In this document: in pieces, positions 1-64,000 of the stretch | Position numbering within the stretch: position 1 is the stretch's first letter | Layout: every line of letters starts with the position of its first letter | Origin: Sulfitobacter sp. HNIBRBA3233 | GTDB lineage: Bacteria; Pseudomonadota; Alphaproteobacteria; Rhodobacterales; Rhodobacteraceae | DNA: 64,000 nucleotides | Assembly: GCF_040149665.1 (NCBI RefSeq) | Contig: NZ_JBEFLP010000001.1 | Span: forward strand, 1,798,001-1,862,000 | Reading direction: 5' to 3' | The notes under the pieces: generated by a model | The model's database searches: none | What the model saw: the letters and a program-made list of their open reading frames with translations, nothing else | Told to the model about the DNA's origin: nothing | Translations under genes and position numbers: made by a program

Positions 1-666
1 GGTGGCACTGATCCAACTGGCTGGCGACTCCCTGCGCAAGCCTTCGAGGATGCAGTCGTGCGCGCTATCTCCGATCACCTGCAAGATCATGCAGACCGAC
101 ATGCCGTTCTCGGCACATGCGACGCTACAAGGTCAGAGATCGCATCAAACGCAGTTGGTGACCTGGCCAAAACGATCAGAACTGAGACTGCCCAACCGGC
201 GTGTTCACTTATCTCAAACATTGTGATCGGACATGGTCGATTGCAAATCGCGGTTGATCAAACCGCGCTGGCTGCAGCCGTCGAACTCAAAACGGATGAC
301 CTGCACGCCTCTCTTTACGCCATCGATGTTCCGTTCACATGCCGACGGCGCGGGGTTGAGACCAGAATCATCGCCGGAGATCGCGCCGCGGCAACGGACG
401 AGACATTGCTCCGCGCCTTGCGCAACGCGCACGATTGGGCCGAATGCCTCAAATCTGGGGAGCCTCTCAAAACACTCGCCCAGCGCGTTGGACACTCTGA
501 ACGCTACATCAGACGTGTGACGTCCCTGGTCTCTCTTTCACCCAAAATCCAGAGCGCGATCCTGGATGGAACACAGCCGCTTGAGATGACCCTTGAAACA
601 CTGGTGCGCGCAGACATTCCGCTCGACTGGTCACACCAAGAGCAGCGCTTTGGATTTGGCAAATAG
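1..666 (+). CDS. Large serine recombinase, C-terminal part (runs off the left edge)
   Basis: The reading frame is open from base 1 to the stop at 664-666 and has no start inside the window, so this is the last 221 residues of a longer protein. The pattern resembles the C-terminal region of alphaproteobacterial resolvase/invertase-type recombinases: an early GWRLPAQAFEDAV-like segment, then a basic helix-turn-helix-like segment around residues 155-175 (LAQRVGHSERYIRRV), then a PLDWSHQEQRFGF ending. The catalytic N-terminal domain would lie left of the window. The neighbours are a TTCCCTG repeat array and a tRNA-Arg gene, which fits a mobile-element edge. Whether the gene is intact cannot be judged here. 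The family call rests on remembered C-terminal signatures. Confidence 0.68.
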   Translation, partial: GGTDPTGWRLPAQAFEDAVVRAISDHLQDHADRHAVLGTCDATRSEIASNAVGDLAKTIRTETAQPACSLISNIVIGHGRLQIAVDQTALAAAVELKTDDLHASLYAIDVPFTCRRRGVETRIIAGDRAAATDETLLRALRNAHDWAECLKSGEPLKTLAQRVGHSERYIRRVTSLVSLSPKIQSAILDGTQPLEMTLETLVRADIPLDWSHQEQRFGFGK

Positions 667-670
667 CCAC

Positions 671-861
671 TTCCCTGTTTGCGAATAACCGTTCCCTGAT
701 ACACACCTGAACATTCCCTGTTCCGTCTAAAAATTTCCCTGTTATCTTCCTTAGGGAAATCCCATCTAAACCTCTGACTTTGCTTCTGTAATACACCTCC
801 ACTCCCAGTGATTTTGGGTCAAATGCGCAAATTTCCCTGTAAATTGGTTATTATCAGGGAA
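671..861. repeat. Array of TTCCCTG repeats with inverted copies
   Basis: TTCCCTG occurs as direct copies at 671-677, 692-698, 714-720, 735-741 and 833-839. There is an exact inverted copy (CAGGGAA) at 855-861 and a one-mismatch inverted copy (TAGGGAA) at 752-758. The region is visibly AT-richer than its surroundings. It lies directly after the recombinase stop codon and could be a recombinase-binding or crossover region. That role is inference. Confidence 0.7.
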
Positions 862-1029
862 ATACCCAGAAAACCGGACCGGCGTTTTGAGCACAGTGAG
901 ACGACTGGCATTCAACCTGCCAATGGGCCCACCACGGGGCGTCTCTGTTGGTGTGGGGGTTTCGCAAATAGCGGGAATTGCGCAAAAATTCTGCGCTGTT
1001 CGGTCATCGAAAATGGAGACAAGGGTGGG
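862..1029. other. Intergenic remainder between the repeat array and tRNA-Arg
   Basis: No gene is supported here. Short frames in this stretch read through the tRNA and have no homology that I recognise. It may be the inner flank of an integrated element. Confidence 0.4.
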
Positions 1030-1106
1030 TGGCGGACCGAGGAGGATTCGAACCCCCGACCCCTTGATTCGTAGTCAAGTACTCTATCCAGCTGAGCTAT
1101 CGGTCC
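1030..1106 (-). tRNA. tRNA-Arg, anticodon ACG
   Basis: On the minus strand a 77-base cloverleaf starts GGACCGA and ends TCGGTCC, then the discriminator G and an encoded CCA at 1032-1030. The anticodon stem is CTTGA/TCAAG around the loop CTACGAA, giving anticodon ACG. The T-loop is GGTTCGAATCC. The 3' end faces the recombinase side, as expected if an element used this tRNA as its attachment site. Confidence 0.96.
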
Positions 1107-1116
1107 ACTGGCGGCG

Positions 1117-1145
1117 GGTTTAGTCCGCCCGCGCGGGGTATGCAA
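1117..1145 (-). promoter_or_regulatory. Putative promoter of tRNA-Arg
   Basis: On the minus strand, TTGCAT (1145-1140) is followed after 17 bases by TAAACC (1122-1117). The start of transcription would fall only a few bases before the mature tRNA 5' end at 1106. Read by eye. Confidence 0.45.
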
Positions 1146-1184
1146 GCCCTTCTCTCCGCGAATTTCACCTTTGTCGAAAAAACC

Positions 1185-2570
1185 TCAGCCCGATCTGTCG
1201 CCCTTGGGGAATCGCAGACGGAATTCGGTCCCCTCGGGGCCGGTTCTCGCCAGCCGGATGGTTCCGCCGTGGCCGCGGATCAGCTCTGCCGAGATGGCGA
1301 GGCCAAGCCCACTTCCGCCCTTGCTCATGGAGCCCTGAAACGGCTCGAACAGATGCGCCTGCGCTTTTCCCGGAATGCCGGGGCCGGTGTCTGTCAGGGT
1401 AATCAGCCATGCGTCGCTGACCTCCTCGGCCTGTACCACGATGTCGCCGGGGTTGCCCGTTGCGGCGATAGACTGGCGGGCGTTGCGGACAAGATTGCTC
1501 AGCACGCGGTGCAACTGCTCGGGATCGGCAGGCAGATGTAAATGCTGCGGCACATCGGCCCGCAGGGTGATCGGCGCCTCCCCGACGGCCAGACGCTCTC
1601 CGTCCAGCACATCCTCGACCAGCGGCGCGAGGTGCACACGGGACATGGTCGGGGTCGGCTCTTCGGCCTTGCCGAAGGCAAGTGTCGATTCGCACAGATG
1701 AACCGCGCGGGTGATAGAGCCGACAAGCTTGGGCGCCATACGCCCCACGACAGGGTCCTCGGATGCCTCGATGCGGTCCGTAAACAGCTGCGCCGAAGTG
1801 AGGATATTGCGCAGATCATGGCTGATCTTGCTGACGGCAGCACCCAGTTGGGCCAGCCGCTCTTTCTGGCGCAGCGCCGCTGTCAGTTCGGTCTGGAGCG
1901 ACTTCAGCGCCTCTTCGGCCTCGCGCAACTCGCGTATCCCCGCCGAGGGCGCGATGATGCGGCGCGCGTCTTCGGGCGCGTCCGCATAGCGCTGCATGTG
2001 GGCCACCACGCGCTTGATCGGGCGGACCAGCAGGATGCGCAGGGCCACAAACAGCAAGAGCGCCGTAATCACTGAAATCACCGCCGACAGGGCCAGGATG
2101 CGCAGGCCGTAGTCGATCATGGCGTTCCGCATGGGCGCGGTTTCCATTGTCACCTCGATCAGCAGACCCGCGTCGCGCACCGGCGCCCCGATCACACGGA
2201 TCACCTCGTTCTGGCTGCGCAGCAGACGGCGCATCGCGTCACGGATCAGGGTCAGCGCGTCGTTCTCGCGCAGGTCTATGGTGCCGGCAATCTGCCGCGG
2301 CATGGGCGAGGCCAGAACCAGCTGGCGCACGGCATCGCGCCGCAACACCACGTTGAACACCTCGGCGTTGCGCAAAAGCTCCGCTTCGAGATCGGCGTCG
2401 ATCATGTCGTCGGCCAGCAGGGTCAGCGACGCGATCTGCGCGCGCTCCAGCCGGTTGAGCATATAGTCTTCGCGAAACCGGGCGATCGACGGGACAAAGA
2501 TCAGCACTTCGGCGATCATCACGAAGATCGTCGTCAGGACAAGCAATCGTCCGGAGAGCGAATTCACCAT
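1185..2570 (-). CDS. Membrane sensor histidine kinase (orphan)
   Basis: 461 residues. Two predicted membrane helices (about 9-28 and 156-181) flank a roughly 125-residue periplasmic sensor region, followed by a HAMP-like linker. The phospho-accepting H-box is SHDLRN with His251. The ATPase domain has the N-box NLVRNARQSI (Asn363), the G1 box DTGPGIP (394-400) and the G2 box GSGLGL (419-424). It should autophosphorylate and pass phosphate to a response regulator, but no regulator gene is adjacent, so its partner and signal are unknown. It faces leftward toward the tRNA and is separated from the reductase gene by 65 bases. Family identity is clear from the motifs. The physiological role is not. 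Confidence 0.9.
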   Translation of the reverse strand: MVNSLSGRLLVLTTIFVMIAEVLIFVPSIARFREDYMLNRLERAQIASLTLLADDMIDADLEAELLRNAEVFNVVLRRDAVRQLVLASPMPRQIAGTIDLRENDALTLIRDAMRRLLRSQNEVIRVIGAPVRDAGLLIEVTMETAPMRNAMIDYGLRILALSAVISVITALLLFVALRILLVRPIKRVVAHMQRYADAPEDARRIIAPSAGIRELREAEEALKSLQTELTAALRQKERLAQLGAAVSKISHDLRNILTSAQLFTDRIEASEDPVVGRMAPKLVGSITRAVHLCESTLAFGKAEEPTPTMSRVHLAPLVEDVLDGERLAVGEAPITLRADVPQHLHLPADPEQLHRVLSNLVRNARQSIAATGNPGDIVVQAEEVSDAWLITLTDTGPGIPGKAQAHLFEPFQGSMSKGGSGLGLAISAELIRGHGGTIRLARTGPEGTEFRLRFPKGDRSG

Positions 2571-2635
2571 CGTCCGGGCCCGCCCCTATACGGGATGGCG
2601 GGAGGGATGTCGCGGCACGCGCATGCCTTCCGCCA

Positions 2636-4054
2636 TCATGGAATAAATCTCTGCACGAATCGCACCACCCGTTTGACCGTATCGCTCTCGAACAGGCGCG
2701 GACTGAAATAGGCCCCCGCGGCGCGTTTGTTCACTTCACCTATCGTCGGATACGGGGCAACCATATTGGCGATCTGGCTCATCTTCATCTTGTTGGCCAG
2801 CGCAAGCGCCCACAGGTTGATCAACTCCCCCGCCTGATAGCCGACGATCGACGCGCCCACCGGGCGCCCCCGGACAACCATGACCTTGATCATCCCCTTC
2901 GTCCGCCGCTCCGCGATGGCGCGGTCGTTGTGCGCGTAGGCGAAGCGCACGACCTCGAGCTTGCTGCCGTGCGATTTGCGGGCCTGCTCTTCGGTCAGGC
3001 CGACCTGCGCCAACTCGGGGTCGGTATAGGTTGCCCAGGGAATATGCGCGGTTTTCGCTTTCGAGGGCAGCCCGAACAGCAGCGAACGGATGACCACCCC
3101 CCCGTGGTAGCCTGCCACATGGGTAAACTGCATCCCGCCCGCGACATCCCCGATGGCATAGACCCTGCGGTTCGTGGTGCGCAGGCTCTCGTCCACGTCG
3201 ATCCCGTTCTGCGCTGGCCTGATCCCGCCCAGATGCAGGTCCAGACCGTCGGTGTTGGCCTTGCGCCCGACAGCGATCAGCAGATGCGTGCCCTTGAAGA
3301 TCCGCCCGTCCTCTGCCTCGACCTCGATCGCGCCGGCGGTGCCGCGCACCTGCGCCGCCTGCGCCCCTTCTGCGATCTCCACCCCTTCGTCGCGCAGGGT
3401 GTCCAGCACCACGGCGGCAAGCTCCGGATCGTCCTTTGCCAGCGCCTTGTCGCCTTCGATCACCGTCACCTTGCAGCCCAGCCGGATATGCGCCTGCGCC
3501 ATCTCCATGCCGATGGGTCCACCGCCGACGATCAACAGATGACCGGGCTTTTCGCGCAGATCGAACAGCGTCTCGTTCGTCTCGTAGGGCACCTCCTCCA
3601 AACCGGGGATCGGCGGCACGAGGGGCGACGAACCCGTCGCGATCACGATGCGCCGCGCCGCGATGATCGTGTCCCCCGCCTGCACCTCGTCATGGCTGAT
3701 GAAACGTCCGTATTCGCGGATGACCCGCACACCCAGCCCCTCGAACCGCTCCTGGCTGTCGACGGGCGCAATCTGCGCGATCACCTCGGCCACGTGGTCC
3801 TTGGCGGCGGCGTAATCCACCTTTCCCGGGGCATCGGCCACGCCGAAAGCAGAGGTGTTGCGCTGCCCGTAGGCGGCTTTCGCACTGGCGATCAACGCCT
3901 TGGACGGGATACAGCCGTAGTTCAGGCAGTCCCCCCCCATCTTGTGACCCTCCAGAAGGGTCACATCCGCGCCCATCTGCGCGGCGCCTGCCGCCACGGA
4001 CAGCCCGCCCGACCCGGCCCCGAGTATCAGGATATCGGTCTTGATCCGTTTCAT
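2636..4054 (-). CDS. FAD-dependent pyridine nucleotide-disulfide oxidoreductase (Lpd/MerA-like)
   Basis: 472 residues when started at the ATG at 4054, which overlaps the upstream stop as ATGA. The FAD-binding GAGSGG motif is at 12-17. The redox-active pair is in GGDCLNYGCIPSK (Cys43 and Cys48). An NAD(P)-binding GGGPIG is at 177-182. The C-terminal interface reads PYPTIGE where dihydrolipoyl dehydrogenases carry a catalytic His (H-P-T), so it is unlikely to be a standard lipoamide dehydrogenase. It is translationally coupled to a TVP38/TMEM64 membrane protein, which suggests a membrane-linked redox job. The substrate is unknown. A longer start at 4117 is possible but would overlap the upstream gene heavily. 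Confidence 0.85.
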   Translation of the reverse strand: MKRIKTDILILGAGSGGLSVAAGAAQMGADVTLLEGHKMGGDCLNYGCIPSKALIASAKAAYGQRNTSAFGVADAPGKVDYAAAKDHVAEVIAQIAPVDSQERFEGLGVRVIREYGRFISHDEVQAGDTIIAARRIVIATGSSPLVPPIPGLEEVPYETNETLFDLREKPGHLLIVGGGPIGMEMAQAHIRLGCKVTVIEGDKALAKDDPELAAVVLDTLRDEGVEIAEGAQAAQVRGTAGAIEVEAEDGRIFKGTHLLIAVGRKANTDGLDLHLGGIRPAQNGIDVDESLRTTNRRVYAIGDVAGGMQFTHVAGYHGGVVIRSLLFGLPSKAKTAHIPWATYTDPELAQVGLTEEQARKSHGSKLEVVRFAYAHNDRAIAERRTKGMIKVMVVRGRPVGASIVGYQAGELINLWALALANKMKMSQIANMVAPYPTIGEVNKRAAGAYFSPRLFESDTVKRVVRFVQRFIP

Positions 4055-4797
4055 TTCAGTAGATCCTTCCTGCCTGTAACCGCCTTGATCCCTACCGGCA
4101 GGATCGACAGAGCACAAAGCCCGAGGATCGGCAGCAGGATATGCGGCTCGAATATGATGCCCAGATCGGGCGTGCCGCCGCGTGCGAATACCGCCCCCAG
4201 CCCCGCACCCACGGAGGTATAGACAATCGCGCCGGGAATGATGCCCAGAAATGTCGATACCGCAAACCTGTAGAGAGGGACGTCAAGAAATGCCGGGATC
4301 AGGTTTGCCACGAAGAACGGCACCGCCGGCACCAGCCGGATCGCGAAAAGCATCGACCATTGGTTTTCGTCGATCCCGCGCTTGATCTTCGCGACAACGC
4401 CGTCCGAAGCGTCGATCCGCGCCTTCAGCATCTCTCCCAATCCCAGACGCGCGGCCAGAAAGATCGCGATCGCGCCCAGCGTCGCACCGGCCACATTGAA
4501 GACGGTGCCGATGCCCGTGCCGAACAGGAAGCCGCCGGTCAGCGTGGCAATCGTGGCACCGGGCAGCGAAAAGCCCACGATCACCACATAGGCCAGCACG
4601 AAGACGGCGGCTGTCAGCAGGTAATTGCTGTCGCGAAAGGCGATCAGCGCCTCGCGGTTGTCGCGCAACGTCTCGAAGCTGAGGTAGTCACGCAGGAAAA
4701 ACAGCCCCGCCAGCGACACAACCGCGACCAGCGCAAGCGGGCCGAAGCGGGCGATCGTGCTTTTCTCGCTGTCTGTGGTCTGGTTCATCTCGGTCAT
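4051..4797 (-). CDS. TVP38/TMEM64 family (VTT domain) inner-membrane protein
   Basis: 248 residues with several hydrophobic segments and the family-typical glycine-rich stretch GATIATLTGGFLFG around the middle of the VTT/DedA-like domain. I chose the ATG at 4797 because AGGAG lies nine bases upstream. An in-frame ATG at 4848 has no better site. The stop overlaps the start of the flavin reductase gene, so the two are probably co-translated. Members of this family are implicated in lipid scrambling or membrane homeostasis. The role here, with a disulfide reductase partner, is unknown. Confidence 0.85.
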   Translation of the reverse strand: MTEMNQTTDSEKSTIARFGPLALVAVVSLAGLFFLRDYLSFETLRDNREALIAFRDSNYLLTAAVFVLAYVVIVGFSLPGATIATLTGGFLFGTGIGTVFNVAGATLGAIAIFLAARLGLGEMLKARIDASDGVVAKIKRGIDENQWSMLFAIRLVPAVPFFVANLIPAFLDVPLYRFAVSTFLGIIPGAIVYTSVGAGLGAVFARGGTPDLGIIFEPHILLPILGLCALSILPVGIKAVTGRKDLLK

Positions 4798-4997
4798 TTC
4801 TGGACGCTCCTGCGCGACATGTCGGTTGCGTCCGACATGACCGCACAAGATCGCGCGCGACAGGGGCTCTCACGCGTGATTGATCGGCTGTGTCGATATC
4901 TAGCGCATTTGGCCCGAATTTCTCATCGATTGAAACATATCGGGCGGTTGCTGACACAGTTTTATTGCTTCCGGGGCGGATTTCCGGCGTGCGGGGT
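4798..4997. other. Divergent intergenic region before rpmH
   Basis: This is the left part of the 297-base gap between the divergent TVP38 and rpmH genes. I see no gene. It must hold the leftward promoter for the TVP38-reductase pair, but no convincing hexamers stand out. Confidence 0.4.
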
Positions 4998-5026
4998 TTG
5001 ACTTGGTCCGCCATCCTCTTTAGGGG
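4998..5026 (+). promoter_or_regulatory. Putative promoter of rpmH-rnpA-yidD
   Basis: TTGACT (4998-5003) and TAGGGG (5021-5026) are separated by 17 bases, 69 bases before the rpmH start. The -10 box is GC-rich, as at other promoters in this window. Confidence 0.45.
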
Positions 5027-5094
5027 ACAGGTCTGAATTGACGCGAGGCAGCGATTCCGCCGCCCGCACCCCTGCTTTTGATGGAGACGGAGCG

Positions 5095-5229
5095 ATGAAA
5101 CGCACCTACCAACCTTCGAACCTCGTCCGCAAGCGCCGCCACGGGTTCCGTGCCCGTATGGCGACCAAAGCCGGCCGCAAGATTCTGAACGCGCGCCGCG
5201 CCCGTGGCCGGAAATCGCTCAGCGCGTAA
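5095..5229 (+). CDS. rpmH: 50S ribosomal protein L34
   Basis: 44 residues, highly basic, starting [19 protein letters not shown], the canonical L34 N-terminus, and ending KSLSA. This is the normal length for the family. L34 binds 23S rRNA in the large subunit. The gene heads the conserved rpmH-rnpA-yidD run. Only eight bases separate it from the first rnpA start. An in-frame upstream ATG at 5038 is rejected because L34 always begins at this methionine. Confidence 0.99.
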
Positions 5230-5237
5230 ATCACGCG

Positions 5238-5681
5238 TTGCGATCTGATCGCATGGCACCGTCGCACCCTCTCTCGCCCGGCCTTTCGCCGGAAGAGACG
5301 CAGGATGCGGCGGTTTCGTCGTGCGTGCCGCCTTCCACGCTGACGAAACGCCGTGATTTCCAACGGGCCAGCCGCGCACGTCGCGTCGCCATGCCCGGCT
5401 TCATTCTGCAGGCACGTCAGCGGAGTGCGGGCGAAACCGACACGGACGGTCTGCGCGTCGGTTACACCTGCTCCAAGAAAGTCGGCAACGCCGTCGCACG
5501 CAACCGCGCAAAGCGCCGCCTGCGCGAAGCTGTGCGCCTGACGCTGCCGCCCCTCGCCCGCCCCGACCATGACTATGTGTTGATCGGTCGCCGCGATGCG
5601 ACTGCGCACCAGCCCTTCGCCGCGCTGTGCAAGGACATTGCCCGCGCATTGGCCATACTGCACGCGGACACCAAGGCGTGA
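5238..5681 (+). CDS. rnpA: Ribonuclease P protein component
   Basis: 147 residues with the signature basic segment NAVARNRAKRRLRE near the middle, which contacts the RNase P RNA. The protein assists the catalytic RNA in removing 5' leaders from pre-tRNAs. It lies just downstream of rpmH, as in most bacteria. The N-terminus before LTKRRDF is longer than in E. coli and not conserved in my memory. Translation could also begin at the ATG at 5253. The stop codon overlaps the yidD start as GTGA. Confidence 0.96.
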   Translation: MRSDRMAPSHPLSPGLSPEETQDAAVSSCVPPSTLTKRRDFQRASRARRVAMPGFILQARQRSAGETDTDGLRVGYTCSKKVGNAVARNRAKRRLREAVRLTLPPLARPDHDYVLIGRRDATAHQPFAALCKDIARALAILHADTKA

Positions 5682-5914
5682 CGCCGCTCGCGCGGGTGCT
5701 GTCCCTGCCGGTGATGTTCTACCGCCTCGTTTTCAGCCCCTGGGTGGGATTCAACTGCCGCTACCAGCCGACATGCTCGGCCTACGCGCTGGAGGCACTG
5801 CAAAAGCATGGCGGGTTGCGCGGCAGCTATCTGGCCGCCCGCCGCATCGGTCGCTGCCATCCGTGGGGCGGCGACGGCTATGATCCGGTTCCCGAGCCAC
5901 CGTCAGACCCCTGA
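5678..5914 (+). CDS. yidD: Membrane protein insertion efficiency factor YidD
   Basis: 78 residues from a GTG at 5678 that overlaps the rnpA stop. The family hallmark NCRYQPTCSAYALEAL is present, followed by RCHPWGGDGYDPVP. YidD is a small membrane-associated protein that helps YidC-dependent insertion. A frame extension to 5627 is discounted because it lies entirely inside rnpA. yidC itself is 3.2 kb downstream, separated by a DUF3833 gene, ttcA and an EAL gene, although these genes are often near neighbours. Confidence 0.94.
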   Translation: MTPLARVLSLPVMFYRLVFSPWVGFNCRYQPTCSAYALEALQKHGGLRGSYLAARRIGRCHPWGGDGYDPVPEPPSDP

Positions 5915-5920
5915 CCGGAC

Positions 5921-6457
5921 CTAGGATTTTTCGAAGGTTATGATGACCTCGCCGATATCGACGCCGTATTTTTTCATGTAGGCGCGATTGAGGACAGTGC
6001 CGCCGCCCATGTCCCACATCCAGTCGTTGAATGCGACGCGCAGGGTGCCGTCGGGAACGGGCAGGTCGATCCTGTAGGTCCAGTTGAAAGTATCGCCGCG
6101 CTCCTGTCCGGTCGCAACACCCAGCACGCCGTCGGCAGTGCCTTCCCACGTCTGGTCCGCGGTTATCGGGCCGGTCTTACGCAGGGTCCAAATGCGCTGC
6201 TCGGTCGATCCGTCCTCATAGACGAAATCCTCGACCAGCTTCAGGGTCTCACCGTCCCACGTGCCGGTCACATCCACGTCGAACCTGCGCCGCACGGTCC
6301 CGAACACGTCCTGAAACTGGCCCTTGGCCACGGTATGGCCCTGAAAGTACCGTTCGAGATCGAAATTCCGTTGCGACAGTTTCTCGTCGTCCAGCGCGGG
6401 CTTGCCCGTGCAGGCCCCCAACACCAACAACGCCGCAGCAATTATCATGTAACGCAT
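5921..6457 (-). CDS. DUF3833 family lipoprotein
   Basis: 178 residues. The N-terminus is a lipoprotein signal with the lipobox LGAC (cysteine about residue 16), so it is probably anchored in a membrane facing the periplasm. The body is rich in beta-forming WxG-type segments (DVTGTWDGETL, EDFVYEDGSTEQRIWTLRK) typical of DUF3833. I chose the ATG at 6457 because GGAGGAG sits six bases upstream. A GTG three bases earlier is too close to it. The gene reads against its neighbours and is convergent with yidD. The function of the family is not established. Confidence 0.85.
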   Translation of the reverse strand: MRYMIIAAALLVLGACTGKPALDDEKLSQRNFDLERYFQGHTVAKGQFQDVFGTVRRRFDVDVTGTWDGETLKLVEDFVYEDGSTEQRIWTLRKTGPITADQTWEGTADGVLGVATGQERGDTFNWTYRIDLPVPDGTLRVAFNDWMWDMGGGTVLNRAYMKKYGVDIGEVIITFEKS

Positions 6458-6533
6458 CACACGCTCCTCCGGGCTTCACCGGACAAACTAACGTGATATA
6501 GGGAAATTCAACTGCCCGCCGAGGAGTTCCGCA

Positions 6534-7367
6534 ATGCTCGACCAACCCGAAGAAATCCACGCGCTCTTTCAGGGTGCCCCGCAGACGACCGAGTTCCGCA
6601 AGCTGCGCAAGCGTATCGTGCGCTACACCCGCGAGGCGATCGAACAATACGGGATGATCGAAGAGGGCGGCAAATGGCTGGTCTGCCTGTCCGGCGGCAA
6701 GGACAGCTATACCCTTCTGGCCGTGCTGCACGAGCTGCAGTGGCGCGGGCTGTTGCCGGTGGAAATTCTTGCCTGCAACCTCGATCAGGGCCAGCCGGGA
6801 TTTCCCGCCACCGTCCTGCCGGAGTTTCTGGAGCGGATGGGCGTGCCGCACCGGATCGAATATCAGGACACCTATTCCATCGTCATGGACAAGATACCGG
6901 CCGGGCGGACCTTCTGCGCGTTGTGCTCGCGGCTGCGGCGCGGCAACCTCTACCGGATCGCGCGCGAGGAAGGCTGCACCGCGGTGGTTCTGGGCCATCA
7001 CCGCGACGATATTCTGGAAACCTTCTTCATGAACCTCTTTCACGGCGGCAGGCTGGCGACCATGCCGCCGAAATTGCTGAACGAAGAGGGCGATCTGTTC
7101 GTCTATCGCCCTCTGGCCCATGTCGCGGAAGCGGATTGCGAAAGATTCGCCTCGGCGATGAAATATCCGATCATCCCCTGCGATCTGTGCGGATCGCAGG
7201 ACGGCCTGCAACGCCAGCAGGTCAAAGCGATTCTGGATGGCTGGGAAACGAATAGCCCCGGCAGACGGCAAGTGATGTTCCGCGCGCTGATGAACGCCCG
7301 TCCGTCGCATCTGCTCGACCCCAAAATATTTGATTTCGCTGGCCTTTCCCGGGATCTCGAAAAATAG
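6534..7367 (+). CDS. ttcA: tRNA 2-thiocytidine(32) synthetase TtcA
   Basis: 277 residues. The ATP-pyrophosphatase P-loop SGGKDS is at 53-58. Cysteines that can carry the iron-sulfur cluster occur as CALC (Cys128, Cys131) and as Cys216/Cys219 in CDLC. GHHRDD follows the P-loop domain, as in TtcA/TilS relatives. The enzyme thiolates cytidine 32 of certain tRNAs using ATP and a sulfur donor. Length matches the family. It lies alone on the plus strand between a divergent DUF3833 gene and an EAL gene. Confidence 0.93.
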
Positions 7368-7444
7368 AAACAATTTTTTCGAGATATTTTCGATACGTTA
7401 ACCTCCGCTTGTTTTCGTACCCGCTAGAGTAGTGGGGTGGGCGC

Positions 7445-9022
7445 ATGTCTGGCCATGACGCCCCCGAACCGGAGGGTCCTGTGCTGGAACAGCAAAACAA
7501 ATCCGCCTACCAGATGGTGCGCAAACGCCTGTTCCGTGCGTTGACCGGACCGCCCGCCTTGGCATTCGTGCCCGCCTTCTCGCTCGCCGCGTTCTGGTTC
7601 GGCGGCGAAGGCGCGCTGCTGGTTGTCGCGGCGATCTTGCCCGTGCTCTACCTCGTGGCGGGCGGGACGGTGGCAACATCCGCGCGGCGCGATGTGTCGG
7701 ACAAACCGATGTCTGCCCGCGCCTTTGACGAACGGGTGGCGCAGGTCGCCGAAACCTCCCGCCAGCACCAGCTGGAGGCCTGCATACACCTCGTCTTTGT
7801 CGAAGAGCTTGAGGATCTGCGCGGTCACCACGGGGCCGCCGCTGCAGAACATGTGATACACCAGACAGGGATGCGCCTGCGCAGCATGTTGCGCGACGAG
7901 GACGCATTGGCCGATCTCGGTCAGGGGTGTTTCGGCGTCTGCGTGGGGCCTTCGCGGCAGCTGTCGCTGGAGCATTGCATTCAGGTCGCCGCGCGTCTTC
8001 AAACGGTTGCCGAGGACGCGATCGCGGTCGACGGCACCGCGATCTATATCAACGCGACGGTTGGATTCTGCCAGCTGTCGCGGTCCACTGCCGGAGCAGG
8101 CGCAGAATGGCTGGAGGCCGCGCGCACAGCGCTCAGCCATGCGCAGGCACGCGGCCCCTCTTCGATACGCGCCTATTCGGACCAGATGAACAAGGTGATC
8201 CGCCCCCGCCGCACCCTGCGCGAAGAGGTCGAGGATGCGCTCGAAAGCGGAGAGATCGCACCGTGGTTCCAGCCGCAACTCTCAACCGACACAGGCATGG
8301 TCAGCGGGTTCGAGGCGCTTGCCCGGTGGGTCCACCCCGTGAGGGGCACGTTGCCGCCGGCCGAGTTTCTGCCCGCAATCGCCGATGCAGGGCTGATGGA
8401 GCGGCTTGCCGAGAAGATGATTTTCCACAGCTTTCGGGCGCTGAAGGCCTGGGACGCTGCGGGTTTGAAAATTCCGTGCGTCGGTGTGAACTTCACCGGA
8501 TCGGAACTCAGCGATCCCAATCTCGTGGAACGGATCAAATGGGATCTGGACCGGTTCGATCTGGGCGCCGACCGGCTGGCGATCGAAATCCTTGAAACCG
8601 TCGTTGCGAATTCGCCCGAGGATATCATCGCCCGCAACATCAGCGCCCTCGGCGATCTGGGGTGCAGGATCGATCTGGATGATTTCGGCACCGGCAACGC
8701 GTCTTTCACCGCAATCAAGCGGTTTGCCATCGGCCGGATCAAGATCGACCGAAGCTTTGTCGTCCGCGCGGACCGCGACCCGGACCAGCAGCAGCTGGTC
8801 AGCGCCATCCTGACGATGGCAGAGCGGCTGGACCTCGACACGCTGGCCGAAGGGGTGGAAACCATGGGCGAACATGTGCTGCTGGCCCAGCTTGGCTGCA
8901 ACCACGTTCAGGGCTTCGGCATCGCGCGCCCCATGCCTTTTGACCAGACCGTTGCGTGGATCACCGCGCACACGGCCAAGCTGCAGGAGGTTCCGCAGAT
9001 CGCGCAGAGCCGCCGGAAATAG
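7445..9022 (+). CDS. EAL-domain cyclic-di-GMP phosphodiesterase with degenerate GGDEF
   Basis: 525 residues. Two membrane helices occupy about 37-73. The middle resembles a diguanylate cyclase fold, but its active-site loop reads LGQGCF (158-163) instead of GGDEF, so it is probably inactive. The C-terminal EAL domain keeps the catalytic elements: EALAR (290-294), Asn349 in NFTGSEL, EILET (381-385), DDFGTG (412-417), KIDRSF (433-438) and EGVET (469-473). It should hydrolyse c-di-GMP. No sensory domain other than the membrane segment is obvious. The 77-base gap before it is AT-rich. Confidence 0.9.
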   Translation: MSGHDAPEPEGPVLEQQNKSAYQMVRKRLFRALTGPPALAFVPAFSLAAFWFGGEGALLVVAAILPVLYLVAGGTVATSARRDVSDKPMSARAFDERVAQVAETSRQHQLEACIHLVFVEELEDLRGHHGAAAAEHVIHQTGMRLRSMLRDEDALADLGQGCFGVCVGPSRQLSLEHCIQVAARLQTVAEDAIAVDGTAIYINATVGFCQLSRSTAGAGAEWLEAARTALSHAQARGPSSIRAYSDQMNKVIRPRRTLREEVEDALESGEIAPWFQPQLSTDTGMVSGFEALARWVHPVRGTLPPAEFLPAIADAGLMERLAEKMIFHSFRALKAWDAAGLKIPCVGVNFTGSELSDPNLVERIKWDLDRFDLGADRLAIEILETVVANSPEDIIARNISALGDLGCRIDLDDFGTGNASFTAIKRFAIGRIKIDRSFVVRADRDPDQQQLVSAILTMAERLDLDTLAEGVETMGEHVLLAQLGCNHVQGFGIARPMPFDQTVAWITAHTAKLQEVPQIAQSRRK

Positions 9023-9076
9023 GTAACCGATGCACTGAAACGCTTGTGTCAAAGGCGCGCGCGGGCCTGAATCCCC

Positions 9077-9105
9077 TTGACCTTTGGCACGGCAGGTTGT
9101 GTACC
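9077..9105 (+). promoter_or_regulatory. Putative promoter of the yidC operon
   Basis: TTGACC (9077-9082) and TGTACC (9100-9105) have a 17-base spacer and end 37 bases before the yidC start codon. Confidence 0.4.
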
Positions 9106-9141
9106 CACCGGACAGTTTTCAGTCAGCAGGTGGCGGTGCCA

Positions 9142-10992
9142 ATGGACGACCAGAACAAGAACCTCATTCTCGCAACGGCGCTTAGTTTCGTAGTGATCCT
9201 CGTTTGGTTCGTCCTGTTCCCTCCTCCGGAGGGCGATGTGCCGGTAGACGGCGTCGAAACCTCCCAGACGGCACCCGCCGAAGGCTCGCTCAGCGCACCG
9301 AGCGCGGATCTGACCTCCAGCACCCCTGGCGCGCAAGCCGATACAACGACACCGCCCAGCGCCATCGAATCCGCAGCGCGCGTCGGCATCGAAACGGATC
9401 GCCTGACCGGTTCGATCTCTCTTCTGGGCGGCCGCATCGACGAACTGGCGCTCAAGGATTACAGCACATCGCTGGACGAAGACGCACAGATCGTCGAAGT
9501 CCTTCACCCCGTCGGTACTTCGGAGGCGGAATATGCCGTCCACGGCTGGGCCGCCGCAACAGGTGTCGATCCTTCCTCCGTGCCCGGCCCCAATACGGAA
9601 TGGACCCTGTCCGAAGGCGAAACCCTCGGCGTCGGCAGCCCGATCACCATGACATGGGACAACGGGTCGGGACAGCTCTTCAGCAAGACGATTTCCGTCG
9701 ACGAAGAGTTCATGTTCACGATTTCCCAATCTGTCGAGAATACCGGCGAAACCGCGGTGGCAATGGCCCCCTACGGCATTCTGGCCCGTCACGGTGTGCC
9801 TTCCGACCTCAAGAATTTCTTCATTCTCCACGAAGGCGTGGTCGCCATGGCGGACGGTGAATATTCCGAGACCGATTGGGACGATATTCCCGAGTTCGAA
9901 TTCAACCCTCGCGCCGGTGCCCGCACCCAAGAGGCGAATATCACCGAAAACGGCTGGATCGGCTTCACCGACCACTACTGGATGAGCGTTCTGGTCCCCA
10001 CGCAGGGCTCCGCGTTCAAATCCGTGATCAAATACGACGAACGCCGCGACATCTATCAGGTTGAAGCGGTCATGCCCGTTGAAACCGTGGCCCCCGGCAC
10101 GACGTCGACAGTCGAAACCCAGTTCTTTGCGGGCGCAAAGGAGTGGGACGTTCTGAAGATGTACGAGGACAACGGTGTCTACAACTTCATCGACGCCATC
10201 GACTGGGGCTGGTTCGTTTTCCTGACCAAGCCGATCTTCTGGCTGCTGCACCAGTTCAATATCCTGATCGGCAACATGGGTGTCGCGATCATCGCGCTCA
10301 CGCTCTTCATCAAGGCGCTTCTGTTCCCGCTGGCCTATAAATCCTACGTTTCAATGGCGAAGATGAAAGAGCTCCAGCCGAAGATGGAAAAGCTGAAGGA
10401 GCAGGCGGGCGACGACCGGCAGAAGATGCAGCAAGGCATGATGGAGCTGTACAAGAAGGAAAAGGTGAACCCCGCCGCGGGCTGTCTGCCGATCCTTCTG
10501 CAGATCCCGATCTTCTTTTCGCTCTATAAGGTGATCTTCGTTACCATCGAATTGCGTCACGCGCCCTTCTTCGGCCCCTTCCAGGACCTCAGCGCGCCCG
10601 ACCCGACAACGATCCTCAACCTCTGGGGCCTGCTGCCCTTTGCCAGCCCCGAACCGGGGTCGATCATGGCGCTCGTGTTCATCGGTATTCTGCCGCTGCT
10701 ACTGGGGATCTCCATGTGGCTCCAGCAGAAGCTGAACCCGGCACCGACAGACCCGACACAGCAGATGATCTTTGCTTGGATGCCTTGGGTCTTCATGTTC
10801 ATGCTCGGCAGCTTTGCCTCCGGCCTAGTCGTATACTGGATCGCGAACAACACGATCACCTTTACCCAGCAGTATCTGATCATGCGCAGCCAAGGCTATA
10901 AACCGGACCTTCTGGGCAACATCAGATCCGGCTTCTCCCGCAAGTCCAAGGCGGCGAACAAGGCCACGTCGCCGTCCAAGAGCAAGAAGTGA
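9142..10992 (+). CDS. yidC: Membrane protein insertase YidC
   Basis: 616 residues starting MDDQNKNLILATALSFVVI, the usual alphaproteobacterial N-terminus with the first membrane helix. A large periplasmic domain follows (about 30-355). Then comes the conserved insertase core, with a cytoplasmic coiled region (MKELQPKMEKLKEQ) and GCLPILLQIPIFFSLY. The C-terminal tail is lysine-rich and could contact ribosomes. YidC inserts proteins into the inner membrane alone or with SecYEG. Its stop overlaps the next start (TGATG). The extended frame from 8956 is ignored because it overlaps the EAL gene. Confidence 0.98.
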   Translation: MDDQNKNLILATALSFVVILVWFVLFPPPEGDVPVDGVETSQTAPAEGSLSAPSADLTSSTPGAQADTTTPPSAIESAARVGIETDRLTGSISLLGGRIDELALKDYSTSLDEDAQIVEVLHPVGTSEAEYAVHGWAAATGVDPSSVPGPNTEWTLSEGETLGVGSPITMTWDNGSGQLFSKTISVDEEFMFTISQSVENTGETAVAMAPYGILARHGVPSDLKNFFILHEGVVAMADGEYSETDWDDIPEFEFNPRAGARTQEANITENGWIGFTDHYWMSVLVPTQGSAFKSVIKYDERRDIYQVEAVMPVETVAPGTTSTVETQFFAGAKEWDVLKMYEDNGVYNFIDAIDWGWFVFLTKPIFWLLHQFNILIGNMGVAIIALTLFIKALLFPLAYKSYVSMAKMKELQPKMEKLKEQAGDDRQKMQQGMMELYKKEKVNPAAGCLPILLQIPIFFSLYKVIFVTIELRHAPFFGPFQDLSAPDPTTILNLWGLLPFASPEPGSIMALVFIGILPLLLGISMWLQQKLNPAPTDPTQQMIFAWMPWVFMFMLGSFASGLVVYWIANNTITFTQQYLIMRSQGYKPDLLGNIRSGFSRKSKAANKATSPSKSKK

Positions 10993-11729
10993 TGCAGGTT
11001 ACGGCGCTCTGGCGACATCCGGTCAAGGCACACGGACGCGAAGCGCTGGACCGGGTTCGCCTTGTCGAGGGGCAGTCCATGCCCTTTGACCGGCTCTGGG
11101 CCGTGGCCCATGACGCCGCCAAGATGGAGGACAACCATTGGGTCGGCTGCCAGAATTTCAACCGTGGTGCCAAGACGCCGGGCCTGATGGCCATCACGGC
11201 CAGCCTTGATCCGCAGACGGAAACGCTGACGCTGCGCCACCCGGATCTGCCTGATCTGACCGTCCAGCCCGACCGCGACGGGGCGGCGTTGATCGAATGG
11301 GTCAAGCCCCTGTGCGACCCCGCCCGCGCCCAGCCCGATCACGTCGTACGCCTTGACCGGCGCGGCTATACCGACACGCCTTTCCCCTCGATCTCGCTGT
11401 GCAATGCCGCATCCCACGCGGCTGTCGAAAGCATCGCCATGGCCCCGCTCCAGCAAGAGCGCTGGCGTGGCAACATCTGGTTCGACGGGGCGCCCGCATG
11501 GGCCGAATTCGACTGGATCGGACGCGAGATTTCCCTTGGCTCGGCCCGCCTGAAAATCGAGGAGCGGATCACCCGCTGCCTTGCCACCACCGTGAACACC
11601 GATACCGGCGCACGTGATATCGACACGCTGGAAGCGCTCAACGCCCTTGGCCATCAGGATTTCGGGATCTACTGCACGGTGGTCCAGTCCGGCGAGATTG
11701 CCGTCGGTGACAGTCTGGAGGTGATCTGA
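10992..11729 (+). CDS. MOSC-domain protein
   Basis: 245 residues. The N-terminal beta-barrel-like half starts LWRHPVKAHGREALDRVRLVEGQ, resembling the MOSC N-terminal domain. The C-terminal half contains RWRGNIWFDGAPAWAEFDWIG and ends with a SGEIAVGDSLEV segment, as in MOSC sulfur-carrier domains. There is a Cys in RITRCLATTVNTDTG. Proteins of this group handle sulfur or molybdenum cofactor chemistry, but the substrate is unknown. The gene overlaps yidC and engB by single bases, so it is part of the same transcript. Confidence 0.88.
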   Translation: MQVTALWRHPVKAHGREALDRVRLVEGQSMPFDRLWAVAHDAAKMEDNHWVGCQNFNRGAKTPGLMAITASLDPQTETLTLRHPDLPDLTVQPDRDGAALIEWVKPLCDPARAQPDHVVRLDRRGYTDTPFPSISLCNAASHAAVESIAMAPLQQERWRGNIWFDGAPAWAEFDWIGREISLGSARLKIEERITRCLATTVNTDTGARDIDTLEALNALGHQDFGIYCTVVQSGEIAVGDSLEVI

Positions 11730-12379
11730 TGCAGCTGCCCTTTCCCGAGGTCGAAGAACCGGACGCACAAACGCTGGAAAAAGGCCGAATGCTGTTCGCG
11801 GGTGAGACGGTTTTCGTCAAGGGCGTGGTCGCCATGTCCGGCCTGCCCGATCCCGACCGCCTCGAAGTCTGCTTCGCGGGGCGCTCCAACGTCGGCAAGT
11901 CCTCTCTGATCAACGCGCTGACGGGGACAAAGGCGCTGGCACGCGCGTCGAACACGCCCGGACGCACCCAGGAAATCAACTATTTCACCGCCGGTGACGA
12001 TCTCTATCTCGTTGACCTGCCCGGATACGGCTATGCCAACGCACCGCTGCCGGTTGTCGAGAAATGGCAGCGGCTGCTCAAACAGTTCCTGCAAGGCCGC
12101 CAGACGCTCCGCCGCGCCTTTGTTCTGATCGACGCACGCCATGGAGTGAAAAAGGTCGACGACGAGATCATGAGCCTGCTCGACAGCGCTGCGGTGACGT
12201 TTCAGGTGGTCGTGACCAAGGCCGACAAGGTCAAGGAAAAGGACCGCGCAAGGATCCTCGACCAGATCCGCGGTGCCCTGTCGAAACACCCCGCCGCCTA
12301 CCCCGAGATGATCGTGACCTCTTCGGAAAAGGGCTGGGGCATCGCGACCCTGCGCGCAGTGATTGCCACGCTGGAATAA
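11729..12379 (+). CDS. engB: Ribosome biogenesis GTPase EngB/YihA
   Basis: 216 residues. The GTP-binding P-loop [10 protein letters not shown] is at 51-60, followed by [12 protein letters not shown] (switch I region), DLPGYG (G3) and TKAD (G4). EngB is an essential small GTPase that acts in late assembly of the 50S subunit. It follows the MOSC gene with a TGATG overlap, and argB follows after 35 bases. Confidence 0.97.
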
Positions 12380-12414
12380 GCGCCTATGATCCCCTGACAA
12401 ACGGGATCCGAAGA

Positions 12415-13278
12415 ATGAGAAAACAAGACATGAACCGCGATTGGGCCGCTACCGCCGCCACCCTGTCACAGGCGCTGCCTTACATGCAGCGCTACAACGA
12501 CGCGACCGTCGTGATCAAACTGGGCGGCCATGCCATGGGCAGCGACGACGCGATGATGGAATTCGCGCGCGACGTGGTGCTGATGCGGCAGGTGGGCGTC
12601 AATCCGGTCATCGTGCACGGCGGTGGCCCGATGATCAACGACATGCTCCGGCGGCTCGATATCAAATCCGAATTCGTCAACGGCAAGCGCGTGACCGATG
12701 CCGCGACCATGGAAGTGGTCGAGATGGTTCTCTCCGGCCTCGTCAACGCCAAGATCGTGCAGGCGATTTCCGCGCAAGGCGGACGGGCGGTAGGTGTGTC
12801 GGGCAAGGACAGCGGCCTGATCATCTGCGAACCGGAAGACCCGGCCTTGGGTCTTGTGGGCAAGCCGACCAATGTGAACCCCCGCCTGCTGCTCGATATG
12901 GCCGAGAAGGAGCTGATTCCCGTGATCGCACCGCTGGGAATGGGCATGGCGGGCGAGACCTTCAATATCAATGGTGACACCGCAGCAGGGGCCATCGCAG
13001 CCGCGCTGAAGGCCGATCGCCTGCTGCTGCTCACGGATGTGTCGGGGGTCAAGAACGCCGAAGGCGAGGTCGTGACGGAATTGACCGCGACACAAATCCA
13101 GCAGATGACCGCCGAGGGCACGATTGCGGGCGGCATGATTCCGAAAACCCAGACCGCCCTCGACGCGCTGGAGGCAGGGGTGCGTGCCGCGGTAATCCTC
13201 GATGGACGCGCGCCCAACGCCTGCCTGCTGGAATTGTTCACCGAGCACGGCGCCGGCTCTATCATCCGCGCCGGATGA
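12415..13278 (+). CDS. argB: Acetylglutamate kinase
   Basis: 287 residues from the ATG at 12415. An alternative start is the ATG at 12430 ([13 protein letters not shown]). The phosphate-binding glycines KLGGHAMG are near 40 and HGGGPMIND near 75. NGKRVTD and [13 protein letters not shown] bind N-acetylglutamate and ATP elements, and GGMIPK is near the C-terminus. The enzyme performs the second step of arginine synthesis. The stop codon overlaps the next gene as ATGA. Neither start has a strong ribosome binding site. Confidence 0.96.
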
Positions 13279-13910
13279 ACGGGCTCGCCGCCCTCTGCGC
13301 TCCCCATGGGCTGATGCCGATGGGCGCGCTGCACGAGGGCGGGCGCACGATTGCCCTGATCGGCTGCGACAACACCTTCTGGGACGTCTTTCGCGATAGC
13401 CCCGAGGCGCAAGATGGAAAACCCGACCCCGTTGACCGCTGGTCCGGCCGCGTCATTGCCGGCCTTGCCACTGCGGCAGAGGCCGACGATCACGTCTTTC
13501 CTTTCGGCGGCCCGCCCTTCGCCCCCTTCATCGCCTGGGCACTGGCCAGCGGAGAGGCATGGCAAAGCCCTGTGGGGATGCTGGTACACGCCCGCGCGGG
13601 ATTGATGATCTCCTACCGTGGTGCGCTGGTCTGGGACCGGCACCTGCCCCTGCCGGATCAAACACCGGCAAATCCCTGCACCAGCTGCGCCGACCGGCCC
13701 TGCACCACCGCCTGCCCCGTCGATGCCCTGTCGGCAGACCACGGCTATGACGTGCCCGCCTGCAAAGCGTACCTCGACACCACGGCGGGCGATGCCTGTA
13801 TGAGCCATGGCTGTCAGGTGCGGCGCGCCTGCCCCGTCAGCCACGCGTTTGACCGCCCGTCTGCGCAATCGGCGCACCACATGCGCTATTTCAAGGGAAC
13901 CGGCGAATGA
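13275..13910 (+). CDS. 4Fe-4S ferredoxin-type protein
   Basis: 211 residues. The C-terminal half has two cysteine clusters: [16 protein letters not shown], a CxxCx4CxxxCP arrangement, and [13 protein letters not shown]. They resemble the dicluster region found in epoxyqueuosine-reductase-like ferredoxins. The N-terminal half lacks a recognisable domain. It is translationally coupled to argB (ATGA) and to the phosphatase gene downstream (ATGA). The electron partner is unknown, and a link to arginine metabolism is only positional. Confidence 0.8.
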
Positions 13911-14401
13911 AGCGACTGATCCTGATGCGCCATGCGAAATCGGACTGGGCCGGTGACCTGCCAGACATCGAACGCGGCCTGAACGCGCGCGGCACCCGCA
14001 GCGCCGAGGCGATCGGGGACTGGATGCGATCAGAGAACGTGCTGCCCGATTCGGTGCTGTGTTCAGCCGCCACGCGGACGCAGGAAACGCTCGCCGGCCT
14101 GAAGCTGTCAGAGGATACGGCGGTGACCGTTACGAGAGAGCTCTACCTCGCCGACCCCGAAGAGATGCTCGCTATCCTGCGGACCGCTAATGCCGATACC
14201 GTTCTCATGCTCGGGCATAATCCCGGCTCTGCGATGCTGGCATCCGATCTGGTGGCTGCCCCGCCCGCGCACGCTGATTTCCACCGGTTTCCCACCTGCG
14301 CCACACTGGTTGCAGACTTCACGATCAACGACTGGTCACAGCTGCGCATCGGCACCGGTACAGTCCGGCACTTCGTGGTCCCCCGAGAAATAATGAAATA
14401 G
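13907..14401 (+). CDS. SixA-type histidine phosphatase family protein
   Basis: 164 residues beginning [14 protein letters not shown]. This carries the RH signature of the phosphoglycerate-mutase superfamily (Arg8, His9), with the second histidine in MLGHNPGSAM. The short length matches SixA-like phosphohistidine phosphatases, which in E. coli act on phosphotransferase or phosphorelay proteins. The target here is unknown. It is the last gene of the yidC run and its stop codon abuts a strong hairpin at 14401-14424. Confidence 0.88.
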   Translation: MKRLILMRHAKSDWAGDLPDIERGLNARGTRSAEAIGDWMRSENVLPDSVLCSAATRTQETLAGLKLSEDTAVTVTRELYLADPEEMLAILRTANADTVLMLGHNPGSAMLASDLVAAPPAHADFHRFPTCATLVADFTINDWSQLRIGTGTVRHFVVPREIMK

Positions 14402-14424
14402 GGGCGAAGGTTTCCCTTCGCCCC
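14401..14424. terminator. Hairpin between convergent sixA-like and bztD genes
   Basis: A perfect 10-base stem GGGGCGAAGG/CCTTCGCCCC surrounds a four-base loop. On the minus strand it is followed by a T-rich stretch, so it most likely terminates the bzt operon and may serve both directions. Confidence 0.75.
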
Positions 14425-14449
14425 CGGAAATTCTGACCATCGAAAGAGC

Positions 14450-15217
14450 CTAGTGGCCCAGAATCTGGCTCAGGAAGAGTTTTGTCCGCGGGCTTTGCGG
14501 ATTCTTGAAGAACGCCTCTGGCTCGTTCTGTTCAACGATCTGGCCCTCGTCCATGAAGATCACGCGGTTCGCCACCTGACGGGCAAAGCCCATCTCGTGC
14601 GTGACGCAGAGCATCGTCATGCCCTCTTCGGCCAATTCGATCATCGTATCGAGCACCTCCTTGATCATTTCGGGATCAAGCGCCGATGTCGGTTCATCGA
14701 ACAGCATGATGCGCGGACGCATGCACAGGCTGCGCGCAATCGCGACACGCTGCTGCTGGCCGCCGGACAGCTGGCCGGGATACTTGTTGGCCTGATCGGG
14801 GATCTTCACCTTTTCGAGGAAATGCATCGCCGTGGCTTCGGCTTCCTTCTTGGGTGTCTTGCGCACCCAGATCGGCGCCAGCGTACAGTTTTCCAGAATG
14901 GTCAGGTGCGGGAACAGGTTGAAGTGCTGGAAACACATGCCGACTTCCGACCGGATCTTGTCGATGTTTTTCAGATCCGACGACAGCAGCGTCCCGTCCA
15001 CGGTGATTGAGCCCTTCTGGTGCTCCTCCAGCGCATTGATGCAGCGGATCAGCGTCGATTTACCCGATCCCGACGGGCCGCAGATGACGATGCGTTCGCC
15101 ACGGTAGACCGTCAGATCGATGTCACGCAGCACATGGAATGCCCCGTACCATTTGTTCATCTTGTTGATCTCGATCGCGACTTCGTCGGATACTTTCATT
15201 TGTGCAGTCTCAGCCAT
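14450..15217 (-). CDS. bztD: Amino-acid ABC transporter ATPase (BztD/AapP)
   Basis: 255 residues. Walker A is GPSGSGKST (47-55). The Q-loop lies in [12 protein letters not shown], the signature is LSGGQQQR, and Walker B is [12 protein letters not shown], followed by the switch His in CVTHEMG. It powers the polar amino-acid uptake system encoded upstream. Length and sequence fit the glutamate/glutamine/aspartate/asparagine systems of Rhodobacter (Bzt) and rhizobia (Aap). The exact substrates are inferred from family only. The gene ends the four-gene operon. Confidence 0.93.
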
Positions 15218-15229
15218 GTCGAGATCTCC

Positions 15230-16528
15230 TTAACGATGGTCTGTCGCGAGGCGGCGTTCCAGCCACTGCGAATATTGTGAAATGCTGTAGCAGACGACGA
15301 AGAAGACGACGCAGGCAAAGCCCAGAAGTTCCCAGTAGACGCCGTTCCATTCCGTCGAGGCGAGGATCGGTCCGCGGATCATGCCCACGATGTCGAACAT
15401 CGAAATGACAGAAACGAGGGTGGTATCCTTGAAAAGACCGACAGCGATGTTGACGATCCCGGGGATCGAAATCTTCAGCGCCTGCGGCAGGATGATCAGC
15501 CGCATCGCCTGCGCGTAGTCCAGCCCGAGGCTGTCCGCCGCCTCGTACTGCCCCTTGGGCAGCGCCGCCAGACCGCCGCGGATCACCTCGGCGATATAGG
15601 CGGACGAGAACATGGTGATCATGATCACCACCCGCAGGAACAGGTCGACCGTCGCTTCGGGCGGGAAGAAATACGCCAGCATCACCGACGCCACGAACAG
15701 CAAGGTGATCAGCGGCACACCGCGGATGAATTCGATGAAGACGACGCAGATGTATTTGATCAGCGGCATCGAGCTTTGACGCCCGAGCGCCAGCGCGATC
15801 CCCAGCGGAATCGACAGCGACACACAGGTCAGGCCCAGCATCATGTTGAGCATGTACCCGCCAAGATCGCGCGACGGCACAGCTTCGAGCAGCGGCGTTT
15901 CCGGCGCCAGCATCGGCACGATGAATCCAGCAATCAGCCACACCACGACGGCCGCGGCGACACCTCCGAAAAATCCGAGGGCGAAGCTGCGGGTGACAAA
16001 CCGGCTGTAGACGAGATATCCGGCTACGAAGCCGAGAAGCGCCATGATTGGCGTCCAGATGGTGCCGCCCCAGATCAGCCAGTAAGCAACGAAGGGAAAC
16101 AGCGCTGTCACGATCAACAACTTGCGCGGCAGATCAAAGAACAGAACCGGCGCCAGAGCGACGAACATCAGGATAAAGGCAGTCAGGGGACGCCAGTATT
16201 CTTCCTGCGGATATTTGAACCCGAAGAGAAGCTGCGGCCAGCGTTCCACCAGCACGGCAAAACAGGCACCGCTTGTCCCCTGAAGGATCTCGCGGCACTC
16301 CGTCAGGCTGTCGGCATTCCAGACCCCGTTGAGGATCCATGGCAGCGTGCTGGCCAGGATCAGATAGATCACATAGGCCGCCGCGATTGTCAGCGCCGCG
16401 TTCGCGGGCGTCGCGAACAGGTTCTCGCGCATCCATTTGATTGGTCCGGCGGCTGTCGCCGGCGGCTCCGAGGCAGGGATCGCTGTTTCGCGTACAAAGG
16501 CGACGGATTCGGCGTGTGTATCGCTCAT
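15230..16528 (-). CDS. bztC: Amino-acid ABC transporter permease (BztC/AapM)
   Basis: 432 residues, unusually long for a polar amino-acid permease, as is typical of the Bzt/Aap family. An N-terminal membrane region is followed by a long loop, then the HisM-like permease core with the EAA-type loop around EVIRGGLAALPKGQYEAADSLGL. It forms the membrane channel with BztB. The start is one base beyond the bztB stop and the stop lies 12 bases before bztD, so the genes are tightly linked. Confidence 0.93.
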   Translation of the reverse strand: MSDTHAESVAFVRETAIPASEPPATAAGPIKWMRENLFATPANAALTIAAAYVIYLILASTLPWILNGVWNADSLTECREILQGTSGACFAVLVERWPQLLFGFKYPQEEYWRPLTAFILMFVALAPVLFFDLPRKLLIVTALFPFVAYWLIWGGTIWTPIMALLGFVAGYLVYSRFVTRSFALGFFGGVAAAVVVWLIAGFIVPMLAPETPLLEAVPSRDLGGYMLNMMLGLTCVSLSIPLGIALALGRQSSMPLIKYICVVFIEFIRGVPLITLLFVASVMLAYFFPPEATVDLFLRVVIMITMFSSAYIAEVIRGGLAALPKGQYEAADSLGLDYAQAMRLIILPQALKISIPGIVNIAVGLFKDTTLVSVISMFDIVGMIRGPILASTEWNGVYWELLGFACVVFFVVCYSISQYSQWLERRLATDHR

Positions 16529-16529
16529 C

Positions 16530-17768
16530 TCAGCGCTCCTTCAGCTTCACGGCGTTGTTGTAAACGTTCATCCCCGCCGAAATCAGGAGCGAGATGATGA
16601 GGTAGAAGGCCATCAGCAGCAGCACGCATTCAATTGCGCGGCCCGTCTGGTTCAGGGTGATCCCGCCCAGCGTCGCGGTGATATCCGCGTAGCCGACGGC
16701 AATCGCCAACGACGAGTTCTTGGTGATGTTGAGGTACTGCGAGATCAACGGCGGGATGATGACCCGCAGCGCCTGCGGCAGAACCACAAGGCTCATCACG
16801 CGGCGCGGGCGCAGGCCCAGCGCAGAGGCCGCTTCGGTCTGCCCCTTGCTGACGGCAAGGATACCGGCGCGCACGTTCTCGGCGATGAAGGCACCGGTGT
16901 AGATCGACAGGGCGAACCACAAGGCGATCAGCGGGCCGCCGATCTTGAGGCCACCGCCGAAGTTGAAACCGCTCAGCGCGGGAATGTCCCACGCAAGCCC
17001 GAGGATCGTCAGCAGGATGATGATCGGCACGAACCAGATCGCGAGGTTGATCCACAGTGTGTTGGGCCGGACGCCGGTCGCTGCCTGCTTGGCCTCGGCG
17101 CGGGCGGTCACCGCTCGCGTACCGAAAAGCGCCGCCACCATGGTCGCGATGACCAAAAGCCAGTTGATCCAGCTTCCATCCTCGCCACCGATGCCGCGGG
17201 TGAAATAGGGACCCGGAATATAGACGCCGCGGTTGGTGAAGGCGAAGAGGTCGAAAAGCATGGTGGAATCGGGATCGTCGCCGCGGAACGCACTTGGCGC
17301 AGGCATCACGGCGGTCATGATGGTGAAGATGATGATGATCCAGATCAGCACCGGAATATTCCGGAAGATCTCGACGTAGACCGCCATCAGCTTGCGCACC
17401 AGCCAGTTGTTGGACAGGCGCAGAACACCGGCAATGACGCCGAAGACGGTTGCGGTGATACAGGCAAGGAACGCGACCAGCAGCGTATTGAGAATGCCGA
17501 CCATGGCGGCGCGCAGGTTGCTCGACTGGCTGTTGTAGTCGATCAGCGTCTGGTTGATGTCATAGCCCGCAGGCGCACCGAGGAAGTCGAACGCGATGTT
17601 CAGACCGGCCTCACGCAGGTTCTCGGCAAGGTTGGAATAAAGATAGAAAAGGCAGGCCGCCAGAATTATCGCCGCGATCACCTGAAGCGTCGCCGAGCGA
17701 TAGCGCGTGTCGTTCAACAGCATGGATAGCCGGAACGAGCCCTGCTGAGGGTCCGAGAGTGTCGACAT
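16530..17768 (-). CDS. bztB: Amino-acid ABC transporter permease (BztB/AapQ)
   Basis: 412 residues. Multiple membrane helices and a permease core with the EAA-type loop ENVRAGILAVSKGQTEAASALGL, followed by RPRRVMSLVVLPQALRVIIPPL. It pairs with BztC to form the translocation pore. It is 123 bases downstream of the binding-protein gene, with a GC-rich hairpin in between that may lower permease expression relative to the binding protein. Confidence 0.93.
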   Translation of the reverse strand: MSTLSDPQQGSFRLSMLLNDTRYRSATLQVIAAIILAACLFYLYSNLAENLREAGLNIAFDFLGAPAGYDINQTLIDYNSQSSNLRAAMVGILNTLLVAFLACITATVFGVIAGVLRLSNNWLVRKLMAVYVEIFRNIPVLIWIIIIFTIMTAVMPAPSAFRGDDPDSTMLFDLFAFTNRGVYIPGPYFTRGIGGEDGSWINWLLVIATMVAALFGTRAVTARAEAKQAATGVRPNTLWINLAIWFVPIIILLTILGLAWDIPALSGFNFGGGLKIGGPLIALWFALSIYTGAFIAENVRAGILAVSKGQTEAASALGLRPRRVMSLVVLPQALRVIIPPLISQYLNITKNSSLAIAVGYADITATLGGITLNQTGRAIECVLLLMAFYLIISLLISAGMNVYNNAVKLKER

Positions 17769-17855
17769 GAGATGTATCCCCGTGTGCCCGGTCCTTAAGG
17801 ATGCGCTTTTCGCGTCTAATCCGGGTCAGTTTGCCTTCGTCCAATAAGGCACGAA

Positions 17856-17877
17856 GGGCGCGGATTATACCGCGCCC
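17856..17877 (-). terminator. Hairpin between bztA and bztB (partial terminator or mRNA stabiliser)
   Basis: An eight-base perfect stem GGGCGCGG/CCGCGCCC with a six-base loop lies just after the bztA stop. No T-run follows on the minus strand, so read-through into the permease genes is expected. Such hairpins commonly set binding protein in excess over permease. Confidence 0.55.
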
Positions 17878-17891
17878 TCCGGCTGTCGTTT

Positions 17892-18908
17892 TTAGCGGAA
17901 AGGTGGGCTGTAAAGCAGGCCGCCGTCTGTCCACTGCGCGTTCAGACCGCGCGCCAGACCGATTGGCGTTTCTTCACCGATGTTCTTGGCAAAGATTTCA
18001 CCGTAGTTGCCCTGGGTTTCGATTGCGCGCTTGGCCCAATCGGCATCCAGACCCAGCATGGAGCCCAGCTCGCCCTCGGTGCCCAGCAGGCGGGCGACTT
18101 CGGGATTGTTTGTGCCCGATGCCATTTCAGCAACGTTGGCCGACGAAACGCCCAGCTCTTCTGCTGTGATCAGCGCGTTCAGAGTCCAGCGCACGATGTC
18201 GCCCCACTCGTTGTCGCCGTGACGTACCAGTGGGCCCAGTGGCTCTTTGGAAACGATCTCGGGCAGCAGGATGTGCTCGCCTGGGTTTTCGAAGGTCGCG
18301 CGTGTGGCGGCCAGACCGGAAGCGTCTGTCGTGTAGACGTCGCAGGCACCGGCAAGGTACTGCTGCTGTGCTTCGGCGTTGGTTTCAATCGGCACGGGCT
18401 CGTAGCTGATGTTGTTCTTGCGGAAGTAGTCCGCGAGGTTCAGCTCGGTTGTTGTGCCGGTCTGGATGCAGACGGTCGCGCCGTCCAGATCCTTGGCCGA
18501 CGAAACGCCCAGTGCTTTTGGCACCATGAAGCCCTGACCATCGTAGTAGTTGATGCCGGTAAATTCGAACTTCAGGTCGTTGTCACGGCTGAATGTCCAT
18601 GTGGTGTTGCGTGCCAGCATGTCGATCTCGCCGGATGCCAGCGCGGTGAAGCGTGTCTTGCCGGTTGTCGGAACGAATTCAACGGCGTTCGGGTCGCCCA
18701 GAACGGCGGCGGCAACTGCGCGGCAAACTGCCACGTCAAAGCCTTTCCATTCGCCGTTGGCGTCAGGTGCGGCAAAGCCCACAAGGCCCGTTGTCACACC
18801 GCAGTTCAGTTTGCCGCGCGACTTGACATCGTCAAGCGTGGCTGCGGCTGCTGCACTGGCGGACAGACCAACGACGGTCAGCGCGCCAAGAATGTAAGAT
18901 TTCTTCAT
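17892..18908 (-). CDS. bztA: Periplasmic amino-acid-binding protein (BztA/AapJ)
   Basis: 338 residues. The start at 18908 is chosen for the signal peptide MKKSYILGALTVVGLSASA, cleaved near AAAAAT-LDD, and for a preceding GGAAGAGG-type ribosome site. The mature protein begins LDDVKSRGKLNCGV and has WKGFDVAVCRAVAAAV and GTTTELNLADYF, typical of family 3 solute-binding proteins for polar amino acids. It delivers glutamate-family amino acids to the BztBCD transporter. It is first in the operon. An upstream extension to 19010 has no family support. Confidence 0.94.
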   Translation of the reverse strand: MKKSYILGALTVVGLSASAAAAATLDDVKSRGKLNCGVTTGLVGFAAPDANGEWKGFDVAVCRAVAAAVLGDPNAVEFVPTTGKTRFTALASGEIDMLARNTTWTFSRDNDLKFEFTGINYYDGQGFMVPKALGVSSAKDLDGATVCIQTGTTTELNLADYFRKNNISYEPVPIETNAEAQQQYLAGACDVYTTDASGLAATRATFENPGEHILLPEIVSKEPLGPLVRHGDNEWGDIVRWTLNALITAEELGVSSANVAEMASGTNNPEVARLLGTEGELGSMLGLDADWAKRAIETQGNYGEIFAKNIGEETPIGLARGLNAQWTDGGLLYSPPFR

Positions 18909-19105
18909 TTTTACCTCTTCCTGAGTTTCCGCCATGGTTAAGACGGAGATAACGGCGCTTTGCGCGCCGGTGGCGATACTGCACGGGTTTCCCCGCGTAG
19001 TGGCCGTCACTGTGGGCGGATTTGCGCCAAAAGGTCAAGGGCGGGCCGGTCAATTTTGAGGCGACGAGACAGCTTGACCCAGGGGCAATGCCTGTATTTT
19101 AGCTT

Positions 19106-19816
19106 CTACCGCTGGGCGAGAGCGAACATCCGCGTCGCGTGCAGGAATGCCTCATGTTTAAGCGCCGCAAGCGCAGTCGCCTCTTCGTCCTCGCCCCACT
19201 GCTCTTCCTGCCAGATCTCGTCGAGCCGGGAGATACGCCAGATTTCGTCCGCGGGCCGGACCTGTTGCGCTGCCGCAAAACCGAGCACCAGAGACCCCGA
19301 CAGGCTCACAAGATCGTGAAAGGCGGCAAGTTCGAACGAATCCAGCCGTGCGGTATGGCTGTGAAGCACTTCGAGCGCCGCAGGATCCTGTGGCTGGTGC
19401 ATGACGCCCACCCGCGGCTCCAGACGCGCGCCCAGCGCCTGATGCGCCCAGTCCAGCATCGGATCCCAGATTTCCGCCTGCCGCGCCACCAGTTCTTCGG
19501 GGCGATCGGCGCGGTAGCACAAGAGATCGCTGTCGCCGTAGGCCGCCAGCATCTCGACGACCTCCTGCTTTTGCACCGCCACCTTGTCGATCGCGGCATT
19601 CGCCGTTTTGGTCACCGGCATCGTGTGCGGCTTGATCTCTTTTTCCTGCGCGTCCCACTCCAGCGCGATCGCTTCGGCCATAGCACGGGTCGGGACGGCA
19701 AGCGGGCGTTTGGCAGGTGTCTTTACCGGACGACCGTCCAGCGCGACGGAATAGCCTGCGGGATGTTCCACCACATCGGCGGCTTTCCAGAACCGTTTCG
19801 CCTTCCATTCGCTCAT
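19106..19816 (-). CDS. ATP12-family F1-ATPase assembly chaperone
   Basis: 236 residues with the family pattern RFWKAADVVEHPAGYSVALDGRPVKTPAKRPL at the N-terminus, then MPVTKTANAAIDKV and CYRADRPEELVARQ. In mitochondria ATP12 binds the F1 alpha subunit during assembly. The bacterial homologue is assumed to act similarly. Its start overlaps the HAD phosphatase stop (ATGA), so it is the last gene of the rarA-crcB-rluC transcript. Confidence in the family is high. The bacterial role is inferred. Confidence 0.92.
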   Translation of the reverse strand: MSEWKAKRFWKAADVVEHPAGYSVALDGRPVKTPAKRPLAVPTRAMAEAIALEWDAQEKEIKPHTMPVTKTANAAIDKVAVQKQEVVEMLAAYGDSDLLCYRADRPEELVARQAEIWDPMLDWAHQALGARLEPRVGVMHQPQDPAALEVLHSHTARLDSFELAAFHDLVSLSGSLVLGFAAAQQVRPADEIWRISRLDEIWQEEQWGEDEEATALAALKHEAFLHATRMFALAQR

Positions 19817-20499
19817 GTCTCTTCCTTCCAGATCTCTTCGAGCAGCGGCACAAGCGCGGTGAAATCCGCGATCAGATGTGTCGCCGAAGCCAGCCTTTCG
19901 GCTGGATGATAGCCCCAGCCGACCCCGATGCCAGTGATCCCGGCAGAGGCGGCCATTTCCATGTCAAAGCTCGTATCGCCGATCATCACCGCATCCGGCG
20001 CATCGATTCCGGTTTCGGAAAGCGCGGTTTCCAGCATGGCGGGGTGCGGCTTGGACGGATGGAAATCCGACACCTGCTGGGTGATGAAATAGCCTTCGAG
20101 GCCGTGCCCCTCGATCAGCTTGTCGAGCCCGCGTCGCGACTTGCCCGTCGCCACCCCGAGCAGCACCTCGTCCCGTGCGCGCAGGCGGTCCAGCGCGTCA
20201 CGCGCACCGGGGTAAAGCGGCGAGGATTGCGCGGCCCCCTGCGCGGCGCGCAGGGCCACATAGGCGTCCTTGTACCCATCGACCAGCCGCCGGTGGGTGG
20301 TCACACCCGCCTGCGGCGCGAGAAGTGGCATCATCACCTCCAGCGACAGGCCGACATGGGACAGAACGGACGCGCGGTCGGGCGGCGCAAGGCCCTCGGC
20401 CTCGAAGGCGAGCGTCATCGCGCCAAGAATATCCGCCTGGCTGTCGACCAACGTGCCATCCACGTCGAAGACCACCAGACGCAGGCGGTCGTCACTCAT
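19813..20499 (-). CDS. HAD-family hydrolase (phosphoglycolate phosphatase-like)
   Basis: 228 residues from the ATG at 20499, which overlaps the rluC stop. HAD motif I is VVFDVDGTLVDS (nucleophile Asp12, acid Asp14). The motif III lysine lies near KPHPAM. Motif IV is MIGDTSFDMEMAASAG. A helical cap follows motif I, as in the Gph/PGMB-type subfamily. The substrate is probably a small phosphate ester but cannot be read from sequence. It is linked by overlaps to rluC upstream and ATP12 downstream. Confidence 0.9.
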   Translation of the reverse strand: MSDDRLRLVVFDVDGTLVDSQADILGAMTLAFEAEGLAPPDRASVLSHVGLSLEVMMPLLAPQAGVTTHRRLVDGYKDAYVALRAAQGAAQSSPLYPGARDALDRLRARDEVLLGVATGKSRRGLDKLIEGHGLEGYFITQQVSDFHPSKPHPAMLETALSETGIDAPDAVMIGDTSFDMEMAASAGITGIGVGWGYHPAERLASATHLIADFTALVPLLEEIWKEET

Positions 20500-21542
20500 C
20501 CCCAGTCTTCCTCGAACGGGTCTTCGGGTACGTCCGATGGCTGCCACTGGAAGGTGTCCCAGGTGCGGGCCATGTGGTCCGGCAAGGGGGCCGTCAGATG
20601 CAGGATCGCGCGGGTCGCGGGGTGTTCGATCTTCAGGCTGCGGGCGTGCAGATGCAGCTTCTTAGACAGCTCTCCGCCCAGCTGCGCGCCCCAGCCGTCG
20701 CCGAGGTTTTCCTGACCCGACCCGCCGTATTTGCCGTCGCCCACGATCGGATGCCCGATTTCGGCCATATGCGCGCGCAGCTGGTGCGTCCGTCCGGTGA
20801 CCGGGATCAGCGCCATCCAGCAGCAGCGGGTGCCGGCTTGTTCCAACGTGGTGTAATCGGTTGTCGCGCGCTTTGCGCCGGGCGTGTCATCGACTTCGGC
20901 GGGATGGACGGCGACCATCTTCTCCCCCTCGCCGCGCTTGCCGTGCCCACCGGCCTTGACCAGCCCGTACTTGATGGTCCCGTCCCGCGGCTGCGGCACA
21001 CCGGCAACGGCAGCCCAGTAGATCTTGCGCGTCTCGCGGTGCCGGAAATTCGCCGTCAGCGCCTTCGCCGCCTCGCGGGTGCGCGCCAGCAGCAACACGC
21101 CTGACGTATCCTTGTCGATCCGGTGCACCAGACGCGGCCGTTCCTCCAGATCGAACATCAAAGCCTCGCTCAGCGCGTCGACGTGGCGTTCGCCCATCCC
21201 CGACCCGCCCTGCACCGCAAGGCCCGGCGGCTTGTTCAGGGCGATCACGTGGTCATCGCGGTAGATCACGCAGGAGCGGATGAATTTCGCGTCCGCCTCG
21301 CTGATGCCGCCACGCTCCGGCGCGGGAGCCTTGGTGTCGGGCAAGGGCGGAATGCGCACCTGCTGGCCGACCTCGATGCGGGTCGATCCCTTGACCCGCC
21401 CGCCGTCGACGCGGATTTCCCCCTTGCGGCACATCTTGTCGACACGCCCCTGCGGGATATGCGGAAACAGGCGCTTGAACCAGCGGTCAAGCCGCTGATC
21501 CCCGTCGCCTTCGGCCACGGTGATGGTCTGGACACGGCTCAT
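20496..21542 (-). CDS. 23S rRNA pseudouridine synthase, RluC/RluD family
   Basis: 348 residues from the ATG at 21542. An N-terminal S4-like RNA-binding domain (QRLDRWFKRLFPHIPQGRVDKM, then KGEIRVDGGRVK) precedes the catalytic domain. That domain has HRIDKDTSGVLLLA, where the Asp after RI is the nucleophile, and GRTHQLRAHM near the end. It isomerises uridines in 23S rRNA. Position and sequence fit RluC better than RluD, but this is not certain. Its start overlaps the crcB stop as ATGA. A longer frame into crcB is rejected. Confidence 0.9.
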   Translation of the reverse strand: MSRVQTITVAEGDGDQRLDRWFKRLFPHIPQGRVDKMCRKGEIRVDGGRVKGSTRIEVGQQVRIPPLPDTKAPAPERGGISEADAKFIRSCVIYRDDHVIALNKPPGLAVQGGSGMGERHVDALSEALMFDLEERPRLVHRIDKDTSGVLLLARTREAAKALTANFRHRETRKIYWAAVAGVPQPRDGTIKYGLVKAGGHGKRGEGEKMVAVHPAEVDDTPGAKRATTDYTTLEQAGTRCCWMALIPVTGRTHQLRAHMAEIGHPIVGDGKYGGSGQENLGDGWGAQLGGELSKKLHLHARSLKIEHPATRAILHLTAPLPDHMARTWDTFQWQPSDVPEDPFEEDWG

Positions 21543-21919
21543 GCAAATACTCCCCGGGCCAGCAAAAGGCCCAACATCAATCCCGCGATACTCAACCCCA
21601 CGGACAGCGCCACATAGGCACCTGCCGCAGCGATCTGCCCCCGTTCGACCAAGGTCACGGTTTCCAGCGAAAAGGCGGAAAACGTCGTGAACCCGCCCAG
21701 CAGGCCGGTCATCACGAAGGGGCTGAGGTGCGTCAGACCCTTCTGCGCCGCCGCGACGACGAAAACGCCCATCAGGAACGACCCGATCACGTTGACGCCC
21801 AGAACCGCGACAGGAAACTCCTGCGGACCGGTCAGGCGCAACACGCCCACCCCCACGAGAAAGCGGGCCGCGGCACCGATGGCACCGCCCGTGGCAACAA
21901 GAGCAACAGTTGAAATCAT
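21539..21919 (-). CDS. crcB: Fluoride exporter CrcB/Fluc
   Basis: 126 residues with four hydrophobic segments. Family motifs are GGAIGAAARF near the N-terminus, VNVIGSFLMG, and GLLGGFTTFSAFSLE, which lines the fluoride pore. Fluc proteins work as antiparallel dimers that release fluoride from the cytoplasm. The gene overlaps rluC and lies 45 bases downstream of rarA. I see no fluoride riboswitch in that small gap, so expression probably follows the operon. Confidence 0.94.
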   Translation of the reverse strand: MISTVALVATGGAIGAAARFLVGVGVLRLTGPQEFPVAVLGVNVIGSFLMGVFVVAAAQKGLTHLSPFVMTGLLGGFTTFSAFSLETVTLVERGQIAAAGAYVALSVGLSIAGLMLGLLLARGVFA

Positions 21920-21964
21920 GCCGCGTCTGTCCGCCCTGACGCGGCAAATGTCAAGCATGGGGCC

Positions 21965-23278
21965 CTAGCCGCCCCGCTTGCTCCGCAGCTTCGCGAAATA
22001 GTCGAGCCGCTTCTTCAACTCACGCTCGAACCCGCGTTCGACCGGCTGGTACATCTCTTCGCGCGCCATGCCGTCCGGGAAACAGTTCTGCCCCGAAAAT
22101 CCGTCTTCGGCGTCATGGTCGTAGGCATATCCCTTGCCGTAGCCGAGGTCCTTCATCATCGAGGTCGGCGCGTTCAGGATATGCTTGGGCGGCGGTTCGG
22201 ATCCGGTCTTCTTGGCCGCGCGGCGCGCTGCCTTGTAGCCCACGTAGGCCGCGTTCGATTTCGGCGCCAGCGCGAGGTAGACAACCGCCTGCGCCAGCGC
22301 AAGCTCGCCCTCGGGAGAGCCGAGCCGCTCGTAGGTTTCCCAGCTTTGCAGGCAGACTGCCTGCGCCTGGGGATCGGCCAGACCGATATCTTCGACCGCC
22401 ATCCGCGTGATCCGCCGCGCGAGGTATCGCGGGTCCTCCCCGCCTTCCAGCATCCGCGCGAACCAGTACAAAGACGCATCAGGATCGCTGCTGCGCACCG
22501 ATTTATGCAGGGCCGAGATCAGGTTGTAGTGTTCGTCCCCGCCCTTGTCATATTGCGCCGCGCGCTTTGACAGCCGCTTGCCCAGAGCTTCGGGATCAAG
22601 AGGATCGTCGCCTTTCCACGCAGCGATCTGTTCGATCAGGTTCAGCAGTGCGCGCCCATCCCCGTCGGCCATATCCAGAAGCTGCTGGCGCGCTTGGGGT
22701 GTGACCGGCAACGGCCGGCCCAATTCGGTCTCGGCACGTTGGGCGAGCCCTTCCAGATCCTCCCCGTCCAGCCGCTCCAGAACCAGAACCTGCGCACGGC
22801 TCAGCACGGCGCGGTTCAACTCGAAGCTTGGGTTCTCTGTGGTGGCCCCGACCAGCAGGATCGTGCCGTCCTCCATATGGGGCAGAAACCCGTCCTGCTG
22901 CGCCTTGTTGAAGCGGTGGATCTCGTCCACGAACAAAAGCGTGCCCTGCCCGGTCTCGCGGCGCTGCTTTGCGGCCTCGAACACCTTGCGCAGCTCTGGC
23001 ACGCCACTGAAAATCGCGCTGATCTGGACGAAATGCAGATCGGTCTCATCCGCCAGCAGACGCGCGATCGTCGTCTTGCCGACGCCCGGCGGCCCCCAGA
23101 AGATTAGCGAACTCAGCGCGCCGTCCTGCAACATCGCGGTCAGCGGCGCGTCCGGCCCCAGAATCTGGTCCTGCCCGATGACCTCGGCCAGCGTCTTGGG
23201 GCGCAGCCGGTCGGCAAGAGGCCGGTGCGCGCTTTCCGTGGCCGGTGTCGTGGCTGCGGTTCCGAAAAGATCTGCCAT
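21965..23278 (-). CDS. rarA: Replication-associated recombination ATPase RarA
   Basis: 437 residues. It has the AAA+ Walker A GPPGVGKTT (62-70), Walker B with DEIHRFNKAQQD, and a sensor region GATTENPSFELN. The C-terminal MgsA-type tetramerisation domain includes HKSVRSSDPDASLYWFARMLEGG. RarA acts at stalled replication forks and interacts with single-strand DNA-binding protein. Three bases separate it from the protease gene upstream, so the two are co-transcribed. Confidence 0.95.
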   Translation of the reverse strand: MADLFGTAATTPATESAHRPLADRLRPKTLAEVIGQDQILGPDAPLTAMLQDGALSSLIFWGPPGVGKTTIARLLADETDLHFVQISAIFSGVPELRKVFEAAKQRRETGQGTLLFVDEIHRFNKAQQDGFLPHMEDGTILLVGATTENPSFELNRAVLSRAQVLVLERLDGEDLEGLAQRAETELGRPLPVTPQARQQLLDMADGDGRALLNLIEQIAAWKGDDPLDPEALGKRLSKRAAQYDKGGDEHYNLISALHKSVRSSDPDASLYWFARMLEGGEDPRYLARRITRMAVEDIGLADPQAQAVCLQSWETYERLGSPEGELALAQAVVYLALAPKSNAAYVGYKAARRAAKKTGSEPPPKHILNAPTSMMKDLGYGKGYAYDHDAEDGFSGQNCFPDGMAREEMYQPVERGFERELKKRLDYFAKLRSKRGG

Positions 23279-23281
23279 GCC

Positions 23282-24658
23282 CTACCCCCTGAACCGCATC
23301 GTGATCCGGCGCGCCCCGCGCTGGACGACCATCTCGATCCGCCGCATCTGTCCATCTAGCAGCTGCGCCACGTCGTCGGGATGCGCGGGGACAATACCGT
23401 TGACGGCAAGGATGACATCCCCGGCGCGCAGCCCCGCCCGCGCGGCGTATGGGCCTGAGTCGGTCACGGCCACACCTTCGATTTCGAGCGGCAGGTTCAG
23501 CTCCGACAGGACGGCCGGATTGATCCGAACGACCGACAGCCCCGGAAAGGCACTTTGGGTGTCCAGCGTGACGGGATCGCGCGGGGGATCCTCTGGCGCC
23601 GCGATCAGGGCGACACGCGCCGTGCGTTCCTCCTCGCCCCGCGAGAACCCGACCTCGGCCTCGGCGCCCAGCCCCGCAACACTCATCCGGTAGATCATCT
23701 CGGCGGGGGTGTTCACCGGCTGGCCTCCGACGGTGAGGATCACATCGCCGACCTCCAGCCCCGCTGCACGGAAGGGGCTGACCGCATGCAGCCCCGAGAT
23801 GATCAGCCCGCCCGAGCGATCAAAGCCGAGGGTTGCCGCCATATCCGCATCGAGCGGCTGGCCGCTGATACCGGCCCAGGGCTTGCCGAAACTCGTCGCA
23901 CCGCTGCGCGCCTGCGCGACGAAAGCCGCGACAAGATCCGCAGGGATGGCGAAGCCGATGCCGTTGGAACCGCCCGAGCGCGTCAGGATCGACGTATTCA
24001 CCCCGATCAGACGCCCGTCCACATCGACCAGCGCCCCGCCGGAGTTGCCGGGGTTGATCGGTGCGTCCGTCTGGATGAAATACCCCTGACCGCCGCCACC
24101 GGATGCCCCCGACCGCGCGAGGCCCGACACGATCCCGCTGCTGACGGTCTGGCCGACGCCGAAAGGGTTTCCGATGGCGAGCGCCAATTCACCGACCTCG
24201 ACACTGTCGCTGTCGCGCAGGTCGAGAAAGGGCAGCGGATCGGGCGCGTCGATCTTGAGAATGGCAAGGTCCGCCTCTTCGTCGCCCAGAAGCACCCGCG
24301 CCTGAAATTCGCGCCGGTCAGCGAGCACCACACGGATGTCCGTGGCCATGCCGACAACATGGTAATTGCTGACCACGATGCCGTCCTCCGACAGGATCAC
24401 CCCCGACCCCAGCGAGTTCTGGACCCTCGGCTTGCGCTCGGCAAAAGGGTCGCGAAAGAAGCGTTCGAAGAACGGATCGGATTGCAACGGGGTGCCACGT
24501 TGCTGGCGCATGATGCGCGCATAGATGTTCACCACCGCAGGAGCAGCCTGTTTGACCACGGGAACAAAGCTCATCCGCATTTCGGCTGCCGATTGTGGCA
24601 CCTGCTGCGCGATGGCCGGAGCGGTGAGGAAAATCAGTAGAAGGGCGATATATCTCAT
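23282..24658 (-). CDS. Periplasmic Do-like serine protease (HtrA/DegQ family)
   Basis: 458 residues with a signal peptide (about 1-18, ending AIAQ). The trypsin-like catalytic triad is visible: His100 in SNYHVV, Asp130 in EADLAIL, and Ser206 in GNSGGALV. Two PDZ domains follow, the second ending with a GDVILAVNGIVPAHPDD segment. It degrades or refolds misfolded envelope proteins. Length fits DegP/DegQ. It is the first gene of the leftward operon that continues through rarA, crcB, rluC, the HAD gene and ATP12. Confidence 0.93.
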   Translation of the reverse strand: MRYIALLLIFLTAPAIAQQVPQSAAEMRMSFVPVVKQAAPAVVNIYARIMRQQRGTPLQSDPFFERFFRDPFAERKPRVQNSLGSGVILSEDGIVVSNYHVVGMATDIRVVLADRREFQARVLLGDEEADLAILKIDAPDPLPFLDLRDSDSVEVGELALAIGNPFGVGQTVSSGIVSGLARSGASGGGGQGYFIQTDAPINPGNSGGALVDVDGRLIGVNTSILTRSGGSNGIGFAIPADLVAAFVAQARSGATSFGKPWAGISGQPLDADMAATLGFDRSGGLIISGLHAVSPFRAAGLEVGDVILTVGGQPVNTPAEMIYRMSVAGLGAEAEVGFSRGEEERTARVALIAAPEDPPRDPVTLDTQSAFPGLSVVRINPAVLSELNLPLEIEGVAVTDSGPYAARAGLRAGDVILAVNGIVPAHPDDVAQLLDGQMRRIEMVVQRGARRITMRFRG

Positions 24659-24761
24659 GGGTCTGATATGCGCTTCCGCGAGACCGCGCGCAACAACGCG
24701 CCCGATGTTTTTCCTCCGCCCGGATCGTGACCGCCAGGCGCGCGCCCCTCAAGAACGCAAA

Positions 24762-24787
24762 AGGCCCCGCTGTTGCCAGCGGGGCCT
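24762..24787 (-). terminator. Terminator after rplQ (end of the alpha operon)
   Basis: An eleven-base perfect stem AGGCCCCGCTG/CAGCGGGGCCT with a TTGC loop. On the minus strand it is followed by TTTTGCG, a weak but real T-run. It lies 22 bases after the rplQ stop. Confidence 0.85.
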
Positions 24788-24808
24788 CGCGCGCCAGAGC
24801 GGCGGAAT

Positions 24809-25228
24809 TTATTCTGCTGCGTCATCCTCGGCAGCGACGCGTGCCTTGTCGGACGCGCCTTTGGCGTCACGGTCACGGTCGACGAACTCGATGATCGCCA
24901 TTGGCGCCATGTCGCCATAGCGGAAACCGGCCTTCAGGATACGGACGTAGCCGCCCTGACGGTCCTTGTAGCGTGGTCCCAGAATGTCGAAGAGTTTCGC
25001 AACATACTGATCTTCTTTCAGGCGGGCGCGGGCCTGACGGCGGGCGTGCAGATCGCCACGCTTTGCCAGCGTGATCATCTTTTCGATGATCGGGCGCAGT
25101 TCTTTCGCCTTTGGAAGCGTTGTCTTGATTTGCTCATGTTCGATGAGCGAGCCTGCCATGTTTGCAAACAGCGCCTTGCGGTGCTCATGTGTGCGGTTCA
25201 GGCGGCGGTATCCACGTGCGTGACGCAT
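24809..25228 (-). CDS. rplQ: 50S ribosomal protein L17
   Basis: 139 residues from the ATG at 25228 ([20 protein letters not shown]), the conserved L17 start. A short acidic/alanine tail follows the conserved core, making it slightly longer than in E. coli. It binds 23S rRNA near the exit tunnel region. It is the last gene of the rpsM-rpsK-rpoA-rplQ unit. It is separated from rpoA by 135 bases that contain a GGTGCGC palindrome. Confidence 0.98.
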
Positions 25229-25328
25229 AGTCTTTCTCCAGTACTGATGCCCTCTACGGGCGGTTTTGCTTTGTCCGGCTGGCGTGCGTAGCGCCAGCTC
25301 TCCTTGGGGTCTGCCCGACCCGGGGGTG

Positions 25329-25359
25329 TGCAGGGTGCGCGGGTAAGGCGCACCCTGCA
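25329..25359. repeat. GGTGCGC palindrome between rpoA and rplQ
   Basis: A perfect 12-base inverted repeat TGCAGGGTGCGC/GCGCACCCTGCA with a seven-base loop lies immediately after the rpoA stop. It is the best-developed copy of the palindrome family seen at 32328, 47706, 47742, 50527 and 58384. Confidence 0.8.
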
Positions 25360-25363
25360 AAAC

Positions 25364-26380
25364 TTAAAAGTTGTCTTCGAACTTCTTGGCCAGATCCTCG
25401 ATGTTGTCCGGTGGCCAGTCCTCGACGTCCATGCCGAGGTGCAGACCCATGCCCGACAGCACTTCCTTGATCTCGTTCAGGGACTTGCGGCCGAAGTTCG
25501 GCGTGCGCAGCATCTCGGCTTCGGTCTTCTGGATCAGATCGCCGATGTAGACGATATTGTCGTTCTTCAGGCAGTTGGCCGAACGCACGGACAGTTCCAG
25601 CTCGTCCACCTTCTTCAGCAGAAGCGGGTTGAATTCCAGACCGTCGTCATCGTCCTGACGCGAAGCGCTTTCAGGCTCGTCGAAGTTGACGAAGATGCCC
25701 AGCTGGTCCTGAAGGATACGCGCGGCGAATGCCACGGCATCATCCGGCGTGATCGATCCGTCTGTTTCCACCTTCATGGTCAGCTTGTCATAGTCGAGCA
25801 CCTGACCTTCACGGGTCGGCTGCACGTCGTAGGACACTTTCTTGACCGGCGAATAGATCGCATCGATCGGGATCAGCCCGATTGGCGCATCCTCGGGCTT
25901 GTTCTTGTCGGCCGACACATAGCCTTTGCCGGTGTTGACCATCAGTTCCATGTAGATATCCGCACCGTCGTCGAGGTGGCAGATCACGTGGTCACGGTTG
26001 AGGATCTCGATACCGGCGGTTTCCGAGATATCACCGGCGGTGACAACACCCGGACCCTTCGCGGAGATCGACAGGCGCTTGGGCCCCTCAACTTCCATGC
26101 GGATCGACACACCCTTGAGGTTCAGGATGATGTCGGTGACGTCTTCGCGCACACCGGCGACGCTGGAAAACTCGTGCAGAACGTTGTCGATCTGGACAGA
26201 GGTGATGGCCGCCCCCTGAAGCGAGCTCATCAGAACGCGACGCAGCGCGTTGCCCATGGTCAGACCAAAGCCGCGCTCAAGCGGTTCGGCCACAACTGTC
26301 GCCTGACGGGCAGGATCGTTGCCGGGTTTGACGTCAAGCTGCTGTGGCTTGATCAGTTCGGCCCAATTTTTGTGGATCAT
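25364..26380 (-). CDS. rpoA: DNA-directed RNA polymerase subunit alpha
   Basis: 338 residues from the ATG at 26380 ([17 protein letters not shown]). The N-terminal domain carries the assembly segment [19 protein letters not shown]-like around residues 35-53. The C-terminal domain has the UP-element-binding helix-hairpin region [13 protein letters not shown] and [14 protein letters not shown]. The length is normal. It dimerises to nucleate RNA polymerase assembly. As usual in alphaproteobacteria, rpsD is not present in this alpha operon. Confidence 0.99.
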
Positions 26381-26494
26381 GTGTCCCTCCATTCCTGTCT
26401 GCGCCCGTATGTCCGACCGGAGCAGCACCTCGAGGTTTCAAAAAGTCGTAGGGGGCCCGTGCGGATGCACGAGCCCCAATCGCAAATGTATCGC

Positions 26495-26887
26495 TTAAAC
26501 GCGGCGGCGCTTCGGAGGGCGGCAGCCGTTGTGCGCCATCGGTGTCACATCACGGATCGAGGTGATGTTGAAACCGGCGGCGGCCAGTGCGCGCAATGCG
26601 CTTTCACGGCCGGAACCGGGGCCTTGCACTTCGACTTCCAGCGTTTTCACGCCGTGTTCCTGTGCCTTGCGGCCAGCATCTTCGGCAGCCATCTGGGCGG
26701 CATAGGGTGTCGATTTACGCGACCCTTTGAAGCCCATTGTGCCAGCCGAAGACCAGCTGATCGCATTACCCTGAACGTCAGAGATCAGGATCTTCGTGTT
26801 GTTGAAAGAAGAGTTCACATGCGCCACTCCCGCGGCGATGTTCTTGGAGACCTTACGCTTTGTGGTCCGACGTGTATCGCGTGCCAT
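26495..26887 (-). CDS. rpsK: 30S ribosomal protein S11
   Basis: 130 residues starting [20 protein letters not shown]. It has the conserved segments [15 protein letters not shown] and, at the end, [12 protein letters not shown]11 binds 16S rRNA in the platform next to S6 and S18. It lies 12 bases downstream of rpsM and 114 bases upstream of the rpoA start, in the usual order. Confidence 0.99.
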
Positions 26888-26899
26888 TGATGCGTCTCC

Positions 26900-27268
26900 T
26901 TATTTCTTCTTGCCGGCAATGGCCTTTGCGGGGCCTTTGCGGGTACGTGCGTTGGTGTGCGTGCGCTGGCCACGAACGGGCAGGTTGCGGCGGTGGCGCA
27001 GGCCACGGTAGCAGCCAAGGTCCATCAGGCGCTTGATGTTCATCTGAACGTCACGGCGCAGGTCACCCTCGACGGTGTAATTCTCGTCGATGTGCTCGCG
27101 GATTTTCAGGATCTCGGCATCCGAAAGTTCGTTGATGCGACGCGATTGTTCGATGCCGACAGCTTCGCAGATCGCTTTCGCGGAGGAGTTGCCGATACCG
27201 GTGATATATGTGAGGGCGATTGGAACCCGCTTTGCAGTCGGGATGTTAACGCCGGCGATACGTGCCAC
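26900..27268 (-). CDS. rpsM: 30S ribosomal protein S13
   Basis: 122 residues. Translation begins with a GTG at 27268, preceded by AAGGA nine bases upstream. The protein opens (M)[14 protein letters not shown] and contains [20 protein letters not shown], the conserved C-terminal region that contacts the P-site tRNA. It is the first gene of the alpha operon here. Upstream is a roughly 390-base gap with a likely promoter and structured leader. Confidence 0.99.
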
Positions 27269-27424
27269 GTGTCATATTCCTTTTCGTTGCGGGTCCGTAG
27301 CTCCAGACCCTTTTTTCACAACGTAAGCCCGCGGGTTTGTCCCCCGTCGGGCTACAGCTGATCAGGTGATCTTGCGGTCGGATCCGGGTCCGGTCCGCAG
27401 TTTGATTCTCTTTCGAGATGGTGC

Positions 27425-27453
27425 TGACTAGGGGCTTTTCGCGGGGGCGTCAA
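27425..27453 (-). promoter_or_regulatory. Putative promoter of rpsM-rpsK-rpoA-rplQ
   Basis: On the minus strand TTGACG (27453-27448) and TAGTCA (27430-27425) are separated by 17 bases, about 157 bases before the GTG start of rpsM. Confidence 0.5.
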
Positions 27454-27601
27454 CCCGGCGGCGCTCATGGTTGTCAAAGTCGCCACGTCACCGCCTACCA
27501 TGCCCTTATATATGGGCACCGAAGGCAGACCAAACACCCCCTCGCCGGCTAATTTTCCGCTCCACCAGAACGTCGACGGAGAGCGGACTGCCCATGAAGC
27601 G

Positions 27602-27637
27602 GAAAGGGCCGGCATCCTCCATGGCGCCGGCCCTTTC
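27602..27637 (-). terminator. Hairpin after adk
   Basis: A perfect 12-base stem GAAAGGGCCGGC/GCCGGCCCTTTC with a 12-base loop starts 26 bases after the adk stop. No T-run follows, so it may act as a stem-dependent terminator or a 3'-end stabiliser. Confidence 0.6.
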
Positions 27638-27662
27638 TACCTATAACCAGGTCGTGCCGGTA

Positions 27663-28310
27663 TCAGGCGTCCAGCACCTTGGCGATGCTGGAGCGTACTT
27701 CGTCGATCTTTGCCAGACCGTCGACGACGCTCAACATATCCTTGGCGTAGTAGTATCCCACCAGCGGCGAGGTCTGTTTGTAATATGCCAGCAGACGCGT
27801 CTTGAGGCTTTCCTCGTTGTCGTCCTCGCGGCGCTTGAACTCGGTCCCGCCACAGTTGCTGCACTTGCCGTCGCTCGGGATCGGCTTGGTGTTGTCGTTA
27901 TAGACCTCACCGCACGAACCACAGGTCGAGCGTGCCGTGATCCGGTCGACAAGCGCGGTGTCGTCCACCCGCATCTCGATCACCGCGTCCAGCGTCTCGC
28001 CCTGCGCCTGCATCAACGCGCCCAGGGCATCGGCCTGTGCCAGCGTGCGCGGAAAGCCGTCGAAGATGAAACCACCGTGATCGGTATCCCCTTCCAGCTT
28101 TTCGCGGATCAGGCCGATCACGATCTCGTCCGTCACAAGCGCACCGCGCGCCATGACGTCGGCGACGATCTTGCCCATTTCACTGCCGCTGTCCTTGGCT
28201 TCACGCAGCATGTCGCCGGTGGAAAGCTGGATCATATTGCGGGATTCGACGAGGTGGCGGGCCTGCGTGCCCTTACCCGCGCCGGGCGGTCCGAGGAGTA
28301 TAATATTCAT
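27663..28310 (-). CDS. adk: Adenylate kinase (zinc-lid type)
   Basis: 215 residues. It has the P-loop GPPGAGKGT (7-15), GFPRT (85-89) in the AMP-binding region, and a long lid with four zinc-binding cysteines (Cys130, Cys133, Cys150, Cys153) in [10 protein letters not shown] and KCSNCGG. It catalyses ATP + AMP = 2 ADP. The start codon overlaps the secY stop by the ATGA arrangement, so it is co-translated with secY. The zinc-lid form is common in this family. Confidence 0.98.
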
Positions 28311-29680
28311 CGACGCACAGGGCTCCGTTTCTTGCGTGGTTTACCTTTGCCCGCGCCTTTGCCGCGCAGTTGCGATTTCTCGAGCAGCCCTTCGTATTGA
28401 TGGGCCAGAAGATGCGATTGGACCTGCTGGATCGTGTCCATGGTGACCGAGACCACAATCAGTACCGATGTACCGCCAAAATAGAAGGGGATTGCGAACT
28501 GACCGCGCAGGATTTCCGGCAGGATACAGACCGCCGCCAGATAGGCCGAGCCCAGAACCAACACGCGGTTGACCACGTATTCGAGGTACTCTGCCGTGCG
28601 CTTGCCCGGACGGATCCCCGGAACGAACCCGTTCTGGTTCTTCAGGTTATCGGCCACGTCATCGGGTTTGAACGATACGTTGAACGTATAGAAATAGGCG
28701 AAGAACACGATCATCGCGACGAAGAACAGCAGGTAGAGCGGCTGCCCCGGTCCGAAGTTCGCCAGCAGCCAGGACATCACCGGGCTGGTGGAGTTGCCCG
28801 AGAAGGTGCTGACCGTCACCGGCAACAGCAACAGCGAGCTTGCGAAGATCGCGGGGATCACGCCCGATGGGTTGACCTTGACCGGCAGGTGGCTGGAGCC
28901 ACCGTCGTAGACCTTCATGCCGACCTGACGGCGCGGGTACTGGATGTGGATCTTGCGCAGGGCGCGCTCCATGAACACCACGAACATGATGGTGGCAATC
29001 ACCATCACCAGAACGCCGACGATGACCGCAGGGCTGATCGCGCCGGAACGGCCGGAGGCGAAGAACTGCGCGATAGCGGCGGGAACTTCGGCGATGATGC
29101 CCACGAAGATGATGAGCGAGATGCCGTTGCCGATGCCGCGTGCGGTGATCTGCTCGCCCAGCCACATCAGGAACATGGTGCCGCCCACCAGCGTGATCAT
29201 GCAGGACGCGATGAAGAACGCGCCGGGATCGGCGGCGATATCGCCCGCCTGCAACGAGACGGCCAGCCCGTAGGATTGCACCGTGGCCAGCGCCACCGTG
29301 CCCCAGCGGGTGTACTGGTTGATCTTCTTGCGCCCCTGCTCGCCCTCTTTCTTGAGTTGCTCGAGCGCGGGAACCATCGACGTCATCAGCTGGACGATGA
29401 TCGAGGCCGAGATGTAGGGCATGATGCCAAGCGCAAAGATACCCATCCGCCCGAGCGCACCACCGGTGAACATCGAGACCATGCCACCGATGCCCTGACC
29501 GGCACTGTCCATGAATTCGCGCAGGGCAGCGCCGTCGATTCCCGGCACGGGAATGAAGGTCCCCAGCCGGTAGACGATCAGAAGGCCGAGGGTGAACAGG
29601 ATCCGGTGGCGCAGGTCGGTGGCCTTGCCAAAGGCGGACCAGCTGCTGTTCGCTGCCATATTTTCGACGGCTGAAACCAT
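28307..29680 (-). CDS. secY: Protein translocase subunit SecY
   Basis: 457 residues, starting [14 protein letters not shown], with ten membrane helices expected. Conserved elements include [11 protein letters not shown] near the N-terminus, the YRLG segment, and the C-terminal [17 protein letters not shown] followed by a basic tail. SecY forms the protein-conducting channel with SecE and SecG. The upstream ATG at 29680 has AGGA ahead of it. It is separated from rplO by a terminator-like hairpin, so its level may be tuned below that of L15. Confidence 0.98.
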
Positions 29681-29703
29681 TTGGGGCTGTCCTTTTTAAA
29701 CAA

Positions 29704-29738
29704 AACGCCGCCCGGGCCGTTTTCCGGCGGGCGGCGTT
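29704..29738 (-). terminator. Hairpin between rplO and secY (attenuator-like)
   Basis: An 11-base perfect stem AACGCCGCCCG/CGGGCGGCGTT is followed on the minus strand by TTTTGTTT. The structure has the features of an intrinsic terminator but lies inside an operon, so partial read-through is expected. Confidence 0.65.
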
Positions 29739-29794
29739 AGGGAAAACTCAAGGGTCTATGTAAGCGGGTCGACGCCCGCTCACAAGTCCGAAGC

Positions 29795-30277
29795 TTATTC
29801 GGACGCGTCCGCCGCAGCCGGTGCCGTGACAGTCAGGCTTCCGCCCGCCTTTTCCACAGCTTCGATCGCGGACTTCGACGCGCCTGTGACCGCGAGGGTC
29901 ATCTTGGCGGTCACGTCGCCTTTGGCCAGAACGCGGATCCCGTCACGCTTGCGGCGCACGACGCCGGAGGCGATCAGCGCATCCTCGTCGATGGTGCCTT
30001 TCGCGTCGAGCTTGCCCGCGTCGATGAACTTCTGGATCAGCCCGAGGTTGACGACGGCGTATTCACGGCGGTTCGGCTTGGTGAAGCCACGCTTTGGAAG
30101 ACGCTGGTAGAGCGGCATCTGGCCACCTTCGTAGCCGTTGATGCTGACACCCGAGCGCGATTTCTGGCCCTTGATACCACGGCCACCCATCTTGCCCTTG
30201 CCAGAGCCGGGGCCACGGGCAACACGCATGCGTTTCTTGGCGGCGCCTGGATTGTCGGAAAGTTCGTGCAGTTTCAT
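29795..30277 (-). CDS. rplO: 50S ribosomal protein L15
   Basis: 160 residues from the ATG at 30277 ([19 protein letters not shown]). The conserved glycine-rich RNA-binding stretch [12 protein letters not shown] is at about 33-44 and [15 protein letters not shown] follows. The C-terminus carries an alanine-rich tail. It stabilises 23S rRNA in the large subunit. It begins the rplO-secY-adk unit, with its own promoter 95 bases upstream because an FkbM gene separates it from rpmD. Confidence 0.98.
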
Positions 30278-30371
30278 GTCGCTTCTCCTTTTGCCGGATA
30301 CACCCCCCAGCGACGGGAGCGGATGACCACGGCGTTTCGATTCTCGCGGGCACCCCTGTGCCCACTGCGGG

Positions 30372-30400
30372 CGTATAGGCGATGCACCTTGGTGAGGCAA
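30372..30400 (-). promoter_or_regulatory. Putative promoter of rplO-secY-adk
   Basis: On the minus strand TTGCCT (30400-30395) and TATACG (30377-30372) have a 17-base spacer, ending 95 bases before rplO. It is nearly identical in form to the promoter before rpsJ. Confidence 0.6.
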
Positions 30401-30551
30401 GTGGCTGTGATAATTTGCACGCGCGGCAGGACGAAACCATTTTTATGCCACGAAACCGCGTTAACGGCTGTTAAACAGTGGAAACAGGATCGGGCCCTTT
30501 GCGCCCCATGCGGCGTTTCGCGCCAGCGATATACGAACAAAAGGCCACAGA

Positions 30552-31364
30552 ATGAAGAAATACCTCGTCGGGACCGCTTTGGGGCATTCGCTTCTGGGCC
30601 TGTCCCACTTCAAATCGCTCAAATCCTTGCGCACGCAAAACCCCGAACGGGCGGCGATGGTCGCTAACGCGGTGCTGGCCGACAGGCTGGTCACGCGGCT
30701 CTGCCCCTCTGGGGGGACGTTTATCGACGTCGGCGCGCATATCGGCTCGATCTTTTCGACGGTACATAGGCTCGACAGTTCCGTCCGGATCGTCGCTGTC
30801 GAAGCGGATCCGTCGAAGGCCGAGAACCTTGCGGCACGGTTCGACTACATCACGCTGCACGCCTGCGCGGTTGGCGACAGCGAGGGGCAGATCACCTTCT
30901 ACATCGACCCCGATGCGACCGGCTACAACTCTCTGGTCAAGCGCGAGGATGGCACACAGATCGAGATTTCGGTGGAGATCCGGAAACTTGACGACCTGCT
31001 GAAAGACGAGACACCCGATGTCATCAAGATCGACATCGAGGGCGCGGAACTGGGCGCGCTGCGCGGCGGCGCGCAGGTCATCGCAGTGCATCGGCCCACG
31101 ATCATGTTCGAGAGTACCGAGACAGGCACAAACGCGCTGGGGTATTCGCCCGACCTTCTGTGGAACTGGCTACATGACATGGGCTACGGGGTCTTTACCC
31201 CCGACAGGCTGGCGCATGATGCCCCCCCGCTTGACCTGACCAGTTTTCTCGACGCCCACGCCTATCCGATGCGGACATTGAACTATTTCGCAGTCCACGA
31301 CAGCAAACGCACGGATATACGCGACCGCGCCCGTGGCATCCTGGGTATCAAGGTCGGCGCCTGA
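30552..31364 (+). CDS. FkbM-family SAM-dependent methyltransferase
   Basis: 270 residues, on the plus strand against the ribosomal genes. SAM-binding motif I is FIDVGAHIGS (57-66). The acidic loop VEADPSKAENL follows, and the FkbM hallmark DVIKIDIEGAELGALRG is near the middle. Characterised members O-methylate sugars or natural products. Some sit in polysaccharide loci. The gene lies alone between rpmD and rplO, ending at a bidirectional terminator. Its substrate is unknown. A role in modifying a ribosomal component is conceivable only from position. Confidence 0.88.
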   Translation: MKKYLVGTALGHSLLGLSHFKSLKSLRTQNPERAAMVANAVLADRLVTRLCPSGGTFIDVGAHIGSIFSTVHRLDSSVRIVAVEADPSKAENLAARFDYITLHACAVGDSEGQITFYIDPDATGYNSLVKREDGTQIEISVEIRKLDDLLKDETPDVIKIDIEGAELGALRGGAQVIAVHRPTIMFESTETGTNALGYSPDLLWNWLHDMGYGVFTPDRLAHDAPPLDLTSFLDAHAYPMRTLNYFAVHDSKRTDIRDRARGILGIKVGA

Positions 31365-31382
31365 CCCCTGTGCGCTACGAAA

Positions 31383-31406
31383 AAAGCCGCCCCGAAGGGC
31401 GGCTTT
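31383..31406. terminator. Bidirectional terminator between FkbM gene and rpmD
   Basis: A perfect 10-base stem AAAGCCGCCC/GGGCGGCTTT with a CGAA loop. On the minus strand the T-run is TTTTT, so it closes the rpmC-to-rpmD unit and can also terminate the FkbM transcript. Confidence 0.85.
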
Positions 31407-31438
31407 CGCTGTGTCACTGCGGCAATTGCCGCTCGGCC

Positions 31439-31627
31439 TCAGCCTTTTTCTTCAACGATCTCGACCATGTGGCTGACCTTGTTGATCATGCCACGCACGG
31501 CTGGCGTATCTTCCAGCTCACGCACACGGTGCATCTTGTTGAGACCCAGCCCGATCAGCGTCTGGCGCTGCTTTGCGGGGCGGCGGATGGGCGAACCCAC
31601 CTGCTTGATCACGATTGTCTTGGCCAT
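31439..31627 (-). CDS. rpmD: 50S ribosomal protein L30
   Basis: 62 residues starting [20 protein letters not shown], the L30 N-terminus, with [16 protein letters not shown] in the core. It binds 23S rRNA. It is the last gene of the rpmC-to-rpmD unit, two bases after rpsE. In most bacteria rplO follows directly. Here a terminator and an opposing methyltransferase gene intervene. Confidence 0.98.
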
Positions 31628-31629
31628 GC

Positions 31630-32208
31630 TTATGCCTCCTCAGCCACGTGCGAGGATGCCTCGTTGGCGTCTTCGCGTTTCGGCAGGATGTCGGCCACCT
31701 TCTTGCCACGGCGCTGTGCGACGGAACGGGGCGACTGTTCCTTGCGCAGACCGTCCATGGTGGCGCGGATCATGTTGTAAGGGTTTTGCGACCCGATCGA
31801 TTTGGCGACAACGTCCTTGATGCCCAGCATCTCGAACACGGCGCGCATCGGACCACCGGCGATGATACCGGTACCTTCAGGTGCGGTCCGCATCACTACT
31901 TTGCCGGCACCGTGACGGCCCGACATATCGTGGTGCAGCGTGCGGCCTTCGCGCAGCTGAACGCGGATCATCTGGCGCTTCGCCTGCTCGGTTGCCTTGC
32001 GGATCGCCTCGGGGACCTCTTTGGCCTTGCCCTTGCCGAAGCCGACACGGCCTTTCTGGTCGCCAACCACCACAAGTGCGGCGAAGCCAAAGCGCTTACC
32101 ACCTTTTACGGTCTTGGAAACGCGGTTGATCGCGACCAGACGGTCCGCGAATTCTGGGGTTTCGTCGCGCTGGTTGCGGCGTCCGCCCCGGTTGTCATCT
32201 CTGGCCAT
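31630..32208 (-). CDS. rpsE: 30S ribosomal protein S5
   Basis: 192 residues with a basic N-terminal segment, then the dsRNA-binding-like core [21 protein letters not shown] and the conserved [18 protein letters not shown]-terminal extension ends in [17 protein letters not shown]5 contributes to decoding accuracy at the mRNA entry site. The spectinomycin-contact loop around KTVKGG appears normal. It follows rplR after a gap that holds a GGTGCGC palindrome. Confidence 0.98.
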
Positions 32209-32327
32209 GCTGGCCTCCTCACTCTTGTGGACGGTACCGTCCGTCTAGTCCAACCGAAGTGCCACCCCGTGGTGGCCCCGGTCATCGAGGGTACGCAAAC
32301 AACGCATCCCCTACAGGGTCTGTGGTA

Positions 32328-32350
32328 GGGTGCGCAGTTGCTGCGCACCC
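32328..32350. repeat. GGTGCGC palindrome between rplR and rpsE
   Basis: A perfect 10-base inverted repeat GGGTGCGCAG/CTGCGCACCC around a three-base loop, seven bases after the rplR stop. Confidence 0.8.
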
Positions 32351-32356
32351 CGGGTC

Positions 32357-32716
32357 TTAGATCTTCAGACCGCCTTCGCGGGCTGCATCGGCGAGCGCCT
32401 TGACCTTGCCGTGGAAGAGGAAACCGCCGCGGTCGAAGTACGCGGTGTCGACACCGGCCTTCTTCGCACGTTCCGCGATCGCCTCGCCCACCTTGGTGGC
32501 CGCCTCGATGTTGTTCTTGCCAACCACACCCAGCGCTTTTTCCAGCGTGGACGCGGACGCAACGGTCTTGCCGTTCACATCGTCGATCAGCTGGACGCTG
32601 ATGTTCTTGTTTGAACGGTGCACGCTCAGGCGCATACGGCCCGCGTTCGTGCGGCGAAGTTTGTTCCGAACGCGCAGGCGGCGTTTGATGAACAGCTGAC
32701 GTTTTGTGTTTGCCAT
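32357..32716 (-). CDS. rplR: 50S ribosomal protein L18
   Basis: 119 residues from the ATG at 32716 ([20 protein letters not shown]). It contains [18 protein letters not shown] and a C-terminal [20 protein letters not shown], typical of L18, which binds 5S rRNA. The start shares one base with the rplF stop (TAATG), so translation is coupled. A frame extension of 28 codons upstream is rejected as overlap with rplF. Confidence 0.98.
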
Positions 32717-33249
32717 TACTTCTTCTTCCCTTCTTTGCGGAAGATGAACTCGCCCTTGTAGCGGATACCCTTGCCCTTGTAGGGCTCGGGCTTGCGCCAC
32801 GCACGGATGTTCGCTGCAACCTGACCAACAAGCTGTTCGTCAATGCCTTCAACCACAATCTCGGTTTGTTTCGGCGCAGTCACGGTCACGCCCTCGGGGG
32901 CTTCGTAATCCACGTCATGCGACAGGCCAAGGTTCAGCTTCAGGGTGTTGCCCTGCATCTGCGCCCGGTAACCCACACCCTGGATCTCAAGCTCTTTCTT
33001 GAAACCGGTGGTCACGCCCTGAACGAGGTTCGCAACCATGGTGCGGGACATGCCCCACTGCTGAAGCGCGCGCTTGGATTTGCCGCGCGGCGTGACAGTG
33101 ACGGCACCGTCATCCACAGCCAGGGTCACATCGTCGGTCGCGTGGAACGAACGGGTGCCTTTTGGCCCTTTGACTTCGATCATCTGGCCGGAAACGGACG
33201 CTGTAACGCCGTCGGGCAGATCGACCGGTTTTTTACCAATACGAGACAT
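32716..33249 (-). CDS. rplF: 50S ribosomal protein L6
   Basis: 177 residues from the ATG at 33249 ([15 protein letters not shown]). Conserved features include KGPKGTRS near the first third and the C-terminal [21 protein letters not shown], next to which the protein contacts the sarcin-ricin region. It is part of the spc-type unit between rpsH and rplR. Confidence 0.99.
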
Positions 33250-33259
33250 CTTGCCCTCC

Positions 33260-33652
33260 TTAGAATACGGTGCAGAGCACTTCGCCGCCAACGTTGGCCG
33301 CCCGTGCGTTTGCATCCGACATCACACCCTGCGGGGTGGAGACAATCGACACACCCAGACCCTGACGGACCTGCGGGATATCATTTGCGCCCATGTAGAC
33401 GCGGCGACCGGGCTTCGACACCCGCTTGAGTTCACGAATGACGGGCTCGCCTTCGTAGTACTTGAGGCTGATTTCGATGGCCGGATGGCCGTCGGCGCCT
33501 GTCGTCTTCTCGTAGCCACGGATGTAACCTTCGTCCGCCAGCACATCCAGAACCCATGCACGCAGCTTGGACGCCGGTGTAAGAACTGTGGATTTGCCGC
33601 GCAGCGAAGAGTTACGGATGCGTGTCAGCATATCTGCGATAGGATCGTTCAT
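33260..33652 (-). CDS. rpsH: 30S ribosomal protein S8
   Basis: 130 residues starting [17 protein letters not shown]. It has the RNA-binding C-terminal segment [24 protein letters not shown] (S8 binds helix 21 of 16S rRNA). In E. coli S8 represses its own operon by binding the rplE region. I did not find an equally clear target here. It lies 10 bases upstream of rplF. Confidence 0.99.
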
Positions 33653-33664
33653 CTGATGCGCTCC

Positions 33665-33970
33665 TTACCAGCTCGACTTGACCATGCCGGGGATCTGGCC
33701 GTTGGAGCCGAGATCACGCAGCGCGATACGCGAGATTTTAAGTTTACGGTAGTAAGCGTGCGGACGGCCTGTCAGCTGGCAACGGTTGTGCAGACGCACA
33801 GCCGAGGAGTTGCGGGGCAGTTTCGCCAGCTTCAGGGAGGCGCGGAAACGCTCTTCCATCGGCTTGCTCTCGTCGTTGATGATTTCTTTCAACGCGGCAC
33901 GCTTCGCGGCGTATTTCTTGACCAGTGCTTCGCGCTTCTTCTCGCGCTCGATCATGGATTTCTTAGCCAT
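33665..33970 (-). CDS. rpsN: 30S ribosomal protein S14 (zinc-independent form)
   Basis: 101 residues beginning [20 protein letters not shown] and ending [13 protein letters not shown]. Only one cysteine is present, so this is the longer form without the zinc ribbon. It binds 16S rRNA in the head. It is located between rplE and rpsH as normal in the spc operon. Confidence 0.98.
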
Positions 33971-33986
33971 ATCTATTCCCTCCCGA

Positions 33987-34550
33987 TCAGCTGTTGAAAG
34001 GCATGTTGAAGTGCTTCAACAGCGCCTTGGCTTCAGCGTCGGTATCCGCCGTGGTGGCGATCACGATGTCCATACCCCAAGTCTCATCGACCTTGTCGAA
34101 GTCGATCTCGGGGAACACGATGTGCTCTTTCATGCCCATGGCATAGTTGCCACGGCCATCGAAAGATTTGCCCGATACGCCGCGGAAGTCACGGATACGG
34201 GGCATTGCGATCGTGATCAGACGGTCGAGGAATTCATACATGCGGTCGCCGCGCAGGGTCACTTTCGCGCCCAGTGGCATATCTTCACGCACGCGGAAGC
34301 CCGCGATGGATTTCTTCGCCGTGGTGGTCAGGGCCTTCTGGCCCGCGATCTTGGTCAGGTCTTCCTGAGCGGACTTGGCTTTCTTGCTGTCACGGACAGC
34401 CTCTGCGCCGCAGCCGATGTTCAGGACGATCTTGTCCAGACGTGGCACCTGCATGTCATTCTTGTAGCCGAACTCTTCTTTGAGAGCGGCACGAATGGTT
34501 TCGCGGTACTGCGCCTTCAGGCGGGGTGTGTAGTTTGCATCGTCGAGCAT
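33987..34550 (-). CDS. rplE: 50S ribosomal protein L5
   Basis: 187 residues. The core [19 protein letters not shown] and [27 protein letters not shown] are characteristic of L5, which binds 5S rRNA and forms bridge contacts to the small subunit. It is slightly longer than the E. coli protein at the N-terminus. Its start shares one base with the rplX stop. Confidence 0.99.
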
Positions 34551-34855
34551 CAGATCACGTCCCCTGTTGTCTTGGCAAAGCGCACTTTCTTGTCGCCTTC
34601 CATTTTGAAACCAACGCGGCTGGGTTTGCCGTTGGCATCCTTGATCGCGAGGTTGCTAAGGTCGATCGGCATCGCCTTCGGGATGCGGCCGCCCTGCGAC
34701 GTCTGCGACTGGCGCGTGGCGCGGATCGCGATGTTGACGCCGTCAACGATTGCCTTGCCGGACTTGGGGTCGACGGACGTGATCGTCCCTTCCTTGCCCT
34801 TGTCCTTGCCGGTCAGAACGATGACCGTGTCACCTTTTTTCAGCTTGGCAGCCAT
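34550..34855 (-). CDS. rplX: 50S ribosomal protein L24
   Basis: 101 residues starting [20 protein letters not shown], the KOW-motif region of L24. [18 protein letters not shown] follows. L24 is an early assembly initiator near the exit tunnel. It lies two bases after rplN and overlaps rplE by one base. Confidence 0.99.
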
Positions 34856-34857
34856 GG

Positions 34858-35226
34858 TTACAGCACCTCCGGAGCGAGCGAGATGATTTTCATGAAGTTC
34901 TTGCCGCGCAGTTCACGAACCACTGGCCCGAAGATACGGGTGCCGATCGGCTCGTTGTTGTTATTCAGGATAACGGCTGCGTTGCGGTCGAAACGGATGG
35001 CTGTGCCATCGTCGCGACGGACTTCCTTGGCGGTGCGAACGACGACGGCCTTGCGGACGTCGCCCTTTTTCACACGACCGCGTGGGATGGCTTCCTTCAC
35101 CGAGACGACAATGATGTCGCCGACGGAGGCGTACTTACGCTTGGAACCACCCAGGACCTTGATGCACTGAACACGGCGCGCGCCGCTGTTGTCAGCAACA
35201 TCCAGGTTGGTCTGCATCTGGATCAT
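34858..35226 (-). CDS. rplN: 50S ribosomal protein L14
   Basis: 122 residues starting [19 protein letters not shown], the conserved L14 N-terminus. It includes the conserved [15 protein letters not shown] and ends with [11 protein letters not shown]. It forms a bridge with 16S rRNA. It lies between rpsQ and rplX. A 67-base gap to rpsQ contains no obvious hairpin. Confidence 0.99.
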
Positions 35227-35293
35227 TTGGTTTCTCCCGACCTTTGGGGGGCGATGCGTGCCTTGTCCCCAGGGTTTCGATTAAGCAGGACGA

Positions 35294-35539
35294 TTACGCT
35301 TCGGCTTTGGCGCCGGCGTAGACTTCCCAACGTTTCGTCTTGGATTTCGGCGCGCATTCGATGATGCGGACCGTGTCACCTACCTTGTAGGTGTTGTTCT
35401 CATCGTGGGCCCGGTATTTCTTGGACTTACGGATGGTCTTCTTCAGAACCGGGTGGGTAAAGCGGCGCTCTACCGATACGGTGACTGTCTGTTCGTTCGC
35501 GTCGGAGGTTACGACGCCCTGCAGGATACGCTTTGGCAT
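35294..35539 (-). CDS. rpsQ: 30S ribosomal protein S17
   Basis: 81 residues starting [19 protein letters not shown] and containing [20 protein letters not shown] and the [10 protein letters not shown] strand typical of S17. It binds the 5' domain of 16S rRNA. It lies 12 bases downstream of rpmC. Confidence 0.98.
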
Positions 35540-35551
35540 GGGTGTCTCTCC

Positions 35552-35752
35552 TTATTCCGCAGCCGCTTTGGCTTTTTCGTTCAACAGCGTTTTCACACGC
35601 GCCACGTCACGCTTCACGGCGCGCAGGCGGGCGGGGTTTTCCAGCTGGCCGGTGGCTTGCTGGAAACGCAGGTTGAACGCTTCTTTCTTGAGGTTCACAA
35701 GTTCGTCACGGAGCTGGTCCGGCGTCTTGTCACGCAGTTCGCTGGCGATCAT
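35552..35752 (-). CDS. rpmC: 50S ribosomal protein L29
   Basis: 66 residues starting [20 protein letters not shown] and containing [23 protein letters not shown], typical L29. It sits at the exit-tunnel rim with L23. In most bacteria rpmC directly follows rplP. Here almost 2 kb with three other genes intervenes. rpmC therefore starts its own unit, with a promoter about 80 bases upstream. Confidence 0.98.
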
Positions 35753-35831
35753 GCCATTTTCCTTTTTTCAACATCACCAGTAGGCCCCGTGCGGGTGACC
35801 ATGATTCTGGTGGAGTTCATGATGAGTGCGC

Positions 35832-35860
35832 CGGATAGCCCCTATTGACCGGGGGCGCAA
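35832..35860 (-). promoter_or_regulatory. Putative promoter of the rpmC-to-rpmD unit
   Basis: On the minus strand TTGCGC (35860-35855) and TATCCG (35837-35832) have a 17-base spacer. The predicted start lies about 73 bases before rpmC. The -35 box is imperfect. Confidence 0.45.
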
Positions 35861-35962
35861 CCCCTTTGCTTGACAAAGGCGCGGGCCGTCCGCAGCTGCG
35901 CGGCCTTTCGTCCGGCCCTGTTTCACCGTAAAGCAGTCGGGATACAACTGAAAGGCGCTGTC

Positions 35963-36574
35963 ATGGCCGATATCCGATCTCTCTTCGTGACCCGTATCTA
36001 CCACGCCCCGCTGGGCGGCGATGTCGACGCGGAAGAACTCGAGGCATCCTGCTATTCCATTGCCGAGGACGACGACGCAGGACAGGAATGGAGCGAGGCG
36101 AACGGCTACCCCGGCTATACCTCCTACGCCTCGCTGACCGATCTGGGGTGGCGGTTTCCGATTTTCGCGCAGGTCATCGCGGCGCTCGACAGCCATGTCG
36201 AGGCTTTCGCCGAAGAGCTGGCGCTGGATCTGGATGGCCGCGCGCTGAAGCTTGAAGACATCTGGATCAACATCCTGCCCGAGGGCGGGATGCATTCGGG
36301 GCACCTGCATCCCCATTCGGTGATCTCGGGTACGACCTATGTGGCGATGCCCGACGGGGCCAGCGCGATCAAGTTCGAAGATCCGAGGCTGCCGATGATG
36401 ATGGCCTCTCCGGCGCGCCGCAAGGACGCACCAGAAGACCTGCGCACCTTCGCCTACATTGCGCCAAAGGTCGGCGACGTGTTGTTGTGGGAAAGCTTCC
36501 TGCGCCACGAGGTGCCGATGAACATGTCCGAAGAGGACCGCATCAGCGTGTCGTTCAACTACAGCTGGGGCTGA
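35963..36574 (+). CDS. Putative 2OG-Fe(II) oxygenase (TIGR02466-like)
   Basis: 203 residues from the ATG at 35963. A double-stranded beta-helix pattern is visible: IWINILPEGGMHSGHLHPHS with candidate metal ligands His114, His116 and His118, then SGTTYVAMPDG, and a distal FLRHEVPMN (His182) followed by RISVSFNY (Arg193, a candidate 2-oxoglutarate contact). This resembles the uncharacterised TIGR02466 group of putative iron/2-oxoglutarate oxygenases. It reads opposite to the ribosomal genes, between rplP and rpmC. The substrate is unknown. It is not of the YcfD/JmjC type that hydroxylates L16. Confidence 0.78.
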   Translation: MADIRSLFVTRIYHAPLGGDVDAEELEASCYSIAEDDDAGQEWSEANGYPGYTSYASLTDLGWRFPIFAQVIAALDSHVEAFAEELALDLDGRALKLEDIWINILPEGGMHSGHLHPHSVISGTTYVAMPDGASAIKFEDPRLPMMMASPARRKDAPEDLRTFAYIAPKVGDVLLWESFLRHEVPMNMSEEDRISVSFNYSWG

Positions 36575-36648
36575 GGGCGGCACCCCTTGCGGCAGATTTG
36601 CCGCTCCCAGACGGGCGCGGCGCGTGAAAACCTGAACGGAGAGACGAC

Positions 36649-37350
36649 ATGACGACTGCACATACCCTCGATCTGACGCTGGTGGATGGCGACGAGAAGC
36701 GGCAAGTGTCCTTCACGCCCGAACGTTTCATCGTCGCCGGCTGGACCGGACGCGACAAGGCCGCGATGGAGCATCACATGGCCGAGCTGGAGGCGCTGGG
36801 GATCAAACGCCCCGCGTCCACGCCCGTGTTCTACCGCAATGCGGTCACGCGTCTGGTGACAACCGACCTGCTGCAAACCCCCGGCGCCGGATCGTCCGGA
36901 GAGGTGGAATACGTCCTCTATAATATCGACGGCGAGATCTGGGTCGGCATCGGGTCGGACCACACCGACCGCGAGGTTGAAGCCTATAACATCACGGTAT
37001 CGAAACAGATGTGCGACAAACCCGTCGGGACGGTCCTGTGGCGCTACGATCATCTGCGCGCTGTCTGGGATGATCTGGCGGTGGAAAGCCATGCGACCAT
37101 CGATGGAGATCAGGTGGAATACCAGCGCGGGACACTGGCGGCGATGCTGCCTGCGGATGCCCTCATCGCGGCTTTCGAGGCCGACAGCGGCACCCGTTTC
37201 GGCCCCGGCGATGTCATGATGGGCGGCACCCTGCCCGCGATCGGCGGCGTGCGCCCCGCCGAAAGGTTCGACTTTTCGCTGACCGATCCGCGCAGTGGCG
37301 CGCGCCTGAGCCACGGGTACCGGATCGAGGTCCTGCCGAACGTCGGCTGA
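36649..37350 (+). CDS. DUF2848 family protein
   Basis: 233 residues. It has the family pattern around FYRNAVTRLVTTDLLQTPG, then GSSGEVEYVLYNIDGEIWVGIGSDHTDRE and SKQMCDKPVGTVLWRYDHL. Acidic and histidine residues in GSDHTDREVE could bind metal, and the fold may relate to fumarylacetoacetate hydrolases. The function is not established. It lies 74 bases downstream of the oxygenase gene on the same strand, so the two may be co-transcribed, and converges with a small leftward gene. Confidence 0.82.
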   Translation: MTTAHTLDLTLVDGDEKRQVSFTPERFIVAGWTGRDKAAMEHHMAELEALGIKRPASTPVFYRNAVTRLVTTDLLQTPGAGSSGEVEYVLYNIDGEIWVGIGSDHTDREVEAYNITVSKQMCDKPVGTVLWRYDHLRAVWDDLAVESHATIDGDQVEYQRGTLAAMLPADALIAAFEADSGTRFGPGDVMMGGTLPAIGGVRPAERFDFSLTDPRSGARLSHGYRIEVLPNVG

Positions 37351-37359
37351 GCGCTGCGG

Positions 37360-37548
37360 CTACTTCTGCTCGCTTGCCGCCTTGCGTGCGGCTTTCTCTT
37401 CGCGGGTCAGCTTGTTGCCCCACTGGTTGTTGCTCAGGCCCAGACCGTCCGGCAGCGGCTTGGTCTTGCCCTTCTTGACGGTGCCGCCGTTGTCGAGAAA
37501 CGCCTGGATCAGGTCTTCGTCGGTTGTGGGCTTGGGGACTTTTTTCAT
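37360..37548 (-). CDS. Conserved small basic protein of unknown function
   Basis: 62 residues, rich in lysine, reading MKKVPKPTTDEDLIQAFLDN and ending AARKAASEQK. The middle GLGLSNNQWGNKLTREEK looks like a short folded or helical segment. No domain is recognised. A possible ribosome site AAAGG lies about nine bases upstream. It converges with the DUF2848 gene (nine bases apart) and is on the ribosomal strand, about 105 bases downstream of a strong terminator, so it must have its own promoter. Confidence 0.6.
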   Translation of the reverse strand: MKKVPKPTTDEDLIQAFLDNGGTVKKGKTKPLPDGLGLSNNQWGNKLTREEKAARKAASEQK

Positions 37549-37652
37549 CTCGGAGCGCCTTTCGCGTTTTCCTGCCGGATAGTAGCCCCCCTGCCCCGCG
37601 CTGACCAGCGCAACCGGCCGAAGCGGGACAGATGGACCCGGAATACAAAAAC

Positions 37653-37674
37653 CCCCGCTGAGTGATCAGCGGGG
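37653..37674 (-). terminator. Terminator after rplP
   Basis: A perfect nine-base stem CCCCGCTGA/TCAGCGGGG with a GTGA loop, followed on the minus strand by GTTTTTGT. It closes the rplB-to-rplP unit 50 bases after the rplP stop. Confidence 0.88.
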
Positions 37675-37723
37675 ATTTTCAATCTTTACCGGCGCCAGAC
37701 CCCGGCAGGCGGGGTCGACGGGA

Positions 37724-38137
37724 TTACCAGTCTTCGCGGACCACGACGCGTGTCTTGATCGGCAGTTTCATCGCAGCAAGGCGCAGGGCCTCGCGCGCGA
37801 CGTCTTCGCCAACACCGTCGAGTTCAAACATCACACGACCGGGTTTCACCTTGGCCGCCCAGAAGTCCACGGAACCTTTACCTTTACCCATACGCACTTC
37901 GACGGGCTTGGAGGTTACGGGCACATCCGGGAAGATACGGATCCAGACACGGCCCTGACGCTTCATGTGACGTGTCATCGCGCGGCGTGCCGCTTCGATC
38001 TGACGCGCTGTCACACGCTCGGGCTCAAGCGCCTTCAGGCCAAAGGTGCCAAAGTTCAGGTCGGACCCGCCCTTTGCCAGACCCTTGATGGAGCCTTTGA
38101 ACTGCTTGCGGAATTTCGTACGCTTTGGTTGAAGCAT
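37724..38137 (-). CDS. rplP: 50S ribosomal protein L16
   Basis: 137 residues starting [20 protein letters not shown]. The conserved [13 protein letters not shown] contains Arg82, equivalent by alignment to E. coli Arg81, the residue hydroxylated by the 2OG oxygenase YcfD there. L16 organises the A-site tRNA region. It follows rpsC by 12 bases and is the last gene before a terminator, after which the normal partner rpmC is displaced by about 2 kb. Confidence 0.99.
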
Positions 38138-38149
38138 CTCATTCCCTCC

Positions 38150-38857
38150 TTAACGACGACCGCCGGCACCGCGAGGTGCTGGGCCGTCTTGCATTTCTTG
38201 TGCCTTGCGGTCACGCGCTGCCGGATCGTGCTCCATGATCTCGCCTTTGAAGATCCAGGTCTTGATCCCGATGATGCCGTAGGCTGTCATCGCTTCGACA
38301 TGTGCGTAATCGATGTCGGCACGCAGGGTATGCAAAGGCACGCGGCCTTCACGGTACCATTCGGTCCGCGCGATTTCCGCACCACCCAGACGACCCGCGA
38401 GGTTCACGCGGATACCCTGAGCGCCCATGCGCATGGCGTTCTGCACGGCGCGCTTCATGGCACGACGGAAAGACACCCGGCGTTCCAGCTGCTGTGCGAT
38501 GCTCTCACCCACGAGGGCTGCGTCCAGCTCGGGCTTGCGCACTTCAACGATGTTGAGGTGAAGCTCGGAGTCGGTCATCTTGGCGATTTTCTGGCGCAGA
38601 CCTTCGATGTCTGCCCCTTTCTTGCCGATGATGACGCCGGGGCGCGCTGTGTGGATCGTCACGCGGCACTTCTTGTGCGGACGTTCGATGATCACACGGG
38701 CGATACCCGCCTGTTTGCATTCCTTGTTGATGAACTCACGGATTGCGATGTCTTCGAGCAGAAGATCACCGTAGTCCTTCGTATCGGCGTACCAGCGGCT
38801 GTCCCAGGTGCGGTTCACCTGCAGACGCATGCCGATCGGGTTTACTTTGTTACCCAT
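38150..38857 (-). CDS. rpsC: 30S ribosomal protein S3
   Basis: 235 residues starting [20 protein letters not shown]. The KH domain includes [22 protein letters not shown]-terminal extension ends in [12 protein letters not shown]3 helps form the mRNA entry helicase of the 30S subunit. Its start shares one base with the rplV stop (TAATG). Confidence 0.99.
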
Positions 38858-39237
38858 TATGCTTGCTCCTCAACCTGACGCACGACGATGGTGATTTCCG
38901 AGAACGGCTTGATGATCTTGCCGAACCGGCCACGGGCACGTGGGCGTCCACGCTTCATGGTCAGGTTCTTGCCGACATAGGCTTCGGCAACGATCAGTTC
39001 ATCCACGTCGAGGTTGTGGTTGTTTTCGCCATTGGCAATCGCGGACTGAAGGCATTTCTTCACGTCCAGCGCGATCCGCTTCTTGGAGAAGGTCAGGTCC
39101 GTGAGGGCCTTGTCCACCTTCTTGCCGCGGATCATTGCGGCGACGAGGTTCAGTTTCTGCGGGCTTGTACGCAGCATGCGCAGTTTTGCACGTGCTTCGT
39201 TGTCGGCCACGCGGCGGGGATTCTTATCCTTGCTCAT
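38857..39237 (-). CDS. rplV: 50S ribosomal protein L22
   Basis: 126 residues with [31 protein letters not shown], and the loop [23 protein letters not shown] that extends into the peptide exit tunnel, where macrolides act. It lies between rpsS and rpsC, three bases after the rpsS stop. Confidence 0.99.
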
Positions 39238-39240
39238 GGC

Positions 39241-39519
39241 TTACTTCCGCTTCGCTTTTTTGTCGGCGGCATGACCGTAGTAGGTCCGCGTCGGGGAATA
39301 TTCACCGAACTTCTGACCGATCATGTCTTCGCTGACGTTGACTGGGATGTGCTTGTGGCCGTTGTAGACACCGAAGGTCAGACCCACAAACTGCGGCAGA
39401 ATGGTGGAACGGCGCGACCAGATCTTGATCACTTCGTTGCGACCGCTCTCACGCGATGCTTCGGCCTTCTTGAGGACATAAGAGTCGACAAAAGGGCCCT
39501 TCCATACTGAACGAGACAT
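39241..39519 (-). CDS. rpsS: 30S ribosomal protein S19
   Basis: 92 residues starting [20 protein letters not shown]. It contains [34 protein letters not shown], which is diagnostic of S19 (16S head, with S13). It lies three bases after rplB. Confidence 0.99.
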
Positions 39520-39522
39520 AAA

Positions 39523-40365
39523 TTAACGCCCCTTCTTCTTGGCGTGCCGCGACCGGACGATAAGCCGGCTGGACGCTTTGTTCTTGTTGCGGGTCTTGGC
39601 ACCCTTTGTCGGCTTGCCCCATGGGGTCACCGGGTGACGACCACCGGAGGTCCGGCCTTCACCACCGCCGTGTGGGTGGTCGATCGGGTTCATCACGACA
39701 CCACGTACCGAAGGACGGATGCCCTTGTGGCGCATACGGCCCGCTTTACCGAAGTTCTGGTTCGAGTTGTCGGGGTTGCTGACCGCACCAACGGTGGCCA
39801 TGCATTCCTGACGTACCAGACGCAGCTCGCCCGAGCTGAGACGGATCTGCGCGTAGCCGCCATCGCGACCGACGAACTGGGCGTAGGTGCCCGCGGCGCG
39901 TGCGATCTGGCCGCCCTTGCCGGGCTTCAGCTCGATGTTGTGGACGATTGTACCGATCGGCATGCCGGAGAAAGGCATTGCGTTGCCCGGCTTGATGTCG
40001 GCCTTCTGCGACGCGACGACGGTGTCGCCGATGGCGATCCGCTGTGGCGCGAGGATGTAGGCCTGTTCGCCGTCGGTGTATTTCACCAGCGCGATAAAGG
40101 CGGTACGGTTGGGGTCATATTCGATGCGCATGACGGCCGCTGGTACGTCCATCTTGTTGCGCTTGAAATCGACGATACGGTAGAGGCGCTTTGCTCCCCC
40201 ACCCTTGCGACGCATTGTGATCCGCCCGGTATTGTTCCGGCCACCGTTCTTGGTCAAACCCTCTGTGAGGGACTTGACCGGACGGCCTTTCCAAAGCTCC
40301 GAACGGTCGATCAGTACCAGCCCACGCTGGCCCGGCGTCGTCGGTTTGTACGACTTGAGTGCCAT
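39523..40365 (-). CDS. rplB: 50S ribosomal protein L2
   Basis: 280 residues from the ATG at 40365 ([20 protein letters not shown]). The peptidyl-transferase-proximal [21 protein letters not shown] is intact, including the conserved HGGGEG. L2 is needed for subunit joining and peptide bond formation. It starts a new transcript here because an MFS gene and a cold-shock gene separate it from rplW. The leader is about 160 bases long, with a hairpin. Confidence 0.99.
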
Positions 40366-40499
40366 GTTGTCTGTCTTCCGTTTTGCTATGTACCACCCCG
40401 AAAGGCGGTGTCGTTGTAGGCCCCCGTAGGTGCCAGAGTGAAGGTACACACATTCGCGTACCGGGCGCATGACAAGGTGTCACACATTCAAAGGCAAAG

Positions 40500-40517
40500 C
40501 CCCGGACGAATCCGGGG
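40500..40517 (-). other. Hairpin at the start of the rplB leader
   Basis: A perfect seven-base stem CCCCGGA/TCCGGGG with a CGAA loop, beginning about 10 bases after the predicted transcription start. It could stabilise the mRNA 5' end or act as a control element. No ligand or protein target is identified. Confidence 0.45.
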
Positions 40518-40533
40518 CCGGTGCCGATGGGGT

Positions 40534-40562
40534 CGTGTAGGTCAGGTCTAAGGGAGGGTCAA
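40534..40562 (-). promoter_or_regulatory. Putative promoter of rplB-to-rplP
   Basis: On the minus strand TTGACC (40562-40557) and TACACG (40539-40534) have a 17-base spacer, 169 bases before rplB. Confidence 0.55.
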
Positions 40563-40709
40563 GGCATTTAGCCCGGAGCGCCGATATTCGACTGCCCGAC
40601 AGCTTTGCGCGCGATGCGGACGTTCCATTTCCACCGGGCACGACGGCGGCCCAAACGCCCTCGCAAACGAAGGCTCGAACATCAATACCGGTGGCGGCGC
40701 ACCAGCGTG

Positions 40710-41975
40710 CTACGCTGTTGCCCTGTCGTCCGCCACATCCGCTTCGACGTTGTCCGCGGCCCAGGCGCTTGCCGCTTCTGCGGCAACCGGTGTGGCACCC
40801 GGAACGACGCTGATATAGCTGTCAGTCTCCTCAACCGGCATCTGCGCGCGCTGTGTCATGCGATAGAGCGCATAGACTGCGATCACCGCAAAGGTCGCCC
40901 CCAGGCTTAACCAGAATGCGAAGGGCCCCGTCACCTCCATCGCCCACCCTGTCAGCAGCGGACCCAGAATTGCCCCCGCGCCGAAGACGAAGACAAGCCC
41001 GCCGGACGCGCCGGGCATTTCATCGGAGGTCAGATAATCGTTGGTATAGGCCAGCAGCAGGGCATAGAGCGGTGTTGTCATACCGCCCGCGATGAATGCT
41101 GCGGCCAGCAGGGCGAATTCGTTGTCGCCCGCGAAAAAGCCAATCATGCAAAAACCGCCACCGATGGCTGCCGATCCGCAGATCACCTTGCGCCGGTCGA
41201 TGCGATCGGAAAGCCACCCGATCGGATACTGGAAGACCAGCGCACCGGCAAAGAGCGCCGCCACGAACAAGGAGATCGCATTGGCGGTCATGCCTGTCTG
41301 CCCGCCAAAGACAGCCCCCATCCCCGATTGCGTCGCGTAGATTGCACCAAGGAAGAAGATCCCGACCGCGCCCAGCGGAGAGCTGGAAAACAGGTCCTTC
41401 AGAGACATCGGGCGGGATACAGTGGTCGCCGGCGCGGGGGAGGCCGACAACAGGATTGGCGCAAAGGAGACCGACACAAGGATCGATGCGCCGATAAAGA
41501 GAACGGATGTCGCCGCATCGCCGAGTGTAAGCAGCCATTGCGCCCCGATGATGCCGACCGTCTGGCAGATCATGTAGGCGGCAAGAATCTTGCCCCGTGT
41601 TTCGTTGGTCGACTGCGCGTTCAGCCAGCTTTCGGCGGTGACGTATATGCCCGACATGCAAAAACCCAGCATCACCCGAAGGGCTGTCCATGCCCATGGG
41701 TCAGCCAACAGCGGAAATGCAATCAGCCCCGCCGACATCAGCCCGCCAAGAGCTCCGAACACGCGCACATGCCCCACACGGCTGATGAGGACGGGGGTGT
41801 AGCGGGCCCCCACAAGGAAACCGGCGAAATACCCTGAGGTGATGATGCCAAGCTCGGGTGCGGAGAACCCTTCGATGTCACCGCGCAGGCCCATCAGCGT
41901 GAACTGCATCCCGTTCCCGAGCATGATGAGCACGATGCCCACGAGAAGTGCCGCGATGCCTTGGAATGCCTGCAA
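40710..41975 (-). CDS. Major facilitator superfamily transporter
   Basis: 421 residues with about 12 hydrophobic segments. MFS-type conserved pieces are visible: RVMLGFCMSGIYVTAESWLN in the first half and GWLSDRIDRRKVICG, the loop-8/9 signature, in the second. The AESWLNAQ segment resembles the YcaD/UMF2-like branch of putative transporters. The substrate is unknown. It lies between the cold-shock gene and rplB on the ribosomal strand, an unusual position for a transporter. The C-terminus is an alanine-rich cytoplasmic tail. Confidence 0.87.
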   Translation of the reverse strand: MQAFQGIAALLVGIVLIMLGNGMQFTLMGLRGDIEGFSAPELGIITSGYFAGFLVGARYTPVLISRVGHVRVFGALGGLMSAGLIAFPLLADPWAWTALRVMLGFCMSGIYVTAESWLNAQSTNETRGKILAAYMICQTVGIIGAQWLLTLGDAATSVLFIGASILVSVSFAPILLSASPAPATTVSRPMSLKDLFSSSPLGAVGIFFLGAIYATQSGMGAVFGGQTGMTANAISLFVAALFAGALVFQYPIGWLSDRIDRRKVICGSAAIGGGFCMIGFFAGDNEFALLAAAFIAGGMTTPLYALLLAYTNDYLTSDEMPGASGGLVFVFGAGAILGPLLTGWAMEVTGPFAFWLSLGATFAVIAVYALYRMTQRAQMPVEETDSYISVVPGATPVAAEAASAWAADNVEADVADDRATA

Positions 41976-42202
41976 TCATCCGCTCCGTGCGTAGTGGTCC
42001 CCTATATACGACCCCTAAAAGCCACAGATCGTGTTTGCAAATCTTGCGGGTGTCAGAAGCGGGCCTGCTAGGGCGCTTCCGGGGCGAAACGGATGGACTG
42101 GTCAGGGACTGGGCGGCGCCACTCACTTTTTGCGCATCCGGCAAATCTGTTCTTCGGCGCGCCGCGCAGCCTTCCGACGCTCACGCCACCGCAGAAACGT
42201 AA
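41976..42202. other. Intergenic region upstream of the MFS gene
   Basis: Non-coding as far as I can see. It must contain the MFS promoter, since a terminator after the cold-shock gene precedes it, but no clear promoter hexamers were identified. Confidence 0.35.
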
Positions 42203-42230
42203 AAGGGCGCAGCATTCAAGCTACGCCCTT
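42203..42230 (-). terminator. Terminator after the cold-shock gene
   Basis: A stem AAGGGCG/CGCCCTT extended by AGC/GCT after one mismatch, with a six-base loop, flanked by A/T runs on both sides so that TTTTACG follows on the minus strand. Confidence 0.75.
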
Positions 42231-42265
42231 AAAATTCTCAAAAACCCCGTCAGGGGCGCAGTGGC

Positions 42266-42472
42266 TTATGCCAGTGCGAGGTTGGTCGCCGACTCGCGGC
42301 CGTCACGGCCTGCTTCGATGTCGAACGTGACCTTCTGGTCGTCTTGCAGACCGGTCAGACCGGCGCGCTCAACGGCAGAGATGTGTACGAACACGTCTTT
42401 GCTGCCGCCGTCGGGTGCAATAAAACCAAAACCTTTAGTGGTGTTGAACCATTTGACTGTGCCTGTGGCCAT
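42266..42472 (-). CDS. Cold-shock domain protein
   Basis: 68 residues from the ATG at 42472 (MATGTVKWFNTTKGFGFI). RNP1 is KGFGFI and RNP2 is VFVHIS, the nucleic-acid-binding motifs of CspA-family proteins. It is an RNA chaperone candidate. ACAGGAG lies nine bases upstream of the start. The longer frame from 42541 lies in the leader. It stands between two terminators, so it is its own transcript inside the ribosomal cluster. Confidence 0.96.
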   Translation of the reverse strand: MATGTVKWFNTTKGFGFIAPDGGSKDVFVHISAVERAGLTGLQDDQKVTFDIEAGRDGRESATNLALA

Positions 42473-42690
42473 AGTCTTTACTCCTGTTTCATGCTGCCCG
42501 CAGGATGCGGCAGCGTCGGCTAAGTCAGTGAAAGATCGCAAAACTGAGCCGGTAGGAGCAGAAATTCGATGGATTTGTAACGTCGCACGCCCTCAATGCG
42601 CCTTTCGCACGCAGATAGCAAGCGATTCCCACGCGCCCCGCGCGATCGGCGGAAATCCCCGGTCCGCGCGGCGCTGACGCCAACAAAAAA

Positions 42691-42716
42691 AGGCCCCCGC
42701 CTGCGCGGGAGCCCTT
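42691..42716 (-). terminator. Terminator after rplW
   Basis: On the minus strand a stem with the core CCCGC/GCGGG and flanking AAGG/CCTT is followed by a run of T. It closes the rpsJ-rplC-rplD-rplW unit 24 bases after the rplW stop. Confidence 0.88.
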
Positions 42717-42739
42717 CGTCATTTCGAAACCGGTAAGTC

Positions 42740-43036
42740 TTACAGACCGGTGGAGACGTCGATCGTGTTGCCTTCTTCCAGCGTCACATAGGCCTTCTTC
42801 ACGTCGCGGCGGGTGCCGAGCTGGCCCCGGAAACGCTTGACCTTGCCCTTGGTGATGGTGGTGTTCACACCCTTCACCTTCACACCAAACAGCGCCTCGA
42901 CGGCCTCTTTGATCTGGGGTTTGTTGCTGTCCATCGCCACTTCGAAAACCACGGCGTTCTGTTCGGACGCCATTGTCGCTTTCTCGGTGATGATCGGCTT
43001 GCGGATCACGTCGTAATGTTCTGGTTTCGCGCTCAT
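42740..43036 (-). CDS. rplW: 50S ribosomal protein L23
   Basis: 98 residues starting [20 protein letters not shown]. It contains [32 protein letters not shown], the conserved L23 fold that docks trigger factor and SRP at the tunnel exit. Its start overlaps the rplD stop (ATGA). Normally rplB follows at once. Here a terminator and two other genes intervene. Confidence 0.99.
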
Positions 43037-43650
43037 TTCAAACGGGCCTCCAGTGCTTCGATACCCGCTTTGGTGATCACGAGTGTGTCACGCTTGAGGA
43101 TATCATATACGTTTGCGCCCATCGACGGCAGGACATCCAGACCCTCGATGTTGCGCGCGGCTTGGGCGAAATCCTCGTTGACGGAGGCGCCATCGATGAT
43201 CAGTGCCCGCTTCCAGCCCAGATCCTTGACCTGCTTTGCCAGCGCCGCTGTCTTGCCTGCGGATGTCGCCTCGTCGATGATGACGAGAGCGCCTTCCTTC
43301 ATCTTGGCGGACAGTGCGTGGCGAAGGCCCAGCTTGCGGAACTTCTTGGTCAGCTCGTGGCCGTGGCTACGCGGGGTCGGACCCTTGTAGATACCACCCT
43401 TGCGGAAGATCGGTGCAGAGCGTGCGCCGTGGCGTGCGCCACCGGTGCCCTTCTGGCGATAGATCTTCTTGGTCGAATAGCTGACCTCGGAGCGTGTCTT
43501 GACCTTGTGCGTGCCCTGCTGCGCGTTGTTACGCTGCCAGCGAACGACGCGGTGCAGGATGTCGGCGCGTGGCTCAAGACCGAACAGGGCCTCGTCCAGG
43601 TCTACCGATCCGGCCTTGCCGCCGTCGAGTTTGATGACATCGAGTTTCAT
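43033..43650 (-). CDS. rplD: 50S ribosomal protein L4
   Basis: 205 residues starting [20 protein letters not shown]. The long RNA-binding loop [25 protein letters not shown] extends toward the exit tunnel. In E. coli L4 represses the S10 operon through its leader. Whether this applies here is unknown. Overlaps (ATGA) join it to rplC and rplW. Confidence 0.99.
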
Positions 43651-44528
43651 GCGTCACCTTCTTTCTTGTCTGCGTCGCCAGCGTCGGAGTTATCCGCATC
43701 GGAAGACTCTTCGGCGATTTCGGCTTCGGCTGCTTTCAGCGCTTCGGCTTCAGCGGCGGCCTGCTCTTCTGCAAGGCGCTTGGCTTCGGCTTCGGCTTCT
43801 GCGGCGGCTGCGGCGGCTGCTTCTTCAGCGGCTTTTGCGGCTTCGTCAGCTGCGGACTTCAGTGCGGCCGGGAAGATCGCGTCTGCCGGGAACGGCTTCT
43901 TGACCGCATCCTTGACAGTGACCCAGCCCCCCTTGGAGCCCGGAACAGCGCCCTTGACCATGATCAGGCCGCGGTCGCTGTCGGTCCGGACAACTTCGAG
44001 GTTCTGCGTGGTCACACGGACAGCGCCCATGTGGCCGGCCATCTTCTTGCCTTTGAAAACCTTGCCGGGATCCTGACACTGGCCTGTGGAGCCGTGCGAA
44101 CGGTGGCTGATCGACACACCGTGCGACGCCCGCAGACCGCCGAAATTGTGACGCTTCATCGCACCGGCAAAACCTTTACCGATCGATGTGCCTGCCACGT
44201 CGACGTACTGACCTGCGTAGTAATGGTCCGCGATGATTTCCTCGCCAACGGCGATCAGGTTGTCGGCGTCGACGCGGAATTCCGCGACCTTGCGCTTTGG
44301 TTCAACCTTGGCCGCGGAGAAGTGTCCGCGCATCGCCTGGGAGGTCCGCTTTGCCTTCGCAGTGCCCGCGCCGAGCTGAACAGCCGTATAGCCATCCTTT
44401 TCCTCGGTGCGCTGTGCGACGACCTGAAGCTTGTCGAGTTGAAGGACGGTGACAGGAATCTGACGGCCGTCTTCCATGAACAGCCGGGTCATGCCGACTT
44501 TCTTTGCAATAACGCCTGAGCGCAACAT
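43647..44528 (-). CDS. rplC: 50S ribosomal protein L3 with long acidic/alanine tail
   Basis: 293 residues. The conserved core runs to about residue 220 and includes [26 protein letters not shown], where Gln150 matches the residue methylated by PrmB in E. coli. The remaining 70 or so residues are made of alanine, glutamate and aspartate and look like an intrinsically disordered or helical tail ([20 protein letters not shown]). The E. coli protein has about 209 residues. It follows rpsJ by 14 bases and overlaps rplD. Confidence 0.97.
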
Positions 44529-44542
44529 TTCCGAAACCCTCC

Positions 44543-44860
44543 TTACGATTGCAGTTTGATCTCGACGTCCACACCAGCGGCGAGGTCGAGCTTCATCAGC
44601 GCGTCCACGGTCTGGGGAGTCGGATCAACGATGTCCAAGAGACGCTTGTGCGTACGGATCTCGAACTGGTCGCGGGATTTCTTGTCTACGTGGGGTCCAC
44701 GCAGAACGGTGAATTTCTCGATCTTGTTCGGCAGCGGAATGGGGCCGCGAACGGAAGCGCCTGTGCGCTTGGCGGTGTTGACGATTTCCTGTGTGGAGGA
44801 ATCGAGCACCCGGTAGTCGAACGCCTTCAGGCGGATACGGATGTTCTGGCTGGCAGCCAT
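44543..44860 (-). CDS. rpsJ: 30S ribosomal protein S10
   Basis: 105 residues from the ATG at 44860 ([20 protein letters not shown]). An upstream in-frame ATG exists at 44866. AAGGG lies about eight bases upstream of the chosen start. The protein is also the antitermination factor NusE in other bacteria. It contains [45 protein letters not shown], diagnostic of S10. It opens the S10-type unit with a promoter 125 bases upstream. Confidence 0.99.
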
Positions 44861-44984
44861 GGTCATATCCCTTATCTTCGGGATGGTCACGGAGAGGAGG
44901 ACAGCGGCTCATCCGGCACCCTCATCGCGATCTTGTGTAACGTCAACGGGGCACGCGAATGGCGCACCCCGGTCAAGTAAGGGG

Positions 44985-45013
44985 CGTATAGAAGGAGTCG
45001 CCAGCCGTGGCAA
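44985..45013 (-). promoter_or_regulatory. Putative promoter of rpsJ-rplC-rplD-rplW
   Basis: On the minus strand TTGCCA (45013-45008) and TATACG (44990-44985) have a 17-base spacer, about 125 bases before rpsJ. The -35/-10 pair is almost the same as before rplO. Confidence 0.6.
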
Positions 45014-45052
45014 GGGGCGATATGGCGTTTTCGGGAGTGTGCGAACCAGCGC

Positions 45053-46171
45053 TCAGCCGAAGGCCGCGATCGGGCGGGCGTTCTTGGCGTGGCGCATCAT
45101 CAGGTTCTTCACCCGGCGCCCCGTCATCAACGGACGCGCAACTGTCGGGGCGTCGTTTTGGGCCACCACCTCGGCCAGTTCCGGCAGCAGCGCCATGATT
45201 TCCGCGCAGGCGGCAGCGCCCAGCGATTTCAATGCCTGCGGCCCGGTCAGAAGGGTCTCTGCCGGGGTGCCATTGGCGAAAACGATCTCGTGATTCTCGC
45301 ACAGGATATGCAGGTAGGTGACCTCGACCAGATCGCTTGCGACCGCCACACCCGGCATCTCCAGAAGATGTTTGGCCGCAACAAGCACCTGTTCCGATCC
45401 CACCATGCGCCCCGCGATGCGCGAGGTCACGAGCAGCCGGTGCTGCGGGGATACAACCAGATCACGCTCGGGATAGCCCTGCCCCAGCGCGTTCGCCGCG
45501 ATGCGGATCGGCACGAACTTCGGGTTCTCGCACAATTCCGCGTGGCGCAGCACCCGCCGCCCGATCCACCGCACGCGCTGGTATCCGTGGTCGAGGGTGC
45601 GCACCCTGTCCCCGGCGCAAAGAGCTGCAATATCCACCGGGCCCCGGTCCGTTTCGATCATCGTTCCTGCCGCAAAGCAGATCGGCGTGCCACCGAGAGT
45701 GGTATGGGCCGGGTTCGCATCGTTGTCGACAAGGCCGACAACGCTCAGCTGCGTGTCCGGTGGGGGCGCGTCGCCGCGAAAGACAAGGTAATAGCCCTGT
45801 TCGGCCGTACCGGTGTTGATCGTCCCGTCGTTGTTGAGATCCGCGTCGATGACGGACACGTCATAGGTCCGGGTGCCGTCCGACACCCTGAAAGTATAGT
45901 CGTAGAGGACCGACGTCGCAGTCCCGTTGATGACCGTAGACTGCTCCTGCGCCTGCCCCACCCGCATCGTCGACTGCACGGTCTCGTTCGTCGGATCCCC
46001 GTTGTAAAGGGTCGCGGCGTTGTCGGCCTCATAGACGACATGCATGAACTGGCGACCGGAATAACTCCAGGTGGCACCGGCGGGCGGAAGGCTCTGGTAG
46101 TTGTAGGCGGTCCCGTTAACCGTGCTCTGCGATCCGAGGATCGTCTGATTGTACGCGTAATAAACAGGCAT
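45053..46171 (-). CDS. Hint-domain protein (Hedgehog/intein-type)
   Basis: 372 residues from the ATG at 46171, with AGGG ahead of it. The N-terminal 220 residues are rich in Gly, Thr and Asp, with beta-like repeats and EF-hand-like DADLNNDGTINTG and DNDANPAHTT segments. The C-terminal part contains a Hint domain opening with PICFAAGTMIETDRGPVDI (block A) and LVVSPQHRLLV (block B). Secreted or surface proteins of this kind occur repeatedly in Roseobacter relatives. Autoprocessing at the Cys is possible by family analogy. I see no C-terminal His-Asn, so it is not a splicing intein. It sits between tuf and rpsJ on the ribosomal strand. Confidence 0.78.
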   Translation of the reverse strand: MPVYYAYNQTILGSQSTVNGTAYNYQSLPPAGATWSYSGRQFMHVVYEADNAATLYNGDPTNETVQSTMRVGQAQEQSTVINGTATSVLYDYTFRVSDGTRTYDVSVIDADLNNDGTINTGTAEQGYYLVFRGDAPPPDTQLSVVGLVDNDANPAHTTLGGTPICFAAGTMIETDRGPVDIAALCAGDRVRTLDHGYQRVRWIGRRVLRHAELCENPKFVPIRIAANALGQGYPERDLVVSPQHRLLVTSRIAGRMVGSEQVLVAAKHLLEMPGVAVASDLVEVTYLHILCENHEIVFANGTPAETLLTGPQALKSLGAAACAEIMALLPELAEVVAQNDAPTVARPLMTGRRVKNLMMRHAKNARPIAAFG

Positions 46172-46505
46172 TCTGACCGCCCTAAAAAATCGAACATTTG
46201 AGTCGAATTTTCGCGTAACATCTTGCGCATTCAGCGGCGCAATACTGGCGATAGTTTGTCCAATGACATCTCTTTCACGGGATTGTCTTCGGGATCTCGG
46301 GGCGGCGGGGATCCCTTTGCCGTGGCGCGTGATCATTGCCTGTCGGAGGCCATGCGCCTTCGGTATCTCCCATTGCGTTCTGCGCGCGCCGCAAACGCCA
46401 AGGGCCGCCCCCTGCGGGGCGGCCCTTGTTTGTTGCAACCGGTTTGTCTGCCTGCGCTTTCGCAGCCTTGCCTGCAGCAAGGCGCCGCCGCGCGGGAAGA
46501 GCGGC
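46172..46505. other. Intergenic region between tuf and the Hint gene
   Basis: 334 bases. It contains the hairpin at 46400-46427. The remainder must hold the promoter of the Hint gene. I identify no gene or clear promoter hexamers. Confidence 0.4.
46400..46427. terminator. Terminator hairpin downstream of tuf
   Basis: A perfect 12-base stem AAGGGCCGCCCC/GGGGCGGCCCTT with a four-base loop, 79 bases after the tuf stop. The T-rich side lies on the plus strand, so termination on the minus strand would rely on the very stable stem. Confidence 0.65.
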
Positions 46506-47681
46506 TTATTCCGTGATCTTCGACACCACGCCCGCGCCGACGGTGCGGCCGCCTTCGCGGATCGCGAAGCGCAGGCCCTGCTCCATCGCGATCGGTGCGA
46601 TCAGCTCGACGTCGAACTTCAGGTTGTCGCCGGGCATGACCATTTCAGTGCCCTCGGGCAGCTGGACCGTGCCGGTGACGTCTGTTGTCCGGAAGTAGAA
46701 CTGCGGACGGTAGTTCGCGAAGAACGGCGTGTGACGGCCACCCTCTTCCTTCGTCAGGATGTAGGCCTCGGCCTCGAACTTCGTGTGCGGGTTCACCGAC
46801 TTCGGCTTGCACAGAACCTGACCGCGCTCGACGCCGTCACGCTCGATACCGCGCAGCAGAACGCCCACGTTGTCGCCCGCTTCACCGCGGTCCAGCAGCT
46901 TGCGGAACATCTCGACGCCTGTGCAGGTCGTCTTCTTGGTGTCGCGGATGCCCACGATTTCCAGTTCGTCGCCGACGTTCACAACGCCACGCTCGACACG
47001 GCCGGTCACAACCGTACCACGACCCGAAATCGAGAACACGTCCTCGACCGGCATCAGGAACGGCTGGTCCACGGCGCGCGCGGGCGTCGGGATGTATTCG
47101 TCAACGGCGGCCATCAGCTTGCGGATCGACTCTTCGCCGATCTCCGGATCGGTGCCGTTCATCGCCGCCAGAGCGGAGCCGGGGATGATCGGAATGTCGT
47201 CGCCGGGGTACTCGTAGGAGGACAGCAGCTCGCGGATTTCCATTTCGACGAGTTCCAGCAGCTCTTCGTCGTCAACCTGGTCAACCTTGTTCATGTAGAC
47301 GACCATGTAGGGAATGCCGACCTGACGGCCGAGCAGGATGTGCTCGCGCGTCTGGGGCATCGGGCCGTCGGCCGCGTTCACAACCAGGATCGCGCCGTCC
47401 ATCTGCGCCGCACCGGTGATCATGTTCTTCACATAGTCCGCGTGGCCGGGGCAGTCGACGTGCGCGTAGTGACGGCTCTCGGTCTCGTATTCCACGTGCG
47501 CGGTCGAGATCGTGATCCCGCGCGCTTTCTCTTCGGGCGCGCCGTCGATCTGGTCGTAGGCACGGAAGTCGCCGAAGTACTTCGTGATCGCCGCCGTCAG
47601 CGTCGTCTTGCCGTGGTCAACGTGACCGATCGTGCCGATGTTTACGTGCGGTTTCGTGCGTTCAAACTTTGATTTTGCCAT
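46506..47681 (-). CDS. tuf: Elongation factor Tu
   Basis: 391 residues from the ATG at 47681 ([20 protein letters not shown]). GTP-binding GHVDHGKT is at 19-26, DCPGHADY and NKVDQVDD follow. It delivers aminoacyl-tRNAs to the ribosome. It follows fusA by 86 bases, which contain two GGTGCGC palindromes. Only one tuf copy is in this window. A second copy elsewhere is common in related genomes but cannot be seen here. Confidence 0.99.
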
Positions 47682-47705
47682 GGGGGTGGCTCCTTTTATG
47701 CGGGA

Positions 47706-47725
47706 GGTGCGCATTGATGCGCACC
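47706..47725. repeat. GGTGCGC palindrome, copy 1 between fusA and tuf
   Basis: Inverted repeat GGTGCGCA/TGCGCACC, perfect over eight bases, with a four-base TTGA loop. Confidence 0.8.
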
Positions 47726-47741
47726 CTACGGATGGGTGTGG

Positions 47742-47762
47742 GGTGCGCCTTTAGGGCGCACC
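47742..47762. repeat. GGTGCGC palindrome, copy 2 between fusA and tuf
   Basis: Inverted repeat GGTGCGCC/GGCGCACC, perfect over eight bases, with a five-base loop. It lies five bases from the fusA stop, 16 bases from copy 1. Confidence 0.8.
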
Positions 47763-47767
47763 TTTTG

Positions 47768-49894
47768 TTATGCGAACTTGGACTGGATCTCGTCCGAGAT
47801 GTTCTGTGGCACGGCTTCGTAGTGGTCGAACTGCATGGTGAAGTTCGCACGACCCGAAGACATCGACCGCAGAGTGTTGATGTAGCCGAACATGTTGGCC
47901 AGCGGTACGAAAGCGTCGATCGCGATCGCGTTGCCGCGGGTGTCCTGACCCTGAACCTGGCCGCGACGCGACGTCAGGTCACCGATGATGCCACCGGTGT
48001 ATTCTTCGGGTGTGATCACCTCGACCTTCATGATCGGCTCGAGCAGTTTCGCACCGGCCTTGCGCATCCCTTCACGCATGCACATCCGTGCCGCGATTTC
48101 GAACGCGAGGACCGAGGAGTCCACATCGTGGAACTTACCGTCGATCAGCGCCACCTTGAAGTCGATCACGGGGAAGCCGGCAAGCGGGCCGCTGTCCATG
48201 ACCGAGTTGATGCCTTTCTCAACGCCGGGGATGTATTCCTTCGGCACGGCACCACCAACGATGCGCGATTCAAAGGAATAGCCTTCGCCGGGCTCCGTTG
48301 GCGAGATGATCATCTTCACTTCGGCGAACTGACCCGAACCACCCGACTGTTTCTTGTGGGTGTAGGTGTGCTCGACTTCGTGGCCGATGGTCTCGCGGTA
48401 GGCCACCTGAGGCGCACCGATGTTCGCTTCAACCTTGAATTCGCGCTTCAGACGGTCGACGAGGATGTCGAGGTGAAGTTCACCCATCCCCTTCATGATG
48501 GTCTGACCGGATTCCAGATCGGTTTCGACGCGGAACGACGGGTCTTCTGCCGCCAGACGTGCCAGACCCTGAGACATTTTCTCCTGGTCCGCTTTCGTCT
48601 TTGGCTCGACCGCGATCTCGATGACCGGATCGGGGAAGGTCATGGTTTCGAGAACCACTGGTTCCTTGTCGTCACACAGCGTGTCGCCCGTTGTGGTATC
48701 CTTCAGGCCCGCCAGCGCGATGATGTCGCCCGCGAACGCTTCGGTGATTTCCTCGCGATCGTTGGAGTGCATCATCATCATACGGCCAACGCGCTCTTTC
48801 TTCCCCTTGGTGGAGTTCAGAAGCGTTGCACCCTTGGTGAGTTTGCCGGAATAGACGCGTGTGAACGTAAGCGAGCCCACGAAGGGGTCGTTCATGATCT
48901 TGAACGCAAGGCCAGCGAAGGGCATGTCGTCATCCGCGCGGCGCGGAATGTTACGTGTTTCCGTCTCGTCACCGGGTTTGAAGCCCATGTAATCGACAAC
49001 GTCCAGCGGGCTGGGCAGATAGTCGATCACGGCGTTGAGCAGAGGCTGCACGCCTTTGTTCTTGAACGCGGAACCGCCCAGGACGGGAACGAAAGACAGC
49101 GACAGCGTCCCTTTGCGCAGCAGTTTGCGCAGGGTGTCGACGTCAGGCTCGGCGCCGTCCATCAGGTAGTTTTCCATCGCGTCGTCGTCCATTTCGACGG
49201 CCGCTTCGATCATCTTGCCGCGCCATTCGTCGGCCAGATCCTTGAGGCTGTCACGGATCGGCTTCTTGATCCAGGACGCGCCCAGATCTTCGCCTTCCCA
49301 GACCCATTCTTCCATGGTGACGAGGTCGATCAGACCTTCCAGCTCGGTCTCTGCACCGATCGGGATACCGACGGGAACAGCACGCGCACCGGTGCGGTCC
49401 TCGATCATGCGAACGCAGTTGAAGAAGTCCGCACCGATCTTGTCCATCTTGTTGACGAACACCATGCGCGGCACCTTGTAACGGTCGGCCTGGCGCCACA
49501 CGGTTTCGGTCTGTGGCTCGACACCGGCGTTGGCGTCGAGAACGCAGACCGCACCGTCGAGAACCGCCAGCGAACGTTCGACTTCGATGGTGAAGTCAAC
49601 GTGGCCGGGGGTGTCGATGATGTTCATGCGGTATTTGGTGTCGGATGTACCGTCGGCTGTCGGCTCTTCCTGACGCTGCCAGAACGTGGTGGTCGCGGCC
49701 GACGTGATCGTGATGCCACGCTCCTGCTCCTGCTCCATCCAGTCCATGGTGGCTGCGCCATCGTGCACTTCGCCGATGTTGTGGGATTTGCCCGTGTAGA
49801 ACAGGATACGTTCGGAACAGGTCGTCTTGCCAGCATCAATGTGGGCCATGATGCCGAAGTTGCGGTATCTTTGAAGCGGATAATCGCGTGCCAT
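47768..49894 (-). CDS. fusA: Elongation factor G
   Basis: 708 residues starting [20 protein letters not shown]. The P-loop AHIDAGKT is at 17-24, followed by the switch segment [14 protein letters not shown] and the DTPGHVDFT and NKMDKIG motifs. All five domains fit the length. It drives translocation of tRNAs and mRNA and, with RRF, ribosome recycling. It lies 95 bases after rpsG in the str unit. Confidence 0.99.
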
Positions 49895-49989
49895 CTGTAA
49901 AGCTTCCTTGGAGGTATTGCTTTGAAAGGGTCAGGGGCCCGGCACATCCGGGCCCCGATCTTGGGAGGTCGGGGCAGCGCCCGACCGAA

Positions 49990-50460
<471 letters not shown>

Positions 50461-50526
50461 CTAGTTGTCTTCCTCTTGGCGGGTGGGGCGGCACAGGCTC
50501 TGCGCGCCCCAAGGATGAATGGAGAA

Positions 50527-50542
50527 TGCGCAATCCTGCGCA
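50527..50542. repeat. TGCGCA palindrome between rpsG and rpsL
   Basis: A short copy of the palindrome family: TGCGCA, four-base loop, TGCGCA. It lacks the flanking GG/CC pairs of the full copies and is the weakest member. Confidence 0.5.
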
Positions 50543-50554
50543 CAGCGGCATCAA

Positions 50555-50926
50555 TTACTTCGGACGCTTCGCGCCGTACTTCGAACGACGCTGCTTACGA
50601 TCCTTGACGCCTTGCGTATCCAGAACGCCGCGCAGGATGTGGTAACGCACACCGGGAAGGTCTTTTACACGGCCGCCGCGGATCAGGACAACGGAGTGCT
50701 CCTGAAGGTTGTGCGATTCGCCGGGAATGTAGGAGATGACTTCGAAGCCGTTGGTCAGGCGGACCTTGGCAACTTTACGCATCGCCGAGTTCGGCTTCTT
50801 AGGTGTGGTTGTATAAACGCGTGTGCAGACGCCGCGTTTCTGCGGGCAGCCCTGCAGGTGCATGGATTTCGATGTTTTGCGTTTCGGCTGGCGCGGCTTG
50901 CGGATCAGCTGCTGAATCGTTGGCAT
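50555..50926 (-). CDS. rpsL: 30S ribosomal protein S12
   Basis: 123 residues from the ATG at 50926 ([20 protein letters not shown]). The streptomycin-relevant lysines are both present (Lys43 in TTPKKPNS and Lys88 in [10 protein letters not shown]), so no classical resistance change is seen. Asp89 is the residue methylthiolated by RimO in E. coli. An in-frame extension to 51163 lies in the leader and is rejected. It is first in the str unit. Confidence 0.99.
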
Positions 50927-51178
50927 TCCGGTTAAATCCCCGTGTAGCTCATAATGGATGCACGGGGGCGCGGCCCCTATGCGGTGACTGTCTGACCGCG
51001 CGTCCGCGATCCGGTGTTCGGGCATGTGTTGCAAAGCAATTTGGCCGCGACGCTTCCGTACCGAGGTAAGCGAGGCGGCTTGCTTACAGAGGATCGGGCC
51101 AATGAAGGCGGCCTGGATCGTGACCACATGCGGTATGATATGCGCGTCCGGGGCGACCCCCATCTGCGAGATGTCGGG
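50927..51178 (-). other. Long rpsL 5' leader
   Basis: About 245 bases lie between the predicted rpsL promoter and its start. I see no gene of its own, and no peptide frame with a convincing ribosome site. The same DNA is upstream of the divergent glycosyltransferase gene, so it probably also contains part of that promoter region. Confidence 0.45.
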
Positions 51179-51207
51179 GATATACGCACCCCGGCGATGG
51201 GTGTCAA
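51179..51207 (-). promoter_or_regulatory. Putative promoter of rpsL-rpsG-fusA-tuf
   Basis: On the minus strand a near-consensus pair TTGACA (51207-51202) and TATATC (51184-51179) has a 17-base spacer. It is the strongest promoter by sequence in the window. Confidence 0.7.
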
Positions 51208-51407
51208 CAGCCCCCTCCCCTCACCTGCGGGCCTTGCGGCCCCCAGCGCAACAAGGCCTCTGCCGCGCGGCGCCAATGGGCCCCGCCGTCCGCCTGCCCG
51301 CGCCACAGGCCACGGCAAATCCGCACCCTGCGCGCGAAGAAGTCTCAACTTCGCCAGAAACAGGCGCTAGAGTTCGGTGCGAGGCAACGACGGAACGAGT
51401 TTCTCTT

Positions 51408-52214
51408 ATGCAGGTGATCGGACTTTGCCGGTTTTCCTACCCCGCAATCGGCGGCTTTCAGGTGGATCACGACACCATCGAGGAACGTATCGCGTATCTC
51501 TACGATCCCGAACGGCTGGAGGAACGCTTCCGCCTGTTCGAGGGCGTCGCCCTCGCCAGCCTGCGCGCGCAGACCGATTCCGATTTCGACCTCGTGATCG
51601 TGACGGGCGACCAGCTGCCCGCAGCGGCGCGCGACAGGCTGCATGACCTGACTGCCGATATGCCGCAGGTGTCCATCGTGGCCGAGCCGCCGCGACCGCA
51701 GCGCGAGGTGATGAAAGAGATCCTCAACCGCAGCAGGCGCGACCCCGCAGCACCCTGCATCCAGTTTCGCGCCGATGACGACGACGCCGTCGCCGTCGAT
51801 TACATCGCGCGCCTGCGCAACGCTGCCACCGACTGCGCGGGGCTGACCGCACAACATCGCAGCGTCGCCTTTGACTGGAACAAGGGATACATCGCCGACT
51901 ACGGCGCCCACGGCATCCGCGCGACCGAGATCTTCCGCCCCTTCGACGTTGCGGCGCTGGGTATGTGGGTGAAGGGCAACTGCCCCGTCACGATCATGAA
52001 TTTCGCCCACAACAAGATCAACCGCTTCATGCCCGCCGTCAGCTTTGACGAACCGCGCATGTTCATCCGTGGCCATAACGCGTGGAACGACAGCCGCCAG
52101 AAGCCGGTGAAGCCGGTCGAACTCGCCCCGCTCGACTACGATCGCGCGGTCGAATTCCGCGACCGCTTCGGCATAGATATCGACCGCATCCAGTCCATTT
52201 TCGGGGGCGGCTGA
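51408..52214 (+). CDS. Putative rhamnosyltransferase-like glycosyltransferase (copy 1)
   Basis: 268 residues from the ATG at 51408. The N-terminus MQVIGLCRFSYPAIGGFQV precedes a GT-A-like pattern: RAQTDSDFDLVIVTGDQL and an acidic nucleotide-sugar site FRADDDDA at about 121-128. It matches the group annotated as putative rhamnosyl transferase. The true donor and acceptor are unknown. It shares the DDDD site at the same residue numbers as the next gene, one base downstream, so the pair is a tandem duplication. It lies divergent from rpsL. Confidence 0.8.
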   Translation: MQVIGLCRFSYPAIGGFQVDHDTIEERIAYLYDPERLEERFRLFEGVALASLRAQTDSDFDLVIVTGDQLPAAARDRLHDLTADMPQVSIVAEPPRPQREVMKEILNRSRRDPAAPCIQFRADDDDAVAVDYIARLRNAATDCAGLTAQHRSVAFDWNKGYIADYGAHGIRATEIFRPFDVAALGMWVKGNCPVTIMNFAHNKINRFMPAVSFDEPRMFIRGHNAWNDSRQKPVKPVELAPLDYDRAVEFRDRFGIDIDRIQSIFGGG

Positions 52215-52215
52215 C

Positions 52216-53025
52216 ATGCGTTGCATCGGCCTGTGCCGGTTTTCCTATGCGGGCAAGGGCGGGTTCAAGAACGGCGATGACGATCTCGACGCGCTCAAGG
52301 CATTCCTCTACCGGCCCGACCGACTGGAGGAACGGTTCCGCCTGTTCGAGGCGGTCACCCTGCCGTCGATCCGCGCGCAAACCGATCCCGATTTCACCTT
52401 CCTGATCGTCACCGGCAAAAGCCTGCCCGCGCCCGCCCTGACCCGCTTGCGGGCGCTCACCGCGGACATCCCGCAATGCGAAATCCGCCAGGTGCCACCG
52501 CGCCCGCACCGCCGCGTCATGCGCAAGGTGATAAACGAATGGCGCGGCCCGCCGGAAGCGCCCTGCCTGCAATTCCGGCTCGACGATGACGACGCCATGG
52601 GGGTGAGCTTTGTCGAGCGGTTGCGCCAGAGCGCGGACGACCTGCGCGCACTCACCGCGCGCCACACGTCGGTCGCGGTGGATTTCAATCAGGGGTACGT
52701 CTTTCGCGCCGGGCCGCAGGGTCTGCGCGTGGCCCCCTATCACTATCCCTATTCCGCCATCGCGCTCGGCATGATCGTGCAGGCGGGCAGCGACGATACG
52801 ATCATGAACCACGGACACGAAAATCTCTGGACGACGATGCCGACTGTCACCTTTACCGGCGACGACATGATGCTGCGCGGCCATAACGATTTCAACGACA
52901 GCCGGCTGAAAGGCAAGAACCGCGCCTTTGACTATCGCCCGCTGGATGCAGCGCAGGCCGCGCATATCAAGACCACATTCGGTGTCGATGACGCGCAGGT
53001 GCGTGCGGTATTCTCAGCGCCGTGA
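52216..53025 (+). CDS. Putative rhamnosyltransferase-like glycosyltransferase (copy 2)
   Basis: 269 residues. It is strongly similar to the preceding protein along its whole length (both open with IGLCRFSY and have LEERFRLFE and the DDDD site at residues 123-126). Sequence divergence between the copies is substantial, so the duplication is old. The two genes are separated by a single base and must be co-transcribed. The 3' end overlaps the convergent transporter gene by 12 bases. Substrate unknown. Confidence 0.8.
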   Translation: MRCIGLCRFSYAGKGGFKNGDDDLDALKAFLYRPDRLEERFRLFEAVTLPSIRAQTDPDFTFLIVTGKSLPAPALTRLRALTADIPQCEIRQVPPRPHRRVMRKVINEWRGPPEAPCLQFRLDDDDAMGVSFVERLRQSADDLRALTARHTSVAVDFNQGYVFRAGPQGLRVAPYHYPYSAIALGMIVQAGSDDTIMNHGHENLWTTMPTVTFTGDDMMLRGHNDFNDSRLKGKNRAFDYRPLDAAQAAHIKTTFGVDDAQVRAVFSAP

Positions 53026-53880
53026 AAGCTGTCTTTCGCGGTAGAAGGTGAACACTCCCGTGGCGATCACGATGCCCGCCCCCACCAGCGTCAGAACTGT
53101 CGGCACTTCGGAAAACACCAGATAGCCGACGATCATCGCCACGACCAATCCGGTGTACCGGAACGGTGCGATGAACGATACATCGCCCGTCCGCATGACC
53201 TGTATCGAAAAGAAATATCCCGCACAGACAAATCCGGCGGACCCCACGATCAGCGCGGCATTTCCCGAGGACACAGGCACCCACGCCTGCGTGGTCGACG
53301 CAAGGCCCGCCGCCGTCATCATCGCAAGCGACGTTCCCAACGTGACCTTCAGCCCCGGCGCCGAGGCGGATAGCCGGCGCGTCAGCAGATCGCGCACCGT
53401 TACCCCGACCACGGCGGCCAGCGCATAAAGGGACCACAGGTTGAACCCGTCGGGCCCGGGCCGGATGATGATCAGCACCCCGCCCAGACCGATCAGAATG
53501 GCAAGCATCCGCCGCCAGCCGACCGGTTCGCGGTAGACCAGCGCCGCCCCCAGCGTCACGGTCAGCGGCACGACCTGCATGATCGCGTTGAGGTTACCCA
53601 GAGGCATTTCGAAAAGCGCGTTCAGAAAGAAATAGGCGGTCAGGATCTCTGCCAGACCGCGCAGGACGACGATCCGCCGGTCTGCTGCCGTCAGCCGCCC
53701 CTTCAGCGCGCCCATGGCGTAGGCCAGCACGAAGATCAGCAGACTGCCCAGCACACTGCGGATGAAGATCAGCTGGAACAGCGGAATGTCACCGCCCGTC
53801 AGGCGCAGGAAACTGTCGTTGCACACGAAAGCCACCATCGAGGCCATCATGAACAACGCACCGGTCACATTGGGGGACAT
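53014..53880 (-). CDS. DMT-superfamily transporter (EamA domain)
   Basis: 288 residues from the ATG at 53880. About ten hydrophobic segments in two EamA repeats, with VCNDSFLRLTGGDIPLFQLIFIR at the start of the first and PFRYTGLVVAMIVGYLVFSEVPT in the second. Such proteins export metabolites or nucleotide-sugar-like compounds. The substrate is unknown. It lies on the minus strand downstream of the rpoC terminator and converges with the glycosyltransferase pair. An extension to 53982 is not favoured. Confidence 0.85.
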   Translation of the reverse strand: MSPNVTGALFMMASMVAFVCNDSFLRLTGGDIPLFQLIFIRSVLGSLLIFVLAYAMGALKGRLTAADRRIVVLRGLAEILTAYFFLNALFEMPLGNLNAIMQVVPLTVTLGAALVYREPVGWRRMLAILIGLGGVLIIIRPGPDGFNLWSLYALAAVVGVTVRDLLTRRLSASAPGLKVTLGTSLAMMTAAGLASTTQAWVPVSSGNAALIVGSAGFVCAGYFFSIQVMRTGDVSFIAPFRYTGLVVAMIVGYLVFSEVPTVLTLVGAGIVIATGVFTFYRERQLSRR

Positions 53881-54021
53881 CCTACCTCCGATCTGTCGCG
53901 GACAGCTTTGGCCGATCCCGCGCGCCACGGCAATGCGCAAGCGCACCCGGAACGCTTGCCAAGGCAAGAAATTTTCGCCCACCCCGCCGTGCGGGCCGAT
54001 CCGCCCTGTCTCGACAACGAA

Positions 54022-54052
54022 AAACCCCCGCGCCTTGCCGGTGCGGGGGTCT
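54022..54052 (-). terminator. Terminator after rpoC
   Basis: Stem CCCCCGC/GCGGGGG (54025-54031 and 54043-54049) with an 11-base loop. On the minus strand it is followed by TTTTTCGTT, and on the plus strand by a run of T, so it can act both ways. Confidence 0.9.
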
Positions 54053-54083
54053 TGGTTTTTTTCAGTCGCTGGAAAGGCGCGGT

Positions 54084-58337
<4,254 letters not shown>

Positions 58338-58383
58338 ACTTTTTCCTCAAGTGTCAGAGGGTGCGGGGGAGGGTTCGGCGGAA

Positions 58384-58404
58384 GGTGCGCAAAGACTGCG
58401 CACC
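58384..58404. repeat. GGTGCGC palindrome between rpoB and rpoC
   Basis: Inverted repeat GGTGCGCA/TGCGCACC, perfect over eight bases, with a five-base loop, 12 bases after the rpoB stop. Confidence 0.8.
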
Positions 58405-58415
58405 CTCGGTTTCGC

Positions 58416-62555
<4,140 letters not shown>

Positions 62556-62732
62556 GTGTCGTGTCACCTTTCGTGTCTCTTGCCGGGAGCATCATCGCCG
62601 GGGCCGCGATGCACATCCCTCAGAGCGGGTTGATCCGGTCAATGCTGGCACGCGTCCCACCGCGCACCTTCCGACCTTGGGACCTCTCCAGAAAGACACT
62701 CGGATCGCAGGAGTGCCTTTCAAGACAGGTTA

Positions 62733-62762
62733 GGCTGGACAGGGTTTTCACCCCGTCCAGCC
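62733..62762 (-). terminator. Attenuator-like hairpin between rplL and rpoB
   Basis: Stem GGCTGGAC/GTCCAGCC, extended by GGG/CCC after a one-base interruption, with a short loop. No T-run follows on the minus strand. In many bacteria a partly effective terminator lies at this exact place and lowers rpoBC relative to rplJL, so an equivalent role is likely. Confidence 0.6.
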
Positions 62763-62797
62763 ATTTTTACGTGTGAGCGTCTGCCCACAAGAGAGGC

Positions 62798-63172
62798 TTA
62801 GGCCAGCTCGACTTCCGCGCCAGCTGCTTCCAGCTTGCCTTTGATGTCTTCTGCTTCGGCTTTGTCGACGCCTTCTTTGATCTTGCCACCGGCTTCGACC
62901 AGGTCTTTGGCTTCTTTCAGGCCGAGACCTGTGATGCCGCGGACTTCCTTGATCACGTTGATCTTGGATGCGCCGGCGTTCTTCAGAACGACGTCGAATT
63001 CTGTCTTCTCTTCTTCGGCAGCGCCGCCGCCGTCCGCAGGACCGGCCATCATCACTGCGCCGCCAGCGGCGGGCTCGATGCCGTATTCGTCCTTCAGGAT
63101 TGTTTTCAGTTCTTGTGCTTCAAGCAGGGTCAGACCAACGATCTCTTCTGCCAGTTTCTTCAGATCAGCCAT
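62798..63172 (-). CDS. rplL: 50S ribosomal protein L7/L12
   Basis: 124 residues. The N-terminal dimerisation domain ([20 protein letters not shown]) and an Ala/Gly-rich hinge precede the C-terminal factor-binding domain [20 protein letters not shown]. It recruits translational GTPases as the multi-copy stalk. It lies 78 bases downstream of rplJ and 242 bases upstream of rpoB. Confidence 0.99.
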
Positions 63173-63250
63173 GTTTAGCTCTTTCCGTTAACGATATGTG
63201 TGTTCCAACGTGTCGGTTCAACCCGAACGCCGGTTTGACGTAGATGTTGC

Positions 63251-63763
63251 TTACGCAGCCTTGTCCTCGATCGTGGACAGGATGGATGCGATGTTGCTTG
63301 CAGGTGCGCCAATCGCGCCGGCAATGTTCGAAGCAGGTGCGCCCAGCATGCCCGCGATCGTGGAGATAAGCTCCTCGCGCGAAGGCATCTTGGACACGGC
63401 TTCTACACCGGCGACGTCCAACGCGTTCTCACCCATTGCACCACCGAGGATCACCAGCTTGGGGTTATCCTTGGAGAAGTCCTGAGCAACCTTGGCCGCG
63501 GCCACTGGATCCTCAGAATAGGTCAGAACGGTCATACCCGTCAGAAGGTCAGCAATGCTTGCGCATGGCTTGCCCTCAAGGGCGATCTTGGCGAGCCGGT
63601 TTTTGGCAACACGCACGGCCCCGCCCGCAGCGCGAGCGCGCGCACGAAGGTCCTGCATTTCGGCAACTGTCAGACCGGTGTAGTGGCTAACCACGACAAC
63701 GCCAGAGCTTTCAAAGATCTGGCCGAGTTCGTCGACCAGCTGTTCTTTTTGTGCTCTATCCAC
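63251..63763 (-). CDS. rplJ: 50S ribosomal protein L10
   Basis: 170 residues starting with a GTG at 63763, read as (M)[21 protein letters not shown] lies seven bases upstream. The core contains [21 protein letters not shown] and [11 protein letters not shown]. The C-terminal helix binds L7/L12 dimers. In other bacteria the L10-L12 complex represses this mRNA by binding the leader, which here contains two clear stems. Confidence 0.98.
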
Positions 63764-63900
63764 AGTTTCACTCCAAAGTTACGGAGGGGATATCCCTCCG
63801 GGCTCGTTTCGTCAGGCAGAGTTGCCTGACAGCGGGTCCATACGGGTCCTTCCCAAGACCATCCGAGAGCGAAGCTCTGAAAAGTCGTGAATTCCCCGTC
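63764..63900 (-). promoter_or_regulatory. Putative L10 leader (autoregulatory region)
   Basis: Upstream of rplJ on the minus strand are two perfect stems: GTCAGGCA/TGCCTGAC at 63811-63830 with a GAGT loop, and CGGAGGG/CCCTCCG at 63782-63800 with a five-base loop. The position and the structured sequence fit the L10-binding leader known in other bacteria. The correspondence to the Rfam L10 leader is inferred, not tested. Confidence 0.5.
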
Positions 63901-64000
63901 TCAGGCAGGATTTATGGAATGGTTCCCCAAACCACCGGCCATCTCGGACGAAGTGCAAAAAGCGCACGACGAATCGCACGCTTGATTGCAAGTGTTGGAT
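63901..64000. other. Right window edge, upstream of the rplJ leader
   Basis: 100 bases with no gene visible. In related genomes rplK and rplA lie just beyond. No clear promoter hexamers with a 17-base spacer are found here. Confidence 0.35.

Follow-up and report, generated by a model that had tools for sequence, protein, structure and literature searches.

The window is a stretch of 64,000 nucleotides (G000:C1:1798001-1862000). Positions 1-666, on the plus strand, encode the C-terminal part of a recombinase of the large serine recombinase (LSR) family. This assignment is based on an open reading frame and its translation, Pfam matches to Resolvase and Recombinase, and a match to the PHROG 95 integrase. 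The stop codon occupies positions 664-666. The segment from here to the 3′ end of a tRNA gene (667-1029, plus strand) contains no gene, and its geometry is kept in relatives; we assign it as the right end of an integrated element. It carries two clusters of a heptamer. Cluster A (671-741, plus strand) has direct TTCCCTG copies at 671, 692, 714 and 735, with spacings of 21, 22 and 21 bp. A degenerate inverted site, TAGGGAA, with one mismatch, lies 17 bp past the last of these copies (752-758, minus strand); several relatives have an exact CAGGGAA at this position. Cluster B (833-861) combines TTCCCTG at 833 with CAGGGAA at 855, 22 bp apart, and its inverted site starts about 175 bp (175-176) before the tRNA end. 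The five direct copies, exact inverse and near-copy listed by an earlier sequence-only reading of this DNA can all be placed, as can the recombinase C-terminus that it saw at the window start. The AT-rich stretch that it described is only mildly so; GC content is below the window average, at 42.6% in 667-870 compared with 61.5% overall.

Closer to the tRNA gene are sequences of a second kind. The paired site GAGAC-N38-GTCTC, common to the LSR family, is at 898-945. A further GAGAC (1016-1020, plus strand), 14 bp before the tRNA end, is the proposed right half-site of the attachment core. The core itself is placed within the tRNA 3′ end (1030-1050, TGGCGGAC...) by comparison with copies at tandem junctions in relatives, and its dyad centre would be near 1040. 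The presumed integration target, tRNA-Arg(ACG), is intact (1030-1106, minus strand; ARAGORN and Rfam RF00005). Since the gene is on the minus strand with its 3′ end at 1030, that end faces the recombinase, as had been read.

The recombinase gene begins outside the window, at G000:C1:1796996, which is 1005 bp to the left of position 1. The catalytic domain, which the sequence-only reading had suggested looking for, is directly left of the window. The domain order is that of a large serine integrase, with Resolvase catalytic then Recombinase (PF00239 and PF07508). An in-frame TAG at C1:1797554-1797556 falls between the two domains, and the gene looks dead. To the left, on the plus strand, DUF3489, DUF2924 and the recombinase catalytic domain have overlapping starts and stops. 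The minus strand encodes a ParB-N6/N4-methylase fusion, DUF5681 and a terminase large subunit. Farther left are a DsbA-like protein, a cyclase-TPR protein, an IS240-type transposase and putA. ParB-methylase, DUF5681 and terminase large subunit genes are thus carried here (L005:12544-15843) and also in the islands at L039-L041. DUF5681 occupies the usual place of a small terminase, and no capsid family was detected among 20 G106 proteins scanned. The same genome has a second LSR module at tRNA-Ser(GGA) (L108, G000:C1:935000-954999, at 7134-8666). This module has a reduced array, of two sites 11 bp apart, and a GAGAC pair.

We compared the locus with those of congeners. The tRNA is present without the element end beside it in 29 of 29 congeners (L089 shows 4 nt only). 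The DNA downstream of tRNA-Arg(ACG) varies among most of the 29, with two pairs alike and one too short to judge. Thus, the gene is an integration hotspot. In four congeners, the genes past the tRNA match G000 backbone at about 1751.8-1778.8 kb, which gives an island of ~20 kb. No precise empty site was found among the 29. An exact empty site sought by comparing G043 with its congeners was likewise not found; the left breakpoint common to four congeners resembles the end of an insertion sequence. When G043:C11:1082180 is compared with L293, L294, L300 and L301, from four of its congeners, a repeat with one and the same end lies at a different point of the LSR/array end in each, as though a single insertion sequence had inserted several times. 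In 7 of the 29 congeners (L066-L094) the acceptor stem of tRNA-Arg(ACG) is altered, with GTGCACCA or GTTCACCA in place of GTCCGCCA. Such stems were perhaps replaced by past insertions, or are escaping them. The left border is less clear. The sequence-only reading had proposed a search for a second copy of the tRNA 3′ end to the left; there is none for this locus, and GGTGGCGGAC is absent from the 98 kb left of it. Hence, the left border has been lost or has diverged. The IS240-type transposase (G000:C1:1789211-1789978; L005:9212-9979) stands between putA and the element, and putA is far from tRNA-Arg(ACG) in several relatives. A rearrangement may therefore have removed the border.

To place the locus in its family, we aligned 12 LSRs, which led to 80 named loci. 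A tRNA gene was found within 1000 bp in 51 of the 67 loci with at least 1000 bp of downstream sequence. In all 51 it is on the opposite strand with its 3′ end toward the recombinase. Adding short loci brings the number to 55 tRNAs, of nine isotypes: Ser (21), Gln (16), Met (6), Tyr (3), Lys (3), Arg (2), Thr (2), Trp (1) and Asp (1). The remaining 16 of the 67 loci have no tRNA within 1000 bp, and only 4 of these 16 have a tRNA-end match, of 9-20 nt. In a separate context analysis, tRNA adjacency was seen at 12 of 19 family loci; these were 19 of 30 loci, with our own excluded, picked for full length or the presence of an array, so that array loci are favoured. DUF2924 is upstream of the recombinase in nearly all loci, and DUF3489 in most (89 and 64 of 93, by tblastn). 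On a tree of 96 LSRs, built without the short sequences L154, L180, L203, L018 and OWN2, the tRNA label takes 17 changes. Sister recombinases L153 and L174 are at tRNA-Gln and tRNA-Trp, respectively.

Some members of the family lie in tandem. The two LSR ends in G106 are 43.5 kb apart; their likeness, of 96%, begins at the last nucleotides of tRNA-Ser. Copies of tRNA 3′ ends, 8-20 nt long, are present at tandem junctions, and other loci have 10-20 nt of such an end where a whole tRNA would stand. At L125, L130, L037 and L014 an inverted copy of the core comes after it, so that a dyad lies 11 nt inside the tRNA end (judged by eye; 4 of 9 junctions). These palindromes resemble TGGCGG-N9-CCGCCA. 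Crossover would occur at the dyad centre. At L346, a right end meets a left end, and there is an array on each side of the core TGGCTGTGCAG. GAGAC and GTCTC bracket this core with exactly 38 bp between them. The junction is a natural candidate for a full attP-like site.

The family data bear on which enzyme inserted the island. It could be argued that a different integrase did so, and that the serine recombinase block is a passenger; the left attachment copy was not found for our locus, and tRNA islands usually use tyrosine integrases, according to the portion of PMC3218068 available to us. However, LSRs of many genera have the same orientation, and a similar distance, with respect to many tRNA isotypes. 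Furthermore, the G106 tandem repeats the recombinase end and the tRNA end together. We consider a passenger block extremely improbable. An island end in a tRNA, made by the LSR family, is almost certainly what lies here. The sequence-only reading had suggested that the window may open, next to the tRNA, with the right-hand edge of a mobile island. This is supported by the catalytic domain directly left, by relatives in the same position beside tRNAs, by the tRNA 3′-end copies at tandem junctions and by the congeners' backbone past the tRNA. We conclude that window positions 1-1106 belong to a decayed integrative island and form its recombinase-proximal end (attR).

We next consider the TTCCCTG array. 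In the whole window the heptamer occurs 7 times, compared with 7.06 expected. Six copies are in the 363-bp spacer between stop codon and tRNA, a number reached in 0 of 5000 dinucleotide shuffles (mean 0.09). A weaker test, which scored the commonest heptamer of any sequence, gave at least six copies in 4 of 2000 shuffles. A pattern of three sites about 20-23 bp apart is present in 19 of 295 family genomes, whereas the backwards-read control pattern is present in none of the 295. Chance repeats are ruled out by the spacer shuffles and the conservation. The arrays concentrate in one clade of the tree. Of its 26 rows, 22 have at least three sites, 3 have two sites, and one has only 123 bp of downstream sequence. 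Within this clade, most neighbouring sites have a spacing of 21-22 or 11 bp; the inverted site is about 17 bp past cluster A and about 80 bp before cluster B. In 13 of the 19 array-clade loci with a tRNA, 173-176 bp separate the last array site from the tRNA. In a remote clade, L191 and L197 have cluster B at 175 bp from the tRNA. Many LSR relatives lack an array, which is thus not essential to the whole family.

Arrays are also present at what are presumably the opposite ends of elements. The pattern scan identified 23 distinct arrays. Fourteen are within 80 bp past an LSR end; downstream, a tRNA follows in 9 and a tRNA-end fragment in 3. Eight have neither (L309, L313, L314, L315, L335, L317, L323 and L325; in wider views, L337-L344). 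In 7 of these 8, and also in L142 and L022, GAGAC with at most one mismatch is 27-28 or 37-38 bp past the last direct site. L337, for which the distance had been measured from the wrong start, is not counted as support. At L142, L022, L340 and L346, the right end of another LSR element is on the other side of the core. Given these GAGAC distances, and the right ends across the core, we read the eight arrays as the left ends of elements. L022 and L142, where an array lies beside an LSR from outside the array clade, are not exceptions; these arrays are inverted and are part of the neighbouring element.

Direct repeats 21-22 bp apart, adjoining an AT-richer stretch, could be the iterons of a replication origin that works in the excised circle. 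The G106 island does encode a primase-like D5_N protein and a RepB/ParB protein. Conversely, only 7-9 bp of each repeat unit are conserved, the pattern includes inverted sites and two clusters, arrays are found at left-type as well as right-type ends, and they keep a constant distance from the core. No replication initiator or Rep gene adjoins our own array. An origin is improbable. The conserved inverted repeats close to the gene end raise the further idea that a structured RNA or transcription signal, between recombinase and tRNA, underlies the conservation. Against this, RNAalifold predicts no structure on either strand when given the final 140 bp from 19 array loci (energy 0), and the tRNA alone scores above the Rfam cut-off. 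We regard such a signal as highly improbable.

The main rival explanation concerns the divergent module of ParB-methyltransferase, DUF5681 and terminase genes. The array might be a cis site of this module (for partition, as an operator, or as a packaging start) that is carried at element ends but takes no part in recombination. A divergent ParB-methylase is beside the LSR at 19 of 26 array loci compared with 1 of 45 others; the one exception, L165, has a single site. Array ends without an LSR show ParB-methylase and DUF5681 in L337, L344 and L348, and ParB-methylase only in L343. In addition, DUF5681 is directly upstream of the terminase. Hence, the array tracks the ParB-methylase and may serve its module. 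However, the tree offers just 2-3 independent pairs, and these give no sign of a link other than shared descent. Arrays without the module within reach occur at L125, L014 and L018. Moreover, the array is at a fixed distance from the tRNA end, and from the GAGAC of left-type ends (27-28 or 37-38 bp); a role for the module needs neither. We consider this explanation unlikely. The sequence-only reading had proposed that the repeats are binding sites for the recombinase, and the fixed distance to the attachment core makes this plausible. That the array serves recombination is quite possible, if a little short of probable.

The GAGAC pair was examined in the same spacers. GAGAC-N36..40-GTCTC occurs in 34 of 68, whereas four control motif pairs occur in 0, 0, 1 and 0; as an exact GAGAC/GTCTC pair it is missing from half of the loci. 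The distance between the pair centre and the tRNA end is 107-110 bp in 25 matches, 117-119 bp in 4, 128-129 bp in 3 and 148 bp in 1. The distances of about 108, 118 or 129 bp thus differ by steps near one helical turn. Array ends and Gln-type ends both have the pair, with an identity of only 35% between their spacers; it is also found at LSRs without an array. The single GAGAC near the core was scored at loci with a tRNA only. Of 21 array loci, 11 have it at exactly 14 bp before the tRNA, 2 have it elsewhere and 8 are without it; non-array loci almost completely lack it. L017, for which the protein is identical to that of L132, was omitted from the counts of the pair and of the single GAGAC and from the distance measurements. 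The outer edge of a GAGAC at 14 bp is about 24 bp from the core dyad, which is half the length of the pair. This match, together with the GAGAC-N38-GTCTC that spans the core at L346, suggests that both are integrase-dimer sites. Binding of the LSR to the GAGAC pair is, in our estimation, an evenly balanced proposition.

We also modelled the recombinase. The model of the L125 protein (pLDDT 85.6, pTM 0.42) matches Bxb1, phiC31 and other serine integrases. The PF13408 zinc ribbon has no Pfam match in either our own or the L125 protein; two strands are modelled at 315-333. Modelled alone, the last 96 residues of L125 have a pLDDT of 92.8. In a Foldseek search with this C-terminal domain, the top 16 rows are all ParB, KorB, Noc or Spo0J, with a marginal best E value of 0.09. 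The first structural matches are ParB, Noc, KorB and SopB. VIA-align gave a Z score of 7.9 and an rmsd of 2.6 over 78 residues, where the tool notes that Z under 8 may reflect a common arrangement. A profile search of PDB sequences returned three ParB/Spo0J chains only, with marginal E values of 0.12-0.97. Pfam gave scattered weak HTH matches to the C-terminus, including HTH_ParB in 6 of 46 members (best E 0.061). The models are consistent with a predicted ParB/KorB-like DNA-binding domain at the LSR C-terminus. That this domain reads the array is less likely than not.

Taken together, the observations suggest the following scheme. A GAGAC 24 bp from the dyad centre would be the integrase half-site motif. 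GAGAC-N38-GTCTC would be a second complete integrase-dimer site, about 120 bp off and on a constant helical face. The TTCCCTG array would serve as an arm-type accessory region, through which the att DNA would be folded into a nucleoprotein complex. The array may be read by the ParB-like C-terminal domain of the integrase itself or by a co-encoded factor. An LSR island end with phased arm-type sites is probably the correct overall description of the locus. A broader generalisation is tentative, and we would not call it probable. This is that a widespread branch of serine integrases uses arm-dependent recombination, in which a fused ParB-type domain reads heptamer arrays and a second dimer site lies on a constant helical face relative to the crossover, and that this architecture allows the enzyme to be retargeted from one tRNA isotype to another across Alphaproteobacteria.

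The appeal of serine integrases is their presumed need for short sites only, with no accessory DNA. A large natural group with long, helically phased attachment regions and a partition-type DNA-binding domain would, if real, question this view. It would also point to new integrases with predictable landing sites. Ready target switching would account for the spread of a single island family to many tRNA genes. Sequences of att sites that are open to direct testing are supplied by the tandem junctions. Literature searches on serine integrases, tRNA islands, retargeting, accessory sites and ParB contained, among the matches listed, no title describing the array. For the TTCCCTG heptamer with a recombinase and repeat there was no relevant title among the matches listed. 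Serine-recombinase islands at tRNA or tmRNA genes are described in the available portions of PMC3218068 and PMC3146451, so the kind is already known. As far as the literature searches show, what is new is a large LSR family at multiple tRNA isotypes, with phased arrays and a ParB-like tail. TIGER/Islander was announced in PMC12424338.

How does the family compare with known systems? Bxb1 and phiC31 have the same fold of catalytic and recombinase domains, and a dyad-symmetric core is shared with canonical large serine integrases. The proposed half-site reach of about 24 bp likewise fits canonical att sites, which are about 50 bp long. Unlike Bxb1 and phiC31, the LSR family has an att region of up to about 360 bp with proposed phased accessory sites, a predicted ParB-like C-terminal domain and many tRNA 3′ ends as targets; our own and the L125 proteins also differ in having no zinc-ribbon match in Pfam. 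In lambda-type integration, a tyrosine recombinase acts at a core site with distant, phased accessory arm sites. The layout resembles the proposed core and phased arms, but the chemistry is unrelated and the likeness is an analogy only.

The nearest named phage relatives are the recombinases of Wolbachia phage WO (33% identity over 99% of the query) and Acidithiobacillus phage AcaML1 (52% over 64%). Both are phages, unlike our island. A literature search pairing DUF2924 with a recombinase brought up 3 Wolbachia papers, and DUF2924 adjoins the WO recombinase in the parts of PMC11376236 and PMC10299305 available to us. The available part of PMC3218068 calls serine-recombinase integration into tRNA genes rare, and gives as examples mycobacterial AICEs in tRNA-Leu and phage phiRSM1 in tRNA-Ser. 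By description, these resemble the LSR islands in bringing a serine recombinase to a tRNA, but each uses a single isotype. The Dehalococcoides ssrA islands carry serine recombinases DsiA/DsiB and are in tandem at the tmRNA gene, with 20 bp 3′-end repeats (PMC3146451, in part). As in the LSR islands, there are tandem copies at an RNA gene, 3′-end repeats and a ParB gene in the module; the Dehalococcoides islands differ in that the target is tmRNA, the recombinase gene overlaps the end and an array is not described in the portion of PMC3146451 available to us.
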